From the NCBI RefSeq assembly GCF_000423205.1, contig NZ_AUHN01000009.1, positions 124,001 through 188,000 of the forward strand: a stretch of DNA of 64,000 nt. The letters are read 5' to 3'. Positions 1 through 64,000 of this stretch are shown one piece after another. This DNA is from Jonesia quinghaiensis DSM 15701 (GTDB lineage: Bacteria; Actinomycetota; Actinomycetes; Actinomycetales; Cellulomonadaceae). Positions within the stretch are counted from its first letter, which is position 1; each line of letters starts with the position of its first letter. The position numbers and the translations under genes were made by a program. The notes under the pieces were generated by a model. It saw only the letters and a program-made list of their open reading frames with translations, did no database searches and was not told where the DNA came from.

Positions 1-642
1 CACATTGCCCCTGCTCACGGGCGCGCGATCTGCCTTAATGGTGCCTGCGTGTGGGATTTTGGTGCCCAACAAGCCACGCAAGTGCGGGGCTTTACTTACG
101 ATGCTGTGGCGGGCATCGTTCGGGACCTGCGTAAGCGGCTGCCCGCAGTCACGTTCGCCGCAGAGCGTGTCAGTGGTGCTGTTCGAGAGGCAGATTTTGC
201 GGTGCCCTCAGCACTGGAACACGGCATACTCATTGCCTCCGTTGAGACGATGAGAGACGAACCTACTGGCAAACTCTTGGCACGCTCCCCAGGCATGGAA
301 GACGATGAGTTCTTCACCCATGTCTCAGAAGTTGTTGCCGACCGTGCCCTCCTCGCCTATTCAGGGGCACACGGCTTGGCCGAAATGACGGCACCAGGTG
401 TGACAAAAGCCGCCGCACTTGAGCGCTGGGCCACTAGTCACGGTGTTAGCGCGCACGAGGTTGTGGCCTTTGGTGACATGCCCAACGACATCCCGATGCT
501 GCGGTGGGCTGGTCTTGGTGTGGCAGTGGCAAATGCACACCAGGACGCACAGGCGCATGCCGATGCCCACACCACCAGCAACGATGACGATGGTGTCGCC
601 CGGTTCCTTGCGGACCTCTACAACTTACCTACTCGGGGATAG
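1..642 (+). CDS. HAD-superfamily hydrolase (Cof-like), 5' truncated
   Basis: The reading frame is open from the first base, so the start lies upstream of the window. The visible 213 residues begin with a segment ending ICLNGA, typical of Cof/SupH-type HAD phosphatases (class C2 cap). They end with the conserved region 'VVAFGDMPNDIPMLRWAGLGVAVANA', which carries HAD motif IV (GDxxND). The sequence VTKAAAL just before it fits the motif III lysine. The nucleophile motif DxD should be in the missing part. Family members dephosphorylate sugar phosphates or nucleotide cofactors; the substrate cannot be deduced here. No partner gene follows on the same strand. Confidence 0.85.
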   Translation, partial: HIAPAHGRAICLNGACVWDFGAQQATQVRGFTYDAVAGIVRDLRKRLPAVTFAAERVSGAVREADFAVPSALEHGILIASVETMRDEPTGKLLARSPGMEDDEFFTHVSEVVADRALLAYSGAHGLAEMTAPGVTKAAALERWATSHGVSAHEVVAFGDMPNDIPMLRWAGLGVAVANAHQDAQAHADAHTTSNDDDGVARFLADLYNLPTRG

Positions 643-685
643 CACGTAGGCAGGTGGGTGAGCATGTTTGTGACCCACCGCCGAA

Positions 686-1921
686 CTATCGCTGTTGCGC
701 CAACACCAGATTCACCCAGAAAATCTCACCGGTGCGATACAACAGCACTCCACGGCGAGGATTTTTGGGATCCATCAGAAATATACTTGCGGTCTCTTTG
801 TGTGGTGTAGCTGCGGACGGTTTGGCATCTGCCGCCAACTCGTTCAGGAAGATCCGCAAGCCGTGGGACCACCCACAGGCTTTGGTGAGCGCCACAGCCT
901 GAATCACAGCGTGATGCCCACCATCAAGGCCCCCTGGCATCAAGTAAGGGCTCCGTGGCGCGGTGACTTCAGCGTGATTCCACGGCACTGAGATGGTCAT
1001 CAGTGGCATACGCCCCCAACGCACTCCTGGTAGCGGGAAACGGCGACCATCGACAGCCCCCACACACTGGGTGGCCACCCCTTGTGTGACGATACGGTGC
1101 ACCCTTCGAGGAGTCACATACCAGGATCGAAAGCCGAGGAGACCAAAAAGGAACACTGCACAAAGAATCGCCACTGCGAAAGTGGGGTCGTGGTACTCCC
1201 CTTGGGTTGTGATCTCGCACCATGACTCGGATATCAGAGTTGGCACCCAATCCCCCACCGTGTGGCTCTCCACCACTGACACAGTGCATGTTCCACCGTT
1301 GTCTTGGGCCACTGTCACGGTACTTTCTCCGACAGCGGTGATGGAAGCTAGCTTCCATTGAGCCTGATTGCGTTGTTCGATGACATGAGACATATACATA
1401 CCTGACGCCACGACACCTGCGAGGAGTACTACTGCAACGGTGACAATGCTGCGGCGCCCCACCGTGACCATGTCAATCTGACCCAAGACGTAGTGTGCCA
1501 GATCGTCTTGTAATGGCGCTCCATGAGAAACAGCACGCGACACAACCCGCTTCATGGTGCTGTGCCGCTTGACCAGGACGACAAGAGCACCCACCCATGA
1601 CAGCGCCATTCCTAGGCTAAGAACAATGGACAGAGGGTGTTGTAAGTCAGGATGGAAGATATCGAGAATGCTCAGCAACATCATAGGCGTACCAACAATG
1701 AGGGCAGTGACTGGTTGGCACCAGATCAGCACAACCAAAAAGCACCAGAGTGTAAAAATGATCGCGCTCACGACATTCGCGAGCATGCCACTCCATCCCA
1801 GTTCAGATGCAGTCAGTGGTGTCTCAGCATTCCACGGCGTGATTCCAGCGGCAGCAGTAAGACACAGCAAAAACACGACAAGAAGGGTTTGCTCGACTCG
1901 GGGGGTATCTGACCAGCGCAC
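686..1921 (-). CDS. Uncharacterised membrane protein
   Basis: I do not recognise this protein of about 411 residues. Four hydrophobic segments in the first 120 residues look like membrane helices, followed by another near residue 165 and one near residue 255. Between the last two lies a roughly 70-residue segment with two cysteines (about residues 213 and 236), which could form a disulfide outside the membrane. The C-terminal 150 residues are soluble and contain a GGLDGGHHAVIQAV stretch. Two GTG codons (1927 and 1921) could start it. I chose 1921 because a TAAAGT box lies exactly six bases upstream and there is no ribosome-binding site, which fits a leaderless mRNA. It is separated from htpX by about 70 bp on the same strand; a functional link is not evident. 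Confidence 0.6.
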   Translation of the reverse strand: MRWSDTPRVEQTLLVVFLLCLTAAAGITPWNAETPLTASELGWSGMLANVVSAIIFTLWCFLVVLIWCQPVTALIVGTPMMLLSILDIFHPDLQHPLSIVLSLGMALSWVGALVVLVKRHSTMKRVVSRAVSHGAPLQDDLAHYVLGQIDMVTVGRRSIVTVAVVLLAGVVASGMYMSHVIEQRNQAQWKLASITAVGESTVTVAQDNGGTCTVSVVESHTVGDWVPTLISESWCEITTQGEYHDPTFAVAILCAVFLFGLLGFRSWYVTPRRVHRIVTQGVATQCVGAVDGRRFPLPGVRWGRMPLMTISVPWNHAEVTAPRSPYLMPGGLDGGHHAVIQAVALTKACGWSHGLRIFLNELAADAKPSAATPHKETASIFLMDPKNPRRGVLLYRTGEIFWVNLVLAQQR

Positions 1922-1995
1922 CCTCACACTTTAGTGCGTGGGCGGCGCGGTTTATGCGTCCATCAAGACGAGTGACACGCTTGAGGACTGTACGG

Positions 1996-2883
1996 TCAGT
2001 ACCGCCCTGTGTGGGGCGATCCACCGTTCATGCCACGAGCCATGTTTTCCAAGCGTGCGATGCGTTGATCCATCGGAGGGTGAGTGGCAAACAACGCCCC
2101 AATACCCCCACCTTTGAAAGGGTTGGCGATCATCAAGTGTGAGACATCTGCGAGGTCTTGGGTTTGTGGCAATGGTGCTCGCACTGTTCCCGATTGGAGT
2201 TTGCGAAGCGCCGAGGCTAAAGCCAACGGGTCACCGGTCAGTTTTGCTCCGTCTTCATCAGCGTCGTATTCGCGGGTTCGTGAAATAGCGAGTTGAATCA
2301 CTGACGCCGCGAGGGGCGCGAACACCATCGTGGCGATAAGCACCAATGGGTTGCGATCCCGGTCGGAACCACCAAAGAAGAACAGGAGGTTCGCAACTGA
2401 TGAGATAACACCAGCGATCGCTGCAGCAACAGATGACGTGAGGATGTCCCGGTTATATACGTGCATCAACTCATGGCCAAGCACACCGCGCAGCTCACGT
2501 TCATCCAGGAGCTGCAAAATTCCCTCGGTGCAACATACCGCTGCATTGCGGGGATTACGGCCAGTGGCAAACGCATTGGGGCTCATCGTTGGAGAAACAT
2601 AGAGGCGAGGCATCGGTTGACGTGCTGCCGTAGAGAGTTCACGCACAATCCGATACATCTCTGGTTGCTCAAACTCGGAGACCGGGCGGGCATGCATGGA
2701 TTTAATAGCCAGCTTGTCTGAGTTCCAGTACGTGTAGAACGTCATGGCTAGCCCAAAACCACTGAAGAGCACCAGCAGCCCAGGAGAACCATTGCCCACG
2801 AGGTACCACAAGCCAAGTAACAGCGCCCACATCACACCAAAAAGCGCTGCAGTTTTCACGCCATTAAAGTGTCGGTGCCCCAT
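1996..2883 (-). CDS. htpX: Membrane zinc metalloprotease HtpX
   Basis: This 295-residue protein is an M48B peptidase that degrades damaged membrane proteins. Two N-terminal hydrophobic helices (about residues 10-30 and 33-50) anchor it. The zinc motif HELMH is at residues 137-141, inside [14 protein letters not shown]. The downstream sequence [15 protein letters not shown] supplies the third, glutamate ligand. Two further membrane segments lie around residues 150-200. Length and order match the family. The start ATG is preceded by a purine-rich GAGAGGA stretch. Regulation by envelope or heat stress is known for the family but is not visible here. Confidence 0.95.
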
Positions 2884-3017
2884 GGCCCCATCCTCTCGCC
2901 CTTGTTGGTCATCGCCAACAGCCCTGCTCTACCTGTAACACAACCTGATGTGTCACTCACGTCAACGCCTTCATCGCGCCAGAGGTTCCCTCATCGGGCG
3001 ATTCCTCGCCCACAGCG

Positions 3018-3055
3018 AACAACCCCTCGACCACAAGCGTGGTCGAGGGGTTGTT
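3018..3055 (-). terminator. Strong hairpin terminator after the ferredoxin reductase gene
   Basis: Two 17-base arms (3018-3034 and 3039-3055) are perfectly complementary around a four-base loop. It lies 33 bp past the stop codon of the reductase gene on the minus strand. There is no long U-tract. It probably separates that transcript from htpX. Confidence 0.75.
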
Positions 3056-3088
3056 TACACAAAGGCAGAAAGGATAATCTGCCGCGTG

Positions 3089-4480
3089 TTAGACATGGGC
3101 AGCCTGGCGGCCCAACGAGATCGCGATTTGTTCGGCACGTGGCACAACCTTCACGCGCTCACGGCCGTTCTGCTCACCAAGGGACTGCTCCCAAGCATCG
3201 AGAAGTTTCCAGCCCGACCACTCAATGACGTCAACTCCACGCTCGGCAAGGAATTCCGAAATAGCGGTTGGTTCTGGTCGCGACGCGGTGGCGAACTCAG
3301 AAAGATCTGATGCGTCCTCAACAAGGTGACGGATGGTTTCTGAAGCATCAGACTTTGTGTGACCAATCAAGCCAACTGGCCCACGCTTAATCCACCCGGT
3401 GCAGTACAAACCGTTCACGTGCTCACCGGTAGTGTCGAGCACTCGCCCCTCAGCATTGGTGATAACGCCACGAGTAGCGTCATAAGGAACGTCTTTGAGC
3501 TCAGAGCCAAAGTACCCAATGGCACGGTACACAGCCTGCACTGGCCAATCGTGCTGTTCACCTGTGCCGGATACTGTGCCGTCACCGTTCAGTTTGGTGC
3601 GTTCGGTACGCAAAACGTCTACTGCACCATCGCCATCGATGTCGACTAACTCGTGTGGTGCATGCAGGAAGTGCAGGTGCAAACGGCGTGACGCGGTGAA
3701 TGACGCTGGGTCTTTGAGCGTCCAGTCGGTCAGCGTCTTGACAACTTGCTTTGTTTGGTTAGACGAGTTGATGGCTTGAATGGAGCCCTCGTCAAAGTCG
3801 AAGTCCTCTGGGTAAACAATGACGTCAACATCGGGGATGTGCCCCAGTTCACGCAACTCAAGAGGAGAGAACTTTGCCTGCGCAGGGCCACGGCGCGCGA
3901 AAACGTGAACGTCTTTCACCGGGCTTGCAGTCAGTCCCTGGTACACGTTGTCAGGGATCTCTGTGCTCAGCAGGTCCTTGGGGTGCTTAGCAAGAATGCG
4001 AGCCACGTCGAGGGCAACGTTCCCGGCGCCCAGCACAGCGACAGACTGCGCCTCTAACGGCCAGGTGTCTGGGACATCTGGGTGCCCGTCATACCAGGAC
4101 ACAAAGTCAGCTGCGCCATAAGAGCCCTGAAGGTCGATCCCGGGGATCGACAACGCTGCGTCTTTGATTGCGCCAGTGGAGAAGATCACGGCGTCATAGA
4201 ACTCGCGGAGTTCATCAAGGGTGACATCAACCCCGAACTCAACATTCGACAGGAGACGAATGTCCCCCCGGTCAAGCACCTTATGCAAGGCCGTGATGAT
4301 TTGTTTGATGCGTGGGTGGTCTGGAGCGACACCGTAACGGACAAGCCCGAAAGGCGCTGGGAGCCGATCGAAGAGATCGATGGACACGTCCAGATCGGTC
4401 TTCGACAGGATGTCTGATGCGTAAATGCCTGCGGGGCCTGCCCCGACGACAGCCACTCGCAATTGACGGTCAATGGTCAC
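3089..4480 (-). CDS. fprA: Ferredoxin/adrenodoxin-type NADP+ reductase (FprA-like)
   Basis: This FAD enzyme transfers electrons between NADPH and a ferredoxin, which may feed P450s, Fe-S assembly or other reductases. The N-terminus VAVVGAGPAGIYASDIL is the FAD-binding Rossmann motif. GAGNVALDVARILAK near residue 160 is the NADP site, and GWIKRGPVGLIGHTKSDA near residue 365 is the conserved C-terminal region of the adrenodoxin-reductase family. The frame stays open 36 codons further upstream, but I place the start at the GTG at 4480. It is preceded by GGAAGG and gives 463 residues, the normal length, starting directly before the FAD motif. The gene stands alone. Confidence 0.92.
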   Translation of the reverse strand: MTIDRQLRVAVVGAGPAGIYASDILSKTDLDVSIDLFDRLPAPFGLVRYGVAPDHPRIKQIITALHKVLDRGDIRLLSNVEFGVDVTLDELREFYDAVIFSTGAIKDAALSIPGIDLQGSYGAADFVSWYDGHPDVPDTWPLEAQSVAVLGAGNVALDVARILAKHPKDLLSTEIPDNVYQGLTASPVKDVHVFARRGPAQAKFSPLELRELGHIPDVDVIVYPEDFDFDEGSIQAINSSNQTKQVVKTLTDWTLKDPASFTASRRLHLHFLHAPHELVDIDGDGAVDVLRTERTKLNGDGTVSGTGEQHDWPVQAVYRAIGYFGSELKDVPYDATRGVITNAEGRVLDTTGEHVNGLYCTGWIKRGPVGLIGHTKSDASETIRHLVEDASDLSEFATASRPEPTAISEFLAERGVDVIEWSGWKLLDAWEQSLGEQNGRERVKVVPRAEQIAISLGRQAAHV

Positions 4481-4630
4481 GGAGTTGAGCGCCTTCCGTT
4501 GCTTGGCGGCAACTGAACCTGTCAGTGGCCGCGGATCTGTTGTTCTCTGTGCACTACAGTGACAAGAAAGACCGGGAGATGGAATCACCGGTTCACGGCT
4601 TGGGAGGTTGTAACACCCCGTGAAGCCCTG

Positions 4631-5146
4631 TCATTCGCACGCGATGTCGAGACTTTTCATTATGTCAACAACATCGTTTCTTATATTCTCACCCGACTGA
4701 GCCGAACATGTACCCGTGATCTCGACCACGTCGTAGACATATCCACGGTTTATCACCACAACAGTCACAACTTGGTGGATGATTTCACCACGTCCCGACG
4801 AAAAGCGCCCGGTGATGGTGAGTCGCTGGCCACCAAAAGCTTCATCCTGGACACGGGATTCTTCGCGAAATCGCGTGAGGCGTTTCAGCCGAGACGCCAG
4901 ATCACGCTCAGCGGCCTCCATCGAATGATCAACACCGTGGCGAGTCATGGTCACCAACACATTGGGCCGGAACTGCTTTGCCGGAACGTCCGCTGCGATC
5001 GCAAGGGGTAACCCCACGGCAGCAAGTTCAACCCAGCCTTCTGGCTTGTTCATGCTCAAAGCTGGATAGGCGGGAAAGGCAGGAGATGGGAATGTTGCAC
5101 GTGACATATACCCATTGTGCCGCATGGGGCACCGCCCAGCGCTCAC
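4631..5146 (-). CDS. LpqN/PsbP-like protein of unknown function
   Basis: The protein has up to 171 residues. The order of elements resembles the actinobacterial LpqN/LpqT (DUF1795, PsbP-like) fold: a 'W..V..GLPLAIA' strand, then 'FRPNVLVTMTR', a helix with regularly spaced leucines, a 'GQRLTITGRF' strand, and a C-terminal 'IIHQVVTVVVINRGYVYDVVEITGT' strand pair. No signal peptide or lipobox is seen, so unlike LpqN it may be cytoplasmic. Alternative starts are at codon 8 and at the ATG at 5107 (MSRATF). It lies 60 bp downstream of the FHA-helix-turn-helix gene on the same strand, and the two probably share a transcript. Its function is unknown. Confidence 0.55.
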   Translation of the reverse strand: MSAGRCPMRHNGYMSRATFPSPAFPAYPALSMNKPEGWVELAAVGLPLAIAADVPAKQFRPNVLVTMTRHGVDHSMEAAERDLASRLKRLTRFREESRVQDEAFGGQRLTITGRFSSGRGEIIHQVVTVVVINRGYVYDVVEITGTCSAQSGENIRNDVVDIMKSLDIACE

Positions 5147-5205
5147 GCTAGACGGTGCCCCATGTACGTGCCAGCGGGATGTCCTGCTGGCTTAGACGTG
5201 AACTT

Positions 5206-5910
5206 TTACGCCTCGTCATCCTTGATATCGAGAAGCGGTAGGTCTTCTGCCGTGACCAGCCTGGTGGTCACTGCGTACTCCACAAGGCGAGCACGGCGGT
5301 TTGTGGCGAGTTGCTTAGGTCCCCCACGCAGGCCTTTAACACCCATGCGGTCTAGCTTGTCGCACACGTTGTCCAGCTTGCGGTTGAAGCGGGTGATTGC
5401 CCAGCCCAAACGCTTAGCAGCATCGGCTGTTGACGGGATCTCGGTGAATCCTGTTCCTTCACGGCGCAACATCGGTTCGCACAGAGCAACAATGAGTTGC
5501 TTCTGGCTGAGCGTGAAGTTAATCATCCCAATGGTCTGGTCACCAGACTCAGGCGCTGGGACGTGCTCAGCTTGGTAACGCTGACCTTCAAGTTGAGCAA
5601 GTAACTCATACGTGGTGGGTCCAGCGGTAAAGACAATGGTGGTTGAGTGAAACACAATGGGGATTCGGTTACCCGGTGACAGCCACGACTGTACGCCACC
5701 TGAGGTGTCGCACACGGTCGCGGACAGCAACGACCCGACGTTTGCGAGCCACCAAATACCGTCCTGGTACGAAATCTTCAGAAATCGCCGATGCAGATAC
5801 GGATTGTCGTCGATCGTCAGGTCCCCTTCACGACCAATGTCGAAGGTATCTGCCGGATCCGGCTGGAACCACTCGCCGCAATACTCGAGTGACAGCTGCG
5901 GTGCTGACAT
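5206..5910 (-). CDS. FHA-domain protein with C-terminal helix-turn-helix-like region
   Basis: This protein of 234 residues has an N-terminal FHA-like half (residues about 1-105, with 'FDIGREGDLTIDDNPYLHRRFLKISYQDG'), the fold that binds phosphothreonine. A second half (residues about 125-225) has 'LSQKQLIVALCEPMLRREG...IPSTADAAKRLGWAITRFNRKLDNVCDKL', which looks like a winged or tetrahelical helix-turn-helix. It could be a phosphorylation-responsive regulator, but this is inference. The start is the ATG at 5910, preceded by GGGAG at eight bases; a TTG at 5925 is less likely. Proteins with this domain pair occur in actinobacteria beside other FHA and Ser/Thr kinase/phosphatase genes, but no kinase is in the window. 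Confidence 0.7.
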   Translation of the reverse strand: MSAPQLSLEYCGEWFQPDPADTFDIGREGDLTIDDNPYLHRRFLKISYQDGIWWLANVGSLLSATVCDTSGGVQSWLSPGNRIPIVFHSTTIVFTAGPTTYELLAQLEGQRYQAEHVPAPESGDQTIGMINFTLSQKQLIVALCEPMLRREGTGFTEIPSTADAAKRLGWAITRFNRKLDNVCDKLDRMGVKGLRGGPKQLATNRRARLVEYAVTTRLVTAEDLPLLDIKDDEA

Positions 5911-6084
5911 GCTGAAGACTCCCAAAACTTAACGTAGCGCACAGTAATACAGAGGTTGACTGTATCGAATTTCAGCCAGCGAAACACGCTCACTAGCTAT
6001 GACAATACTTCTTGCAGGAAATCTCCCCATCTCCCGCCGTCGTCGGTTATGAGTATGCGCCTGACCAAGCATCAGGAGCAAGTA

Positions 6085-7290
6085 TCATCTCAAACCAACA
6101 AACTCAAGGCTCACTCCATCCCCCAAGTCGACTACATCATCATTGAGCACTAACACAGGCTCACGTGCAGGTAATGTTCGCTCGGACTCGCCACGGCGCC
6201 GAAGCACCGTGCCATTGACCGAATCGAGGTCTTCAACCAACACGTGGCCGGCCTCTACTCGGATCATCAGATGGTTCCTTGATATATCTTTCGACGGACT
6301 GGGCACAGACATGAGCCGCGCTGTCATCGGCGCCCCAGAACCTTCAGTTGTGGGCTTGCGTCCAATGACGATGGGGCTACCTAATTCCACGACCTCCCCA
6401 TGAGAGAAACGCACCACGCCAACACCGACAATAGGCGGCGCGTAGCCTGTTCCGCGGTTGCGAGTTCCGACCGGCGAGGTGGAGAGAGCAGGCGGTGGAA
6501 CTGTGATTGACGTAACGTTCCCGCTTGCTACTTCACGGAGCCCTCCGACAGGTGCAGCCACACTATCTGACACATTATTCATCAGTGGTGCCACGGCATC
6601 ATCGTTAGCTCGTTCGTGGTTCTGGGACGCAACTGGAGCGAGCTCCTGCGCTTCCTCTACCGAGAGACTTTGGTCCATGGCGTAGTCGGCGCGAGAGTCA
6701 TCTACCTCATGATCTGAAAGCCATTCCTCTGGAATTTCTATGAGGGTGCGCCCTAAATCTTCATCGATAGTGTGTAATGGGGCGCTGGGTGGTGACACCA
6801 CAGTCAACGGGTGGGACTCGGGAGATGACACAGTCACCTCGGCGGCCTCCCACATGAGGCCGGAACACCGCACCACACCCGACACCAAGGGCAACGACTG
6901 GGAACCGCTGTGGTTCCCTAACTCCAAGTACTCCACTGCGGAGTAACTCTGTTCCAACCACATCGCGATGTGACGGCCGCTGACTTCTTGGATCTTGGGT
7001 TCGTTGGTGACTTTAATGCGGGCAATCGCTTCACCGCTCACCGCGATACGGACATCGCTTGTGTGTCCATGTTGACGTTGCTCAACGATGACAAAGTCTG
7101 GCAAGTTCTCCAGAGTTTGGTCCAAAGCTGAGGTCACTGCTTGCAGAACCCCCAACAATCCACGTTGGCTCGTGGACGAGCAACGTTCCCAAATCGTTGT
7201 GACAACGGTGGCCTTTGTGTCCTTGGGAAGCAAGACAGCAAAGTGGTCGACAACCAATGCAATGTGGTCACCGGGCGAATAGAAGAACAC
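6085..7290 (-). CDS. FHA-domain signalling protein with conserved actinobacterial N-terminal domain
   Basis: The 401-residue protein has three parts. Residues 1-155 ('YSPGDHIALVVDHFAVLLP...') match a domain that precedes FHA domains in many actinobacterial proteins. Residues about 155-295 are acidic, low-complexity and probably disordered. Residues about 300-401 are a clear FHA domain with 'VIGRKP', 'ISRNHLMIRVEAGHVLVEDLDSVNGTVL', containing the GR, S-x-x-H and NG positions that bind phosphothreonine. It starts at a GTG preceded by AAAGG; an in-frame stop lies shortly upstream. It heads a probable operon with the two genes that follow (174 bp, then 60 bp gaps). Partner kinases must be elsewhere. 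Confidence 0.8.
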   Translation of the reverse strand: MFFYSPGDHIALVVDHFAVLLPKDTKATVVTTIWERCSSTSQRGLLGVLQAVTSALDQTLENLPDFVIVEQRQHGHTSDVRIAVSGEAIARIKVTNEPKIQEVSGRHIAMWLEQSYSAVEYLELGNHSGSQSLPLVSGVVRCSGLMWEAAEVTVSSPESHPLTVVSPPSAPLHTIDEDLGRTLIEIPEEWLSDHEVDDSRADYAMDQSLSVEEAQELAPVASQNHERANDDAVAPLMNNVSDSVAAPVGGLREVASGNVTSITVPPPALSTSPVGTRNRGTGYAPPIVGVGVVRFSHGEVVELGSPIVIGRKPTTEGSGAPMTARLMSVPSPSKDISRNHLMIRVEAGHVLVEDLDSVNGTVLRRRGESERTLPAREPVLVLNDDVVDLGDGVSLEFVGLR

Positions 7291-7456
7291 GTCACAAAGC
7301 CTTTACTTCACTCGTGTCCGCCGCCGGAGCGACGAGCATGTTGGCCGCCTGCCCTCCTTGGCAGACATGGACATGCGCGAGGTGCGCGTATCCCTTGATA
7401 CTAACCACTGGAATAGGCGTTGTGCAGGACCAGGGTTCCTTCGTGGACAACGATAC

Positions 7457-8467
7457 TCACGCAGTCCGGTCAACAAGTGCTTGGGCAAAATCCTCTAGTG
7501 CTTTGCGGACAGTGCCTTGCGGTAATGCCGCAAGAACGGCCACGGCTTGTGAGGCGTAGTGGGTGGCGCGTTGACGGGTGTCCTCAATGACCTGGTGTTC
7601 GCGCAGGCGCGCCACCGTTGCTGACAGCGCTTCATCTGAGCTGAGGTCGGAATCAATCATGGCTAATAGTTCACGGTCCGATGCCGTGGCACGGTCTGAA
7701 GCGACCAGCTTGCGCAGTAGTAGCACGGGCATTGTTGGAACTTGCTCGCGCAGATCTGTGCCAGGGGTTTTGCCTGTGACATTGCCGTCTGACATGACGT
7801 CAATGACGTCATCAGCAAGTTGGAAAGCAACACCAACAAGTTCCCCGTAGTGGGCAACGGTGTCCTGAACTTCTTGGGATGCCTGTGCATACCGGGCACC
7901 CAGCAACGCGGATGTCGCCAAGAGAGAGGCGGTTTTGTCCGCAAGGACATCAATGTAGTGCGTCACGGGGTCTACCCCGTCTAGCGGGCCGAGGGTCTCG
8001 TGGAGTTGCCCTAAGCACAAGCGCTCAAACGTGGCTGCTTGAATACGTACTGCCTCTGGGCCAAGGTCAGCTACGAGACGTGAGGCACGAGCGAAAAGAA
8101 GGTCCCCCGTGAGGATGGCAACAGAGTTTCCCCATACCTCGTGCGCTGATGGTGCTCCTCGCCGCATAGGCGCTGAGTCCATGACGTCGTCGTGATAGAG
8201 GGATGCAAGGTGCGTCAGTTCGACAACAACCGCTGCTTTGCGGACATCATCGTTGATACCAGCGCCTAGGTGTGCGGTGAGAAGTGTCAAGACTGGGCGT
8301 AGGCGTTTACCTCCAGCGCTCGCTAGGTGGTTGGCCGCTTCGTTGACGATGGGGTCAGCGTGGGCGGTGGCGCCAGCAAGGGACTGCTCAACCGCGTGGA
8401 GTTCGCGGGCGAGCGCTGCGGACATGTCGTCATCCGCAAGGGGAAATGCCAGAGATACGTTAGTCAC
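7457..8467 (-). CDS. Long-chain polyprenyl diphosphate synthase (menaquinone side chain)
   Basis: A trans-isoprenyl diphosphate synthase of 336 residues. It condenses isopentenyl diphosphate units to make the prenyl tail that MenA attaches to dihydroxynaphthoate. Signature motifs are GGKRLRP (52-58), the first aspartate-rich motif DDVMD (93-97) with the downstream RRG, and the second motif DDVID (219-223). Small residues before the first motif are consistent with a long product, probably heptaprenyl or longer, but chain length cannot be read reliably. It lies 138 bp after nuoN, a position conserved in actinobacteria. A hairpin separates it from nuo, and the TAAGTT box six bases before its GTG start suggests its own leaderless transcript. 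Confidence 0.9.
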   Translation of the reverse strand: MTNVSLAFPLADDDMSAALARELHAVEQSLAGATAHADPIVNEAANHLASAGGKRLRPVLTLLTAHLGAGINDDVRKAAVVVELTHLASLYHDDVMDSAPMRRGAPSAHEVWGNSVAILTGDLLFARASRLVADLGPEAVRIQAATFERLCLGQLHETLGPLDGVDPVTHYIDVLADKTASLLATSALLGARYAQASQEVQDTVAHYGELVGVAFQLADDVIDVMSDGNVTGKTPGTDLREQVPTMPVLLLRKLVASDRATASDRELLAMIDSDLSSDEALSATVARLREHQVIEDTRQRATHYASQAVAVLAALPQGTVRKALEDFAQALVDRTA

Positions 8468-8473
8468 AAGTTG

Positions 8474-8479
8474 AACTTA
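8474..8479 (-). promoter_or_regulatory. Predicted -10 box of leaderless polyprenyl synthase mRNA
   Basis: TAAGTT reads on the minus strand six bases before the GTG at 8467. There is no Shine-Dalgarno sequence. I did not find a clear -35 element. Confidence 0.5.
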
Positions 8480-8496
8480 GCCTGTTGAGTTCGGAG

Positions 8497-8544
8497 ATGC
8501 GTGGCGAACACCCTGAGCATCGCTAGGTGGTGTCCGCCACGCAT
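8497..8544 (-). terminator. Hairpin at the end of the nuo operon
   Basis: Arms 8497-8512 and 8529-8544 pair over 16 bases with one mismatch that is a wobble pair in RNA, around a 16-base loop. It lies about 60 bp past the nuoN stop codon and before the polyprenyl synthase gene. There is no U-tract, so it may be partial or Rho-assisted. Confidence 0.55.
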
Positions 8545-8605
8545 ACTGACGTTTACCCTTTAATCTACCGTAGATGTCGCGCACAACGGTGGGTGTTCAC
8601 CCGTG

Positions 8606-10375
8606 TCACATCAGCGCTGAGAGAACATCAAGGATCGGGGTGGGGAAAACCCCCACGATCAGGAGGAAAGCAGCGCTGAGACCAATAACGGCAAGCGCTG
8701 GCCCTTGTGACTGCACGACAGCAACACGGGTCGGCATGTCAGGCGTAACGATTGCAGTACGCGCGGGTGACAAGACCGCGCTTGGAGTGCCAGCAGGCTC
8801 TGCTGCTTCACCGTGAAGTGTGTCGTCCGGGACCTCAGCTGGGTCTGAAGGGTTAGGGCGTGGCGCTGTGTCATCGTGCTCACCGGTACGTTCTTCTGCT
8901 GGGAGCACAAAGAACATCAGGACCATCACCCGAATGTAGAAGAACAACGAGATAGCAGAGGCACCGATACCCACCGCGGTAAGAATCCAGGCATCGCCAC
9001 CAACTGCAGTGCTGAACGCTTGGTATTTAGCGATAAACCCTGCTGTAAGTGGCAATCCAGCAAATGACAACAGGAACACTGACATTGCTGCAGCCAGGAA
9101 CGGTGAACGCCGCCCAAGCCCAGCCCACTGACCAATGTGGGTTGCCTCTCCCAGGATTTCTCCCTGTGCTGTTGTTTCGCGGACAAGGGTGACCACAGCG
9201 AATGCGCCAATGGTTGCCACCGCATAGACCAGAAGATAGAACTGGATAGCTAGTGTGGTTTCTCCCGTTGGTCCCAGCAGTGGGATGAGAAGGAACCCAG
9301 CGTGGGCGATGGAGGAGTAAGCCAACATGCGCTTCATGTCTGTTTGGGTTGTTGCAATGATTGCCCCCACCAGCATGGTGAGGATAGCGACACCCCACAG
9401 AGGGTAAAGCAGTGGCTTGATGTCTTCGAGCCCCAGGGGGTAAACCCCCACAAAGAGGAACCGCACGAGAACACCAATAGCTGCGATTTTTGTGCAAGCA
9501 GCCATGAGCCCCGTAATGGGGGTAGGTGCACCTTGGTACACGTCAGGCGTCCACGCATGGAAAGGTACTGCACCGATTTTGAAGAGGATGCCCACAGCCA
9601 CCAGGATCACCCCTGCGTAGTACATGATGATGGTGTCGGGGAGAACGCCTGCTACTTCAGGCGCTTGGGCAGCAATGAAGCTGCTTCCTACGGTGAGTTG
9701 ACCAGAGTAACCGTAAATGAGGGCAACCCCGAACAGGAATATCGCGGAGGAAAACGCACCGAGCGTGAAGTACTTAAAGGATGCTTCTTGGGACAGCAAA
9801 CGCCTGCGCCGTGCCATCGCAGTCATGGCATACAACGGCAGTGACAACACCTCAAGTGCAACAAACATGGTGAGGTAGTCGTTGGACGCTGGGAAAACCA
9901 GCATGCCCCCTATGGCGAAAAGCGTCAGCGGGAATAGCTCTGTTTGCTCTACCCCCTGCAGGCGCGCCTCTTCCTCATAACGAGAACCTGGAATAGCGGA
10001 GGCCAGCGGGGCAAAGTGGTCCTGACGCGCCGAGGTGCGATCAATCATCACCAACGAGGCGAGGATCGAGGCAACCAGAAGGATCCCTTGGACACCGATA
10101 GACCACTGGTCCAAAATCAACGAGGTCCCCACCGGGAAAACATCGTGCTCCGTGGCCTGCGGAAGGGTCAACACCGCAAAAACAATAACTGCGGTCAGCG
10201 CTGCAACTTGAGCAAGAAGGAAAAGAACGATCTGTACGGTCCGGCGCCAGGGGCCAGGAACAAAGGCCTCAACAAGCACACCGACGATGGCCGTCCCAAA
10301 AATAATGAGGAGCGGCACAAGGGAGGACCACTGAATGTGTGGCGCAATGAATGACGCCAGGGGTTCAACAGACAT
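8606..10375 (-). CDS. nuoN: NADH dehydrogenase I subunit N
   Basis: Antiporter-like membrane subunit of respiratory Complex I, 589 residues with about 14 hydrophobic segments, homologous to Mrp antiporters. Recognisable features are 'FVALEVLSLPLYAMTAMARR' near residue 175 with the conserved glutamate, 'FKIGAVPFHAWTPDVYQGAPTPITGLMAACTK' near residue 270 with the proton-channel lysine, and 'FAGLPLTAGFIAKYQAF' near residue 425. A hydrophilic, acidic loop of about 60 residues precedes the last helix. The start overlaps the nuoM stop by one base, so the last two genes are translationally coupled. It is the final gene of the nuo operon. Confidence 0.97.
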   Translation of the reverse strand: MSVEPLASFIAPHIQWSSLVPLLIIFGTAIVGVLVEAFVPGPWRRTVQIVLFLLAQVAALTAVIVFAVLTLPQATEHDVFPVGTSLILDQWSIGVQGILLVASILASLVMIDRTSARQDHFAPLASAIPGSRYEEEARLQGVEQTELFPLTLFAIGGMLVFPASNDYLTMFVALEVLSLPLYAMTAMARRRRLLSQEASFKYFTLGAFSSAIFLFGVALIYGYSGQLTVGSSFIAAQAPEVAGVLPDTIIMYYAGVILVAVGILFKIGAVPFHAWTPDVYQGAPTPITGLMAACTKIAAIGVLVRFLFVGVYPLGLEDIKPLLYPLWGVAILTMLVGAIIATTQTDMKRMLAYSSIAHAGFLLIPLLGPTGETTLAIQFYLLVYAVATIGAFAVVTLVRETTAQGEILGEATHIGQWAGLGRRSPFLAAAMSVFLLSFAGLPLTAGFIAKYQAFSTAVGGDAWILTAVGIGASAISLFFYIRVMVLMFFVLPAEERTGEHDDTAPRPNPSDPAEVPDDTLHGEAAEPAGTPSAVLSPARTAIVTPDMPTRVAVVQSQGPALAVIGLSAAFLLIVGVFPTPILDVLSALM

Positions 10376-11898
10376 CAGTTGCCTCCTTGCACAGTGGAAA
10401 CAGAGACCTCAGCTGGATCGCTGAGATAGTTCAGCGCAATATTTGGCACAAAGCCCAGCGCAAGCATCAGCGCGATCAATGGAGCGGCTACCCACCGTTC
10501 GCGCATGGTGAGATCAGGGGCTGAAAAGTCTTCCGGCGGTGGTCCGGTAAAAATCCGTTGGTAAGTCAGTAGCACGTACAACGCTGCTAGCACCACACCA
10601 AGTGCGGCAATAGCCGCAACCCACGGCGATGTTTCGAAGGCTGCCACCAAAACGGTGATTTCTGAAATGAACGTGGATAGTCCCGGCATTGACAACGCGG
10701 AGAGACCAGCAATGAGGAACACCCCCGCCAACACTGGTGTAACTCGTTGCATGCCGCCATACCCTGCAATGAGGTGGGGCTGGTCACTGCGTGAACGCAG
10801 GAACAAGAACCCGGCGACGAGGAAGAGCAACCCTGTTGAAAGCCCGTGGTTGACCATGTAGAACGAGGCACCAGAGATCCCAGCGCTGGAAAAAGTGAAG
10901 ATACCAAGCACAATAAAGCCAAAGTGCGACACCGATGTGTAAGCGATCAACCGCATAAGGTCGCGTTGCCCCAAAGCCAACAGCGCACCGTAAATGATCG
11001 AAATGAGTGCGAACACAATAATCGTTGGTGCAGCCCACTGGCTTGCTGCGGGAAACAGCGGCAGACACAGGGTGAGCATCCCAAATGTTCCGACCTTGTC
11101 CAACACTCCAACAAGGAGAACCGAGGTGCCTGCTGGGGCGTGTTGGGCGGCATCGGGAAGCCAGGTGTGCACCGGGAACATGGGGGCTTTAATAGCGAAG
11201 GGTATGAAGAACCCGAGGAACAACCACCGTTCCAAACCAGCGTTGGCGACAACACCGGTGAGGTTTTCTGTCAGGAACGCTTGCGGCCCCCCTGGCCCCT
11301 GCTGCACCAGCACGATCATCGCGATCAGCATGATGAGTCCCCCGATGAGGGAGAACATGAGGAACTTAATTGCTGCGTAGCGCCGGCGGGCGCCTGTTCC
11401 AAATGAGCCGATCATGAAGTATACGGGGATCAGCATCGCTTCGAACACGACATAGAACAAGAACACGTCACGAGCCGCAAAAATGAGGATCATGAAGGTT
11501 TCCAGCACCAGTACCAGTGCGAGATAGTGGCGAATCCGGTTACTGCCGCGTGAAGAATCAGTGGTTGCGTGTTCATGCCACGCAGCCAAAATCACCAATG
11601 GCACAAGGATTGCGGACAACACGATGAGTGCAAGCCCAACACCATCAACTCCCACCGCGTAGGAGGCTCCGATGGTCTCAATCCAGCGGTACGTTTCGCT
11701 CAGTTGGTGAACTCCGGGGTTGCGCGCATCAAAAGCTGCAACCAGGAACCCTGTTCCCACCAGCGCGATGAGTGACACGGCAAGCGCGAGAGTGCGGGCA
11801 TGGCGTGTAGCCCGAGCGGGTAGTGCCCACAGTATTGCGGCCCCAAGCAGAGGAATCAGCGCAACAATGCTGATCAGTGGGAGGGAATCAGTTGACAT
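10375..11898 (-). CDS. nuoM: NADH dehydrogenase I subunit M
   Basis: Antiporter-like membrane subunit, 507 residues, in the proton-pumping arm of Complex I. The conserved 'FYVVFEAMLIPVYFMIGSFGTGARRRYAAIKF' (near residue 147) holds the essential glutamate. 'FAIKAPMFPVHTWLPDAAQHAPAGTSVLLVGVLDKVGTFGML' holds the channel lysines, and 'GLSALSMPGLSTFISEI' is also typical. It lies 14 bp after nuoL and overlaps nuoN. Confidence 0.97.
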   Translation of the reverse strand: MSTDSLPLISIVALIPLLGAAILWALPARATRHARTLALAVSLIALVGTGFLVAAFDARNPGVHQLSETYRWIETIGASYAVGVDGVGLALIVLSAILVPLVILAAWHEHATTDSSRGSNRIRHYLALVLVLETFMILIFAARDVFLFYVVFEAMLIPVYFMIGSFGTGARRRYAAIKFLMFSLIGGLIMLIAMIVLVQQGPGGPQAFLTENLTGVVANAGLERWLFLGFFIPFAIKAPMFPVHTWLPDAAQHAPAGTSVLLVGVLDKVGTFGMLTLCLPLFPAASQWAAPTIIVFALISIIYGALLALGQRDLMRLIAYTSVSHFGFIVLGIFTFSSAGISGASFYMVNHGLSTGLLFLVAGFLFLRSRSDQPHLIAGYGGMQRVTPVLAGVFLIAGLSALSMPGLSTFISEITVLVAAFETSPWVAAIAALGVVLAALYVLLTYQRIFTGPPPEDFSAPDLTMRERWVAAPLIALMLALGFVPNIALNYLSDPAEVSVSTVQGGN

Positions 11899-11912
11899 GA
11901 GTTAATCCCCCT

Positions 11913-13829
11913 TTAGTTCCACAGCACAGCGGCCGCGACGAGCAACGCGACCAGGCCGATGAGTATGAACGCTGCATAGGTGCGCACGTATCCGTTCTGC
12001 AGTCGTCGCAACCCCAGTCCCAGCAAGCCAAGAAGCCCTGCCGCACCGGTGATGCTGTTATCGAGAGCTTTTTTGTCTGCGTAAACCAGGGCGCGGGTGG
12101 CGTATTGACCAGGTCGCATAAAGACTGCCTCGTTGACGTCGTCTTGGTACAGATCACGCCGGGCAGCGCGGGTCAGTGGTGATCCAACCGGTGGGATCGC
12201 GGGAACCTGAGCGAGAACGTATTGGCGCCAAGCGATGACCACACCGACGGCCACAACAATGAGAGTTGCTGCAATGATCACCGGGATGGGAAGTACTGGG
12301 TCGTGGTGTTCTGCGTGCCCGGTAGAAGGTTCAAGCCAGGTAGCGAACCGTCCCCCGGCAGCCAAAATGAGGCCGAGGAATGCCGAGCCAGCCGCCAGAA
12401 CCACCATGGGTACAACCATGAGTACTGGTGACTCGTGCGGGTGCCGTTCTGGTTGCCCATCTGCTCCCGTAGAGTTCCAGCGTGCTTTGCCGTGGAAGGT
12501 CATGAAGAACAACCGCGACATGTAGAACGCGGTGAGCCCTGCCCCAAAGAGCGCAACCATACCGAACACCCACGGCTGCCAGCCTTCACCGTGCCCGGCC
12601 GAGAACGCTGCTTCAATGATTTTGTCTTTGGACCAGAACCCTGAGAACGGTGGGACACCCAGAATAGCTAACCAGCCAAAACCAAAGGTGATCCACGTGA
12701 TTTTCATGTAGCGCGACAGGCCACCAAAGCGGCGCATGTCAACGTCATCGTTCATGCCGTGCATGACTGACCCTGCGCCCAAGAACATTCCTGCTTTGAA
12801 GAAGCCATGGGTGATGAGGTGGAAGATCGCAAAAGCGTACCCAATAGGCCCGAGACCAGCGGCGAGCATCATGTACCCGATTTGGGACATTGTTGAGGCG
12901 GCGAGCGCCTTCTTGATGTCGTCTTTCGCGCAACCAACAATGGCACCGAAGAGCAAGGTGATAGCACCGATGATTGCCACGGCCAATAGCGCCATGGGCG
13001 CTTGGTCGTAGATAGGGCCTGAGCGCACAATAAGGTAGACCCCGGCGGTGACCATCGTTGCGGCATGGATGAGCGCTGACACGGGGGTCGGTCCAGCCAT
13101 CGCATCGCCAAGCCACGCCTGAAGTGGGAATTGTGCTGACTTTCCGCAGGCAGCAACAAGCAGCATCAACCCAATGAGGGTCATCATGCCTTCGCTGGCT
13201 CCTCCAGTCGCCGCGCTAGTTTCGATGCTGGCGAAGTCCAGCGCCCCAAAGACGGAGAACAAGGCACCCAGTGCCACGATCATGCCAACGTCAGCGACAC
13301 GGTTCATGATGAAAGCTTTTTTCGCCGCTGTGGCGTAGGTGGGTACGTGGTTCCAGAACCCGATCAGCAGATAGGATGCCAGGCCGACACCTTCCCACCC
13401 AACGAATAGCAACAGGTAGGAATCTGCGAGCACCAAAATGAGCATCGCAGCAACAAAGAGGTTGAGGTAGGCGAAGAAGCGGCGGCGATCTGTGTCGTGA
13501 GACATGTATGCCACGGAGTACAAGTGGATCAGCGATCCCACGAACGTCACAAGCAGGACGAAGGTGACGGACAGTGGGTCAACACGCAGTCCAGCGTGCA
13601 GGACCAGATCACCTGCAGTGATCCAGTCAAAGAGGTGGACGTCATGCACTCGGTCCCCTGCGTCGCGCCCAAGCAGGGCCAATAATAGCCCCGCTCCCAG
13701 GATAAATGAGGCGGCGGAGGCGAACACTCCGAGCCAGTGACCCCACGTGTCAGCCTTGCGACCGGCAAGGAGGAGCAGTGCGGCACTGGCCAGCGGAATG
13801 GCGATGAGCAGCCATGCAGCGTTGATCAT
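11913..13829 (-). CDS. nuoL: NADH dehydrogenase I subunit L
   Basis: The largest membrane subunit of Complex I, 638 residues. It carries the antiporter core with '[20 protein letters not shown]' (near residue 145) and '[39 protein letters not shown]' (near residue 230). The C-terminus holds the extra hydrophilic stretch and final helix that form the long lateral arm running along NuoM and NuoN. It lies 16 bp after nuoK. Confidence 0.97.
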
Positions 13830-13845
13830 CTGTGACTCCTGGCGG

Positions 13846-14145
13846 CTAGTTCTTCAGCAGGCTGACGTCATCGACTGACACCGTCCTGCGTGATCGGTAA
13901 ATGGACACGATGATGGCGAGGCCAACAACTACTTCAGCGGCAGCAACAGTCATGACGAAAAACGCGACAACTTGACCTGTGATGTCACCATGCATGCGAG
14001 AAAAGGTGACAAAGGCGAGGTTCGCTGCGTTGAGCATGAGTTCGATGCCCATGAAAACGATGATGGCGTTGCGCCGCAGCAGGACGGTGGCAGCTCCCAC
14101 ACAGAACAACAACACAGCGAGATACAGGTAGTTGGAGTATTCCAC
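13846..14145 (-). CDS. nuoK: NADH dehydrogenase I subunit K
   Basis: Small membrane subunit (MrpC/MnhC-like), 99 residues with three helices. The conserved '[16 protein letters not shown]' and '[17 protein letters not shown]' segments carry the two membrane glutamates needed for proton pumping. The frame is open upstream, but the GTG at 14145, with GGAGAAG seven bases before it, gives the normal length. It begins one base after the nuoJ stop. Confidence 0.96.
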
Positions 14146-14146
14146 G

Positions 14147-15001
14147 TCACTTCTCCTGTTCTTCTGGTGTTGACTTGTCCACCGAATCATTGGGGGCAGC
14201 GGCCTCTGGAGCGGACTCGGTGTTTGCGTTCACCCGATTCCAAGTAGCCGGGGCAGATTCACCAGCTTCGGTGAGTTGCACAATGTCTGGATCCACGAAA
14301 GCAACCTGGTCTTGACCACGAGCACGAAGTACCCGTGAGACTGAACTCTCCACCGGGTTTCCATCTGGGTCGAGCGCTGGAACATCCATAGCGTTGCGTC
14401 CAGCGAACACACCAGGGCTTGGCAGCGGGGTAAGCCGGCGGCCATGCGCAACACGGGCATCGGCGAGGTCCTTTTGGGAGACGCGCGGGTGGAGCCTGCG
14501 CTGGTGGGTCATCGTCAGCGCAGCCAAGGCCGCGGTGACAAGGAGAATTCCAACCAATTCAAGGGGGAATACGTAGTTACCCAATAGTGTGCGGGCGATA
14601 GCCGTGGGGTTTTGGTCCACGGTGGCGCTGTGACCGATTCCTTGATCAAAGGAGACACGCGCCAAGAACGTGAGGAGAACGATGGTTAGCCCCACACCGA
14701 TCATCCACCCGAGGTACCGCTGACCGCGGATTGTTTCGACGAGGGAATCAGAGGCATCCACACCAACCAGCATGATGACAAAGAGGAACAGCATCATGAT
14801 TGCGCCGGTGTAGACCACAACTTGAGCGATCCCCAAGAAGGGGGCTTCGTTAGCGATGTACAACACCGCGAGGCAGATCATGACAAACACCACGGACATT
14901 GTTGCGTGCACTGCTTTGCGGGCAAAGAGCAACCCGAGGGAGGCGAGCACCATCAGTGGTGCTAGGCACCAAAACAGGACAGCTTCGGCAGGTGAGGTCA
15001 T
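14147..15001 (-). CDS. nuoJ: NADH dehydrogenase I subunit J
   Basis: Membrane subunit of Complex I. About 175 residues form five helices, including '[21 protein letters not shown]', the bent helix 3 region of the family. A hydrophilic tail of about 100 residues follows, longer than in proteobacterial NuoJ but common in actinobacteria. The start overlaps the end of nuoI by four bases. Confidence 0.96.
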
Positions 15002-15732
15002 GGTGTCACCGACCCAGGCTGCGTTGATGGGATTGAACTGCCTGACGGTGACGTTGCACTGTGCGCTGCGGTGCGGACCGTTGCCAACGTTGGGTCGTGG
15101 GGCCGGTGTTCTTCAACCCATTCAACCTGTTCTGGTGTCGGTCCACTGACTTCACCGCGATAGTAGTTGGTGTCCTGGGTGCCAGGAACCATGGGGTGCG
15201 GGGCGGCCAGCATGTTGTCATGCAACGGTGCGAGCAGGTCGTTCTTCTCAAAGATCAACCCTTCGCGGGTTGGGCCCGTTAGCTCATAATCGTTGGTCAT
15301 TGTCAGTGCCCTGGTGGGGCACGCTTCGATACACAACCCACAAAAGATGCACCGCAGGTAGTTGATTTGGTAGACCTTGCCGTACCGCTCGCCTGGCGAC
15401 ATGTGTCCACCATCGGGTAGATCGGCGTTGGAGCCACCTTCAACGTAGATGGCGTCCGCTGGGCAAGCCCATGCGCACAGTTCACAACCGATGCACTTTT
15501 CTAAGCCGTCAGGGTAACGGTTTAGTTGGTGTCGGCCGTGATACCGCTGTTTGGTGGGTACTTTTTCAAACGGGTACTGTTCTGTCACCGTGGGGCTGAA
15601 GAACGAGTTCAAGGTGACGCCAAAACCTGCGACTGGCGCAAGGAGCTTTTTGATGGGACCTGCCTCGGGCATTGCCGACTGATAGTCGTCGGCTCCGGGC
15701 AGCTCGTTGGGTGTCTGGCCATCAGCGGTCAT
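14998..15732 (-). CDS. nuoI: NADH dehydrogenase I subunit I (two 4Fe-4S ferredoxin)
   Basis: Peripheral-arm subunit of 244 residues carrying clusters N6a and N6b. The ligands are Cys80, 83, 86, 90 and Cys128, 131, 134, 138, in the motifs [11 protein letters not shown] and [11 protein letters not shown], each followed by P. A C-terminal tail of about 70 residues is rich in Pro, Thr and Ser. The frame is open 69 codons further upstream inside nuoH. I chose the ATG at 15732 because AGGAGG lies six bases before it; this makes an 11-base overlap with nuoH. Confidence 0.96.
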
Positions 15733-17056
15733 CGCCATCCTCCTCACGTTGTGGTTCCAGTTGGGCTGTTGGCGCCTGTGCGGTGCGTCGGGCAGCGCGT
15801 GGCGACGGTGGCAGTTGTTGACCAGGCAGCGGTGGCACTGGGTAGCCGTGTTCGAAAGCGTCGAATGCTTCTTGTGGTTGCGGTGTGCCCGGTGGCGGGG
15901 CAGCTTGTGCGGCGCGTTTGGCTTGCCGTTGATCAACAATCAAGGTGATAACAAGGAGCACTGCCGCTATTGCCGCCACCGTGAATAGTGCTGGGCGGGC
16001 GTCAACGTTGCCGAACTCCTGGATGCCACGGAACGCTGTCAGAATGAAAATCCATCCGAGTGCTGCGGGGATCAGAACCTTCCACCCGAAGATCATGAAC
16101 TGGTCGTACCGGAACCGCACCAGCGTTCCTCGAACCCACACAAAGAAGAACATGAAGGCCCACATTTTCAGCACGAACCAGAGCAATCCCCACCAGCCCT
16201 GGTCGAACATGCCGTCGTTGATTTGGCTGATAGGCCATGGTGCGTGGTAGCCCCCAAGGAACAGGGTGGTCGCTACTGCGGACACGTTCAGCATGTTGAT
16301 GTATTCAGCGAGGAAGAACCACGCAAACTTCATCGAGGAGTATTCAGTCATGTACCCCGACACAAGTTCGCCTTCAGCCTCTGGCAGGTCGAACGGTAGT
16401 CGGTTAACCTCTCCCATCATCGAGATCACATAAATGATGAATGCTGGGAAGAGTGGGAACAGCCACCACATAGTGTCTTGGCTAGACACAATCTGCGAGG
16501 TTGACATGGACCCGGCCATGATGAATACCGACACCAGGGACAGTCCCATGGCTAGTTCATAGCTGATGACTTGAGCGGTTGAACGCACCGAGCCAAGCAG
16601 TGGGTAGGTTGAACCTGACGACCAACCACCAAGCACAATGCCGTACACACCTACTGAGGCACACGCCAAAATGTACAGTGTGGCCACTGGGAAGTCGGTC
16701 AGTTGCAGCGGAGTGACGATGTCGGTGAAAGGAATGGCCACTTCTGGCCCCAGAGGGATCACCGCGAACACCAACAGTGAGCAGAACACCGAAATCATGG
16801 GGGCCAAAATGTACAGGAACTTGTCCGCGCCTTTGACGGTGATGTCCTCTTTGATGAGGAGTTTCATCGCGTCAAACAACGATTGAAGCAACCCGAAAGG
16901 GCCGTGCACGTTAGGGCCGGGTCGTTCCTGCATGCGCCCGATGACCTTGCGTTCAAACCAGATCGCAATGAGCACACTGGTCAGCAAGAAGACGATAATC
17001 AAGATGGATTTCACCACGTAGGTGATGAGTGTGTCACCGGAAAAATCGGCCATCAC
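15722..17056 (-). CDS. nuoH: NADH dehydrogenase I subunit H
   Basis: Membrane subunit at the quinone-binding site, 444 residues, with eight to nine helices. Typical segments are '[38 protein letters not shown]' (residues 30-70) and '[41 protein letters not shown]', the acidic loop that shapes the quinone cavity. A proline- and alanine-rich cytoplasmic tail of about 70 residues is an actinobacterial extension. It overlaps nuoG by four bases. Confidence 0.97.
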
Positions 17057-19677
17057 TGGTCACCGCCTTGAAGGTCTGTGGAGTCGGCTGCTCGCGTGAC
17101 GCGCACAATGTCACCGCTGCGAGCATTGAGCATTCGGTGGACATGAGAACTCGGAGACATCAACGGCAACCACACCACGTTCACGGGCATGTCGGTGATG
17201 ACCACCGGCACAGTGATGGATCCGTGCTCTGTGGAGACCGTGACGTGGTCTGATTCGGTGATGTCGCAACGAGCGGCAAGTGTTGCGCTCATTCGTGCCA
17301 CTGGTGTTTTTGCGGTGCCAGCAAGATAAGGTTCGCTGATTTGTAGTGCACCGTCATCTAGTAGCGTGTGCCAGCTCGCTAAGATCGCTTCTCCCGGGCC
17401 AGGCTTGGGGCCTGATGCTGCCTGATTACCTGGGGCAGACATGCGTACACCGTCCCAGCGGTCGAGGGAATCAATTTCTCCTCGCACCGCTGCCAAGTCC
17501 GCAGTGTTAATAGGGGCACCCAGCGCATCGGCAAGTAAGGACAGCACTCGGTGGTCTGGGAGTGCCGAGGTGGTCAGCGCCCGACCAAATGGGCGCACCC
17601 GCCCTTCCCAGTTCCAGTACGCACCGGCTTTCTCCGTTGGAGGAGCAACGGGGAGAACAACATCGGCGTAGGTGGTGACGTCTGATGCCCGCACTTCAAG
17701 GCTGACCACAAAGTCGGCAACATCTAACGCGTTGTGCGCTTGTGTTGGGTCGGGGAGGTCTTCAAGTTGGAGACCACCGACAACCAGTGCGCGGACATCA
17801 CCCTGAGCAAGCGCGGTCATGATGGCGTTGGTGTCTCGCCCCGCTGAAGTGGGCAGGTGCTCAACGTTCCATACTGCTGCTATATCGACGCGCGCGCCTG
17901 GATCTTCCACTGGGCGGCCACCTGGCAGCAGGGAAGGGAGCGCACCCATATCCACAGCGGCGCGTTCCCCGACTCGTCGAGGAATCCAAGCGATCCGTGA
18001 GCCTGTTGCTGCGGCTAAACGAACAGCCGCGCTGTAGGCACCTGGGTGCGCGGCAAGACGCTCACCCAACACGAGGATACGAGAAGCATCTTTGGTGTGA
18101 AGTGCCGTGTGTAGATCGCTGAGTTCAGTACTCTCCGTTGATTCTTGTGCAAGAGCAGCCAGGAGTGCGGCTTCCTCACCGGGCGGCGTCGTGATCACCG
18201 TGGAACCGTGGATGCGCTGCACTCCGCGTGATGCGTACGGCGCGATGGCGTAGGTGGCGAGTTTCCCGGTGCGCGCTGCTTTACGCAGGCGCAGGAACAC
18301 CACACCGCCTTCTTCTTCGGGTTCAAAGCCCACCAGGACAACAGTGTCAGCATGTTCGAGGTCACCGAATGTCACACCGATGCCCTGCCCAGCAACCTGT
18401 GAGCCGAGGAACTGAAGTTCTTCGGAACTGTGGACGCGAGCGCGGGCGTCAATGTCGTTGGTGCCGAGTGCTACCCGGGCGAATTTGGCGTAGGCGTAGG
18501 AATCTTCGATGGTGAGCCGGCCACCAGGCAGGACTGCCACGCCGTTACCGACGCGGTTGGTCGCTGTTGGTTGTTGGTGGTTGTTGCGTGCCCGGGTGAT
18601 GCCTGCTGCCGCGTAGGCTAGCGCTTCACCCCAGGATGCTTCGCGCAGTTCACCGCGGAAACCGCCGTCGCCGCGTTCGCGGATCATGGGGGTGGTGATG
18701 CGCCCAGGGGCGTTTTGCCAGGTGAAGGCGAACCGGTCTTTGTCGGTGATCCACTCTTCGTTGACAGCTGGGTCGTTCCCGGCGAGGCGCCGCATCACTG
18801 TTCCGCGACGGTGGTCTACGCGGATTGCTGACCCTGATGAGTCGTGTTCGGAGATGGCCGGTGTTGAGACGAGGTCGAAGGGGCGGGCACGGAACCTGTA
18901 AGCCGCTGAGGTGAGGGCTCCGACGGGGCAAATTTGGATGGTGTTTCCCGAGAAGTATGAGGAGAAGGTTTCTCCTGATTCGTCGAGTTGAGCTGGGCCG
19001 GTTGGGGTGTCGGTTGCGGTGCGGGTGATGGTGTCCCCTTCTTCGGGGAGGTCATCGAGGTTGTATTCGTCGGCGAACCCAAGAACCTTCGCGTCGAACC
19101 GGCCGATTTGCTGCATTGCGCCACGTTGTTGGAGGTCGATGAAGGCGTCTCCGGCGATCTGTTGTGAGAACCGGGTGCAGCGTTGACACAGGACGCAGCG
19201 TTCCCGGTCGAGCAGAATCTGGGTGGAGATTTTGATGGGTTTAGGGAAGGTGCGTTTCACGTCGGTGAACCGGGAGTCGGGGTGCCCGTGTGATAGTGCC
19301 TGGTTTTGCAGGGGGCATTCACCGCCCTTGTCGCAGACTGGGCAGTCGAGGGGGTGGTTGATCAGGAGGAGTTCCAGCACACCCTTTTGAGCTTTGTCCG
19401 CCACTGCGGATGTTTTTTGGGTGCGGACCACCATGCCCGGCGATACTGCCAAGGTGCACGATGCTTGTGGTTTTGGCATGGCCCGCAGGTTTCCTTCGCG
19501 GTCCGGCATTTCCACATCGACGAGGCATTGCCGGCAGGCGCCAGCAGGTTCCAAGAGTGGGTGGTCGCAGAACCGGGGAATGTCGATTCCTAGGTTTTCT
19601 GCGGCCCGGATCACCAGTGATCCTTTGGGGACTTGGGTTTCGATACCGTCAATGGTGATGGTGATGTCGTCGCTCAT
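17053..19677 (-). CDS. nuoG: NADH dehydrogenase I subunit G (Fe-S / molybdopterin-like)
   Basis: The 874-residue peripheral-arm subunit relays electrons through several clusters. The N-terminal [2Fe-2S] domain has Cys37, Cys48, Cys51 and a fourth cysteine in ASCTLAV. Next come the 'CPVCDKGGECPLQNQALSHG' region and 'RCVLCQRCTRFSQQIAGD' with the N4/N5 ligands. The rest is a molybdopterin oxidoreductase-like fold without an expected cofactor. The sequence is alanine-rich in the C-terminal half, as usual in actinobacteria. Start and stop overlap the neighbours nuoF (one base) and nuoH. Confidence 0.97.
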   Translation of the reverse strand: MSDDITITIDGIETQVPKGSLVIRAAENLGIDIPRFCDHPLLEPAGACRQCLVDVEMPDREGNLRAMPKPQASCTLAVSPGMVVRTQKTSAVADKAQKGVLELLLINHPLDCPVCDKGGECPLQNQALSHGHPDSRFTDVKRTFPKPIKISTQILLDRERCVLCQRCTRFSQQIAGDAFIDLQQRGAMQQIGRFDAKVLGFADEYNLDDLPEEGDTITRTATDTPTGPAQLDESGETFSSYFSGNTIQICPVGALTSAAYRFRARPFDLVSTPAISEHDSSGSAIRVDHRRGTVMRRLAGNDPAVNEEWITDKDRFAFTWQNAPGRITTPMIRERGDGGFRGELREASWGEALAYAAAGITRARNNHQQPTATNRVGNGVAVLPGGRLTIEDSYAYAKFARVALGTNDIDARARVHSSEELQFLGSQVAGQGIGVTFGDLEHADTVVLVGFEPEEEGGVVFLRLRKAARTGKLATYAIAPYASRGVQRIHGSTVITTPPGEEAALLAALAQESTESTELSDLHTALHTKDASRILVLGERLAAHPGAYSAAVRLAAATGSRIAWIPRRVGERAAVDMGALPSLLPGGRPVEDPGARVDIAAVWNVEHLPTSAGRDTNAIMTALAQGDVRALVVGGLQLEDLPDPTQAHNALDVADFVVSLEVRASDVTTYADVVLPVAPPTEKAGAYWNWEGRVRPFGRALTTSALPDHRVLSLLADALGAPINTADLAAVRGEIDSLDRWDGVRMSAPGNQAASGPKPGPGEAILASWHTLLDDGALQISEPYLAGTAKTPVARMSATLAARCDITESDHVTVSTEHGSITVPVVITDMPVNVVWLPLMSPSSHVHRMLNARSGDIVRVTRAADSTDLQGGDQ

Positions 19678-21020
19678 CAGTGTCCTCCCACTGCGGTGAG
19701 GGCGGTGGTGCGTGGGGTGTAGTCGAACAACGCTGTGCGTTGTGGGGGGAAGAGTTCAGCTGCTGGGGTGTGCATTCCTGCTTCGAACTCTTCACGGAAG
19801 TATTTAATCGCGGAGGTGATGCATGAGGTGGCCCCATCACCGAGTGCGCAAAATGCTCGCCCGAGGATGTTGTCGCACAGGTCGAGGAGTTTCTCGATGT
19901 CCCCTGGTGTTCCTTGCCCAGCTTCGATGCGCCGGAGCACTTGTTTGAGCCAGTAGGTCCCTTCGCGGCATGGTGTGCATTTGCCGCAGGATTCGTGGGC
20001 GTAGAACTCTGTCCATCGAGTGACAGCGCGGACCACGGAGGTGGTGTCATCGAAGATTTGTAGTGCGCGGGTGCCGAGCATGGACCCAGCAGCTCCGACG
20101 GACTCGTAGTCGAGGGGCACATCGAGGTGTTCGTCGGTGAACAGTGGAGTTGACGAGCCGCCTGGGGTCCAGAATTTCAAGGGGCGTCCGCCGCGCATCC
20201 CACCGGCCATGCCCAGGAGTTCACGCAGTGTGATGCCAAGTGGGGCCTCGTATTGGCCGGGTCGTTCAACGTGCCCAGACAAGGAGAAAATGCCATGACC
20301 TGCGGACTTTTCTGTCCCCATGGAGGTGAACCATTGGGCGCCTTGCGCAATGATCTGCGGTACGGAGGCCACAGATTCCACGTTGTTGACCACTGTTGGC
20401 CGGGCGTACAACCCTGCGACAGCGGGGAATGGTGGTTTCAGGCGTGGCTGCCCGCGGCGTCCTTCGAGGGAGTCGAGCAGTGCGGTTTCTTCGCCACAAA
20501 TGTATGCCCCTGCACCAGCGTGAACGGTGACGTCAAGGTCAAAACCTGACCCGAGAATGTTCTTTCCTAGGTATCCGGCGGCGTAGGCCTCTTCGACTGC
20601 GTTGAGGAGCCTGCGGTACACATGAACAACTTCACCGCGTACGTAAATGAATGCGTGGGTACACCCGATCGCAAAGGAGGTGATGGCTACACCTTCGATG
20701 AGGTATTGGGGGGTGGCCATCATCAAGGGGATGTCTTTGCAGGTCCCTGGTTCTGATTCGTCAGCATTGACCACCAGATAGCGGGGGCCACCGTCGTCTG
20801 GGGGTAAAAATCCCCATTTCATGCCGGTGGGGAATCCAGCTCCACCACGACCGCGCAGTCCAGAGTCCTTCACAGCTTGGACGATGTCTGCTGGTGCCAT
20901 GGTGAGCGCTTGGCGCAGCCCTTGGTACCCGCCGTTGTCGAGGTAGGTTTTGAGCGTCCAAGACTGAGGGTGGTCCCACAGGCTGGTGAGTACCGGGGCG
21001 AGCCCAACGTCACTGCTCAT
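19677..21020 (-). CDS. nuoF: NADH dehydrogenase I subunit F (NADH- and FMN-binding)
   Basis: Catalytic entry subunit of 447 residues that oxidises NADH with FMN and passes electrons to cluster N3. 'GLRGRGGAGFPTGMKW' (residues 54-69) is the NADH/FMN glycine-rich motif. 'AYICGEETALLDSLEGRRGQPRLKPPFPA' follows, and 'ESCGKCTPCREG' near residue 350 supplies three of the four [4Fe-4S] cysteines. It overlaps nuoE by four bases. Confidence 0.98.
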   Translation of the reverse strand: MSSDVGLAPVLTSLWDHPQSWTLKTYLDNGGYQGLRQALTMAPADIVQAVKDSGLRGRGGAGFPTGMKWGFLPPDDGGPRYLVVNADESEPGTCKDIPLMMATPQYLIEGVAITSFAIGCTHAFIYVRGEVVHVYRRLLNAVEEAYAAGYLGKNILGSGFDLDVTVHAGAGAYICGEETALLDSLEGRRGQPRLKPPFPAVAGLYARPTVVNNVESVASVPQIIAQGAQWFTSMGTEKSAGHGIFSLSGHVERPGQYEAPLGITLRELLGMAGGMRGGRPLKFWTPGGSSTPLFTDEHLDVPLDYESVGAAGSMLGTRALQIFDDTTSVVRAVTRWTEFYAHESCGKCTPCREGTYWLKQVLRRIEAGQGTPGDIEKLLDLCDNILGRAFCALGDGATSCITSAIKYFREEFEAGMHTPAAELFPPQRTALFDYTPRTTALTAVGGH

Positions 21021-21838
21021 GTCAGATCCTTCCCATCATCTGTGGTGGGGGTGCCAGCACCTGTTGGCCGCTCAGCGGAGGAGCCTTCGTCACCGGTGTG
21101 TGGTTCACCATCACGTGGTGTGCCTTGTGTTTCTGCGGCAGTGTCGGGGTGTTGGGAGTGCGGGGCTTGGTGGTTTTTTGCCCACTGGGTGCCTTGCACA
21201 GATGCTTCACCAGCGCTTGGCCCCTCGTCAGCTAGCCCGTCTGGGAAACCAGCGAGTACTCGTGAGACATGTTTGAAGTCGCATACTTTGGACGGTCCAC
21301 GTGTTGGGGTGACGTCGTTGCCTAGTCGTAGTTCGTCCACCAGGGTGCGGGCAGTGTCTGGGGTTTGGTTGTCGAAGAACTCCCAATTGACCATCACCAC
21401 GGGGGCGAAGTCGCAGGCGGCGTTGCATTCAACCCGTTCAAGGGTTACTTTGCCGTCCTCGGTCGTTTCGTCGTGCCCAATTCCGAGGTGTTCGGACAGT
21501 TCCTCGTAAATGGCGTCACCGCCCATCATGGCGCACAGGGTGTTTGTGCAGACCCCAACGGTGTAATCGCCGTTGGGTTTGCGCTTGTACTGGGTGTAGA
21601 ACGTTGCCACAGCGGACACTTCTGCTGCGGTCATGCCTAGTTGTTCTGCACAGAACTGGATGCCTCTGCGAGACACAAACCCATCAATCGATTGCACGAG
21701 GTGCAGCATGGGCAGCAGCGCTGACCTGGCTTGAGGGTAGCGAGCAATGATGTTTTGCGTGTCCTGCACCAACTGGTCATACACATCGGGCTCATACCCG
21801 CCTGTGTGTGCCTGCGGAAAACCAGCGTTGGCGGTCAT
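21017..21838 (-). CDS. nuoE: NADH dehydrogenase I subunit E ([2Fe-2S])
   Basis: The thioredoxin-like [2Fe-2S] subunit, with ligands Cys97, Cys102, Cys138 and Cys142 (VCTNTLC and ECNAAC). The core ends near residue 185. A further tail of about 85 residues rich in Gly, Thr, Pro and His follows; such tails are frequent in actinobacterial NuoE and are probably disordered. It overlaps nuoD by four bases. Confidence 0.97.
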
Positions 21839-23175
21839 CGGTCCACGCCTCCCATCACGGGGTCAATTGATGCCACAGCCACCACAACATCGGCGACTTG
21901 GCCGCCTTCGCACATGATGGACGTGCCTTGAAGATTGTTGAAGGACGGGTCACGGAAGTGGGCCCGGTAGGGGCGGGTTCCGCCGTCTGAGACCAGGTGA
22001 ACACCCAGCTCACCGCGCGGGTGTTCGACGGTTTGCCACACTTGGCCAGCTGGTACTCGGAAGCCCTCGGTCACCAGTTTGAAGTGGTGGATCAGTGATT
22101 CCATGGAACTGCCCATGATTTGACGAATATGTTCGAAGGAGTTTCCTTGGCCGTCTGAGGAAATAGCTAGTTGGGCGGGCCACGCGATCTTTTTGTCTTC
22201 GACCATCACTGGTGCACCGGCGGTGCCTTCCAACTTGGCGAGAGCCTGTTTGATGATCCGCAGTGACTGCCAGCATTCTTCTGCGCGTAACACCACACGC
22301 GAGTAGGAGTCCGCATCTGATGAAACAGGGACGTCGAAGTCGTAGTTTTCGTAACCGCAGTACGGTTTTGCTTTGCGCACGTCGTAGGGCAACCCTGCTG
22401 AGCGCAAGATGGGGCCGGTGATGCCTAGGGCCATCGCCCCTGAGAGGTTCAGGTGCCCCACCCCAACGGTGCGGAGTTTAAAGATTGGGTTCCCGAGGCA
22501 CAGGTCAGCGAGGTCTTTGAGGTATTTTTCGATCTTCGGGATGCGTGAGCGCACTTCGTCGGCGAAGTCTCGTGGAACATCCTGGGCGATCCCACCGGGG
22601 CGAATGTACGCATTGTTCATGCGTAGCCCGGATACTGATTCAAAGATCCGCAGGATCTCTTCACGTCCTGTGAACGCCGCTGTCATGACGGTGGTGGCGC
22701 CCAACTCGTTACCACCGGTCCCCAGGCACACAAAGTGTGAGGAGATCCGGTTGAGTTCCATCAGAATGACTCGGATGATTTGGGCGCGTTCTGGTGCTTC
22801 GATGCCGAGGAGTCGTTCCACTGCAAGGCAGTATGCGGCTTCTTGGAAGAAGGACGCTAGGTAGTCCATGCGGGTACAGAACGTCACACCCTGGGTGAAG
22901 GTGCGGTATTCCATGTTCTTTTCGATGCCGGTGTGGAGGTATCCGATTCCCGCGCGGGCTTCGGTCACGTACTCGCCGTCCATCTCAATCATGAGGCGCA
23001 GCACCCCGTGCGTTGAGGGGTGTTGCGGGCCCATGTTCACCACGATGCGTTCTTCACCCAGTTCACGGATGCGCTGGGCGACATCGTCCCAGTCTCCTCC
23101 CATTGCTTCGAAGGAGGCGTCATCAGTATCAAAAACGTTGCGGGTGGCGTGTGGGCCGCTGGTGGGGGCGCTCAT
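21835..23175 (-). CDS. nuoD: NADH dehydrogenase I subunit D (49 kDa)
   Basis: This 446-residue subunit resembles the large subunit of NiFe hydrogenases and forms the quinone pocket with NuoB. '[22 protein letters not shown]' near residue 48 contains the quinone-contacting histidine. '[18 protein letters not shown]' and the C-terminal '[40 protein letters not shown]' are standard family blocks. It overlaps nuoC by four bases. Confidence 0.98.
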
Positions 23176-23888
23176 GAGTATGACCTCCGTTGGTCGGCTG
23201 GAGGGATGGTGGCACCCTTGTACTCCACGGGGATTCCGCCCAGTGGATAGTCTTTGCGCTGTGGGTGGCCGGGCCAGTCATCGGGCATTTCGATGCGGGT
23301 GAGGTCATCACGGCCAGTGAAGTTGATGCCGAAGAAGTCGAACGTTTCCCGTTCATGCCAGTCGTTGCCGGGGTAGACGCTCACCGTGGAGGGGATCGTT
23401 GGGTCCTCGTCTGGCGCAGCAACTTCGAGGCGCAGTGACCGTCCGTGGGTGACGGATGTCAGGTGGTAGACGGCGTGGAGTTCGCGGCCTTGGTCGTGTG
23501 GGTAGTGGACCCCAGAGACCCCTAGGGATAGTTCAAAGCGAAGGTCTTGATCGTCGCGTAGCGCTTGGCACACTGCAACGAGGTGTTCGCGGGCGATGAA
23601 TAGGGTGAGTTCGTCGCGGTCGACAACCACCGATTCGATGGCGGTTGTGGTGTCTTGTTCGTGGAGGATTTCCTCAAGGACGTCAACCACATCGTCATAC
23701 CATGAGCCCAGTGGGCGCGGTGATGCGTTAGGGATCCCCACAACCCGGGTCAAGCCACCAAAGCCTGAGGTGTCACCGGAGTCGTTGGAGCCAAACATAC
23801 CGGTGCGAACATCAACAACTTCATGGCTATTGTCCCCGAAGAGTGACGGGGTGTGCTGTTGGGTCGCTGGGCCAGTGATGTCGCTCAT
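23172..23888 (-). CDS. nuoC: NADH dehydrogenase I subunit C (30 kDa)
   Basis: Peripheral-arm subunit of 238 residues. The signature '[48 protein letters not shown]' at the C-terminus identifies it. The first 65 residues are a non-conserved N-terminal extension found in other actinobacterial NuoC. It overlaps nuoB by four bases. Confidence 0.97.
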
Positions 23889-24436
23889 GCCAGGAGCCCT
23901 TTCATCTGGGATACCGGGGTGGCTTCAAGGGCTGCGCGTTCAACGGATTCAATAATGCGGCGGCGGTTGCCAAGCAACGGTGCGTTCTGCACCTGGGTGT
24001 GCAGTTCCAGCATGGCGTTGATGAGCATTTCTGGGCGTGGCGGGCAGCCTGGCAAGTAGATGTCGACCGGCACGATGTGGTCGACCCCTTGCACAATTGC
24101 GTAGTTGTTGAACATGCCCCCCGAGGACGCACAAACCCCCATGGATAGCACCCATTTGGGTTCTGCCATCTGGTCATACACTTGGCGGACCACGGGTGCC
24201 ATTTTTTGCGAGACGCGCCCAGCAACGATCATGAGGTCAGCTTGGCGTGGTGAGGCACGGAAAACTTCCATACCGAATCGCGCCACGTCAAAGCGTGATG
24301 ATGCTGTGGCCATCATTTCGATTGCGCAACATGCCAACCCGAAGGTGACTGGCCACATGGAGCCTTTGCGGAAAACCCCGGCGAGGTCTTCGAGGGAAGC
24401 GGTGAGGAAACCTGGTGATGGTTCGTCGTGTGCCAT
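23885..24436 (-). CDS. nuoB: NADH dehydrogenase I subunit B (cluster N2)
   Basis: This subunit of 183 residues binds the terminal [4Fe-4S] cluster N2. The adjacent cysteines Cys36-Cys37 (in GLACCAIE), Cys102 and Cys131 (in LPGCPPRPE) are all present. It lies 20 bp after nuoA, with a purine-rich AAAGGCACC before the ATG. Confidence 0.98.
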
Positions 24437-24456
24437 GGTCAGTGGTGCCTTTCTGC

Positions 24457-24819
24457 TCAGACCCAGTCAAATCCGCCGCGACGCCATTCATAGATGAATG
24501 GCACGGTGATCAGGGCGAGGAAGGAGAGCATCGCCACGGCACCGAAAGCGGCGAGGTGGGTGAAGTCGACTGCCCAGGGGTACAGGAAGATGATTTCGAT
24601 ATCGAACACGATGAAGGTCATCGCTACGAGGTAGTACTTGACGGGGAATTTACCGCCGTCTACTGCGTGCGGTGTGGGCTGAATGCCACACTCGTACGCT
24701 TCGAGTTTTGCTTTGTTGTAGCGCTTGGGACCGATAAGTGCGCTGGCGGCGACGCCGCCGATGGCGAGAACCATGCTGATCCCCATCAGCACAAGCAGGG
24801 GCACGTACGGATTGTTCAT
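24457..24819 (-). CDS. nuoA: NADH dehydrogenase I subunit A
   Basis: First gene of the nuo operon, 120 residues with three membrane helices. The family block '[44 protein letters not shown]' contains the conserved Cys and the membrane acidic residues. The region before it is a leader of roughly 250 bp with a probable Rex operator. Confidence 0.98.
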
Positions 24820-25049
24820 GGCTGGGTTACCGCCCTTGTCACGGGTTCAGTTGCGGGAACGTGCGGGAGTGCGCGAGCAGCGAGGACTGTGCCGCAGCAC
24901 CCGGCACAGCCATGGGCAGCTCTGCCGATGACTCTCATAACTTCTCCCCATCCTTTGCCACTTGTTCACACTTTTTGTGGGACCGAGGTCCCGGTGCGTC
25001 CGCTCTGGCAGGCGGGCGCGCATGTGAATCACCATCGACTCCTGCGGTT

Positions 25050-25071
25050 GCTTGTGAAGGGACGCACAAGC
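25050..25071 (-). promoter_or_regulatory. Probable Rex operator upstream of nuo
   Basis: Perfect arms GCTTGTG and CACAAGC are separated by eight bases. The core TTGTGA-N6-GCACAA differs from the Rex consensus TTGTGA-N6-TCACAA in one base. It lies about 230 bp before nuoA. A Rex gene is present at 53608-54294, so control of nuo by the NADH/NAD ratio is plausible, as known for Streptomyces. Confidence 0.65.
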
Positions 25072-25073
25072 AC

Positions 25074-25088
25074 GCTACATACTGTAGC
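25074..25088 (-). promoter_or_regulatory. 15 bp palindrome overlapping a possible nuo -10 box
   Basis: GCTACA-TAC-TGTAGC has perfect six-base arms and lies two bases from the Rex-type site. On the minus strand it contains TACAGT, a possible -10 box, with GGACTT 16 bases upstream as a weak -35. A repressor binding here would block the promoter. The arms recall BlaI/MecI-type sites (TACA...TGTA), but that is only a resemblance. Confidence 0.4.
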
Positions 25089-25473
25089 GACGATCACAGT
25101 TAAAGTCCGCACCAACGCGGCCGATGAGTTAGGTCACAAGCCTGACAGCACGCAGAACATCAGCGAGAACCGCTGAGAATGGCCCCCATGCCGCCTCAAC
25201 GGGGCACGAAAACTTGCCCGCCCCAAATCTCACATTGCGAGATTTATATGTGTCGGACCGGTCAAACTCCCCATGACCCCACCACAGTGACCCCAACCAC
25301 CCACCACCACAGCAGGACCAAGGTCCGGGACCACAGGAACGCGCCTACCCTGCGCGCCTAAACGATTCACCCACTGTGCGAACACCACGCACATGCGATC
25401 AACTAGCCTTCTAGCACCGATGCCAAACTGCCCCACACGCACGGCACAACTACCCCATGGCGAGTTCTGCACC

Positions 25474-25503
25474 TTTACGGATCACACCGCGCTAGACCAT
25501 AGT
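25474..25503 (+). promoter_or_regulatory. Possible promoter of the GH6 cellulase
   Basis: TTTACG (25474-25479) and CATAGT (25498-25503) are 18 bases apart, 36 bp before the start codon. Both boxes are imperfect. No CebR-type TGGGAGCGCTCCCA operator is present. Confidence 0.25.
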
Positions 25504-25539
25504 CGGACAACAGGCATCGAACCCATCACAGGAGGTCAC

Positions 25540-26907
25540 ATGAGGAAACGTACCCTGAGTCTGCTCAGCACAACGGCACTCGTCGCTGCCGGACTAGTTC
25601 CCACAGCACTCATCACCGCAGCACCTGCCAGCGCCGCCGGAAACTGCAGCGTCGACTACACCATTGCCAGCTCGTGGCAAGGCGGATTCCAAGGCACCGT
25701 CACCGTGATCAACACGGGCAACGCCATCAACTCCTGGGAACTCACCTGGGAGGAGCCAACCGGCCAAGCCATCACCCAAGCGTGGAACACTCAGATCTCC
25801 CAAACAGGACGAACCGTGACGGCCAGCAACGCCTCATGGAACGGCCAACTAGCAAAGAACGGCTCAGCCCAATTCGGATTTATCGCCACTGGTGACTCCC
25901 CCACTGCACCGTCGCAGTTTTCACTCAACGGCATCTCCTGCTCAGGCGACACCGAGATCCCTGATCCACCAGACCCAGAACCAGAACCCACAGACAACCC
26001 AACGCCTGACCCCACCACCGATCCTGAACCAGAACCCACAGACGACCCCTCCGACCCAACCCAACCAGGGTCCAGCGAGCTGTTCGTCGACACATCCACC
26101 CAGGCCTACTCAGCGTGGGAACAGGCATCGGGAACCAACAAAGAACTTCTGGCAAAAATTGCCCTCACCCCCGCTGCCCGCTGGATCGGTGACTGGACAA
26201 GCAACGCAGACACTACAAACTCGGTACGTGAGTACACCACCGCAGCACACGAAGCCGGAGAAAAAGCGACCCTCGTTGCCTACGCAATCCCAGGGCGTGA
26301 CTGCGGACTTCACTCCTCCGGTGGAGTGTCCACCAGCGAATATGCTGGCTGGATCGATGCAGTGGCAGCAGGAATTGTCGGCGATCCGATCGTGATTCTT
26401 GAACCCGATGCACTAGCCCAACTGGGTGACTGTGATGGACAAGGTGACCGGGTCGGTTTCTTGGCATACGCTGCAGAAGAACTCAGTGACGCTGGCGCAG
26501 AGGTATACATCGATGCTGGACACAGCGGGTGGAAGTCCGCTCAGGACATCGCTCAGCGCCTCCAGCAAGTTGGTCTCGAGCACGCAGCAGGGTTCTCCCT
26601 GAACGTCTCGAACTACCAAACGACAGCCTCACAAATTGAGTACGGTAACCGCATCTCCGAACTCACCGGCGGCGCGAAGTTTGTTGTTGACACCTCACGC
26701 AACGGCAACGGTTCTAACGGCGAATGGTGCAACCCTCGCGGCCGTGCCCTTGGTGACAAGCCCGCACTTAAAGACGACGGCGCATTCCGCGGAACGTTGT
26801 GGATCAAGTTGCCTGGCGAATCAGACGGCAGCTGCAACGGCGGCCCTGGCGCTGGACAATGGTGGCAAGAAGGCGCTCTTGAGCTCGCCCGGAACGCTTC
26901 GTGGTAA
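25540..26907 (+). CDS. Secreted endo-beta-1,4-glucanase, CBM2-linker-GH6
   Basis: This protein of 455 residues hydrolyses cellulose outside the cell. Residues 1-33 are a signal peptide (MRKRTLSLL..., ending in ASA). Residues about 35-136 are a family 2 cellulose-binding module with its two cysteines (36 and 134) and surface tryptophans. Residues 137-178 are a Pro/Asp/Glu/Thr linker with PEPEPTD repeated twice. Residues 180-455 are a GH6 catalytic domain with 'YAIPGRDCG' (Asp254) and 'ILEPDAL' (Asp290, the catalytic acid). The compact domain, like Cellulomonas CenA, suggests an endoglucanase rather than a cellobiohydrolase. The start at the ATG preceded by AGGAGG is clear, although the frame stays open upstream. 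It sits alone on the plus strand between nuoA and menG. Confidence 0.95.
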   Translation: MRKRTLSLLSTTALVAAGLVPTALITAAPASAAGNCSVDYTIASSWQGGFQGTVTVINTGNAINSWELTWEEPTGQAITQAWNTQISQTGRTVTASNASWNGQLAKNGSAQFGFIATGDSPTAPSQFSLNGISCSGDTEIPDPPDPEPEPTDNPTPDPTTDPEPEPTDDPSDPTQPGSSELFVDTSTQAYSAWEQASGTNKELLAKIALTPAARWIGDWTSNADTTNSVREYTTAAHEAGEKATLVAYAIPGRDCGLHSSGGVSTSEYAGWIDAVAAGIVGDPIVILEPDALAQLGDCDGQGDRVGFLAYAAEELSDAGAEVYIDAGHSGWKSAQDIAQRLQQVGLEHAAGFSLNVSNYQTTASQIEYGNRISELTGGAKFVVDTSRNGNGSNGEWCNPRGRALGDKPALKDDGAFRGTLWIKLPGESDGSCNGGPGAGQWWQEGALELARNASW

Positions 26908-26930
26908 TGCACGACAACTAACACCTCAAT

Positions 26931-26983
26931 AAAATAGCGGTGGGGGTGATGACATGTCCTGTCATCACCCCCACCGCTATTTT
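26931..26983. terminator. Bidirectional terminator between cellulase and menG
   Basis: Two perfectly complementary 24-base arms (26931-26954 and 26960-26983) flank a five-base loop, with a T-run on the plus strand and an A-run at the other end. It serves both convergent genes. Confidence 0.92.
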
Positions 26984-26994
26984 TGCCGCAATAC

Positions 26995-27690
26995 TTACCG
27001 CGGTTTCACCGCGTGGTGCAGTGCAACAATGCCACCCGTGAGATTACGGAAACGCACAGGAGTGAACCCCACACCGCGCATCATCCGGCCAAGTGTTTGC
27101 TGATCTGGCCACTGAGAAATACTCTCCGCCAGATAGTCATAGGACCCTGAATCACTGGTCACAAAACCAGCAACTTTTGGTAGCGCCTTCATCAGATACT
27201 CGGAGTACACCGTGCGCAAAGGCTCAAAAGCGGGGGTAGAGAACTCGCACACCACCAGGCGGCCACCTGGTCGCAGAACACGGAACAGTTCACTCAATGC
27301 GGCCGTGGTATCAGAGACGTTTCGCAGGCCAAAGGAGATTGTCACGGCGTCAAATGACTCCGCCGCAAAAGGCAACTGCATGGCGTCACCGGCGACAAAC
27401 GGCAGGTCACGACGGCGAGACTTGCCCACCTGCAGCATTCCCAAGGAAAAATCACAGGGCACAACGTCAGCACCAGCATCGCTGAACGGCAACGATGACG
27501 TTCCCGTACCTGCTGCCAAATCCAAGATCCGCTCCCCCGGCTGTGGAGACACTGCCCGCACCGTGGCTCGGCGCCATGCACGGTCTTGACCGAGAGAAAT
27601 GATGTCGTTCGTGAGGTCGTAGCGATCTGCAATTCCATCAAACATGGCGGCTACATCGCTTGGCTTCTTGTCTAGGGAGGCTCGTGGCAT
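26995..27690 (-). CDS. menG: Demethylmenaquinone methyltransferase
   Basis: Also called UbiE-type, 231 residues. It methylates demethylmenaquinone with S-adenosylmethionine in the last step of menaquinone synthesis. '[29 protein letters not shown]' is the family N-terminus, '[15 protein letters not shown]' is SAM motif I, and '[13 protein letters not shown]' is the UbiE signature. I placed the start at the ATG at 27690 directly before the conserved region; the frame stays open 25 codons upstream into the divergent gene. It points towards the nuo operon and is divergent from menF. Confidence 0.93.
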
Positions 27691-27727
27691 GCGCTCATTA
27701 TCGCAGACCCACCCCAGCAAGACACCG

Positions 27728-27743
27728 TATTGTGGTGGGTGTG
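27728..27743 (+). promoter_or_regulatory. Possible leaderless promoter and start of menF
   Basis: TATTGT (27728-27733) lies seven bases before the GTG at 27741, with no clear ribosome-binding site for that codon. A GGTGGG stretch could instead serve the ATG at 27747. Confidence 0.35.
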
Positions 27744-29099
27744 AGCATGCAGAACAACCCCGCACCTACTGTCGCTGACGCAGCGCACCCTTCTGCCCAA
27801 GAACCATCCTTGCTGGTTCACACGGTCGCTATTGAACCGTTGGGTACAGCAACAGACTCTCTTATTTCTTTGCTGCCGCGCACTGCCCCACTAGCGTGGG
27901 TACGCCGTGGTCAGGGCATCGTGGGCTGGGGTGAGGTGGCACGTATCTCTACCAGCGGCCCGGATCGTTTCGATCAAGCTGAAGCCTGGTGGGCGCGCAT
28001 CCACGGCAAAGCTGTGATTCGTGACGATGTGCAACAACCCGGAAGCGGTTTGGTGGCGTTTGGTTCGTTCGCCTTTTCCTACGCGTCCCAAGACCAATCC
28101 GTCATGGTGATTCCACGGGTTATTGTCGGGCGTCGCGGGGACACGTGGTGGCTCACCACCGTGACTGAGGCTGGTGCCGCTGCTCACACCAGCGCCCATG
28201 TTGACCACCTCACCGCGCACATGGATCACGTTCGCCGCCACGAACCTGTGCTGTCCCCTGGTGAGGTGCGCTTCACCCAGGGCACGCTCAGCTCTGAGCA
28301 GTGGATGGAAATTGTTGCCGACGCTGTTAATAGGATTCGCGGCGGGGAGCTCGACAAAATTGTGCTTGCCCGTGACCTGATCGCCACCACCGAACACCCA
28401 CTGGATTCCCGCCATGTGCTGACATACCTAGCAACCGCCTACAAGGATTGTTGGACGTTCAGTGTTGATGGGTTGGTGGGCGCTACCCCAGAACTTTTAG
28501 TCCGAGCAGAAAAGGGGCTTGCCACGTCCCGGGTTCTTGCTGGCACAATCCAACGCACTGGGGATGATGCCACCGACACCGCTCGTGCCGGTCTTCTTGC
28601 GCGGTCATCCAAAGACCTTGAAGAACACGAGTATGCGGTGATCTCTGTTGCCGATGCGCTGCGCCCGCACTGCACATCGTTGAACGTCCCTGAAGCCCCG
28701 TTTGTTCTTCACCTGCCCAACGTTCTTCACTTGGCCAGTGATGTCACCGGTGTCATTAACCCTCAACGTCATGAAACGTCGCTGAGTTTAGCGGCGTCTT
28801 TGCACCCAACTGCGGCGGTGTGCGGAACACCGACGATGAAAGCAGCACACACCATTGCCGACATTGAGCACATGGACCGGGCACGTTACGCCGGGCCTGT
28901 TGGTTGGCTGGGCGGTGACGGGGACGGTGAATGGGGAATCGCGTTGCGCTCCGCACAGTCTGACCCCACTAACCCACACCGGATGCGGTTATTTGCTGGC
29001 TGCGGGATTGTGGCCGCATCCTCACCTGTTGACGAACTAGCTGAAACTCGGGCAAAACTTGCCCCCATGATGTCAGCTCTGCAAGCTCCACGTCCCTGA
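27741..29099 (+). CDS. menF: Isochorismate synthase
   Basis: About 452 residues. It converts chorismate to isochorismate, the first step of menaquinone synthesis. The C-terminal chorismate-binding domain shows '[11 protein letters not shown]', '[16 protein letters not shown]', '[14 protein letters not shown]', '[12 protein letters not shown]' and '[15 protein letters not shown]', then '[24 protein letters not shown]'. These hold the magnesium-binding glutamates and the catalytic lysine of the family. The context (menG alongside, other men genes downstream) favours menaquinone over siderophore synthesis. The start is either the GTG at 27741 or the ATG at 27747. Confidence 0.9.
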
Positions 29100-29101
29100 C
29101 G

Positions 29102-29383
29102 TCAACGCCCCACGATTACCTGGATTTCGCTGTAAATTTCCATGAGATGTTCGCGGGGAACAACATGAATCTCTCCGCGCTGCCACAGCGCCATCGCAAC
29201 CCCAGGGACTGCGCTCAGCAACCCTTCATCAACCTGCTCTTCATGGGACACAGCAAATCGCAGTCGCACAAAACAATGACTCATTGACACCACATTGCCG
29301 GCTCCTCCAATGTATTCCAGCACGGCACAAGCAACCTGTCGTGGTGACGAATCATCTTGCAGCGCTGAAGGCATGGCGATCAC
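29102..29383 (-). CDS. Stand-alone PTS EIIB domain (glucose family)
   Basis: A 93-residue protein made only of a IIB domain. 'VLEYIGGAGNVVSMSHCFVRLRF' matches the IIB phosphorylation loop, with the reactive Cys37 and the arginines that follow, although the usual Thr after the Cys is Val39. The GTG start overlaps the bglG stop; an ATG at 29374 with AGCAGG before it is an alternative. No cognate IIC is attached, and bglF already carries its own IIB. It may pass phosphate to or from the regulator BglG or another EIIC. That is inference. Confidence 0.7.
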   Translation of the reverse strand: MIAMPSALQDDSSPRQVACAVLEYIGGAGNVVSMSHCFVRLRFAVSHEEQVDEGLLSAVPGVAMALWQRGEIHVVPREHLMEIYSEIQVIVGR

Positions 29384-30252
29384 CTGCTCTCAGCCGTGGG
29401 GGCATTGCTGCGCAATGGGGCGGTCAGGCGAGTGACATGTAGCGCCAAATACAACACCTCTTCATCAGTCACGTTCCACTGAAACAACTCACCCAGCCGG
29501 GCAGCCACGCGCCGGGCGGTTGCGTACTCCCGTGGCTGTGCTTCTTGAACAGCGGCAGTGATTCCGTCCCCTATAGGCAAAGTACTGGCGTGTGTTTGTT
29601 GCCGAAAGAACAAGAATCTCATGTGCGTAATGAAACGCGCGACAGCTGCTGATTCTTCATCAAGCGAAATGCCGTGGTCCTGCTCAATAATCTCAAAAGA
29701 AGCAGCGAGCGCTTTGGTCATTCGCATCACTGATTCCATATCGCCTGAACCATACTGTGCATTCACAAAATGGAGGGCAAGCGGGACTATTTCCTGTGGG
29801 CTAAGGCTGACATCAATAGTTTTTTCAATGTATTGATGAACATAGCGAGCAACTCGCACTTCTGCGGGGTATAGGTTTTCCACTTCCCAGACCAAGGGAT
29901 ACTCAATGTGTGCATTTTCACGCGCTCTCATGACGGCGAAGTTGACATGGTCCGCTAATGGAATAAGCACCCTTTCTGTGATGTGTTCACCAAGTTGTTC
30001 ACGGGCGTAGGGCAGGACATTTTCAATGGCCTCGATGATAGACAAAGGAATATCCGCAACGAAACTTGCGAGGCGTTCTACCGACGTATCGTGGGGCACA
30101 AAGGTGCGTTCTATACGTTCTTTATCGATAACGTCATTCGGATGAGCACCGAATCCAACTCCGCACCCCAAGATCACAACATCGCGCCCAGCATCATCCA
30201 ACCCCAGGACCACGTTGTTGTTAAAGACCCGTTTTACTTGCACAGTTGTCAC
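29380..30252 (-). CDS. bglG: Transcriptional antiterminator, BglG/LicT family
   Basis: RNA-binding antiterminator of 290 residues. Residues 1-57 are the co-antiterminator RNA-binding domain (VKRVFNNNVVLGLDD). Two PTS regulation domains follow: PRD1 with His102 and His161, PRD2 with His210 and His272. All four histidines that receive phosphate from the PTS are present. In the family, loss of phosphate from the transporter and gain of phosphate from HPr let the dimer bind a RAT hairpin and stop formation of a terminator. Two RAT elements that fit it lie upstream of bglF and of ptsH. It is 62 bp after the beta-glucosidase gene. Confidence 0.95.
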   Translation of the reverse strand: MTTVQVKRVFNNNVVLGLDDAGRDVVILGCGVGFGAHPNDVIDKERIERTFVPHDTSVERLASFVADIPLSIIEAIENVLPYAREQLGEHITERVLIPLADHVNFAVMRARENAHIEYPLVWEVENLYPAEVRVARYVHQYIEKTIDVSLSPQEIVPLALHFVNAQYGSGDMESVMRMTKALAASFEIIEQDHGISLDEESAAVARFITHMRFLFFRQQTHASTLPIGDGITAAVQEAQPREYATARRVAARLGELFQWNVTDEEVLYLALHVTRLTAPLRSNAPTAESR

Positions 30253-30313
30253 GTCCTTGGTTCAGCTGTTGTGGTTTGTGGCAGTTGCTGAAGGCTCTTG
30301 CTCACTGGAGTTG

Positions 30314-33671
<3,358 letters not shown>

Positions 33672-33736
33672 TCGATTCCTCCTTGAACCGAGCATGAACA
33701 GCATAGGTAGTTGTTCAGGTACTGGCGAAAACGACA

Positions 33737-33800
33737 ACAAAAAAGACCCAAGCCGCGCAGAGCGAACCCCTCAAAGGGTTCACTGCGAAACTTGGGTCTT
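33737..33800 (-). terminator. RAT-controlled intrinsic terminator in the bglF leader
   Basis: On the minus strand, AAGACCCAAG (33800-33791) pairs with CTTGGGTCTT (33752-33743), followed by six T residues. An inner stem with the loop CCCTTTGAGGGG adds stability. The 5' arm is shared with the RAT, so the two structures exclude each other. Confidence 0.93.
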
Positions 33801-33822
33801 GCCTGTCAGACAGTAACAATCC
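33795..33822 (-). promoter_or_regulatory. RAT antiterminator element of the bgl operon
   Basis: On the minus strand the sequence starts with GGATTGTTACTG and ends with CAGGCAAGACC, matching the consensus bound by BglG/LicT/SacY proteins. It overlaps the terminator by six bases. Binding of BglG should allow read-through into bglF-bglA-bglG-EIIB. Confidence 0.93.
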
Positions 33823-33834
33823 CGAACTCCGATT

Positions 33835-33864
33835 AGTATCAACCGATCTTTCCCTACCTGTCAA
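33835..33864 (-). promoter_or_regulatory. Promoter of the bgl operon
   Basis: TTGACA (33864-33859) and GATACT (33840-33835) are 18 bases apart on the minus strand, directly upstream of the RAT. The -35 box is perfect. Confidence 0.8.
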
Positions 33865-33904
33865 CCATAGACAGAACATCGATCCATCTGAGTACGATAA
33901 CGGC

Positions 33905-34516
33905 ATGCCGCTAACCCTGTTCCTTGTTCGTCATGGCCGAACTGTCTACAACGACACCGCACGCATGCAGGGCTGGTGCGACTCACCCATCACCGCCGAT
34001 GGTTTACGCATGGTGCGCGCTACAGCACACATGCTGGCCCACCAGCCTCTGGACGCCGTCTGGACAAGCCCATCAGGGCGGGCGGTAGAAACCGCTCAAG
34101 AAATCCTTGCCCATCACCCCAACACCCCGTTGCATGTGGATGATAATCTCCGAGAGCTTTCCTTCGGCAGTGACGAAGCTCGGCGCGAAGCTGAGGTTTT
34201 TGCTCAGCGAGACATCTACCAGACATTTCATGATGTCTTGACTGGAGACACCACGAGCTTCCCTGGCGGTGAAAACGGCTTGGAGTTTCGCACCCGCGTG
34301 CGTTCCGCCTTCACCACGATTGAGAACCACCACCCAGATGGTTGTGTCGCCGTCATCTCTCATGGGGTAACGCTCACAACGTATTTGTCCCTGATCAGCG
34401 AATCTCCGCTGATCACATCACTAGCAAATGCCTCAGTAAGCACCGTATCCATCGATCAAGGAAAGCCCAGCATCATCGAGGTCAATGCACTGCCCCACGA
34501 CATGTCCATACCGTAG
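33905..34516 (+). CDS. Histidine phosphatase superfamily protein
   Basis: A 203-residue phosphoglycerate-mutase-like phosphatase. 'LFLVRHGRTVYNDTARMQGWCDSPIT' contains the catalytic RHG (His10). 'SPSGRAVETAQ' and 'RELSFGSDEA' give further active-site residues, and 'VAVISHGVTLTTYL' gives the second histidine. The substrate is unknown; a sugar phosphate is plausible. It starts at an ATG with no ribosome-binding site, six bases after TACGAT, which predicts a leaderless mRNA. It lies between the divergent RAT-controlled bgl and ptsHI promoters. Confidence 0.85.
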   Translation: MPLTLFLVRHGRTVYNDTARMQGWCDSPITADGLRMVRATAHMLAHQPLDAVWTSPSGRAVETAQEILAHHPNTPLHVDDNLRELSFGSDEARREAEVFAQRDIYQTFHDVLTGDTTSFPGGENGLEFRTRVRSAFTTIENHHPDGCVAVISHGVTLTTYLSLISESPLITSLANASVSTVSIDQGKPSIIEVNALPHDMSIP

Positions 34517-34546
34517 GGTGGGCACATAACGCACTTTTCGAAGGGC

Positions 34547-34576
34547 TTGACCAGCAGATATCAGCTGAGCTATATA
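34547..34576 (+). promoter_or_regulatory. ptsH: Promoter of ptsHI
   Basis: TTGACC (34547-34552) and TATATA (34571-34576) are 18 bases apart, ten bases before the RAT element. Both boxes are close to consensus. Confidence 0.8.
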
Positions 34577-34585
34577 TGGAAGCAC

Positions 34586-34615
34586 GGATTGTTACTGAGC
34601 GATTCAGGCAAGACC
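34586..34615 (+). promoter_or_regulatory. RAT antiterminator element of ptsHI
   Basis: The element begins GGATTGTTACTG and ends CAGGCAAGACC, identical in both conserved blocks to the RAT before bglF. Only the apical loop differs. It predicts that one BglG protein controls both operons. Confidence 0.92.
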
Positions 34616-34653
34616 TAGGTGCCCGCAAATGCGGTATACCTAGGTCTTTTTTT
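34610..34653 (+). terminator. RAT-controlled intrinsic terminator in the ptsHI leader
   Basis: AAGACCTAGGT (34610-34620) pairs with ACCTAGGTCTT (34638-34648), followed by a run of T residues to 34653. The 5' arm overlaps the RAT by six bases. It should stop transcription before ptsH unless the antiterminator binds. Confidence 0.93.
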
Positions 34654-34706
34654 GTTGCATTCTTCCAGTGACGATCTTAGATAAAACCACCACGACAGGA
34701 AAAAGT

Positions 34707-34976
34707 ATGTTGCAACGACGCACCTATATCGGTTCCGCTCAAGGCCTCCATGCACGCCCGGCCTCACTACTGACCCAGGCTGTTACTGCCAGCGGGCACA
34801 CCATTTCTATCTCTCGCCCCGATGACACACCCGTGGCCGCAAACAGCACACTGATGGTGATGAGTTTGGCGTTGAAACACGGCGAAGAAGTTGTGCTGAG
34901 TTGCCCTCATGACTCTGGCAAGGACACCCTCGATGAACTTGCCGAACTAGTGGAAACAAACTGGGACGCCTCGTGA
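34707..34976 (+). CDS. ptsH: Phosphocarrier protein HPr
   Basis: General PTS phosphocarrier of 89 residues that takes phosphate from enzyme I and gives it to sugar-specific EIIA domains. The active His15 lies in GLHARPAS. A serine near residue 47 (ANSTLMVMSLAL) matches the position that HPr kinase modifies in firmicutes, although such a kinase is usually absent in actinobacteria. The ATG at 34707 has AGGAAA before it. The stop overlaps the ptsI start. Confidence 0.97.
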   Translation: MLQRRTYIGSAQGLHARPASLLTQAVTASGHTISISRPDDTPVAANSTLMVMSLALKHGEEVVLSCPHDSGKDTLDELAELVETNWDAS

Positions 34977-36685
34977 CGGACGTTGTTGAATCCCTTGTCA
35001 TACAAGGACAAGGCATAGGCCATGGGTGTGCTGTTGCACCGGTTTTTCGGTTCACCGCAAACAACTCCGCACCCCGAAACTCTGATGCGCCACCCCACGA
35101 TGAGAACCCACAAACGGCTATCGCGAGAACAATGGACGCGATTGAGTGTGTTGCCAGTGACCTCAATCAGCACGCCCACAGCTCCGACGGCGACCTGCGC
35201 AACATCCTGCTCGCGACTGTGGCCATCGCGCGTGACCCGGCACTTGCCGATGACATCTCCCAACGCATCACAGACGGGCAATCGCCGACCAGCGCAGTCG
35301 AGATGAGCATCGAACACTTTGCCACCATGTTTAGTGCAGCAGGAGGTCCTCTCTCGCAGCGCGTCACTGATCTGTATAGCGTCCGCGATCGGGTTGTCTC
35401 TCTGCTTGACGGCAGAGCCATCAACCGAGCTTCAGAGCTCACTATCCCTAGCGTGATCTGCGCGGAAGACCTTTCTCCGGCTGACACTGCTGCACTCAAC
35501 GTGAAACTTGTCAGAGCCATAGTGACCGAGCAAGGCGGCACAACAGGGCACACAGCTATTATCGCTGCTCAACGTGGGATCCCTTGCGTTGTTCGCGCCC
35601 CAGGCAGCGCCTCTCTAGCTGATGGCACATTGGTTGCTGTTGACGCATACACCGGCAGTGTCATAGTACATCCCACGGACGAACAGGTATCCGCATTACT
35701 CAGCAAAGCGCATAACCGGCACGTAGCGACAAAAAGTACCGCACCAGGAGCGACACAAGACGGCCATGCTGTTGCACTCTTAGCAAATATTGGCACCAGC
35801 CAAGACGCCACTGACCTATCAGAATCAGCGGCTCAAGGTGTGGGGCTCTTCCGCACTGAAGTGCTCTTTTTCGACTCCTCGCACGCACCGTCACGCCACG
35901 AGCAGTTACCTCACTACCGGTTCGTTGCCGAGCAATTAGGTGAGCGGAAGGTCGTGATCCGCACCCTGGACGCAGGTGCCGACAAACCGTTGTCCTTTGC
36001 ACACCATGACATTGAGGAAAACCCTGCTCTGGGCGTACGCGGCTATCGCTTGGTGCGGACCATGCCAGAACTCCTCGAGGAGCAACTCGCAGCACTCGGA
36101 ACGCTGGTTCAGCAACTGCCAACAAATCAACGCGACCGCATATGGGTCATGGCTCCGATGATTTCTACCTCTGCTGAGGCGACGCATTTTGCCCGGCTTG
36201 CTCGGGCTCATGGCATCGAACGCGTAGGAGTCATGATCGAAGTACCAGCGGCTGCGCTAAGAGCCCACGAGATCATGCGTGACATTGATTTCGTGTCGAT
36301 CGGATCAAATGATCTTGCCCAATACACGATGGCAGCAGACCGCATGCACACCGGTTTATCGGACCTTCTTGATGCGTGGCAACCTGCAGTCCTCGACCTC
36401 ATTGCCGCAACATGTGAGGCGGGAAAACGCCAGGCAAAACCTGTGGGAGTGTGCGGAGAATCCGCCGCTGACCCACTCATGGCACTAGTCCTTACGGGGT
36501 TAGGGGTCTCCAGTTTGTCGATGTCGCCCGATGCCCTACCGCTGGTGCGATGGATACTCTCACGCCACACCATTGCACAATGCCAAGACTTAGCGGCCGC
36601 AGCAAGGAATTGCGCTGACGCAGAATCTGCGCGCAACGCAGTGTGGAGCCAACTAGACCAGGAAACCCGGTCCTTCCTCATGTGA
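34973..36685 (+). CDS. ptsI: PTS enzyme I (phosphoenolpyruvate-protein phosphotransferase)
   Basis: A 570-residue cytoplasmic enzyme that starts the PTS cascade with phosphoenolpyruvate. The phosphorylated His193 is in GGTTGHTAIIA. The PEP-binding barrel has 'GVGLFRTEVLFFDSS', 'RTLDAGADKPLSF', 'IGSNDLAQYTMAADR' and the catalytic cysteine in 'GVCGESAADP'. The GTG start overlaps the ptsH stop by four bases. Confidence 0.97.
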   Translation: MTDVVESLVIQGQGIGHGCAVAPVFRFTANNSAPRNSDAPPHDENPQTAIARTMDAIECVASDLNQHAHSSDGDLRNILLATVAIARDPALADDISQRITDGQSPTSAVEMSIEHFATMFSAAGGPLSQRVTDLYSVRDRVVSLLDGRAINRASELTIPSVICAEDLSPADTAALNVKLVRAIVTEQGGTTGHTAIIAAQRGIPCVVRAPGSASLADGTLVAVDAYTGSVIVHPTDEQVSALLSKAHNRHVATKSTAPGATQDGHAVALLANIGTSQDATDLSESAAQGVGLFRTEVLFFDSSHAPSRHEQLPHYRFVAEQLGERKVVIRTLDAGADKPLSFAHHDIEENPALGVRGYRLVRTMPELLEEQLAALGTLVQQLPTNQRDRIWVMAPMISTSAEATHFARLARAHGIERVGVMIEVPAAALRAHEIMRDIDFVSIGSNDLAQYTMAADRMHTGLSDLLDAWQPAVLDLIAATCEAGKRQAKPVGVCGESAADPLMALVLTGLGVSSLSMSPDALPLVRWILSRHTIAQCQDLAAAARNCADAESARNAVWSQLDQETRSFLM

Positions 36686-36706
36686 TGGGCTGTGATAAAC
36701 AAAGGA

Positions 36707-36758
36707 CACAGCGTGGGTGTTGTGCACGTGGAGGATCGTGCGCAACACCCACGCTGTG
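36707..36758 (+). terminator. Hairpin between ptsI and htrA (convergent)
   Basis: Arms 36707-36728 and 36737-36758 pair over 22 bases with one wobble, around an eight-base loop. No T-tract is present. It lies between two convergent genes and could act for both. Confidence 0.65.
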
Positions 36759-36800
36759 GTGGTACCTCGTTGAGTCACCAGCTATATCAGTAACTGATGA

Positions 36801-38273
36801 TCACCCTTGGCGACCTGGACCAGAGCCAAACATGTCTGACAAGTCAGGGATGTTGTTGGGGTTTGTTGGGTCAGTTGACTGAGAGTCCTGTGAGGATTCC
36901 TCTTGCGGAACCGTGGTCGCCTCTTCAGTTTTTGTTGCCAACGTGACAGTCACTTCGACGTACTCGCCGTCCCGGATGATCCCGAGCGGCACTTGTTGGC
37001 CTGATTGCAGTTCACGAACCAAACCGGTCAGCGCTTCAGCGCCTGTCACTGACTTCCCATTGATGGACACAATGATGTCCTCGGGTTGCACTCCCGCTTC
37101 CGCTGCCGGTGACCCTTGGGTCACCTCAGCAACAACTGCCCCCTGACGCGTGGCGCCGTCAACTTTCCCAGTACCGTCAGTCATCGATACACCAAGGAAT
37201 GCGTGTTCAGCTTCCCCGTTGTCGATGAGCTGGTCACCAATGTTTTGGGCCAAGTTTGACGGGATGGCAAAACCAAGTCCAATAGAGCCCGAACTTGAGG
37301 AGCTTTGGGACCCTTGGGACATGGTCGCAATCGATGAGGTGATACCGATGACCTGGCCTTTGGCGTTAAACAGTGGGCCGCCAGAGTTCCCTGGGTTGAT
37401 GGCAGCATCAATTTGGATTGCGTTGGTGACTACAAGGGTGCCATCTTCGGTTTGCGCAGTGGTTACTGGGCGGTTCAATGCGGAGACGATGCCTGTGGTT
37501 GCGGTTTGTGACAAGCCCAACGGGTTACCGATAGCGATGACTGAATCGCCAACGGTCACAGCGTCAGAGTCAGCGAATGTTGCAGCGGTGAGGTCTGAGG
37601 GTGGGTCAGTCAATGTGATAACGGCAAGGTCAGTTGCTGCGTCGAGACCGGTGATTGTTGCATCGTAGATGCGGCCATCGTCGAGGGTGACTGTGATTTT
37701 TCCGTTTGTTGCGCCTTCAACCACGTGGTTGTTGGTGAGGATGCGACCATCAGTTCCGATAATGACACCGGAGCCTTGCCCATCACCACTGGTCGACGTG
37801 ACTTCAATGGCGACCACGGTTTGTGACACAGCAGCGCTCACTGCCTGCCAGTCAGGGTTGGTTGAGGTGGAGTTAGCAACAGGGACGGTTACCGCTTCCG
37901 GTGCTTCACTAGCGGTGTTTGTGGTGGTAGCCGGTTCGTTATCGCTGGCCGTGAACGCACCTGTTGCGGCTGCTGTCCCCAGCGAAGCCAGTAGTGCTGA
38001 TGCCACGGCTGTGGCTGCGACGGGCGCCCAGATCCGCTGCTTGCCTGCTGGTTTTTCTTGTGTTTCCAGTGGTGCGGGTGGGGCTGGTGTTGCGTGCGCC
38101 TGGGTTGGCGGCACACTGGCATACCCGCTCGCCTGTGCAGACGTTGGCGCTGGGGGCGCCGGCGGCTGTGGCACTGCGGGGATTGGTGCGGTGGTGTGCG
38201 CGTCTGCTGCACGAGGTGTGGTGGGGCGTTGGGCTTCCGGCTGGTCCGGGGTGAGTGAGTTGTTGTCTGTCAT
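36801..38273 (-). CDS. HtrA/DegP-family serine protease with PDZ domain
   Basis: This S1C protease of 490 residues is anchored in the membrane. Residues 1-75 are a Pro/Ala/Thr-rich cytoplasmic tail, residues about 82-105 a membrane helix, and residues about 140-340 a trypsin-like domain with the triad in 'LTNNHVVEG', 'DLAVITL' and 'NPGNSGGPLF'. A PDZ domain follows ('EVTQGSPAAEAGVQPEDIIVSINGKSVTG'), then an acidic, Ser-rich tail. It degrades or refolds damaged envelope proteins. The ATG is preceded by AAGGAGG. It is separated from menD by about 70 bp and is probably independent. Confidence 0.93.
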   Translation of the reverse strand: MTDNNSLTPDQPEAQRPTTPRAADAHTTAPIPAVPQPPAPPAPTSAQASGYASVPPTQAHATPAPPAPLETQEKPAGKQRIWAPVAATAVASALLASLGTAAATGAFTASDNEPATTTNTASEAPEAVTVPVANSTSTNPDWQAVSAAVSQTVVAIEVTSTSGDGQGSGVIIGTDGRILTNNHVVEGATNGKITVTLDDGRIYDATITGLDAATDLAVITLTDPPSDLTAATFADSDAVTVGDSVIAIGNPLGLSQTATTGIVSALNRPVTTAQTEDGTLVVTNAIQIDAAINPGNSGGPLFNAKGQVIGITSSIATMSQGSQSSSSSGSIGLGFAIPSNLAQNIGDQLIDNGEAEHAFLGVSMTDGTGKVDGATRQGAVVAEVTQGSPAAEAGVQPEDIIVSINGKSVTGAEALTGLVRELQSGQQVPLGIIRDGEYVEVTVTLATKTEEATTVPQEESSQDSQSTDPTNPNNIPDLSDMFGSGPGRQG

Positions 38274-38346
38274 GGTGTCCTCCTTTGTCCTGACTTAAGG
38301 AAACACCCGTGGCCTCAAAGGGCCCTTACAATGACCTGAGAGTTTG

Positions 38347-40197
38347 CTATGAAGTGATGTCCCGGTGATCGAGGGCGGCGCGACCTGCTACGCGGTCTGC
38401 TCGGGACATCGACAGTTCAACAACCTGAATCCCGTTGGGCTGCGTGGCAAGGGCGCTTCGCAACTCATCAATGGTTTCGGCTTGTTGCCAGGCCGCTGCG
38501 TAGCCAGCACATAGGTGCTCGATGCTCGCCCCATGTGGGGTGGCAAGGACCCGTTCAAAAAGTTCGTCGTCGCCGTGAGCGGAGTGTTCTAGCCCGTGGA
38601 AGATCGCCCCACCATCATCGTTGAGCACAATGATGGTGAGGTTGATGTGTGGTTCTTGCGGTCCACGCAGCAGCCCGTTGATGTCGTGCAGGAACGTTAG
38701 GTCCCCCACCACAAGCACGCAGTGGTGCTGTGGTTGGGCCACAGCGATTCCTAAAGCGGTGGAGGTCACGCCATCGATGCCAGCCAACCCGCGATTAGCG
38801 TACACACGCACCTGGGGGGACAGCGCCCCGTACAGGTCAAGGTCCCTAATCACTGAGGATGATCCCAGCACCAGGGTGTGACGGGCATCGAGTTCGTCAC
38901 TGAGCAGCATCGCTAGTCGCTGCGGGGTGAAGGGGCCGGTCAGGTCGTTGCCGCTACTCATCTGGCGCATCGAATCAGTGAGGTTGTGGGCTGCGTGAAG
39001 CCACTGGTTCAGCCACTCGCCTCGCGGTGGATCATCGTGAGAGGTGGTGTGCTGCGGGAGGCTAACCAGTTCTGTTAAGGGGATAACAAGGTCAGCGTTC
39101 CCGGTGGGGTCGTTCCAGGGCCCGGCATCCGTTGGCGCTATGACGAGGTGATCCACCTGTGCCATGAGAGCCATGACGGGGCGTGTCAAAGTGGGGTGTC
39201 CGCACACAATGACCTGTGTTGTGGCGTCAACGATGCGCGCAACAGGTGACTCGGGGTGGCGTTGCGCGTGGCGCAATAACCCTCCGGGGGCTGGCACGGT
39301 ACACAGCTCGCTCGGGGCCCCGCTGGAAGGTTCTGAGATTAAGGGCCACTGGTAGCGTTCTGCGAGCGCTGCGGCTTGTACCCCTGCGTTGTCGCCTGCG
39401 ACAACCACGGTGTGTGGGTGGCTCATGATGGGGCGGTGGATGTCGGTGTTGAGTGTTGCTGTTGGTGCGGTGCTGGCTTGGGGAGATGTTTCTTCGGTTG
39501 TTTGTGTGGTGACTGTTGCCACGTGGTGTGGCACTGTGACCTGCGCGGTGGGGGTGTTCACCCACCATTGTGTGAGGGTGGCCAGTTCTTGGGTGGTGGG
39601 GGCAAGGGGGTCCCGTAGGGAAACGTTGAGGTGTACTGGCCCGGGGTGGTGGGTGAAGGTGCCGAGCGCGGCGGTGATGCTGCGCGCCATGATGGTGCGG
39701 GCGTGGCGGGCGTCTCGGGTGAGTTCGCTGGGTTGGGTGGAGGGTGCGGGCAGGTCAATGGTGAGGCGTGGTGCGTGTGCGAACAGCCCTGGTTGTTCGG
39801 TGGTTTGGTTTGCGCCGGTTCCACGGAGTTCGTGGGGGCGGTCAGCGCTCATGACGATCAGTGGTAGCCCACTGTGGTGTGCTTCGAGGACGGCAGGGTG
39901 CGCGTTGGCTACTGCGGTCCCTGAGGTCATGGCGACCAGGACTGGGCTGGTGGGGTGTGCTTTGGCGATGCCGAGGGCGAGGTAGGCGGCGCTTCGTTCG
40001 TCGATACGGACGTGCAGGGTGATGTGTTTGTGGTGGGCTGCTGCGTAGGCTACGTAGGCGATGGGGGCGCTACGTGACCCTGGGCTGAGCACAATGTGTT
40101 GCCCGCCGTGGGCGATGAACTCGGCGATCATGGCGCTTGTGGTGGTCAGTGATGGCGGGAGTTGAGGCAGGGTGGTTGGTGGGGTGGGCATTGTCAT
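38347..40197 (-). CDS. menD: 2-succinyl-5-enolpyruvyl-6-hydroxy-3-cyclohexene-1-carboxylate synthase
   Basis: This thiamine-diphosphate enzyme of 616 residues joins isochorismate and 2-oxoglutarate. 'IVLSPGSRSAPIAYVAY' is the N-terminal signature and 'HVRIDERSAAYLALGIAKA' contains the ThDP glutamate. 'ALGIAVAQPQHHCVLVVGDLTFLHDINGLL' is the ThDP/metal-binding region, with GDLTFLHDINGL as the MenD-type motif. The frame stays open 74 codons into menC. I chose the ATG at 40197, which overlaps the menC stop; a second ATG at 40191 is spaced better from GGAGG and is equally possible. Confidence 0.94.
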   Translation of the reverse strand: MTMPTPPTTLPQLPPSLTTTSAMIAEFIAHGGQHIVLSPGSRSAPIAYVAYAAAHHKHITLHVRIDERSAAYLALGIAKAHPTSPVLVAMTSGTAVANAHPAVLEAHHSGLPLIVMSADRPHELRGTGANQTTEQPGLFAHAPRLTIDLPAPSTQPSELTRDARHARTIMARSITAALGTFTHHPGPVHLNVSLRDPLAPTTQELATLTQWWVNTPTAQVTVPHHVATVTTQTTEETSPQASTAPTATLNTDIHRPIMSHPHTVVVAGDNAGVQAAALAERYQWPLISEPSSGAPSELCTVPAPGGLLRHAQRHPESPVARIVDATTQVIVCGHPTLTRPVMALMAQVDHLVIAPTDAGPWNDPTGNADLVIPLTELVSLPQHTTSHDDPPRGEWLNQWLHAAHNLTDSMRQMSSGNDLTGPFTPQRLAMLLSDELDARHTLVLGSSSVIRDLDLYGALSPQVRVYANRGLAGIDGVTSTALGIAVAQPQHHCVLVVGDLTFLHDINGLLRGPQEPHINLTIIVLNDDGGAIFHGLEHSAHGDDELFERVLATPHGASIEHLCAGYAAAWQQAETIDELRSALATQPNGIQVVELSMSRADRVAGRAALDHRDITS

Positions 40198-41171
40198 CTG
40201 CCTCCGGTGTGGGCGGTCGGTGGTTGTGCTGAGCCGAGAAGTTGTTGTACCCGTGTGATGCGTTGTTCCCACCAGTGGGTGGTGTCCGGTGAGGCTGCGC
40301 TGGCGGTCAGGGTGGCGGGGGTTGGTGCGGTGTCTGTGAGTGTGATGTGGCCGTTGACGGGGAGCAGTGGTGGGTCGATCGTGTCTGTGGTGAAGAGTTG
40401 AGCGGTGGCGAGCCCACACGCGTAGGGCAGCTCGGGGAGGGCTGCTGCTAGGTGTAGTCCTTGGCGCAGGCCCACTGAACTTTCTAGCGCCGATGACACC
40501 ACGACGGGTTTGCCAAGTTCTTCGGCAAGACGCAAGCAGGCGCGTACTCCCCCGAGTGGTTGCACTTTGAGGACGAGGATATCTGCGGCATCTTGGGCGA
40601 TGACTTGGTAGGGGTCTTCAGCACGGCGAATAGATTCGTCGGCGGCGATAGGCACACTCATGCGGCGGCGAAGTTGCGCGAGCTCAGGCACAGTAGGGCA
40701 GGGTTGTTCGGCGTACTGCAGTCCCCCTGCTGCCCGGTTGAGGACGGTGAGTCGGGCAGCGGCTGTGTCGACATCCCATGCCCCGTTGGCATCAACACGA
40801 ATATGCCCGGCTGGTCCTAGAGCGTCACGGACCGCTTCGAGTCGTTCAATTTCTTGGCCGAGGCTTTGACCTGGTTCAGCGACCTTCACTTTCGCCGTGG
40901 TGCAGCCTTGCGATGAGGTGACGATGTGGTGCGCCCGTTCAGCGGTAGTCGCCGGTACGGTGACGTTCACGGGTATGCGGTTGCGTAGCACTGGGACGGG
41001 CGGGAGATTCGCGGCCTCGTAGGCGGCTTGGAGCCAACTGAGCGCTTCGTGGTCGTCGTACTCCTCAAAGGGGGAGAACTCTGCCCACCCATAAGGCCCT
41101 GACCAGACGACGCCGGTGCGGCGTTGAAGACCTCGGAACGTGGTACGCAACGGTAGTGAGTAGACATGCAC
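40194..41171 (-). CDS. menC: o-Succinylbenzoate synthase
   Basis: Enolase-superfamily enzyme of 325 residues that dehydrates the MenD-pathway product to o-succinylbenzoate. The KVK motif (Lys94, Lys96) and the metal ligands Asp127 (VDANGAW), Glu155 (AEQPC) and Asp178 (AADES) are all in place. The GTG start has no ribosome-binding site and lies six bases after TACGCT, predicting a leaderless mRNA. It leads a two-gene unit with menD. Confidence 0.95.
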   Translation of the reverse strand: MHVYSLPLRTTFRGLQRRTGVVWSGPYGWAEFSPFEEYDDHEALSWLQAAYEAANLPPVPVLRNRIPVNVTVPATTAERAHHIVTSSQGCTTAKVKVAEPGQSLGQEIERLEAVRDALGPAGHIRVDANGAWDVDTAAARLTVLNRAAGGLQYAEQPCPTVPELAQLRRRMSVPIAADESIRRAEDPYQVIAQDAADILVLKVQPLGGVRACLRLAEELGKPVVVSSALESSVGLRQGLHLAAALPELPYACGLATAQLFTTDTIDPPLLPVNGHITLTDTAPTPATLTASAASPDTTHWWEQRITRVQQLLGSAQPPTAHTGGR

Positions 41172-41218
41172 GTGACCAGCGTACGCGCATCACCCCACGT
41201 GATCTTGCGGTCTGCGCC

Positions 41219-41872
41219 CTACACGCTGTGGAGTGTCGCGGGTGTTCTGGCGTCCTGGAGGGAATCAATCGTGACATCAATACCCGTAAGAGGAGGCAGG
41301 GCACTACCAATGAGTGTGGCAATGCTGTGGGCGACTCGTTCTCGTGGCGACTGCCCATGAGCCAACGCATTCATAGCCACCCCTTCGCAGTACGCCACCA
41401 ACACATCGGCGCTTAAAGGAACAGTGAAGGAACGCAGAAGCGCGGTGATGGCGCTGCGGTGGATGTCACGGCATTCACTGACCAGGACAGCATGTTGTGG
41501 GTCACGGCCTTGGGTGATGAGGTGTTCATAGTGACCTCGAATAGCGTTGTCGTCCCCTGGCGGCAACACTGCCTCCGCAATGAGGTGCGCCACCTCATTG
41601 ACGTGCGTTGGCACAGTGGTCAACGCAGATGTGGCAACCTCTGCTGCGTGCGCTGCCCACGCGCTGAACAAACGTTGGCCAGCATCAGCCAACAGTTCAT
41701 CCAATGAATCAAAGTAGTATGTCGTAGCAGCAAGGGGAACCTGAGCCTCTTGAGCAACTCGACGGTGCGTAATACTCGCAGGGCCGCACGTGATGATGAG
41801 GTCACGTGCGGCAAGAATTATCGCCTCACGGCGCGCCATACCTCGGGGTTGTCGGCGCGGTTGCGTGGTCAT
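41219..41872 (-). CDS. TetR-family transcriptional regulator
   Basis: A 217-residue protein with an N-terminal TetR helix-turn-helix: 'RREAIILAARDLIITCGPASITHRRVAQEAQVPLAATTYYFDSLDELLADA' (residues 14-64). The rest is the variable ligand-binding part. It sits among men genes between menC and menB. A 15 bp palindrome at 41966-41980 in the divergent region may be its operator. TAGGGT lies six bases before the ATG and there is no ribosome-binding site. The ligand is unknown. Confidence 0.88.
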   Translation of the reverse strand: MTTQPRRQPRGMARREAIILAARDLIITCGPASITHRRVAQEAQVPLAATTYYFDSLDELLADAGQRLFSAWAAHAAEVATSALTTVPTHVNEVAHLIAEAVLPPGDDNAIRGHYEHLITQGRDPQHAVLVSECRDIHRSAITALLRSFTVPLSADVLVAYCEGVAMNALAHGQSPRERVAHSIATLIGSALPPLTGIDVTIDSLQDARTPATLHSV

Positions 41873-41965
41873 GTCGCAACCCTACTGAGCGGTCATGTAC
41901 TCGGTGTTTCCCGCAGCGATGCGCGCGTATCGATCATGTAACGGTGACACCCCGCATGCTACCGG

Positions 41966-41980
41966 CATGTTAACAACATG
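41966..41980. promoter_or_regulatory. Palindrome between tetR and menB
   Basis: CATGTT-AAC-AACATG has perfect six-base arms, with GGC and GCC flanking in an offset arrangement. It is 94 bp from the TetR start and 35 bp from the menB start, where an autoregulatory operator would be expected. Confidence 0.45.
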
Positions 41981-42015
41981 TGCCGAGCACCCAATTCCTG
42001 CCCTACAGTGAAGGG

Positions 42016-42969
42016 GTGAGCGCACTTCCCCAACAGGTTTCCACAACGTTCAATCCCGCCCGGTGGCGGCTCATCGAAGGGTTTGACAACCTCACCGATG
42101 TCACCTACCACCGCGGTGTGGACCGCACCGGCGACACCGAACGCGACCTCCCCGTGGTCCGTATCGCCTTCCACCGCCCCGAGGTACGCAACGCGTTCCG
42201 CCCCCACACCGTCGACGAGCTCTACCAAGTACTCGACCACGCACGCATGACATCAACCGTGGGAACAGTCCTGATCACCGGCAACGGCCCAAGCGCCAAA
42301 GACGGCGGCTGGGCATTCTGCTCCGGCGGAGACCAACGTATCCGTGGACGCGACGGCTACCGATACGTCACAGACACCAACGAACACACCGCACAAGGCA
42401 TCGACCCCGCACGTGCTGGACGCCTCCACATACTTGAAGTACAACGACTCATTCGCACGATGCCTAAAGTTGTTGTCGCCCTCGTCAACGGGTGGGCAGC
42501 AGGCGGCGGACACTCACTACACGTCGTCGCCGACCTCACCATAGCGAGCCGTCAACATGCCCGCTTCAAACAAACCGACGCCAACGTGGGCTCATTCGAC
42601 GGAGGCTTCGGCTCCGCCTACTTCGCCAAGCAAGTCGGGCAAAAACGAGCACGAGAAGTGTTCTTCCTCGCCCGCGAATACTCCGCCCAAGACGCCTACG
42701 ACTGGGGCAGCGTCAACGACGTCGTAGACCACGATGACATCGAAGACGCCGGGCTAGAGTACGCCCGCATTATCGCCACCAAATCACCGCAAGCAATCCG
42801 AATGTTGAAGTTCTCCTTCAACCTCACTGACGACGGACTCATGGGCCAGCAAGTATTCGCAGGAGAAGCAACCCGCTTGGCATACATGACCGACGAGGCT
42901 GTTGAAGGGCGAGACGCCTTCTTAGAGCGACGCGACCCACAATGGGACGCCTTCCCGTACTACTACTAA
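42016..42969 (+). CDS. menB: 1,4-Dihydroxy-2-naphthoyl-CoA synthase
   Basis: Crotonase-fold enzyme of 317 residues that closes the naphthoquinone ring of o-succinylbenzoyl-CoA. 'FNPARWRLIEGFDNLTDVTYHR' is the N-terminal signature, 'AFCSGGDQRIRG' the oxyanion/CoA region, and 'VVALVNGWAAGGGHSLHVVADLTIAS' is highly conserved. 'KQTDANVGSFDGGFGSAYFAKQVGQKRAREVFFL' also fits MenB, and the C-terminus ends in the family's 'WDAFPYYY'. The GTG at 42016 follows TACAGT by six bases. An alternative GTG at 41980 lacks a ribosome-binding site too. Confidence 0.96.
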   Translation: MSALPQQVSTTFNPARWRLIEGFDNLTDVTYHRGVDRTGDTERDLPVVRIAFHRPEVRNAFRPHTVDELYQVLDHARMTSTVGTVLITGNGPSAKDGGWAFCSGGDQRIRGRDGYRYVTDTNEHTAQGIDPARAGRLHILEVQRLIRTMPKVVVALVNGWAAGGGHSLHVVADLTIASRQHARFKQTDANVGSFDGGFGSAYFAKQVGQKRAREVFFLAREYSAQDAYDWGSVNDVVDHDDIEDAGLEYARIIATKSPQAIRMLKFSFNLTDDGLMGQQVFAGEATRLAYMTDEAVEGRDAFLERRDPQWDAFPYYY

Positions 42970-42995
42970 GCGCTCTCAGTTGTGGGTATTCGCTG

Positions 42996-43289
42996 TCACA
43001 TGGCAGCGAATCCCCCCGCCATCCACACGATGATTTCTGCGGCGAGGGCAGCACCCGCTACGGTGACGGTGCCGAGGAGGACGAAGGCAACCGACACGGC
43101 CGCTGCGCTAGGGGCTGATACTTCAGTTGGGCGAACCCAGACGAGCTCTTCGGCATCATCATCGTCTTCGATGATGTCTTCGACAGCGCGTAGTGGGCGA
43201 TACCCCTTGATGGGGTGGGACGTGACGCGCCGCGCACCGTAGTTCGCTGCGTAGGGCAACGGGGAGATGTCTTCGGGGAGAGCGGTCAT
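42996..43289 (-). CDS. Small membrane protein of unknown function
   Basis: A 97-residue protein. The first 55 residues are soluble and include an acidic run (EDIIEDDDDAEE). Residues about 60-95 are one long or two short hydrophobic segments, ending in GGFAAM. I do not recognise it. It is convergent with menB across 26 bp. Confidence 0.5.
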   Translation of the reverse strand: MTALPEDISPLPYAANYGARRVTSHPIKGYRPLRAVEDIIEDDDDAEELVWVRPTEVSAPSAAAVSVAFVLLGTVTVAGAALAAEIIVWMAGGFAAM

Positions 43290-43351
43290 ATATTGATGAT
43301 CTCAACTTTGCCAACACCGTGCTAGTCCTGGCATACATTGACACCAAGTTG

Positions 43352-44467
43352 TTACTCGGTAGTGAGGCTCCCTTTACCTTTTGGTAAGAGTTCTACCCAG
43401 GTGTTTCCATGCGCCAAGGTCAACGGCTCGCCGTCTTTGGTCCACAATGTCAACGGATCGGCCATCTTCTTCTTGCGCCACGTTCCCTCAAGGACCCGAC
43501 CTTGGGTTATGACCGTTGCTTTACCTTCACCCTTCAACCTGTAGTCCGGGACAACAGCATCGTTTTGGGCATTAAAACCCGAATCAAAATGCTCGGCTTC
43601 CACCACAACAACATTCACAGCAGACAGCTGATCACCAGCCGCTGAGTAGTGCGGAGCCCCACCCTCGCTACGAAGGAAAGTTTTTGACGTGCTATCCCAA
43701 CGCCACGACGGCGCCGATGCGGAGGACAACCTCAGCGACAAGTTCTTGATTTTCTTGCCCTCAGTGGCAACCACAGACTTCTCATCCCCTCGCGCAAAGG
43801 CGAACTGCTCCTGGGGGGAATCGCTGTGTGAAGCATCGGCGATCTCGGCGAACTGCTCCACATTGCCATACAGGTTGTGCGGTGCGAACCTATTCGGCGA
43901 ACGCCACATTGACCCAGCAGCATTGTTCTCATCAACAGGGAAGAGCTCATCGGTTTGCCGGATTTGACGTAAAATCCCAGCCTGAGCGCCGGAGAAGACA
44001 AACACCCCATCAAGTGGCGACACAATGCGGCGGTCCATGGGGCGCACACTGCGCAAAGGACCAACCTCTTTCGGGTACGTGGAATGAAACACCGCAACAA
44101 ACCGCGACACGTCAAACTCCACGATGGTTTCCCACACAACATCAGCATCTTCTAGGCCGCTTTGTGGGCGTGACGCTGAGGTGTTTTCCACCTTGATTGC
44201 CACCGCAGGTCGTTGCGGCAACTTCTCAACAGGAACCCCCGTGAGCGGCCACACGATATCCAACACAGGTTCTGGAGGTGTGGTTTTGTCCATCTGAGAC
44301 GGTGGCGTCACCGTCGCTGTTTCAGTGACGCCAGGCTCCGGGTCACCACTACAACCGGCCAACGTCACTGCCGCCACCAGGACACCTGCCACACTGCGCC
44401 CCCAACGTGAACGCATCGACAAAGGGCTGGGTACCACCGAAGGGCGGGCTTTGGCCTGAGTAACCAC
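43352..44467 (-). CDS. DUF3048 (YerB-like) lipoprotein
   Basis: A 371-residue exported lipoprotein with lipobox TLAGC (Cys39). The body contains 'RPAVAIKVENTSASRPQSGLEDADVVWETIVE', 'RFVAVFHSTYPKEVGPLRSVRPMDRRI' and 'NLYGNVEQFAEIAD', the DUF3048 pattern of YerB. Function is unknown; it is presumably in the cell envelope. The GTG start has GGAG seven bases upstream. It is divergent from menE, with which it shares a 79 bp region. Confidence 0.9.
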   Translation of the reverse strand: MVTQAKARPSVVPSPLSMRSRWGRSVAGVLVAAVTLAGCSGDPEPGVTETATVTPPSQMDKTTPPEPVLDIVWPLTGVPVEKLPQRPAVAIKVENTSASRPQSGLEDADVVWETIVEFDVSRFVAVFHSTYPKEVGPLRSVRPMDRRIVSPLDGVFVFSGAQAGILRQIRQTDELFPVDENNAAGSMWRSPNRFAPHNLYGNVEQFAEIADASHSDSPQEQFAFARGDEKSVVATEGKKIKNLSLRLSSASAPSWRWDSTSKTFLRSEGGAPHYSAAGDQLSAVNVVVVEAEHFDSGFNAQNDAVVPDYRLKGEGKATVITQGRVLEGTWRKKKMADPLTLWTKDGEPLTLAHGNTWVELLPKGKGSLTTE

Positions 44468-44546
44468 TCAACAACTCCGATACGTGATCAAGGTGTGACA
44501 GACATGTGAATCACTGCCAGTGTAGGGCGCCGACTACTCTGGAGTG

Positions 44547-45671
44547 GTGACATCGCGCCCAGAAACACGAATTTCCCCCGCACCACCCCACGCGTACAGC
44601 ATCAAAGACATCGACCAGTTCCTCGATGATCTTCAGTCCGCACCCCGCCTCACCGTGCCCACCTCAGGATCCACCGGTACACCACTGCTCGTCGCGCTAT
44701 CAGCACAGGCGCTACTCGCCTCTGTCACCGCCACTGCAACACGCCTCGGCGGGCACGGCCAATGGGTTCTCGCCCTACCCACCACGCACATCGCCGGCGT
44801 TCAAGTCCTTGCCCGAAGCGCCGTAGCTGGATACTCGCCCATTTCAGTACCCCGCGAACCTCGCTTCACCGCAGAAGCTTTCATTACCTCCACCCACCAA
44901 CTCAACGCCCCGCGCACCTACACAGCGCTTGTCCCCACCCAACTCCACAAACTCCTCAACCCACCTGACCCAGCCCTCGCGAACGAAACTATCGCCGCAC
45001 TACGATCCTTCGACGCGATCCTGCTTGGCGGAGCCGCAGCCCCACCCGCATTACTCGAGCAGGCAGCAACCCAAGGAATCACCCTAAAAACAACGTATGG
45101 CATGAGCGAAACAGCAGGCGGGTGCGTCTACGACGGCATCCCACTCGACGGCGTGACCATCCGCATCTCACCAACAGGGCGAATCATGATTGCCGGGCCG
45201 ATGCTCGCAGATGGCTACCAGCATGCCCCCACGGCAACAGCAGAATCGTTCTACTGGGAATCTGACACCAGATGGCACGTCACCCGCGACCTCGGCACCC
45301 TGACAAATGGGCAACTCACCGTCCATGGCAGAGCCGACGACATCATCATCACCGGCGGCGTCAACGTGGCCCCTGCTGCGGTAGAACATGCCCTCACCGG
45401 GAACTTCGGCATCGGCGAAGCCTGCGTCATCGGTCTCCCTGACCCCAGGTGGGGACAACGAGTCGTCGCTGTGGTCACTGCCGCTTCTGCCCACAGCGAG
45501 ATAGCCCAACGCGACATCATTCGCGCACAGATCACACGATATCTTGGAAAAGCACACGCACCTCAAGACATTCTGCTCGTGCCCAACCTTCCAGTGGGCA
45601 CAACCGGGAAAGTGAGTCGTGCGCTAGTCACCGAACTGGCCACACACCTGCTGTCGGGGAACACACCGTAG
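44547..45671 (+). CDS. menE: o-Succinylbenzoate-CoA ligase
   Basis: Short adenylate-forming enzyme of 374 residues. 'LTVPTSGSTGTPLLVALS' is the ATP-binding loop, 'TYGMSETAGGCVYDG' the adenylate signature, and 'GKVSRALVTELA' holds the catalytic lysine near the C-terminus. It activates o-succinylbenzoate for MenB. Two consecutive GTG codons are possible starts. I chose the second because TACTCT lies six bases before it and no ribosome-binding site is present. It is 18 bp upstream of menA on the same strand. Confidence 0.94.
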   Translation: MTSRPETRISPAPPHAYSIKDIDQFLDDLQSAPRLTVPTSGSTGTPLLVALSAQALLASVTATATRLGGHGQWVLALPTTHIAGVQVLARSAVAGYSPISVPREPRFTAEAFITSTHQLNAPRTYTALVPTQLHKLLNPPDPALANETIAALRSFDAILLGGAAAPPALLEQAATQGITLKTTYGMSETAGGCVYDGIPLDGVTIRISPTGRIMIAGPMLADGYQHAPTATAESFYWESDTRWHVTRDLGTLTNGQLTVHGRADDIIITGGVNVAPAAVEHALTGNFGIGEACVIGLPDPRWGQRVVAVVTAASAHSEIAQRDIIRAQITRYLGKAHAPQDILLVPNLPVGTTGKVSRALVTELATHLLSGNTP

Positions 45672-45689
45672 CCCACGAAAGGACACGTC

Positions 45690-46559
45690 ATGGCGAGCAC
45701 GTCAGAATGGATAGCCGGGGCTCGGCCCCGCACACTACCCGCAGCAGCAGCCCCCGTTTTCATCGGAGCCGGAGCCGCAGCGCACATCGACCATTTCAAT
45801 CCGCTCCTCACACTGCTGGCACTCGCCCTCGCAGTAGCACTGCAAATAGGGGTGAATTACGCCAATGACTACTCTGACGGCGTGAAAGGCACCGACCTCG
45901 ACCGCGTTGGCCCACTACGCCTGACCGCAGCCGGCCTCGCCACCCCCCAAGCCGTACGCACAGCAGCCTTCACTGCGTTCGGAATCAGCGCGATCCTTGG
46001 GGTCATCATTGTCGCCCTCAGCGGGCACTGGTGGCTAATCGCTGTAGGTGTCGCATGCATCGCCGCTGCTTGGTACTACACCGGCGGTAAAAGCCCCTAC
46101 GGTTACGCAGGTCTTGGCGAAGTCGGGGTTTTTGTGTTCTTTGGACTGGTCGCCACACTCGGCACCACATACATTCAAGCCGACACAATCACCTGGCCTG
46201 CCACACTTGGCGCCGTGGGAGTTGGGCTCATCGCCTGCGCCATCCTGATGGCCAACAACATCCGGGACATCCCCACCGACTTCATGAGTGGAAAACGCAC
46301 TTTAGCGGTACGCCTCGGCGAATACCGCGCCCGCAAAATCTACGTTGCGATGATCTGGATTCCACTCGCCCTCGCCATTGTTACAGCGTTCTGGGCACCT
46401 TGGACACTAGCCACACTTGTTCTACTCATCCCAGCGAGCATCCTCGCGCTGTCAGTGCGGATTGGGGTACGTGGCAAACTGCTCATCCCTGTACTTGCCG
46501 CGACCGGGCTTTACGAGCTGGCCTACGGCGTCCTCTTCGGTGTGGGCCTAGCTCTCTGA
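45690..46559 (+). CDS. menA: 1,4-Dihydroxy-2-naphthoate polyprenyltransferase
   Basis: Integral membrane UbiA-family enzyme of 289 residues with about eight to nine helices. It attaches the polyprenyl tail. 'NYANDYSDGVKGTD' (near residues 55-68) is the first aspartate motif, 'NNIRDIPTDFMSGKRTLAVRLG' the second. The ATG has GAAAGGA before it. It forms a unit with menE, and the polyprenyl synthase at 7457-8467 should supply its second substrate. Its 3' end overlaps the convergent DUF4229 gene by 12 bases. Confidence 0.96.
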   Translation: MASTSEWIAGARPRTLPAAAAPVFIGAGAAAHIDHFNPLLTLLALALAVALQIGVNYANDYSDGVKGTDLDRVGPLRLTAAGLATPQAVRTAAFTAFGISAILGVIIVALSGHWWLIAVGVACIAAAWYYTGGKSPYGYAGLGEVGVFVFFGLVATLGTTYIQADTITWPATLGAVGVGLIACAILMANNIRDIPTDFMSGKRTLAVRLGEYRARKIYVAMIWIPLALAIVTAFWAPWTLATLVLLIPASILALSVRIGVRGKLLIPVLAATGLYELAYGVLFGVGLAL

Positions 46560-46859
46560 CCTGCCTGCAGTATCAGGGCTTTGCGTTGTTGAATCGACCC
46601 CAAGGGAATCTTCATAGTCAGCATCCAACGCTGCGGCTGGACCAAACCGTTCACCTTTGGATTTCCGCTGCTCGGCCCGCTCTTGGAGGTATCGTGCGGC
46701 ATTATCGCGCGGACCGCGGAACAGCAAATAGGAGACCATCATTCCGATGATGATCGCAAGGAGCCACAGCACCGAACTACGAGCACCGGCGGCGTACAGG
46801 CCGAGGGCGCACACAATAATGGCAGCGAGACGGATAAACGTGTAGATGATCAATGGCAC
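46548..46859 (-). CDS. DUF4229 membrane protein
   Basis: A 103-residue protein with two N-terminal helices (about residues 4-24 and 28-47) and the motif 'LLFRGPRDNAARYLQERAEQR' before an acidic tail. It is commonly found next to menA in actinobacteria, but its function is unknown. The GTG start lies six bases after TAGGCT with no ribosome-binding site. Confidence 0.85.
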   Translation of the reverse strand: MPLIIYTFIRLAAIIVCALGLYAAGARSSVLWLLAIIIGMMVSYLLFRGPRDNAARYLQERAEQRKSKGERFGPAAALDADYEDSLGVDSTTQSPDTAGRSES

Positions 46860-46890
46860 ACCATAAGCCTAAACCGTCTAGGCTAGTTGC
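46860..46890. promoter_or_regulatory. 31 bp divergent region with two mirrored -10 boxes
   Basis: The -10 box TAGGCT occurs on the minus strand (46871-46866) and on the plus strand (46879-46884), each exactly six bases before a start codon. The two -35 regions must lie inside the opposing genes. Confidence 0.55.
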
Positions 46891-47391
46891 ATGTTACGTG
46901 TCCTGCTCTTCCTCGCCATCTTTCTTTCTGCTTTGTACTGCCTCATCGACCTCATCAACGCTGATGAGCACAAGCGAGGGCACGCCCCAAAGTTCCTGTG
47001 GGCTGTGGTGATCATTCTTCTGCCGTTACTTGGCCCACTCATTTGGGTTGTTTTCACCTCTGGGCGTTCCACTGCCACATCATCGCCGGCAGGGTACTCT
47101 CCGCCCCCGTCACGCCGCGGGCGCTCTGGCCCAGTAGCACCAGATGACGACCCTGAATTTTTGTGGCGCCTCAAAAGCCAACAGCAACGCAACACCCCAC
47201 GCAATGGCAAAAAGCCCTCTGACTCGTCTCAGAAAAACTCTGACACCGGATCAAGCGCATCATCACCAGATACAGGCCACAATAAAAAACCCAAGCCCGA
47301 TGCTGAACCAGGTGGCGATGACAACACCACCCCTCCTGATGGTCAAGATTCCGGCGGTGGTTCAAGTGATTCTGGCGGATCCAGTGACTAA
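46891..47391 (+). CDS. PLDc_N-domain membrane protein
   Basis: A 166-residue protein. Residues 1-56 form two membrane helices in the PLDc_N pattern ('LYCLIDLINAD...PKFLWAVVIILLPLLGPLIWVVF'), known from cardiolipin synthase N-termini and many small actinobacterial proteins. The rest is hydrophilic, low-complexity and rich in Ser, Gly, Asp and Pro. The phospholipase domain is absent. It is predicted to be leaderless. Confidence 0.82.
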   Translation: MLRVLLFLAIFLSALYCLIDLINADEHKRGHAPKFLWAVVIILLPLLGPLIWVVFTSGRSTATSSPAGYSPPPSRRGRSGPVAPDDDPEFLWRLKSQQQRNTPRNGKKPSDSSQKNSDTGSSASSPDTGHNKKPKPDAEPGGDDNTTPPDGQDSGGGSSDSGGSSD

Positions 47392-47395
47392 GTAA

Positions 47396-47436
47396 ATAGT
47401 GATGGGGCCCTGACATTGTCAGGGCCCCATCACTAT
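47396..47436. terminator. Hairpin terminator between PLDc_N gene and ccsB
   Basis: Two 19-base perfect arms (47396-47414 and 47418-47436) flank a three-base loop. No T-tract follows. It lies between convergent genes. Confidence 0.75.
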
Positions 47437-47528
47437 GCGCGTTCTTCACTAGCTTGAGACTACTGAGAGCTCGCCCCCATCAATGGCTAGCAGCATTCAC
47501 CCGGTGCGCCGCTCCACGATCAAGACGG

Positions 47529-48431
47529 TCAGGTCGGCAACTGAGCGTAGGAGTGCAAACCTGAGAAGAGGATGTTGACACCAGTGAAGTTGAACAACAC
47601 GGTGGCGTATCCAACGATCGCGAACCACGCTGCCCGGTTTCCATCCCACCCACGGGTGGTACGTGCATGCAAATATGCGGCATAGATAACCCACACAATG
47701 AATGACCACACCTCTTTGGGGTCCCAGTTCCAGGCCCGCCCCCACGCTTCACTAGCCCACACCGCCCCACCGATGATGGTGAACGTCCACATGACGAAAC
47801 CAATGGCGTTGATTCGGAAAGCTAGAGCTTCCAATCGGTCAGAGGCAGGAAGGGCAACTCGCCACTTGGCACGCGTGGATTCTGTTACTTCAGCACGGTC
47901 ATAGTTCGCACGCATAAGTTGGAGAACTGACAACACAAACGCCACCGTGAAGACACCCGTCGCCAGCACTGCAATTCCTACGTGAATGACAAGCCAGTAG
48001 GACTGTAGCGCTGGTTGGACACCATCAGCCTCGACGTGAAACCCACGCAAGCCAACCATCAGGAAGGTCACGGCGAGCAGGGTGACAAAAACTCCCAGGA
48101 ACCGGATCTCCTTCCACAGATTCACGCCAAGAAACACCAAAACCGCGGCGAGCGTACCCGTCAACGTGAACTCATACATGTTCGCCCAAGGCACCCTGCC
48201 TGCTGCCACGCCTCGAAGGACCGTGGCCACAACATGGAAAAGCGCACCAAGGGTTGTTGTCGCCATAGCAACACCAAGCATTGTTGTGCGGCGCCCCACA
48301 AACGTTGGGCGTTCTTGGTCGCGCGCACCTTCAGCGACCTTCGATAGATCGACGGCAAACGCCACCATCGCAATCGTGTAGGCCGTTACAGTCCCCCACA
48401 CGAAGTAGTCGCTCAGTTCACCGAGCTGCAT
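47529..48431 (-). CDS. ccsB: Cytochrome c biogenesis protein CcsB/ResC
   Basis: Membrane protein of 300 residues with about eight helices. It handles haem in System II cytochrome c maturation. The tryptophan-rich WWD-type motif 'WGRAWNWDPKEVWSFIVW' lies near residues 230-248, flanked by conserved histidines. It is the last gene of the resA-ccdA-resB-ccsB cluster, 32 bp after resB. Confidence 0.95.
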   Translation of the reverse strand: MQLGELSDYFVWGTVTAYTIAMVAFAVDLSKVAEGARDQERPTFVGRRTTMLGVAMATTTLGALFHVVATVLRGVAAGRVPWANMYEFTLTGTLAAVLVFLGVNLWKEIRFLGVFVTLLAVTFLMVGLRGFHVEADGVQPALQSYWLVIHVGIAVLATGVFTVAFVLSVLQLMRANYDRAEVTESTRAKWRVALPASDRLEALAFRINAIGFVMWTFTIIGGAVWASEAWGRAWNWDPKEVWSFIVWVIYAAYLHARTTRGWDGNRAAWFAIVGYATVLFNFTGVNILFSGLHSYAQLPT

Positions 48432-48463
48432 GTTCTCGCCTTTCAGTTATCACACGGGCCACG

Positions 48464-50053
48464 TTAAATGTCGCGACTTCGCTGACGTTGAGTTACTTCA
48501 CCAGTTATTGCATCGCGGACTCGGTGCAGTTCATGACCCAACCCTGAGTCCTGGCCCCTCGCCAACGCCGCCATCTCAATGTCCACTGTGGGTGGGGCGC
48601 CTGCCGGAGTTATCTCACGTACTCGAACCCACACACGGCGGCGCGGAATGAACAAACTCAAAGCCACCCCCACAAGCGCCGTGATGGAGAACAACGCCAA
48701 CCACACCAAGGTGGGGTCATAGCGCACGTCAAACGCTGCGTAACGCACAACATCGTCGAACGTAATAGTGCCAAGCCCTTGCGGTAAGTCAACTGTTTGA
48801 CCACGGGCTATCACCACAGGTGCGGTCGTCAACTCATTCCCAGTAACCTGGGTCATTTTGTTGGTCTGGAGTTGATACACATTTTGTGGAACACCCTCAT
48901 CCAGCCCAAGGTCCCCGCGGAATAAGTCAAGAATGAGGTACGGGTCGAGCGCCTCTGGATACACGGAACGCCCAGCACCCAGCGAAAAGTCTGCGGTAGG
49001 CAGAAGGTATCCAACAAATCCCAGTTGCTCGCCCGTTGACACATCAGGAACCTTGATGACACCACGGGACGTGTATTGGGCATCTTCTGGGAGGAATGTC
49101 ACCGCACCGGAAAACGCAATCTCACCAGCGGCGTCACGCACAGTAACCACTGGGGCGTGTCCGTTACCCATGAGATACACACTTGCACCGTGTGCAGACA
49201 GCGGTTCATTCACTTTGATGTCGTGTTGGCTTGCCGTGCCGTCTTCCTCCGTCAACGTCACCGAAGCGGTGAAGTCTTGTGCGGCTGAATCGGTGATTCT
49301 GAATTGGGACGTGAAGTCATCCAACGTAATGCGGAACGCAGGCATCGAATCATCAGAGAACAGTGACCCTGTTTCGAAAGTGTCGTATGACACCTGAGCG
49401 TTTACAAAGCCCCTGCCCTGCTGGACGATCGCTTGCCCACGATATTCCAGCATCTGCCCAAGCCCAAAGGACACAAGAATGCCGATCAACGACATGTGGA
49501 AAACAAGATTCCCTGCTTCCCGTAAATAGCCGCGCTCAGCAGAAAAGGAACGTTGACCTGGAGCCTCATCCACCATCGACACACGGAAACGAGGCCACAG
49601 CGATCGCCCACGCAGTGCTCGGGTGACACGCTCGCTGATCTGATCGAGATCACTATCATGAGTGCTGACCTGTTCGCGGTACTCAAACCGGGTCAACGTC
49701 GCAGGCGTTTTAGGTGGTGGTGTGCGCAACGCTTTCGCGTACACCATGGTGCGCGGAATAATGCACCCGATAAGGGAGATGAACAGCAAAATATAGATAG
49801 CGGAAAACCACGGAGAGGAATACACCTCGAAGAAACCCAAGCGATCAAGCCACGGTGCAGTGTCTGGGTTGTCTGCAACGTATTGGGCTGTGCGCACAGC
49901 ATCTTGATCCCATTGGGGAAACACGGAGCCAGGAACCGCAGCAACCGCAAGCAACAGCAAGAGCAGTAGGGCCACCCGCATCGACGTCAATTGGCGCCAC
50001 AAAAAACGCAGCCACCCTCCCACGCCCAGGACTGGCACGTTGAGTTCAGACAT
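48464..50053 (-). CDS. resB: Cytochrome c biogenesis protein ResB
   Basis: A 529-residue membrane protein, partner of CcsB in System II. Helices lie at about residues 25-45, 83-103 and 180-200 with one more near 465. A large external domain (about 205-455) presents apocytochrome c. 'SVFPQWDQD' and 'WFSAIYILLFISLIGCIIPR' are family hallmarks. It starts three bases after the ccdA stop. Confidence 0.95.
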   Translation of the reverse strand: MSELNVPVLGVGGWLRFLWRQLTSMRVALLLLLLLAVAAVPGSVFPQWDQDAVRTAQYVADNPDTAPWLDRLGFFEVYSSPWFSAIYILLFISLIGCIIPRTMVYAKALRTPPPKTPATLTRFEYREQVSTHDSDLDQISERVTRALRGRSLWPRFRVSMVDEAPGQRSFSAERGYLREAGNLVFHMSLIGILVSFGLGQMLEYRGQAIVQQGRGFVNAQVSYDTFETGSLFSDDSMPAFRITLDDFTSQFRITDSAAQDFTASVTLTEEDGTASQHDIKVNEPLSAHGASVYLMGNGHAPVVTVRDAAGEIAFSGAVTFLPEDAQYTSRGVIKVPDVSTGEQLGFVGYLLPTADFSLGAGRSVYPEALDPYLILDLFRGDLGLDEGVPQNVYQLQTNKMTQVTGNELTTAPVVIARGQTVDLPQGLGTITFDDVVRYAAFDVRYDPTLVWLALFSITALVGVALSLFIPRRRVWVRVREITPAGAPPTVDIEMAALARGQDSGLGHELHRVRDAITGEVTQRQRSRDI

Positions 50054-50056
50054 CTG

Positions 50057-50845
50057 CTACACCACCGTTCCCACTCCGCCAATCCACAGCGACATCTGTG
50101 TCGCCAACCAGTTCCACGCCCCTGTCACCAGAGCAAGCCCCAGAAGCACCAACATACCCCCGCCGATGCGCATGATCGCCACCCGATAGCGGCGCAACAC
50201 ACCCAAAATACGTTGTGAGCGTTCCAGTGCGCCGCCGATAAGGATGAAGGGCAAGCCGAGCCCAAGGCTATATGCAACAGCCAGTATTGCCCCGCGCTGC
50301 CACGTGCCCTCTGACAGGGCGAGGGCATTAATCGCAACAAGAGTTGGACCAAGACACGGAGTCCAACCTAGCCCAAAGACGAAGCCTAAAACTGGGGCGC
50401 CCCATAACCCAGCACGCGGGGCAACGTGGAGACGACGCTCCCACTGGAGGGCGGAGAACACCCCCATGAAGGCGAGGCCCATGACGATGACCACAACACC
50501 TAAGATGCGGGTAATCGTCGTGGACCACTGGTTTAGTGCTGCCCCCAACGCTCCTGTGAGGACACCTGCAGCGACAAAAACTACCGTGAAGCCAGCAACA
50601 AACAGCGCCACACCGAGGATGACTCGGCGTGAGGCTACCGGTTTCGTTGCGGTGGTGTTGGTGTCGTGTTGGCCAACTCCCTGAGCTGCTAATCCACTCA
50701 CAAACCCGACATACCCCGGCACAAGTGGCACAACGCAGGGAGAGGCAAAAGATACAAGACCCGCGAGGAGCGCTACAGGGACGGCAAGCAGCATCGAACC
50801 GGAGAACGCGGTTGATGCAAAGAGATCTCCCAGTGAGGCGCTCAC
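50057..50845 (-). CDS. ccdA: CcdA/DsbD-type thiol-disulfide transporter
   Basis: A 262-residue protein with six helices that carries reducing power across the membrane. 'LVSFASPCVVPLVPGYVGFVSG' (first cysteine near residue 36) and 'FGLGWTPCLGPTLVAI' (second near residue 155) give the reactive pair. It overlaps resA by four bases and should keep ResA reduced. Confidence 0.95.
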   Translation of the reverse strand: MSASLGDLFASTAFSGSMLLAVPVALLAGLVSFASPCVVPLVPGYVGFVSGLAAQGVGQHDTNTTATKPVASRRVILGVALFVAGFTVVFVAAGVLTGALGAALNQWSTTITRILGVVVIVMGLAFMGVFSALQWERRLHVAPRAGLWGAPVLGFVFGLGWTPCLGPTLVAINALALSEGTWQRGAILAVAYSLGLGLPFILIGGALERSQRILGVLRRYRVAIMRIGGGMLVLLGLALVTGAWNWLATQMSLWIGGVGTVV

Positions 50846-51459
50846 GCGCTCTCGTCCAGGACATCATCAATCAGCCCGTTGAGCGTTGAAGCGTCAACCT
50901 CGCCTAAAACGCGCGCTGCAACCCGTCCTTCACGGTCCAAAATCACTGTGGTAGGCACGGCTTTAACCGGCACAACCCCTGACAGAGTTGCTGTGGCAGC
51001 TCCATCGGCGTCATTGATTGACGGCCAGGTCACGCTGTGTTCCCGTTCGAAGGCCTGTGCCGTACCGGCGTCGTCATGCCGGTTGATACCTAAGAGAGTC
51101 ACTCCGTCATCTGCTCTGTCAGTAGCGACTTGGAGGAGGTCATCAGCCTCTGCGCGACATGGCGGGCATGCGGCGTACCACGTGTTCAGCACAACAATGC
51201 CGCCCTGTTGTACTGAGGTATCAACTGGTTCTCCGGCGTAATCAGTGCCGGTGAGGGTGACAGGTTCACGACGTTCCTGGGGAGACCACGTCGTAATTGA
51301 ACCGTCGCCGGATTGGTAGCCCTGTTGGGCGACATCGGTATTGTTGCCCGATTCTTGGGCACAACTCGATGTCACGGCCACTGACAGGGTGACCGTAAGA
51401 GCTACAAAGACATACCGTGCTGTTCGCGCTGGGGAGACCACGTGAAAACTCTCTCGCAC
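50842..51459 (-). CDS. resA: ResA/TlpA-like thioredoxin for cytochrome c maturation
   Basis: A 205-residue exported thioredoxin. The membrane segment is at residues about 14-32 and a possible lipidation cysteine is Cys33. The thioredoxin domain has the active site Cys98-Pro-Pro-Cys101 in 'NTWYAACPPCRAEADD' and the cis-proline in 'VKAVPTTVILD'. It reduces apocytochrome c haem-binding cysteines. The start is uncertain within the first ten codons. Confidence 0.93.
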   Translation of the reverse strand: MRESFHVVSPARTARYVFVALTVTLSVAVTSSCAQESGNNTDVAQQGYQSGDGSITTWSPQERREPVTLTGTDYAGEPVDTSVQQGGIVVLNTWYAACPPCRAEADDLLQVATDRADDGVTLLGINRHDDAGTAQAFEREHSVTWPSINDADGAATATLSGVVPVKAVPTTVILDREGRVAARVLGEVDASTLNGLIDDVLDESA

Positions 51460-51488
51460 TTGCCTGTGAAGATTCTGGAAAAGTTCCT

Positions 51489-52133
51489 TTACGCTCCTGC
51501 GACGCGGGATGCGCCTGGGTAAAGGTCAGCAACGGGTTCGCTGTAGACAACCTTGGCAAGTTGATCTCCGTCAAAATGAAGGGAGGTCAGCGAAGCAAGG
51601 TTGCATTCACGTTTGCGGGGGTCGTGCCACAACTTTTTGCCTTCATAGGCTTGCCGAGCGATCCAGATCGGTAGTTGGTGGCTAACGAGGAGTGCCTCGT
51701 GTCCTGCTGCAACAGTGCGAGCTGAATCAACTGCTGCGTGCATGCGACGCACTTGCTGTTTGTACGCCTCCCCCCAGGACGGGCGGAATGGGTTGATGAG
51801 GCGCGGCCAGTGCTGTGGGTGACGCAATGAGCCATCACCTACACCGAAGGTTTTGCCTTCAAAGTAGTTTTCTGCCTCGATAATTCGTTCATCAGTTGCG
51901 ATCTCAAGACCAAAAGCCTGCGCGGTGGGCTGGGCTGTTTCCTGCGCGCGCTGGAGTGGAGACGCAATGACCGCGGTGATGTCGCGGCCTTCGCCGTGGA
52001 GGTGCTGCGCAACTCGTCGAGCCATCTCTTGCCCAAGTTCAGAAAGTCGGTAGTTCGGTAACCGCCCGTACAAGACTTTTTCGGGATTGTGGACTTCGCC
52101 GTGGCGCAACAAGTGGACGATGGTCGTAGACAT
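51489..52133 (-). CDS. Histidine phosphatase (phosphoglycerate-mutase-like)
   Basis: A 214-residue protein with 'IVHLLRHGEVHNPEKVLYGRLPNYRLSELG' (catalytic His11), 'IASPLQRAQETAQP' and 'ALLVSHQLPIWIARQ'. It corresponds in position to the phosphatase-like gene that leads the resA-ccdA-resB-ccsA cluster in mycobacteria (Rv0525), so a link to cytochrome maturation is likely but its substrate is unknown. It lies 29 bp before resA. Confidence 0.88.
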   Translation of the reverse strand: MSTTIVHLLRHGEVHNPEKVLYGRLPNYRLSELGQEMARRVAQHLHGEGRDITAVIASPLQRAQETAQPTAQAFGLEIATDERIIEAENYFEGKTFGVGDGSLRHPQHWPRLINPFRPSWGEAYKQQVRRMHAAVDSARTVAAGHEALLVSHQLPIWIARQAYEGKKLWHDPRKRECNLASLTSLHFDGDQLAKVVYSEPVADLYPGASRVAGA

Positions 52134-52170
52134 GCCACTAGTCTGTCAAAGATTGCGGGGATTGAGTATG

Positions 52171-52653
52171 TCAGCAGTGGTGATCTTCGTCTGAATCCTG
52201 GCGCGCCAGCCGCGCGAACATCCGCCCAAGGACCGCGAGTTCTTCATCCGTAATGACATTGACAAGCCGTGTTCGCACTGAAGCCACGTGAATCGGGGCA
52301 GCTTGCTGCAAGACGTCACGTCCAGTAGGTGTCATGGTGCAGTTCACTCCACGCCCATCACCCGGGGTTTGGGATCGGATGACTAGCCCCCGTTCCTCAA
52401 GTCGGCGGACTGTGTGAGTGATGCGGGATCGGGATTGAGCTAGTTCATCAGCAAGTTCCGACATTCGCATTGCAGTATTTTTGCGCTCTGAGAGGCGTAC
52501 GAGAATTTCGTATTCACTGAGCGAAAGGTCCGTTTGGGATTCAAGGTCCCGGGCGAGCGCATCCCATAACCTGGCGTTGCCCTCCAGGTAGCAACGCCAG
52601 TGTTGCTGCTGGTCATGGGTGAGCCAATCGGTGAATTGGGCGGTGTCAGTCAT
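52171..52653 (-). CDS. MarR-family transcriptional regulator
   Basis: A 160-residue winged helix-turn-helix protein. 'LSLSEYEILVRLSERKNTAMRMSELADELAQSRSRITHTVRRLEERGLVIRSQTPGDGRGVNCTMTPTGRDVLQQAAP' is the complete MarR DNA-binding domain. It is divergent from yceI, and a 29 bp palindrome between them is a probable operator. The same gene pair is frequent in actinobacteria. It starts with GGGGGA before the ATG. Confidence 0.92.
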   Translation of the reverse strand: MTDTAQFTDWLTHDQQQHWRCYLEGNARLWDALARDLESQTDLSLSEYEILVRLSERKNTAMRMSELADELAQSRSRITHTVRRLEERGLVIRSQTPGDGRGVNCTMTPTGRDVLQQAAPIHVASVRTRLVNVITDEELAVLGRMFARLARQDSDEDHHC

Positions 52654-52840
52654 AAATCCCCCTGCACTGATGCGCGATTCGGCGCGTGCGACGTTGTCGT
52701 TTCTGTCTTCAAAATACCGGAAAACCTCGCGTCGGGTGTTTATCCCTCAGAATGCGGAGTGCCGTGATGTTTTCTTCTTCTGTGGAGTGACACAAAAGAG
52801 GACACCCCGGGGTTATGTTATTTGACGTTTCAAGTAGCGG

Positions 52841-52869
52841 TTGCGCTCGAGATGGTTTTTGATTAGAGT
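52841..52869 (+). promoter_or_regulatory. Possible yceI promoter
   Basis: TTGCGC (52841-52846) and TAGAGT (52864-52869) are 17 bases apart. The MarR-type palindrome begins 15 bases downstream of the -10 box, just past the expected transcription start. Confidence 0.45.
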
Positions 52870-52883
52870 GGCGGTAAGAGTTA

Positions 52884-52912
52884 GTTGAAGGCTCAAATAT
52901 TGAGCATTCAAC
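52884..52912. promoter_or_regulatory. 29 bp palindrome, probable MarR operator
   Basis: Arms GTTGAAGGCTCAA and TTGAGCATTCAAC match at 12 of 13 positions around a three-base centre. It lies 34 bp before the yceI start. The TTGA-TCAA half-sites are typical of MarR-family operators. Confidence 0.7.
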
Positions 52913-52946
52913 CATACCGATCCATCACCTCACCAAGGAGTAACTC

Positions 52947-53492
52947 ATGACTGCAGTTCCCACCGAACTCGCCACCGGCACCTACGTCGCCGACGCAAGC
53001 CACTCCCACGCATCATTCACCGTGCGCCACGCCGGAATCTCCAAGGTTCGCGGCTCCGTCCCCATCACCTCCGCCACCATCACTGTTGGTGAAGAAGTTG
53101 AAGCATCGTCAGTCGTTGCAGAACTCGACGCTTCCGGCATCGACACAGGCTCCGCAGACCGCGACGGTCACCTGAAGTCAGCAGACTTCTTCAACGTAGA
53201 CGCCAACCCAGCGTGGACCTTCGCCTCAACCTCCGTCACCGGAACCCCTGAAGACCTCGCCGTGACCGGTGACCTCACCATCAACGGCGTGACCCAACAG
53301 GTCACCATCGACGTTGAGTACACAGGTGCAGCAACCGACCCCTTCGGTAACGCACGCGCAGCCTTCGAAGGCTCACTCGAAATCTCCCGCAAGGAATTCG
53401 GCCTAACCTGGAACGCAGCTCTCGAAGCTGGTGGCGTTCTCGTTGGTGACAAGGTCAAGATCTCCCTCGACATTTCAGCAATCAAAGGCTGA
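52947..53492 (+). CDS. YceI-family lipid-binding protein
   Basis: A 181-residue lipocalin-like beta-barrel protein. 'GTYVADASHSHASFTVRHAGISKVRGSV', 'TGSADRDGHLKSADFFNVDANPAWTFAST' and 'FEGSLEISRKEFGLTWN' are the family blocks. Members bind isoprenoids or other lipids. No signal peptide is present, so it is probably cytoplasmic. The ATG has AAGGAG seven bases upstream. It is probably repressed by the divergent MarR protein. Codon use is biased towards C-ending codons, suggesting high expression. Confidence 0.93.
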   Translation: MTAVPTELATGTYVADASHSHASFTVRHAGISKVRGSVPITSATITVGEEVEASSVVAELDASGIDTGSADRDGHLKSADFFNVDANPAWTFASTSVTGTPEDLAVTGDLTINGVTQQVTIDVEYTGAATDPFGNARAAFEGSLEISRKEFGLTWNAALEAGGVLVGDKVKISLDISAIKG

Positions 53493-53516
53493 TACCTCGC
53501 CGCATAGCTGATCACA

Positions 53517-53559
53517 ACAAAAGGTCGGGTCCTCCCATCAAGAGGACCCGACCTTTTGT
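53517..53559. terminator. Bidirectional terminator between yceI and rex
   Basis: Perfect 18-base arms (53517-53534 and 53542-53559) flank a seven-base loop, with an A-run on one side and a T-run on the other. It serves both convergent genes. Confidence 0.93.
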
Positions 53560-53607
53560 GTCCGCACAATGACACGGAGTAACCAGATACCCAGCACAAC
53601 GAGATCG

Positions 53608-54294
53608 CTACAGGCTCTTTGCCGGTGGCGGCTGCACCACCCCCGGCGCAGGCGCTAGACGCGCAGGTCCCTGACGGGCGCGGAAGGCCAACATCTGCAA
53701 TTCAACGCCAAGGTCCACTCCCCTGACTTCAACGCACGGTGGGACGCGCAACGCTGTAGTGGTGAAGTTCAAAATCTCGTGCACACCAGCTGCAACGGCA
53801 GCATCGGCGACTTCCTGAGCAACCTCGGAGGGAGTCGTCAACACAACGATAGAAACACCGCGGTCAACAACTGCTGCCGGCATCACATGGTCATGCTCAA
53901 CGATATGGCCTGCCACCAGGCGACCCACAATATGTGGGTCAACATCAAACAAACCGCGTAAACTCAACCCTCCCCGGCCAAAGGTGGAAGACCGCGCAAG
54001 TGCTTGCCCAAGGTGTCCCATCCCCACGATGACAAAACCCACCTGCGAGCGCGAACCGAGGGTTTCCCTTATTTGTTCTCGCAGTGTGGTCAGGTCATAG
54101 CCGTAGCCGCGAACCCCGGTTGCTCCCATCACGGACATGTCTTTGCGGAACTTTGCTGGCCCGACGCCTGCGCGTTCGGCGAGGAGTGTGGAGGGTGCTT
54201 GGAAAACACTGTGGGACATCAGTGCGTCGATGACTCGCAGGTAGGCGGGGAGGCGTTGCAACGTTGAGACAGGGACGTCTCGGTTGGTGTTCAC
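53608..54294 (-). CDS. rex: Redox-sensing repressor Rex
   Basis: A 228-residue dimeric repressor that reads the NADH/NAD+ ratio. Residues 10-70 are the winged helix ('SVFQAPSTLLAERAGVGPAKFRKDMSVMG...GYGYDL'). The Rossmann domain has GMGHLG at 91-96 (the usual motif is GxGxxG), and a C-terminal helix with 'GVELQMLAF' serves dimerisation and domain swapping. In actinobacteria it controls nuo and cyd genes. A matching operator lies upstream of nuoA at 25050-25071. The start overlaps the end of the glutaredoxin-like gene by four bases. Confidence 0.95.
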   Translation of the reverse strand: MNTNRDVPVSTLQRLPAYLRVIDALMSHSVFQAPSTLLAERAGVGPAKFRKDMSVMGATGVRGYGYDLTTLREQIRETLGSRSQVGFVIVGMGHLGQALARSSTFGRGGLSLRGLFDVDPHIVGRLVAGHIVEHDHVMPAAVVDRGVSIVVLTTPSEVAQEVADAAVAAGVHEILNFTTTALRVPPCVEVRGVDLGVELQMLAFRARQGPARLAPAPGVVQPPPAKSL

Positions 54295-54548
54295 GGGCGT
54301 AACTCGGCGATCGCTCGCACGAGTCGCGGTTCGTTGATGTGCCAGAACCCTTGTTGCACGCCGGCAACTTCGACCACGGGGACGTAGTCGCCAAATGTTG
54401 CGATGAGTTGCGGTGAGTCATCAATGACGGTTTCAACCCATTCCACGCCAGCCTCGCGGCATACCCGGGCCACGATGTCCCGGGCCTCGTCGCACAGGGG
54501 GCAGGTGGTTCGCGAGTAAAGCACTACGTCGGCTGAGGGACTTGTCAT
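54291..54548 (-). CDS. Glutaredoxin-like protein (DUF836)
   Basis: An 85-residue thioredoxin-fold protein with Cys16-Pro-Leu-Cys19 in 'LYSRTTCPLCDEARDIV' and the cis-proline segment 'YVPVVEV'. It is often coded just before rex in actinobacteria. It begins at an ATG without a ribosome-binding site, six bases after TAGAAT, so its promoter lies at the 3' end of the upstream GH43 gene. Confidence 0.88.
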   Translation of the reverse strand: MTSPSADVVLYSRTTCPLCDEARDIVARVCREAGVEWVETVIDDSPQLIATFGDYVPVVEVAGVQQGFWHINEPRLVRAIAELRP

Positions 54549-54552
54549 AGTG

Positions 54553-55674
54553 TCATTCTACGGATGCGTTGGCCTCCTGCGCTTGGCGTTCGGCGTCGGT
54601 AGTGGCGATGGGCCATCCGTTGTCGTCCCAGGCGAGTTCGCGTAGCGCTAGTTGGAATTGGCCGCCAAGGTCGGCGTCGTAGTAGTGGTATGCGAGAACG
54701 TCTATTTCTCCTGAGCGGGCGACGGATTGTCCGCCTGGCCCAATCATATTTCCCGTGGTGGACAGCAGTGGGAGGCCGCCGTCCTCTGTGAGTGGGACGT
54801 CGTTAGCGTCGACGTAGGGGCCGGTGATGCTTTGGGATCGGCCAACGGCCATGTTGTAAGTGGAGTCGGTGCCTTTGCAGCAGGAGTCGCGGGAGAAAAA
54901 GAGGTAGTACCAGCCGTCACGTTGGTAGAGGAAACCAGCTTCGATAGCGTTGGGAGCGTAGCCGCGTTGGGCGATGAGTTGTGGTTCGACGCCTGAAGCT
55001 GCGAGTGGGTCGTCGGTGGTTTCTGCTTGTCCCGGGAGTTTTCCGCTTGGCCATTCCAGAGGAACGATAACAAGTCCGTCCCAGAAGGAGCCGTAGACCA
55101 TCCATGGATTGCCATCAGCGTCCGCGGATATTCCTGGGTCGATGGCATTGACTGTTGAGTCTGACGTGGAGCGGAGAACTTCGCCCTGATCTTCCCATCT
55201 GTAGTTGGGGTCTTGCGGATCAAGGGTGGTGTTGGTGTAGAGCCCGATGAGTGAGGTGCTAGACCCAAACGTTGAGGCGGAGTAGTACATGTAGTAGGTG
55301 CCGTCGTGTTCCACGACTTCTGGTGCCCAAAAGTTGTCGACACCGGTGATGATTTCTCGTGCCCAGTAGGGTTCGTCTGCTGCTGTCCAGGCTGGCCCGA
55401 GGTCTTCCCAGGTGGTTCCTTGGTCTTCTGAGCGGCGTACTTGGGGTGAGCCTAGTCCAATCGCTCCGTTGCCGGTGGAGTAGACGTACCATACGTCATC
55501 GTTGGTGTCGGGGGTCCCGGCGTCGTCGATGATGAGGGATGGGTCGTGTGCGTCGAGTGACCCGTTGACTTCGAGGGCTGTGGCGGTTGGTGTGTCGTTT
55601 TGGGTGTTTGCACACCCGCTGGTGAGGGCGAGTAGCGCCAACATTGTGGTTGCGATGATCTGGCGGTGTGCCAC
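54553..55674 (-). CDS. GH43 lipoprotein, probable arabinanase or arabinofuranosidase
   Basis: A surface-anchored glycosidase of 373 residues with lipobox LTSGC (Cys21). The five-bladed propeller carries Asp44 (AHDPSLI, base), Asp179 (NAIDPG, pKa modulator) and Glu245 (AIEAGF, acid). 'DNFWAPEVVEHDGTYYMYYSAS' is typical of GH43 endo-arabinanases. The frame is open 65 codons further upstream; the GTG at 55674 with AAGGAG five bases before it is the clear start. It is the third gene of the GH27-GH51-GH43 arm. Confidence 0.9.
   Translation of the reverse strand: MAHRQIIATTMLALLALTSGCANTQNDTPTATALEVNGSLDAHDPSLIIDDAGTPDTNDDVWYVYSTGNGAIGLGSPQVRRSEDQGTTWEDLGPAWTAADEPYWAREIITGVDNFWAPEVVEHDGTYYMYYSASTFGSSTSLIGLYTNTTLDPQDPNYRWEDQGEVLRSTSDSTVNAIDPGISADADGNPWMVYGSFWDGLVIVPLEWPSGKLPGQAETTDDPLAASGVEPQLIAQRGYAPNAIEAGFLYQRDGWYYLFFSRDSCCKGTDSTYNMAVGRSQSITGPYVDANDVPLTEDGGLPLLSTTGNMIGPGGQSVARSGEIDVLAYHYYDADLGGQFQLALRELAWDDNGWPIATTDAERQAQEANASVE
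54555..54560 (-). promoter_or_regulatory. Predicted -10 box for the glutaredoxin-rex transcript
   Basis: TAGAAT on the minus strand, six bases before the ATG at 54548, within the last codons of the GH43 gene. It would let rex be expressed independently of the arabinan genes. No consensus -35 is visible. Confidence 0.5.
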
Positions 55675-55693
55675 AGCGACTCCTTGCGTGGTG

Positions 55694-55741
55694 TTCCGGC
55701 TGCACGGGGTGTAGACCTCACCCGTGCAGCCGGAAGTTTTT
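55694..55741. terminator. Hairpin between the GH51 and GH43 genes
   Basis: Fifteen-base perfect arms (55694-55708 and 55721-55735) enclose a 12-base loop. A T-run follows on the plus strand only, opposite to the genes. On the minus strand it would be a U-less attenuating hairpin that lowers GH43 expression; on the plus strand it would stop antisense RNA. Confidence 0.6.
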
Positions 55742-57263
55742 AGTGGGATAGGGCGATGTGTGACCAGGAGATTGCGGGCAGTTCGATCACGAGTTCGTGA
55801 CCGTCGATGCGTGCGGTCTTGTTTGCCGTGGGGACGACGGTGGTGTCGTCGTCTGCGGTGGCTTGCCAAGTGTGGTCGTCGTGGTGGTAGGTCACCGCTT
55901 GGACGGAGCTGATGTTGTTCTCGGCGAACCCAGAAAGTGCGCGTAGGTCTACGCGGAGTTCTGTTGCTTCTTCTGGCGCACGGTTCACCACAAACAGGTT
56001 GGTGGTCCCGGTGTCGGTGTCGCGGGTGGCGACGGCATCAATGGCTTTGACGTCACCAAAGCGGGTGGTGGTCATTGTTGGTGCGTCGATGCCTACTTGC
56101 AGGACGTCGCCGGTTGCGTTAGCAGCGGTGATGGCAAAGGGGTGGAACGTTGTTTGGCGGTAGGCTCGCCCGCCTTTTTCGGTCATGATGGGCGCGATCA
56201 CGTTGACCAGTTGTGCGAGGGATGCTGAGGCTACTCGGTCGGTGTGGCGGAGCAGGGAGATCAGCAGGTTCCCGACAACCACTGCATCGGCGACGTTGTA
56301 GTGGTCTTCGAGGAGTTTGGGTGCAACTGGCCAGTCGTCACCGGTTGGCGGGACGGATTCGGCACGGTCCATGTACCAGACGTTCCACTCATCAAAAGAG
56401 ATGTTGATGCGTTTGTCAGACTTTTTGACGGCACGCACGTAGTCTGCGGCTGCGGTTACTGAGTCGATGAAGTGGTCCATGTTGACTGCTGAGGCGAGGA
56501 AGGAGTTGAGGTCTCCGTCTTTTTCCCAGTAGTAGGCGTGGGCGGAGATCATGTCGACGTAGTCGTAGGCCTCTTCGAGGACGGTCGCTTCCCAGCGCCC
56601 AAAGGTTGGCATGTCGGACGCGGAGGATCCGCACACAATGAGTTCGATGCTGGGGTCAATCATCCGCATGGCACGGGCTGTTTCGGTGGCGAGGCGGGCG
56701 TATTCGTGTTCGGTTTTGTGCCCGATCTGCCAAGGGCCGTCCATTTCGTTGCCGAGGCACCACATTTTGATGCGGTAGGGCTCTTCGTGTCCGTTTGCAC
56801 GGCGGAGGTCTGACCAGTAGGTGCCGCTGGGGACGTTGCAGTATTCGAGGAGGTCGAGTGCTTCTTGGACTCCGCGGGTACCGAGGTTGACGGCCATCAT
56901 GGGTTCTACACCTGCTTTGGCACACCATGTCATGTATTCGTCGACCCCAACGTGGTTGGGGTCTGAGGAGTGCCAGGCGAGGTCGAGGCGGGTGGGGCGT
57001 TTTTCTACTGGGCCGATGCCGTCTTCCCAGCGGTACCCGGACACGAAGTTCCCTCCGGGGTAGCGTACGGAGGTTGCTCCAAGTTCGCGGGTCAGGGCCA
57101 GAACGTCGGTGCGGAATCCGTCGTCGTCAGCTTCTGGGTGTTCGGGCTCAAAGATACCTTCGTAAACGCACCGGCCAAGGTGTTCAACAAAGGCACCAAA
57201 GGTGCGTGGGCGGACGGGGCCAACTGTGAATGCTGGGTCTAGGTGGAGGCGTGCGGTTGCCAT
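55740..57263 (-). CDS. abfA: Alpha-L-arabinofuranosidase, GH51
   Basis: A 507-residue intracellular enzyme that releases arabinose from arabino-oligosaccharides. 'TSVRYPGGNFVSGYRWEDGIGP' is the family signature, Glu173 in CLGNEMDGPW is the acid/base, and Glu292 in ISFDEWNVWY the nucleophile. No signal peptide is present. The ATG has AGGAGAACACC before it. It lies 69 bp after the GH27 gene. Confidence 0.96.
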   Translation of the reverse strand: MATARLHLDPAFTVGPVRPRTFGAFVEHLGRCVYEGIFEPEHPEADDDGFRTDVLALTRELGATSVRYPGGNFVSGYRWEDGIGPVEKRPTRLDLAWHSSDPNHVGVDEYMTWCAKAGVEPMMAVNLGTRGVQEALDLLEYCNVPSGTYWSDLRRANGHEEPYRIKMWCLGNEMDGPWQIGHKTEHEYARLATETARAMRMIDPSIELIVCGSSASDMPTFGRWEATVLEEAYDYVDMISAHAYYWEKDGDLNSFLASAVNMDHFIDSVTAAADYVRAVKKSDKRINISFDEWNVWYMDRAESVPPTGDDWPVAPKLLEDHYNVADAVVVGNLLISLLRHTDRVASASLAQLVNVIAPIMTEKGGRAYRQTTFHPFAITAANATGDVLQVGIDAPTMTTTRFGDVKAIDAVATRDTDTGTTNLFVVNRAPEEATELRVDLRALSGFAENNISSVQAVTYHHDDHTWQATADDDTTVVPTANKTARIDGHELVIELPAISWSHIALSH

Positions 57264-57332
57264 GGTGTTCTCCTCGGTGAGATGCGGGGCGGGGGTACAA
57301 GACGTTTGGGTGTGTCGTGGTTGCGGTGGTGA

Positions 57333-58658
57333 TTAGACCGTGTTTACGTCGGTGTCACCGGTGTCTAGCCGCAGATGCACCACACTGTGTGGTGCAAGCT
57401 CAAGGACGATGTGCGGGTACGGGTGTTGTTCGTTGCCTGGGTTGACGGTGAATGTTTCACCGCTCCATATGTCTACCGCTGTGGCCTGTGGAGAGGCAGG
57501 AATATCTGCTAGGTCGATGACAGCGGTGTGGGAGTTATCTGCGAGGTTAAACACTGCAACGTGGCACAGTTTCGCCTGCGGTGGAGTGGCCCACACCCGG
57601 ATGTCACCTTCATGGAGGATGCAGTGCGCTGCGATGCCTTGGCGGTAGTGCTCTAAAAGGTCAGCGTTGGTGAGGAGCTCGATGGTTTGGGGACTTGATG
57701 TTGGTAGATCCCCCCCCATCATCAGCGGTGATTGGGCCAGCGTCCAGGCGCTCATCAGGACCTGTTGTTCGCTGTGGGTGAGCCGGGAATCGCGGGGTTC
57801 TCCACGCTCGGCTCGAATCCCGATGCGCCCTAGTGGGAGCATGTCTGCGTCTGCCCAAGCACCTGGGGTTTGGTGTGGCGCCCATAGGGCAAGGCGGTCC
57901 AGTTGGGCGGTGAGGTCTTCCCAACGGTCCCAGAGGTCATCGCTGATGCGCCACATCGTGCTGTGGGCGGCTAGGTGGGGTTGGCGACGTAGTGATACTC
58001 GGGTGCCTGGTGACAAGGAGAGGGTGATGTCCGTGCCGTGTGCAGCGGCGGCGCGTTTGATTGCGGCGTGGATCATCTCGATGTCGCGAGCATGGTAGGG
58101 CGCGAGCATGTCATCAACTTTGAGAAAGTCCACTCCCCAACGGGCGAGTTGGTCGATGAGTGCGTCATACCAGTCTTGCGCCCCGGGGTGCTCAGTGTTC
58201 ACACCGACGTTATCGCTGTTCCAGGGGCACGTTGAGGCTGGATTCGCCACGTCTGCGGCATGCCAGGTTGATCCGGCAATAGGAAGGTTGTCCCGTACTG
58301 CCTGACGGGGAATACCGCGCATGAGGTGCACACCGAACCGCAATCCCAGCTGGTGGATCTGTTTGGCGATTGCGGTAAAACCAGTGTTGTGGCCTGCAGC
58401 GTTCAGTGCGGAGGGGAACCGTTCGGGGACGGGAAGTTGGCGCCCGTTGGCGTCAAGGAGAAGTGTGGCGTTGTCGTTGTAGCCTCCGGCACGGGCGTTT
58501 GGTTCATACCACTGAATGTCACAGACGACGGTGTCCCACCCGTGTTCAGCTAAGTGCTGAGCCATAAACTGCGCGTTGGCGAGAAGTTCCGTCTCGGTGA
58601 CGGTTGTGCCGTAACAGTCCCAGGAGTTCCAACCCATGGGTGGGCGTGCGTGCCCCAT
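57333..58658 (-). CDS. GH27 glycosidase: beta-L-arabinopyranosidase or alpha-galactosidase
   Basis: A 441-residue cytoplasmic enzyme. 'PPMGWNSWDCYGTTVTE' is the GH27 start, 'WGVDFLKVDDML' contains the nucleophile aspartate, and 'ISDDLWDRWEDLTAQLDRL' the acid/base region. 'LMRGIPRQAVRDNLPI' and the Cys in 'NPASTCPWNSDNVGV' resemble the actinobacterial GH27 branch that includes Streptomyces beta-L-arabinopyranosidase. The arabinan context favours that activity, but alpha-galactosidase cannot be excluded. It is the first gene of the minus-strand arm. Confidence 0.88.
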   Translation of the reverse strand: MGHARPPMGWNSWDCYGTTVTETELLANAQFMAQHLAEHGWDTVVCDIQWYEPNARAGGYNDNATLLLDANGRQLPVPERFPSALNAAGHNTGFTAIAKQIHQLGLRFGVHLMRGIPRQAVRDNLPIAGSTWHAADVANPASTCPWNSDNVGVNTEHPGAQDWYDALIDQLARWGVDFLKVDDMLAPYHARDIEMIHAAIKRAAAAHGTDITLSLSPGTRVSLRRQPHLAAHSTMWRISDDLWDRWEDLTAQLDRLALWAPHQTPGAWADADMLPLGRIGIRAERGEPRDSRLTHSEQQVLMSAWTLAQSPLMMGGDLPTSSPQTIELLTNADLLEHYRQGIAAHCILHEGDIRVWATPPQAKLCHVAVFNLADNSHTAVIDLADIPASPQATAVDIWSGETFTVNPGNEQHPYPHIVLELAPHSVVHLRLDTGDTDVNTV

Positions 58659-58718
58659 CTCCAGCTCCCTTGCTGTGTGGCGGTATTTACAGTGCGGTGT
58701 CGCATTCCAACACCTCGC

Positions 58719-58736
58719 TTCTACAACGATGTAGAA
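58719..58736. promoter_or_regulatory. Arabinan operator O1
   Basis: TTCTACAACGATGTAGAA has perfect seven-base arms. It begins directly after the -10 box of the minus-strand promoter, so a bound repressor would block initiation of the GH27-GH51-GH43 transcript. The central CG is typical of LacI-family operators. Confidence 0.75.
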
Positions 58737-58767
58737 AGTTTACCGCCACCCCCCGGGGGAACGTCAA
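58737..58767 (-). promoter_or_regulatory. Promoter of the GH27-GH51-GH43 arm
   Basis: TTGACG (58767-58762) and TAAACT (58742-58737) are 19 bases apart on the minus strand, immediately followed by operator O1. Confidence 0.6.
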
Positions 58768-58840
58768 CACCGCAACCAGGCCTTTTTCTGTCGAGTGCCT
58801 GCGAGGTGAAACGGCGATGCTTCTTCTGCGAAGGTCACAG

Positions 58841-58858
58841 TTCTTCATCGATGTAAAA
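58841..58858. promoter_or_regulatory. Arabinan operator O2 (degenerate)
   Basis: TTCTTCATCGATGTAAAA matches the palindrome TTCTACATCGATGTAGAA at 16 of 18 positions. It lies between the two promoters and could support DNA looping. Confidence 0.5.
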
Positions 58859-58875
58859 TTGCCTGCGTCACACTC

Positions 58876-58905
58876 TTGACGTTCCCGGAGTTCTCGTGCA
58901 AGGTT
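58876..58905 (+). promoter_or_regulatory. Possible promoter of the ABC importer operon
   Basis: TTGACG (58876-58881) is followed after 18 bases by AAGGTT (58900-58905), a weak -10. The -35 context TTGACGTTCCC is identical to that of the opposite promoter, and operator O3 follows at the same distance. Confidence 0.45.
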
Positions 58906-58923
58906 ATCTACATCGATGTAGAA
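58906..58923. promoter_or_regulatory. Arabinan operator O3
   Basis: ATCTACATCGATGTAGAA contains a perfect 16 bp palindrome, the best copy of the three. It lies about 100 bp before the solute-binding protein gene. Confidence 0.8.
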
Positions 58924-59024
58924 CTGATGAATCGATGACGATTCACGGCAGAAGCGGACGCAGAATACTCTGTACTCACCCACCGCGCTCTGCCCAGAAG
59001 TACTCACTCTAGGAAGGACTCGTG

Positions 59025-60365
59025 ATGAAGAAGTCACGCCTCATCCATGTTGGCGCCGCATTTTTGACGGCAACACTGGCTTTGACCGCCTGTGCAGGTG
59101 GTGGAAACGCCGATGATGACAGCAAGAAACTAACCTTTATGTTCCGTGGCGGCGAAGACGAAAAGAAGGCCTACGAGGCTGTCATCGCCCAATACGAAAA
59201 AGACACTGGCGTCGACGTTGAGGTCATTGTTACCACCGCAGATGACTACTCCACCAAGCTCAAAGCGACCATTACAGGCCGCCAAGTCCCTGACGTCTTC
59301 TACATTGCCCCTGGTGAAGTTCAGTCGTTTGTGAACTCTGGTGTAATCATGGATATCACCGAGCACGTTGAGGGCTCTGACGTTGTCAACCTCGACAACA
59401 TCTGGCAGTACGGAGTGGACTCCTACCGCTACGACGGCACCGTCCAAGGCCAAGGCGCCATTTACGCCATGCCCAAGGACGTTGGCCCCTTCTCCATGGG
59501 TTACAACAAAACCATGTTCGAAGAGGCTGGGATAGATATCCCTGACCCAGACCAGCCTTACACCTGGGACGAATGGTTGGACATTGCCAAAAAACTCACC
59601 AAAGACAACGATGGTGACGGCGAACTCGACCAGTGGGGCACCGGCCTGAACATCACCTGGAACCTGCAATCCTTCGTCTGGTCAAACGGCGGGGACTGGC
59701 TCTCAGAAGACGGCAAAACCGTCACTGTAGACACCCCTGAATTTGCTGAAGCGCTGCAGTTCATGGCAGATGTTGAAAACAAGCACGGCGTCACCCCCTC
59801 CACCGCACAAGCCCAGACTCTGGACACCTACCAGCGCTGGATGAAGGGCGAAATCGGGTTCTTCCCCGTTGGGCCATGGGACGTTTCGACCTACCAGACC
59901 CTCGACTTTGACTGGGACCTCATGCCTTACCCAGTTGGCTCCACCGGTGAGCCAGCAACCTGGATCGGCACCTTGGGAATTGCTGCCTCAGCAACCACGG
60001 AACACCCAGACGAGGCCATTGACCTCCTGCTTTACCTGACCGCCAACGAAGAAGGTCAGCAAGCACTGGTTGACGCCAACATTCAGATCCCTAACCTCAT
60101 TGATGTTGCTGAGGAATGGGCAGCTGAAGAAGGCGCTGTTCCAGCGAACCGCAAAGAGTTCCTCGACGTTGTCCAGACCTACGGCCGGGCACTGCCTGCT
60201 AACCGGACATACAACGGTGAATGGTACGACGAGTTGTTCACCAACATTCAACCGGTTCTTGATGGGGACATGACCGCTGAGGAATATCTCAAGGAAGCAC
60301 AACCAAAAATGCAGTCCTTCCTCGACGCAGCAAACGCCGACGCTGAGATGTCAAGCGTCAACTAA
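59025..60365 (+). CDS. ABC sugar transporter, solute-binding lipoprotein (family 1)
   Basis: A 446-residue lipoprotein with lipobox LTAC (Cys23). It captures the sugar outside the cell for the importer. 'VIAQYEKDTGVDVEVIVTTADDYSTKLKATITGRQVPDVFYI' is the family 1 binding-protein pattern. 'ATWIGTLGIAASATTEHPDEAIDLLLYLTANEEGQQAL' is typical of its C-terminal lobe. The context suggests arabino-oligosaccharides as ligand. The ATG at 59025 has GGAAGGA upstream; a GTG directly before it is an alternative. No ATPase gene follows, so a shared MsiK-type ATPase is likely. Confidence 0.93.
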   Translation: MKKSRLIHVGAAFLTATLALTACAGGGNADDDSKKLTFMFRGGEDEKKAYEAVIAQYEKDTGVDVEVIVTTADDYSTKLKATITGRQVPDVFYIAPGEVQSFVNSGVIMDITEHVEGSDVVNLDNIWQYGVDSYRYDGTVQGQGAIYAMPKDVGPFSMGYNKTMFEEAGIDIPDPDQPYTWDEWLDIAKKLTKDNDGDGELDQWGTGLNITWNLQSFVWSNGGDWLSEDGKTVTVDTPEFAEALQFMADVENKHGVTPSTAQAQTLDTYQRWMKGEIGFFPVGPWDVSTYQTLDFDWDLMPYPVGSTGEPATWIGTLGIAASATTEHPDEAIDLLLYLTANEEGQQALVDANIQIPNLIDVAEEWAAEEGAVPANRKEFLDVVQTYGRALPANRTYNGEWYDELFTNIQPVLDGDMTAEEYLKEAQPKMQSFLDAANADAEMSSVN

Positions 60366-60372
60366 TCATCAT

Positions 60373-60399
60373 CGGGAGGGGAGCATCGCTCCCCTCCCG
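60373..60399 (+). terminator. Hairpin between binding-protein and permease genes
   Basis: Perfect 12-base arms (60373-60384 and 60388-60399) enclose a three-base loop, with no T-tract. Such hairpins commonly stabilise the binding-protein part of the mRNA and lower permease output. Confidence 0.6.
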
Positions 60400-60422
60400 C
60401 CACACCCTGGAGGGAGACTGTG

Positions 60423-61379
60423 ATGGCACTCAATGATGTAGCCACGACACCCCCGACGCCGGCCACGAAAAAAGCAGCAAACCAGAGATCCTCTGGCACC
60501 AGTAGGCTTCACGCCCGTGAACGCCGTATCGGACTTGCCTTTATCGCCGTACCGCTCGTCGGTTTCACCATCTTTACCCTGTACCCGCTGATCTTTTCGG
60601 TCTATGCCTCACTAACACAGTGGAATGGCCTGGGTCCGATGAACTTCATCGGATTGGGAAACTACGAGCGACTCCTCCAGGACGAGTACTTCCACAAGGC
60701 GTTGTTCAACACCTTCTACCTGATGATCGGTATTCCGATCGGTCTTATCCTCTCGCTTCTGCTCGCACTAGCGATGAACCGCAAGATGCGAGGAACAACT
60801 TTTTTCCGAACGATCTACTACATCCCCGTTATCTCCTCACTTGCCGCAATCGCGATTATGTGGCAGTGGGCCTACAACGGTGACTTCGGTCTGATCAACC
60901 AGACCCTCGCAATCTTTGGTATTGACGGTCCCAACTGGCTTGAAAATACCTCAACAGTCAAACCCGCCATCATCCTCATGACAGTGTGGAAAGGGCTGGG
61001 ATACTCGATGCTGCTGTACTTAGCAGCCATCCAGTCCGTGCCCGCTTCCCTCTATGAGGCAGCAGCACTTGACGGTGCAGGAGCGCTACGCAAGTTCCGC
61101 TCCATCACCCTGCCAATGGTCCGGCCCGTGACGTTCTTCCTTGTGGTGACTTCCATCATCGGTGGAGCCCAGGTGTTCATTGAAATCAACATCATGACCC
61201 CTGACGGCGGCCCGCAGTTCAGTTCCGCAACCATCGTTTGGTACATCTGGCAGAAGGCATTCGACAACCTGCAGATGGGCTATGCGGCTTCGATGTCAAT
61301 CGTGCTGGGACTCATCGTCTTTGTCATCACCGCCATTCAGTTCCGCCTGAATGCCCGTAACTCCTTCTCCATCGAGTGA
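60423..61379 (+). CDS. ABC sugar transporter permease (MalF type)
   Basis: A 318-residue membrane protein with six helices after a 40-residue hydrophilic start. The ATPase-contact motif is 'EAAALDGAGALRKFRSITLPMVRPVTFF' near residue 218. 'IGLGNYERLLQDEYFHKALFNTFYLMIGIPIGLILSLLLALAMN' is typical of the first core helices. The ATG at 60423 has GGAGG upstream. Confidence 0.95.
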   Translation: MALNDVATTPPTPATKKAANQRSSGTSRLHARERRIGLAFIAVPLVGFTIFTLYPLIFSVYASLTQWNGLGPMNFIGLGNYERLLQDEYFHKALFNTFYLMIGIPIGLILSLLLALAMNRKMRGTTFFRTIYYIPVISSLAAIAIMWQWAYNGDFGLINQTLAIFGIDGPNWLENTSTVKPAIILMTVWKGLGYSMLLYLAAIQSVPASLYEAAALDGAGALRKFRSITLPMVRPVTFFLVVTSIIGGAQVFIEINIMTPDGGPQFSSATIVWYIWQKAFDNLQMGYAASMSIVLGLIVFVITAIQFRLNARNSFSIE

Positions 61380-61388
61380 GGCCGCGCC

Positions 61389-62345
61389 ATGACCACCGTT
61401 GAATCACCATCACAAGGCCTTGACCCCATCAAGGCGCCCTCCTCTAAACTCCCCAAGCTTGGCACCGGGAAACTCCTTATCCCCGGCAAAGGCTTTGGTC
61501 CAGCAAGCTCCCAGGGCAAGCAACGCCTCGGCAACATCATTGTTGGGTTTGTTTTATCCCTCGGCGGGATCATCATGGTCGGCCCCCTCCTGTGGACACT
61601 ATCGACCTCACTGAAAACCCGTGAAGGCGTCTTCGCTCTACCTCCACAGTGGATCCCCGACCCATTTGTGTGGGAAAACTACGTACGCATTTGGACCGCT
61701 GGCCCACTGCTCTCCGGTATTACGAACTCACTGATCGTTGCGTTCTCCGTCACCATCGTGGGAACAGTGTTCTCCTCCTTGGCAGCCTATGCCTTCGCCA
61801 AGCTACGCATCCCTTTCCGCAATGGGTTCTTCCTGATCCTGCTATCAGGGCTCATGATCCCCTACCCCACCCTGATGATTCCGCAGTTCGTCATGTTCTC
61901 CGAGTGGGGCTGGGTTAACACCCTCCTCCCGCTGATTGTGCCAGGGCTGTTCGGAAACATCATGATGATCTTCTTCCTGCGTCAATACCTCAGTTCAGTC
62001 CCTGACTCGATGCTCGAAGCAGCAAAAATTGATGGCGCTGGCTACCTGCAAACCTTCGGGCGCATGGTACTGCCACTGATCCGACCAGCTATCGCTGCTC
62101 AGTTCATCCTGTGGTTCATGGCGATCTGGAACGACTACCTCGCCCCCATCATCTACTTGAACTCCCCCGAGAAGCAGACACTGCAACTTGTTATCGCATC
62201 ATTCAACGCGCAGTACGCCATTCAAACCGATTACCCCCTGATCATGGCCGCATCATTTGTCGCACTGATCCCTGTGCTGTTGATCTTCTTGATCTTCCAG
62301 CGCCAAATCATTGAGTCCATTGCCTTGACTGGGTCGAAGGGATAA
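61389..62345 (+). CDS. ABC sugar transporter permease (MalG type)
   Basis: A 318-residue membrane protein with six helices. 'EAAKIDGAGYLQTFGRMVLPLIRPAIAAQFILWFMAIWNDYLAP' near residue 210 is the ATPase-contact EAA loop. 'SSLAAYAFAKLRIPFRNGFFLILLSGLMIPYPTLMIPQF' is standard for MalG-like proteins. It lies nine bases after the first permease. Confidence 0.95.
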   Translation: MTTVESPSQGLDPIKAPSSKLPKLGTGKLLIPGKGFGPASSQGKQRLGNIIVGFVLSLGGIIMVGPLLWTLSTSLKTREGVFALPPQWIPDPFVWENYVRIWTAGPLLSGITNSLIVAFSVTIVGTVFSSLAAYAFAKLRIPFRNGFFLILLSGLMIPYPTLMIPQFVMFSEWGWVNTLLPLIVPGLFGNIMMIFFLRQYLSSVPDSMLEAAKIDGAGYLQTFGRMVLPLIRPAIAAQFILWFMAIWNDYLAPIIYLNSPEKQTLQLVIASFNAQYAIQTDYPLIMAASFVALIPVLLIFLIFQRQIIESIALTGSKG

Positions 62346-62354
62346 CACCGCACC

Positions 62355-63731
62355 ATGACCGCTGAGACGCAGCCACTTCGCTCGTCCATCAGCTCAGCAC
62401 CAACAACGTGGGGTCTGCGCAATGCGCACGACCCCACCGTTGTTCGCGCTGATGATGGCCTATACGTCATGATGTCCACCGACGCTTGCGCGGATGGGCC
62501 AGCCCCATCAGGCGTCCACATCCGCACCTCACCTGACCTGGTCACCTGGGACTGGCATGGCACCGCTTTTGATGGTGTTCCCCCATCAGCCCATAACTGG
62601 GCGAATGCACAAGGGCTCTGGGCACCCGAAGTAGTTCGATGGCGTGGCGCTGAAGGAACTGACACCGCTTGGCGGATGCTGTGGTCAGCATCGTCCTTTG
62701 GGTCACGAACATCAGCGATTGGTTTAGCCACTGCACCCACACCGCTTGGCCCGTGGCACGACGAAGGCATTGTGGTGCGCACGCACCACAACCACTCCTC
62801 CCAAAACGCCATCGACGCGTGCGTGACCTGGGATGACCAGGGACGCCCGTGGCTCACCTACGGTTCGTTCTTTTCCGGGCTCTACGCCTTAGAGCTTGAT
62901 CCCATCACAGGTATGCCTCGTCATCCTGGCAGCATGGGCGAACGCATCGCTGCTCGCCCCCGGGCCGTTGAAGGGGCTCTCGAAGGGCCTTTCCTGCGTG
63001 CACCACAGCCTGGAGAGCCTGACAATTACAACCTCTTTGTCTCGTTCGATTCACTCTTCAACGCCTACGACGTTCGGGTCGCTCACGCACCCGCACCCAT
63101 TGGTCCCTACATCGACCGCGCAGGTAACCGGTTGCTCGATCGGCGACTCATGGATGACACGTGCGAACTGGACCCCACCAATGTGGGAACACAAATCCTC
63201 GCTGGGCACCAGTTTCCGGGATTGCCTGGGCTCATCGCACCTGGGCACTGCAGCGTATTCCGTGACGACGATGGCACAGAGTTCCTCGTCCACCATGTGC
63301 GCCACGCAGACTCCCCCGGACAGCATGAGGCGCAGATCCGCCGACTGCTCCTCATGCCGTCCGGGTGGCCGGTCGTTTCTCCCCTGCCTTATGGCGGAGA
63401 GTCACGAGAAACTTCAACAACTCTGTGTGATGACTCGTTGCGTGGCACCTGGTTTGTGCTGGACCTATCAGCTGTTCCTGAGCAGGTACCAGTGCCTCTT
63501 CCCGATGGGTTCCCGGACCACTTGCGGTTAGCTCCCATGGTTGTTGCTCAACCTGTTGCCCTGCCATCAGGTAACCTCAACGACCTTGGCTTGGTCGAAG
63601 GGGTCACCTTCCCTGTCACCTTGCCAACGGGTCAGTCCACCATAGCTTTCGCCGGGTACCGTCAAGCCGGTGACCGGCTTGTTCATGTCAGCGGCTATCG
63701 TGGGATTGATGGAACACCAGCACCACAGTGA
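62355..63731 (+). CDS. Intracellular GH43 glycosidase, probable arabinanase
   Basis: A 458-residue enzyme without signal peptide. The catalytic triad is Asp26 (NAHDPTV), Asp154 (NAIDAC) and Glu210 (GALEGPF). 'AQGLWAPEVVRW' and 'LWSASSFGSRTSAIGLATA' resemble endo-1,5-alpha-L-arabinanases. A C-terminal extension of about 130 residues (from about 330) resembles the extra beta-domain of larger GH43 arabinanases. It is nine bases after the permease gene and probably acts on imported arabino-oligosaccharides. Confidence 0.9.
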   Translation: MTAETQPLRSSISSAPTTWGLRNAHDPTVVRADDGLYVMMSTDACADGPAPSGVHIRTSPDLVTWDWHGTAFDGVPPSAHNWANAQGLWAPEVVRWRGAEGTDTAWRMLWSASSFGSRTSAIGLATAPTPLGPWHDEGIVVRTHHNHSSQNAIDACVTWDDQGRPWLTYGSFFSGLYALELDPITGMPRHPGSMGERIAARPRAVEGALEGPFLRAPQPGEPDNYNLFVSFDSLFNAYDVRVAHAPAPIGPYIDRAGNRLLDRRLMDDTCELDPTNVGTQILAGHQFPGLPGLIAPGHCSVFRDDDGTEFLVHHVRHADSPGQHEAQIRRLLLMPSGWPVVSPLPYGGESRETSTTLCDDSLRGTWFVLDLSAVPEQVPVPLPDGFPDHLRLAPMVVAQPVALPSGNLNDLGLVEGVTFPVTLPTGQSTIAFAGYRQAGDRLVHVSGYRGIDGTPAPQ

Positions 63732-63767
63732 CAGCACTTTGACCGTGCGTGAAGAAAGAAGGATCAG

Positions 63768-64000
63768 ATGAACTGGGCCGCACGAGTCATGGTTTACCTG
63801 AACTATGCAACGTCCCTCGTTCTGCTGAATCTTTTGTGGATTCTTGGCGTTCTTGCGGGGGGTATCGTCACCGGCATACTCCCCGCATCACGCAGCTGTT
63901 CGCGGCTGGTCACTGCGTTGTTTCTTGGGAGTCCAAGCGATCGGGTGTGGCATGATTTTTGGTCCTATTACGCTCGCAGTTGGAAGGCATCGAACCAGCG
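63768..64000 (+). CDS. YesL-family (DUF624) membrane protein, 3' truncated
   Basis: The first 77 residues are visible. 'LVLLNLLWILGVLAGGIVTGILPAS' is a membrane helix in the DUF624 style, and 'DRVWHDFWSYYARSWKASNQ' matches the conserved motif after helix 2. Such genes often accompany sugar ABC operons in Gram-positive bacteria; their function is unknown. The ATG has AAGGA before it. The frame runs off the window. Confidence 0.75.
   Translation, partial: MNWAARVMVYLNYATSLVLLNLLWILGVLAGGIVTGILPASRSCSRLVTALFLGSPSDRVWHDFWSYYARSWKASNQ

Follow-up and report, generated by a model that had tools for sequence, protein, structure and literature searches.

Antiterminators of the BglG family serve as read-outs of PTS phosphorylation. 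The bgl leaders of E. coli and B. subtilis (LicT) combine the same ribonucleic antiterminator (RAT) as the locus described here with an overlapping terminator, a BglG partner and BglF-BglA genes, and the GlcT leader of B. subtilis precedes the glucose transporter gene ptsG. In actinobacteria, PTS genes often occur in several copies.

The ptsH-ptsI operon of B. subtilis ptsGHI is placed under the GlcT antiterminator (PMC2222622), with a ptsHI promoter located downstream of ptsG (PMC6148471); PDB entry 3rio bears the name PtsGHI operon antiterminator. Reporter assays in C. acetobutylicum have probed a RAT consensus (PMC12628678). In Corynebacterium glutamicum, ptsI and ptsH belong to a fructose-PTS cluster, and strain ATCC 13032 carries a BglG-family pseudogene only (PMC2222622). 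Actinobacterial ptsH/ptsI duplications are discussed in PMC2405797, in whose text the term 'antiterminator' does not occur. The mechanism considered below builds on work on BglG, LicT and SacY antitermination (PMC9981650, PMC12628678) and on the phosphorylation of BglG and LicT by HPr (PMC6850760).

There is thus a precedent for an antiterminator acting on a ptsH-ptsI operon. At the locus analyzed here, the RAT immediately precedes ptsH and is presumably recognized by a BglG-type protein; no such arrangement was found in the accessible parts of the open literature. As in the GlcT-ptsGHI system, a CAT-PRD-PRD antiterminator and a RAT/terminator would govern an operon with ptsH and ptsI. Unlike that system, the RAT and terminator lie directly before ptsH with no EII gene between, the expected inducer is a beta-glucoside, and the pair looks like an accessory copy. 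The divergent bglF arm is an ordinary bgl-type leader, sharing with the C. acetobutylicum bgl leader (PMC12628678) the RAT sequence, the terminator overlap, the BglG partner and the BglF-BglA genes. In contrast to the bgl leaders of E. coli, B. subtilis and C. acetobutylicum, which stand before EII, hydrolase and regulator genes, the second arm here carries HPr and EI. The attachment of an HPr-EI pair to one sugar transporter recalls actinobacterial fru operons, of which the genome under study also has one; fru control in C. glutamicum relies on the DNA-binding repressor SugR (PMC2222622), whereas here antitermination is predicted. The phosphate donors themselves would then be among the antiterminator targets, in several recurring gene orders. 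We put the probability at roughly 0.8 that positions 34547-34706 hold a promoter and a BglG/LicT-type attenuator controlling a beta-glucoside-dedicated HPr-EI pair.

The ptsH leader and its competing folds

The window, i.e., the whole 64-kb stretch of DNA that was analyzed, had previously been described in a sequence-only reading, whose observation of a promoter, a RAT and an overlapping intrinsic terminator before ptsH was confirmed at the level of predicted elements. The RAT (34586-34615, forward strand), a textbook example, was recognized by its exact motif, by the RAT covariance model R1 and by compensatory changes. Its core, GGATTGTTACTG, occurs exactly twice in the 64 kb, at 34586 (+) and 33822 (-). 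The covariance model, which was trained on 36 RATs from the window and related genomes, both window RATs among them, scored 43.2 bits at 34586-34615 and 41.9 bits at 33795-33822, the next best match in the window reaching 13.6; together with the exact motif, this bears out the RAT reported earlier. The element matches 22 of the 23 fixed bases of the reporter-tested C. acetobutylicum consensus (PMC12628678). A combined RAT-plus-terminator pattern gave two matches without substitution in the real window, and 100 dinucleotide shuffles of the window gave none without substitution and five with up to four. Rfam at gathering scores returned no match in the 64-kb window.

The intrinsic terminator (34610-34653, +) was identified from the minimum-energy fold of 34575-34660, which contains a stem at 34610-34648 (z -4.1) followed by a run of seven T (34647-34653), two of them inside the stem. 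Six bases, 34610-34615, are common to the RAT and the terminator, so that both the coordinates and the overlap proposed earlier are correct. Upstream lies the promoter-like site (34547-34576, +), composed of a -35 box TTGACC (34547-34552), an 18 bp spacer and a -10-like TATATA (34571-34576) without the final T. A promoter/terminator consensus scan of 34200-37500 missed both this promoter and the ptsHI terminator. The wording 'near-consensus promoter' was therefore generous, given the absent T, but the site itself is supported by relatives. TTGAC occurs no more than 60 nt ahead of the RAT in 28 of 29 HPr leaders, many of which are close kin, versus 1 of 29 bglF leaders; TTGAC together with a suitably spaced -10-like box is present in 26 of the 29 and in none of the 29, respectively. 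The HPr arm thus has its own promoter-like site, rare in bglF leaders.

Folding of the leader RNA in both states, proposed earlier as a check, yielded -31.5 kcal/mol for the best fold, which is the terminator, versus -18.6 kcal/mol with the RAT enforced. The two folds are mutually exclusive, the enforced RAT removing the T-adjacent half of the terminator stem. According to this model, the terminator fold should win over the RAT in the ptsHI leader without protein. The isolated RAT is not its own best fold either (-5.0 enforced vs -6.3), which suggests that the RAT needs protein.

The alignment of 36 distinct RATs reveals a well-kept stem, in which 97.5% of stem cells are standard pairs. Four of the ten pairs are changed on both sides, with 23 such cells in all versus a shuffle mean of 6.2; one of these four, the pair of columns 13-23, does not form in 9 of 35 sequences. 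Column 31 (34612 here; the fourth base from the RAT 3' end) is G or A and lies in the RAT internal loop, yet is paired in the terminator. Across 59 distinct leaders, this base and its terminator partner form G-C in 38 and A-T in 21, with no mismatch, a count in which the terminator finder could itself use the column-31 base. A recount with a terminator criterion independent of column 31 gave 25 G-C and 17 A-T pairs, i.e., 42 of 42. The covariation supports the RAT/terminator overlap as a maintained feature.

The divergent module and its antiterminator

The leader belongs to a gene block at 29102-36685 with two divergent arms; the GC content is 53.8% in this block and 58.0% elsewhere in the window. 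On the forward strand, ptsH (34707-34976) encodes an HPr of 89 aa, identified by PF00381 (63.4 bits), by TIGR01003 above its cut-off and by alignment to solved HPrs, with the active-site motif GLHARPA present. The ptsI gene (34973-36685), whose start overlaps the ptsH stop by four bases, encodes an enzyme I (EI) of 570 aa with PF05524, PF00391 and PF02896 domains and TIGR01417 above its cut-off; the residues that we take to be the active-site His and Cys align with those of solved EIs. The interval from bglF to the ptsHI leader contains a gene of the histidine phosphatase superfamily (33905-34516, +; PF00300), which we consider part of the module as judged by its absence together with the module from the congener described below.

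A second RAT, absent from the sequence-only reading, is located on the reverse strand in the bglF operon leader (33795-33822; exact motif) and overlaps a terminator (33739-33800, -) recognized by its fold and T run. The downstream bglF gene (31824-33671, -) encodes a beta-glucoside EIIBCA (TIGR01995, 687.5 bits, above cut-off). Its listed open reading frame starts at TTG 33740, inside its own leader terminator, and translation more likely begins at ATG 33671, which follows AGGAGG. It is followed by bglA (30314-31810, -; GH1, PF00232). The NCBIfam families that score highest for its product are 6-phospho-beta-glucosidases, none of which reaches its cut-off (at best 618.4 of 623); the product is probably a 6-phospho-beta-glucosidase, and the true start is probably internal to the listed frame. 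A few kb from the bgl module, the gene at 25393-26907 (+) encodes a GH6 cellulase that carries a cellulose-binding domain of the CBM2 type.

The bglG gene (29380-30252, -) encodes a BglG/LicT-type antiterminator with a CAT_RBD domain and two PRDs. The protein aligns with LicT (1tlv) across both PRDs and has His at the four positions that are presumably those phosphorylated in LicT. In the NCBIfam comparison it reached 230.5 bits for LicT (cut-off 300) and 187.6 bits for GlcT (cut-off 320); an assignment as GlcT was rejected, and by these scores the protein is a BglG-family member assigned to neither. The end of bglG is overlapped by a gene for a stand-alone EIIB domain protein of 93 aa (29102-29383, -; PF00367, motif HCFVRLRF). 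By the HCxxRLR motif, a small EIIB follows bglG in 7 of 38 copies, and three further matches look like the next bglF. The stand-alone EIIB could act on BglG.

As the genome search turned up no CAT_RBD gene besides bglG, its product is the likely effector of the ptsHI RAT, and with two RAT-terminators and one BglG-type gene found, one protein probably opens both arms. The earlier claim that ptsHI depends on BglG encoded at 29380 is supported to the extent of the RAT/terminator and the single CAT_RBD gene found; the dependence itself is what we infer from them. Without a beta-glucoside, phosphorylated BglF would keep BglG inactive, the RAT would not be held, the overlapping terminator would form, and ptsHI transcription would mostly stop at about 34653. 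With a beta-glucoside, BglF would draw phosphate away from BglG, whose dimers would bind the RAT near the transcript 5' end and take the six shared bases from the terminator, letting polymerase enter ptsHI. The same BglG would open the leader of bglF-bglA-bglG-EIIB on the other strand, so that transporter, hydrolase, regulator and the phosphate-donor pair would rise together. More phosphorylated HPr could further activate BglG through its PRDs, which would amount to positive feedback. BglG binding, antitermination in cells, PRD phosphorylation and the feedback at ptsHI are steps that we infer by analogy, and the HPr-BglG loop is plausible from established PRD biology. A testable question follows, namely, whether coupling HPr and EI to BglG produces memory or all-or-none induction.

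How tightly such a switch would close is a matter of degree. The terminator hairpin of the ptsHI arm is weaker than that of the bglF arm (-24.4 vs -37.9 kcal/mol), and the same holds for 18 of 19 loci with both, many of them close kin, with L030 as the exception. Basal read-through into ptsHI could hence be high and induction small, i.e., the leader could act as a leaky switch, with a steady basal level that BglG boosts few-fold. However, a hairpin of this kind with its T run should still terminate well, and energy alone is no predictor of leakiness; we regard this reading as possible but rather doubtful. Within the preferred reading of a BglG-controlled attenuator, the weaker HPr-arm hairpin might, speculatively, keep a basal supply.

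Distribution of the RAT-HPr arrangement in relatives

Of 396 genomes from the order, 12 contained a strict RAT pattern, and a CAT_RBD match was found in 31 of 200 genomes of the family sample. These 31 genomes together with G312, G103, G012 and G030 formed a set of 35; the genomes were chosen mostly for BglG and many of their leaders are close kin, so that the counts below are not independent events. Genes of high-GC relatives were located by tblastn, as longest-ORF annotation is misleading there. The set contained 77 EI places, 115 HPr places (DhaM-type included) and 94 RAT places, three of them below 20 bits. A RAT was located 63-144 bp upstream of 30 of the 115 HPr places, in 26 of the 35 genomes. 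An EI after a RAT-preceded HPr accounted for 18 of the 77 EI places, a count in which an EI could be missed for some HPr genes at contig edges.

The search of relatives for the same leader, suggested in the sequence-only reading, revealed that the layout recurs, with a RAT directly before HPr in 24 of the 31 BglG-bearing family genomes. The sequence-only reading had named, as evidence against BglG control, close relatives that retain bglG but have lost the RAT/terminator; the outcome is mixed but mostly favorable to such control, with 7 of the 31 having no RAT directly before HPr. In four genomes (G425, G439, G464 and G469), HPr and EI are co-directional behind bglF and bglG, with one RAT; in G524, HPr follows bglG and no RAT was found; G401 and G443 showed neither RAT-HPr nor HPr-EI behind bglG. 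Outside the family, G103 displays the same divergent layout, with the RAT upper stem changed on both sides, and G012, from a third family, has a RAT-HPr at 28.2 bits.

The gene orders observed were RAT-HPr-EI, RAT-HPr-EI-bglA, RAT-HPr-bglA and RAT-HPr alone. RAT-terminators directly before bglA were also detected (L125:1535-1565 (-), L144:5243-5272 (-) and L149:9682-9711 (+)); in L144 and L149 the RAT-bglA order lacks HPr, and their leaders, promoter-like site included, resemble the HPr type. In three loci (L142, L146 and L177), RAT-HPr is followed by bglA with no EI match between or behind, which suggests that HPr alone was recruited to the regulon. The RAT-HPr-EI locus of G541 is located 120 kb from the nearest bglG, and those of G544 and G548 are on contigs without bglG, next to genes resembling glmU and pth.

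A search of named genomes with the window EI yielded 42 loci, many with fruA, and none of the 42 contained a RAT by a pattern search allowing up to three substitutions. In a class survey of 394 genomes under strict filters, RATs were present in 10 genomes, the window genome included. No HPr adjoined a RAT in the short loci of the other nine; a bglF relative was located downstream in six and no query match in three. The queries likewise found nothing in longer stretches from G635, G681 and G778. The earlier statement that RATs of this class normally stand before EII or glycosidase genes fits this sample. A RAT before ptsH could serve as a sequence mark by which to recognize actinobacterial HPr-EI pairs dedicated to a single sugar.

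Dedicated or general phosphate donors

The sequence-only reading had called ptsHI the general PTS operon, in which case all PTS sugar uptake would depend on BglG. The window pair is not the sole HPr and EI of its genome, which encodes three EIs and three HPr-domain proteins, two stand-alone HPrs and one of DhaM type. On C1, an HPr-EI pair shares its operon with two further genes. One encodes a fructose EIIBC, with a TIGR01427 score above the cut-off. The other encodes a 1-phosphofructokinase-type PfkB kinase, which scores high enough for the hexose-kinase subfamily but falls 1.8 bits short of the 1-phosphofructokinase cut-off. The third HPr domain belongs to the DhaM-type protein (EIIA-man plus HPr), encoded behind Dak1 and Dak2 genes. 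The third EI, on C3 (L013, G000:C3, about 274,850-277,480), has no adjacent HPr and adjoins an EIIA_1 gene and an EIIB domain. No EIIC was seen beside this set; a C3 gene first taken as EIIC proved to be a polysaccharide pyruvyl transferase. PF02378 found bglF alone in the window genome and missed the fructose EIIC. The set, also kept in the congener G312 (L151), could have a regulatory role or work with an EIIC encoded elsewhere.

Among the genomes sampled, G312 is the single member of the same genus, and it lacks the module. By blastn, window positions 27894-29085 and 36803-37889 align to places 48 bp apart in G312, and the block 29102-36685, from EIIB, bglG, bglA and bglF to the phosphatase gene and RAT-ptsHI, is missing as a unit. 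The query proteins gave no match in the matching 40-kb region, and no CAT_RBD match was found in G312. The congener retains two places each for EI and the HPr domain. The ptsHI copy is thus gained or lost along with the beta-glucoside genes. The label of a general operon thus did not hold, and window ptsHI looks like a beta-glucoside-dedicated accessory pair, sugar-induced and distinct from the cell's general set, as judged by gene content; the window EI could also serve other transporters.

The one observation that favors general dependence on BglG comes from a different species. In G209, a genome on one contig, a single EI was found (PF05524, two candidates, one match), and it lies in RAT-HPr-EI-bglA. 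PF02378 identified three EIICs there, namely, bglF, a fructose EIIBC that exceeds the TIGR01427 cut-off, and a Glc/GlcNAc-type EIIC. The last is closest in NCBIfam to GlcNAc and glucose transporters, without reaching the cut-offs, and an EIIA gene lies in its vicinity. Provided that the search overlooked no EI, the whole of PTS transport in G209 would depend on a RAT-controlled gene, and the earlier idea of a general operon may apply there. For the window genome, with its two further EIs, further stand-alone HPr and fru-operon pair, and with a congener that lacks the window ptsHI, general dependence is very improbable.

Returning to the dedicated, BglG-controlled pair, we tentatively suggest, at odds somewhat against it, a family-wide design in which PTS phosphate donors are repeatedly wired under the antiterminator that they phosphorylate. 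Such a loop could give bistable or history-dependent use of beta-glucosides, and in G209, should the RAT-controlled EI be the sole one, it would make fructose and glucose/GlcNAc PTS uptake hostage to beta-glucosides or to leakage of the attenuator.

The hairpin might instead mainly terminate the upstream phosphatase gene, after whose end at 34516 it forms a strong fold, with a ptsHI promoter after 34653 and little effect of the RAT, but a phosphatase gene precedes only 8 of the 29 HPr leaders and is absent within 600 nt upstream in the other 21, 26 of the 29 have the promoter-like site before the RAT, the RAT is kept with compensatory changes, and the scan lists no promoter in 34654-34706 (the same scan missed the pre-RAT promoter); this reading is very improbable as well.

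In an EI tree of 40 rows, built by a quick method, the window EI is on a long branch (1.32). It falls into a group with support of 98 that also contains RAT-EIs, fru-EIs and a small number of further EIs, with C3-type EIs apart. The RAT-EIs do not form one clade, and the tree is compatible with a single origin of RAT-EI as well as with several. One ten-row subclade consists of nine RAT-EIs and one EI from a contig end.
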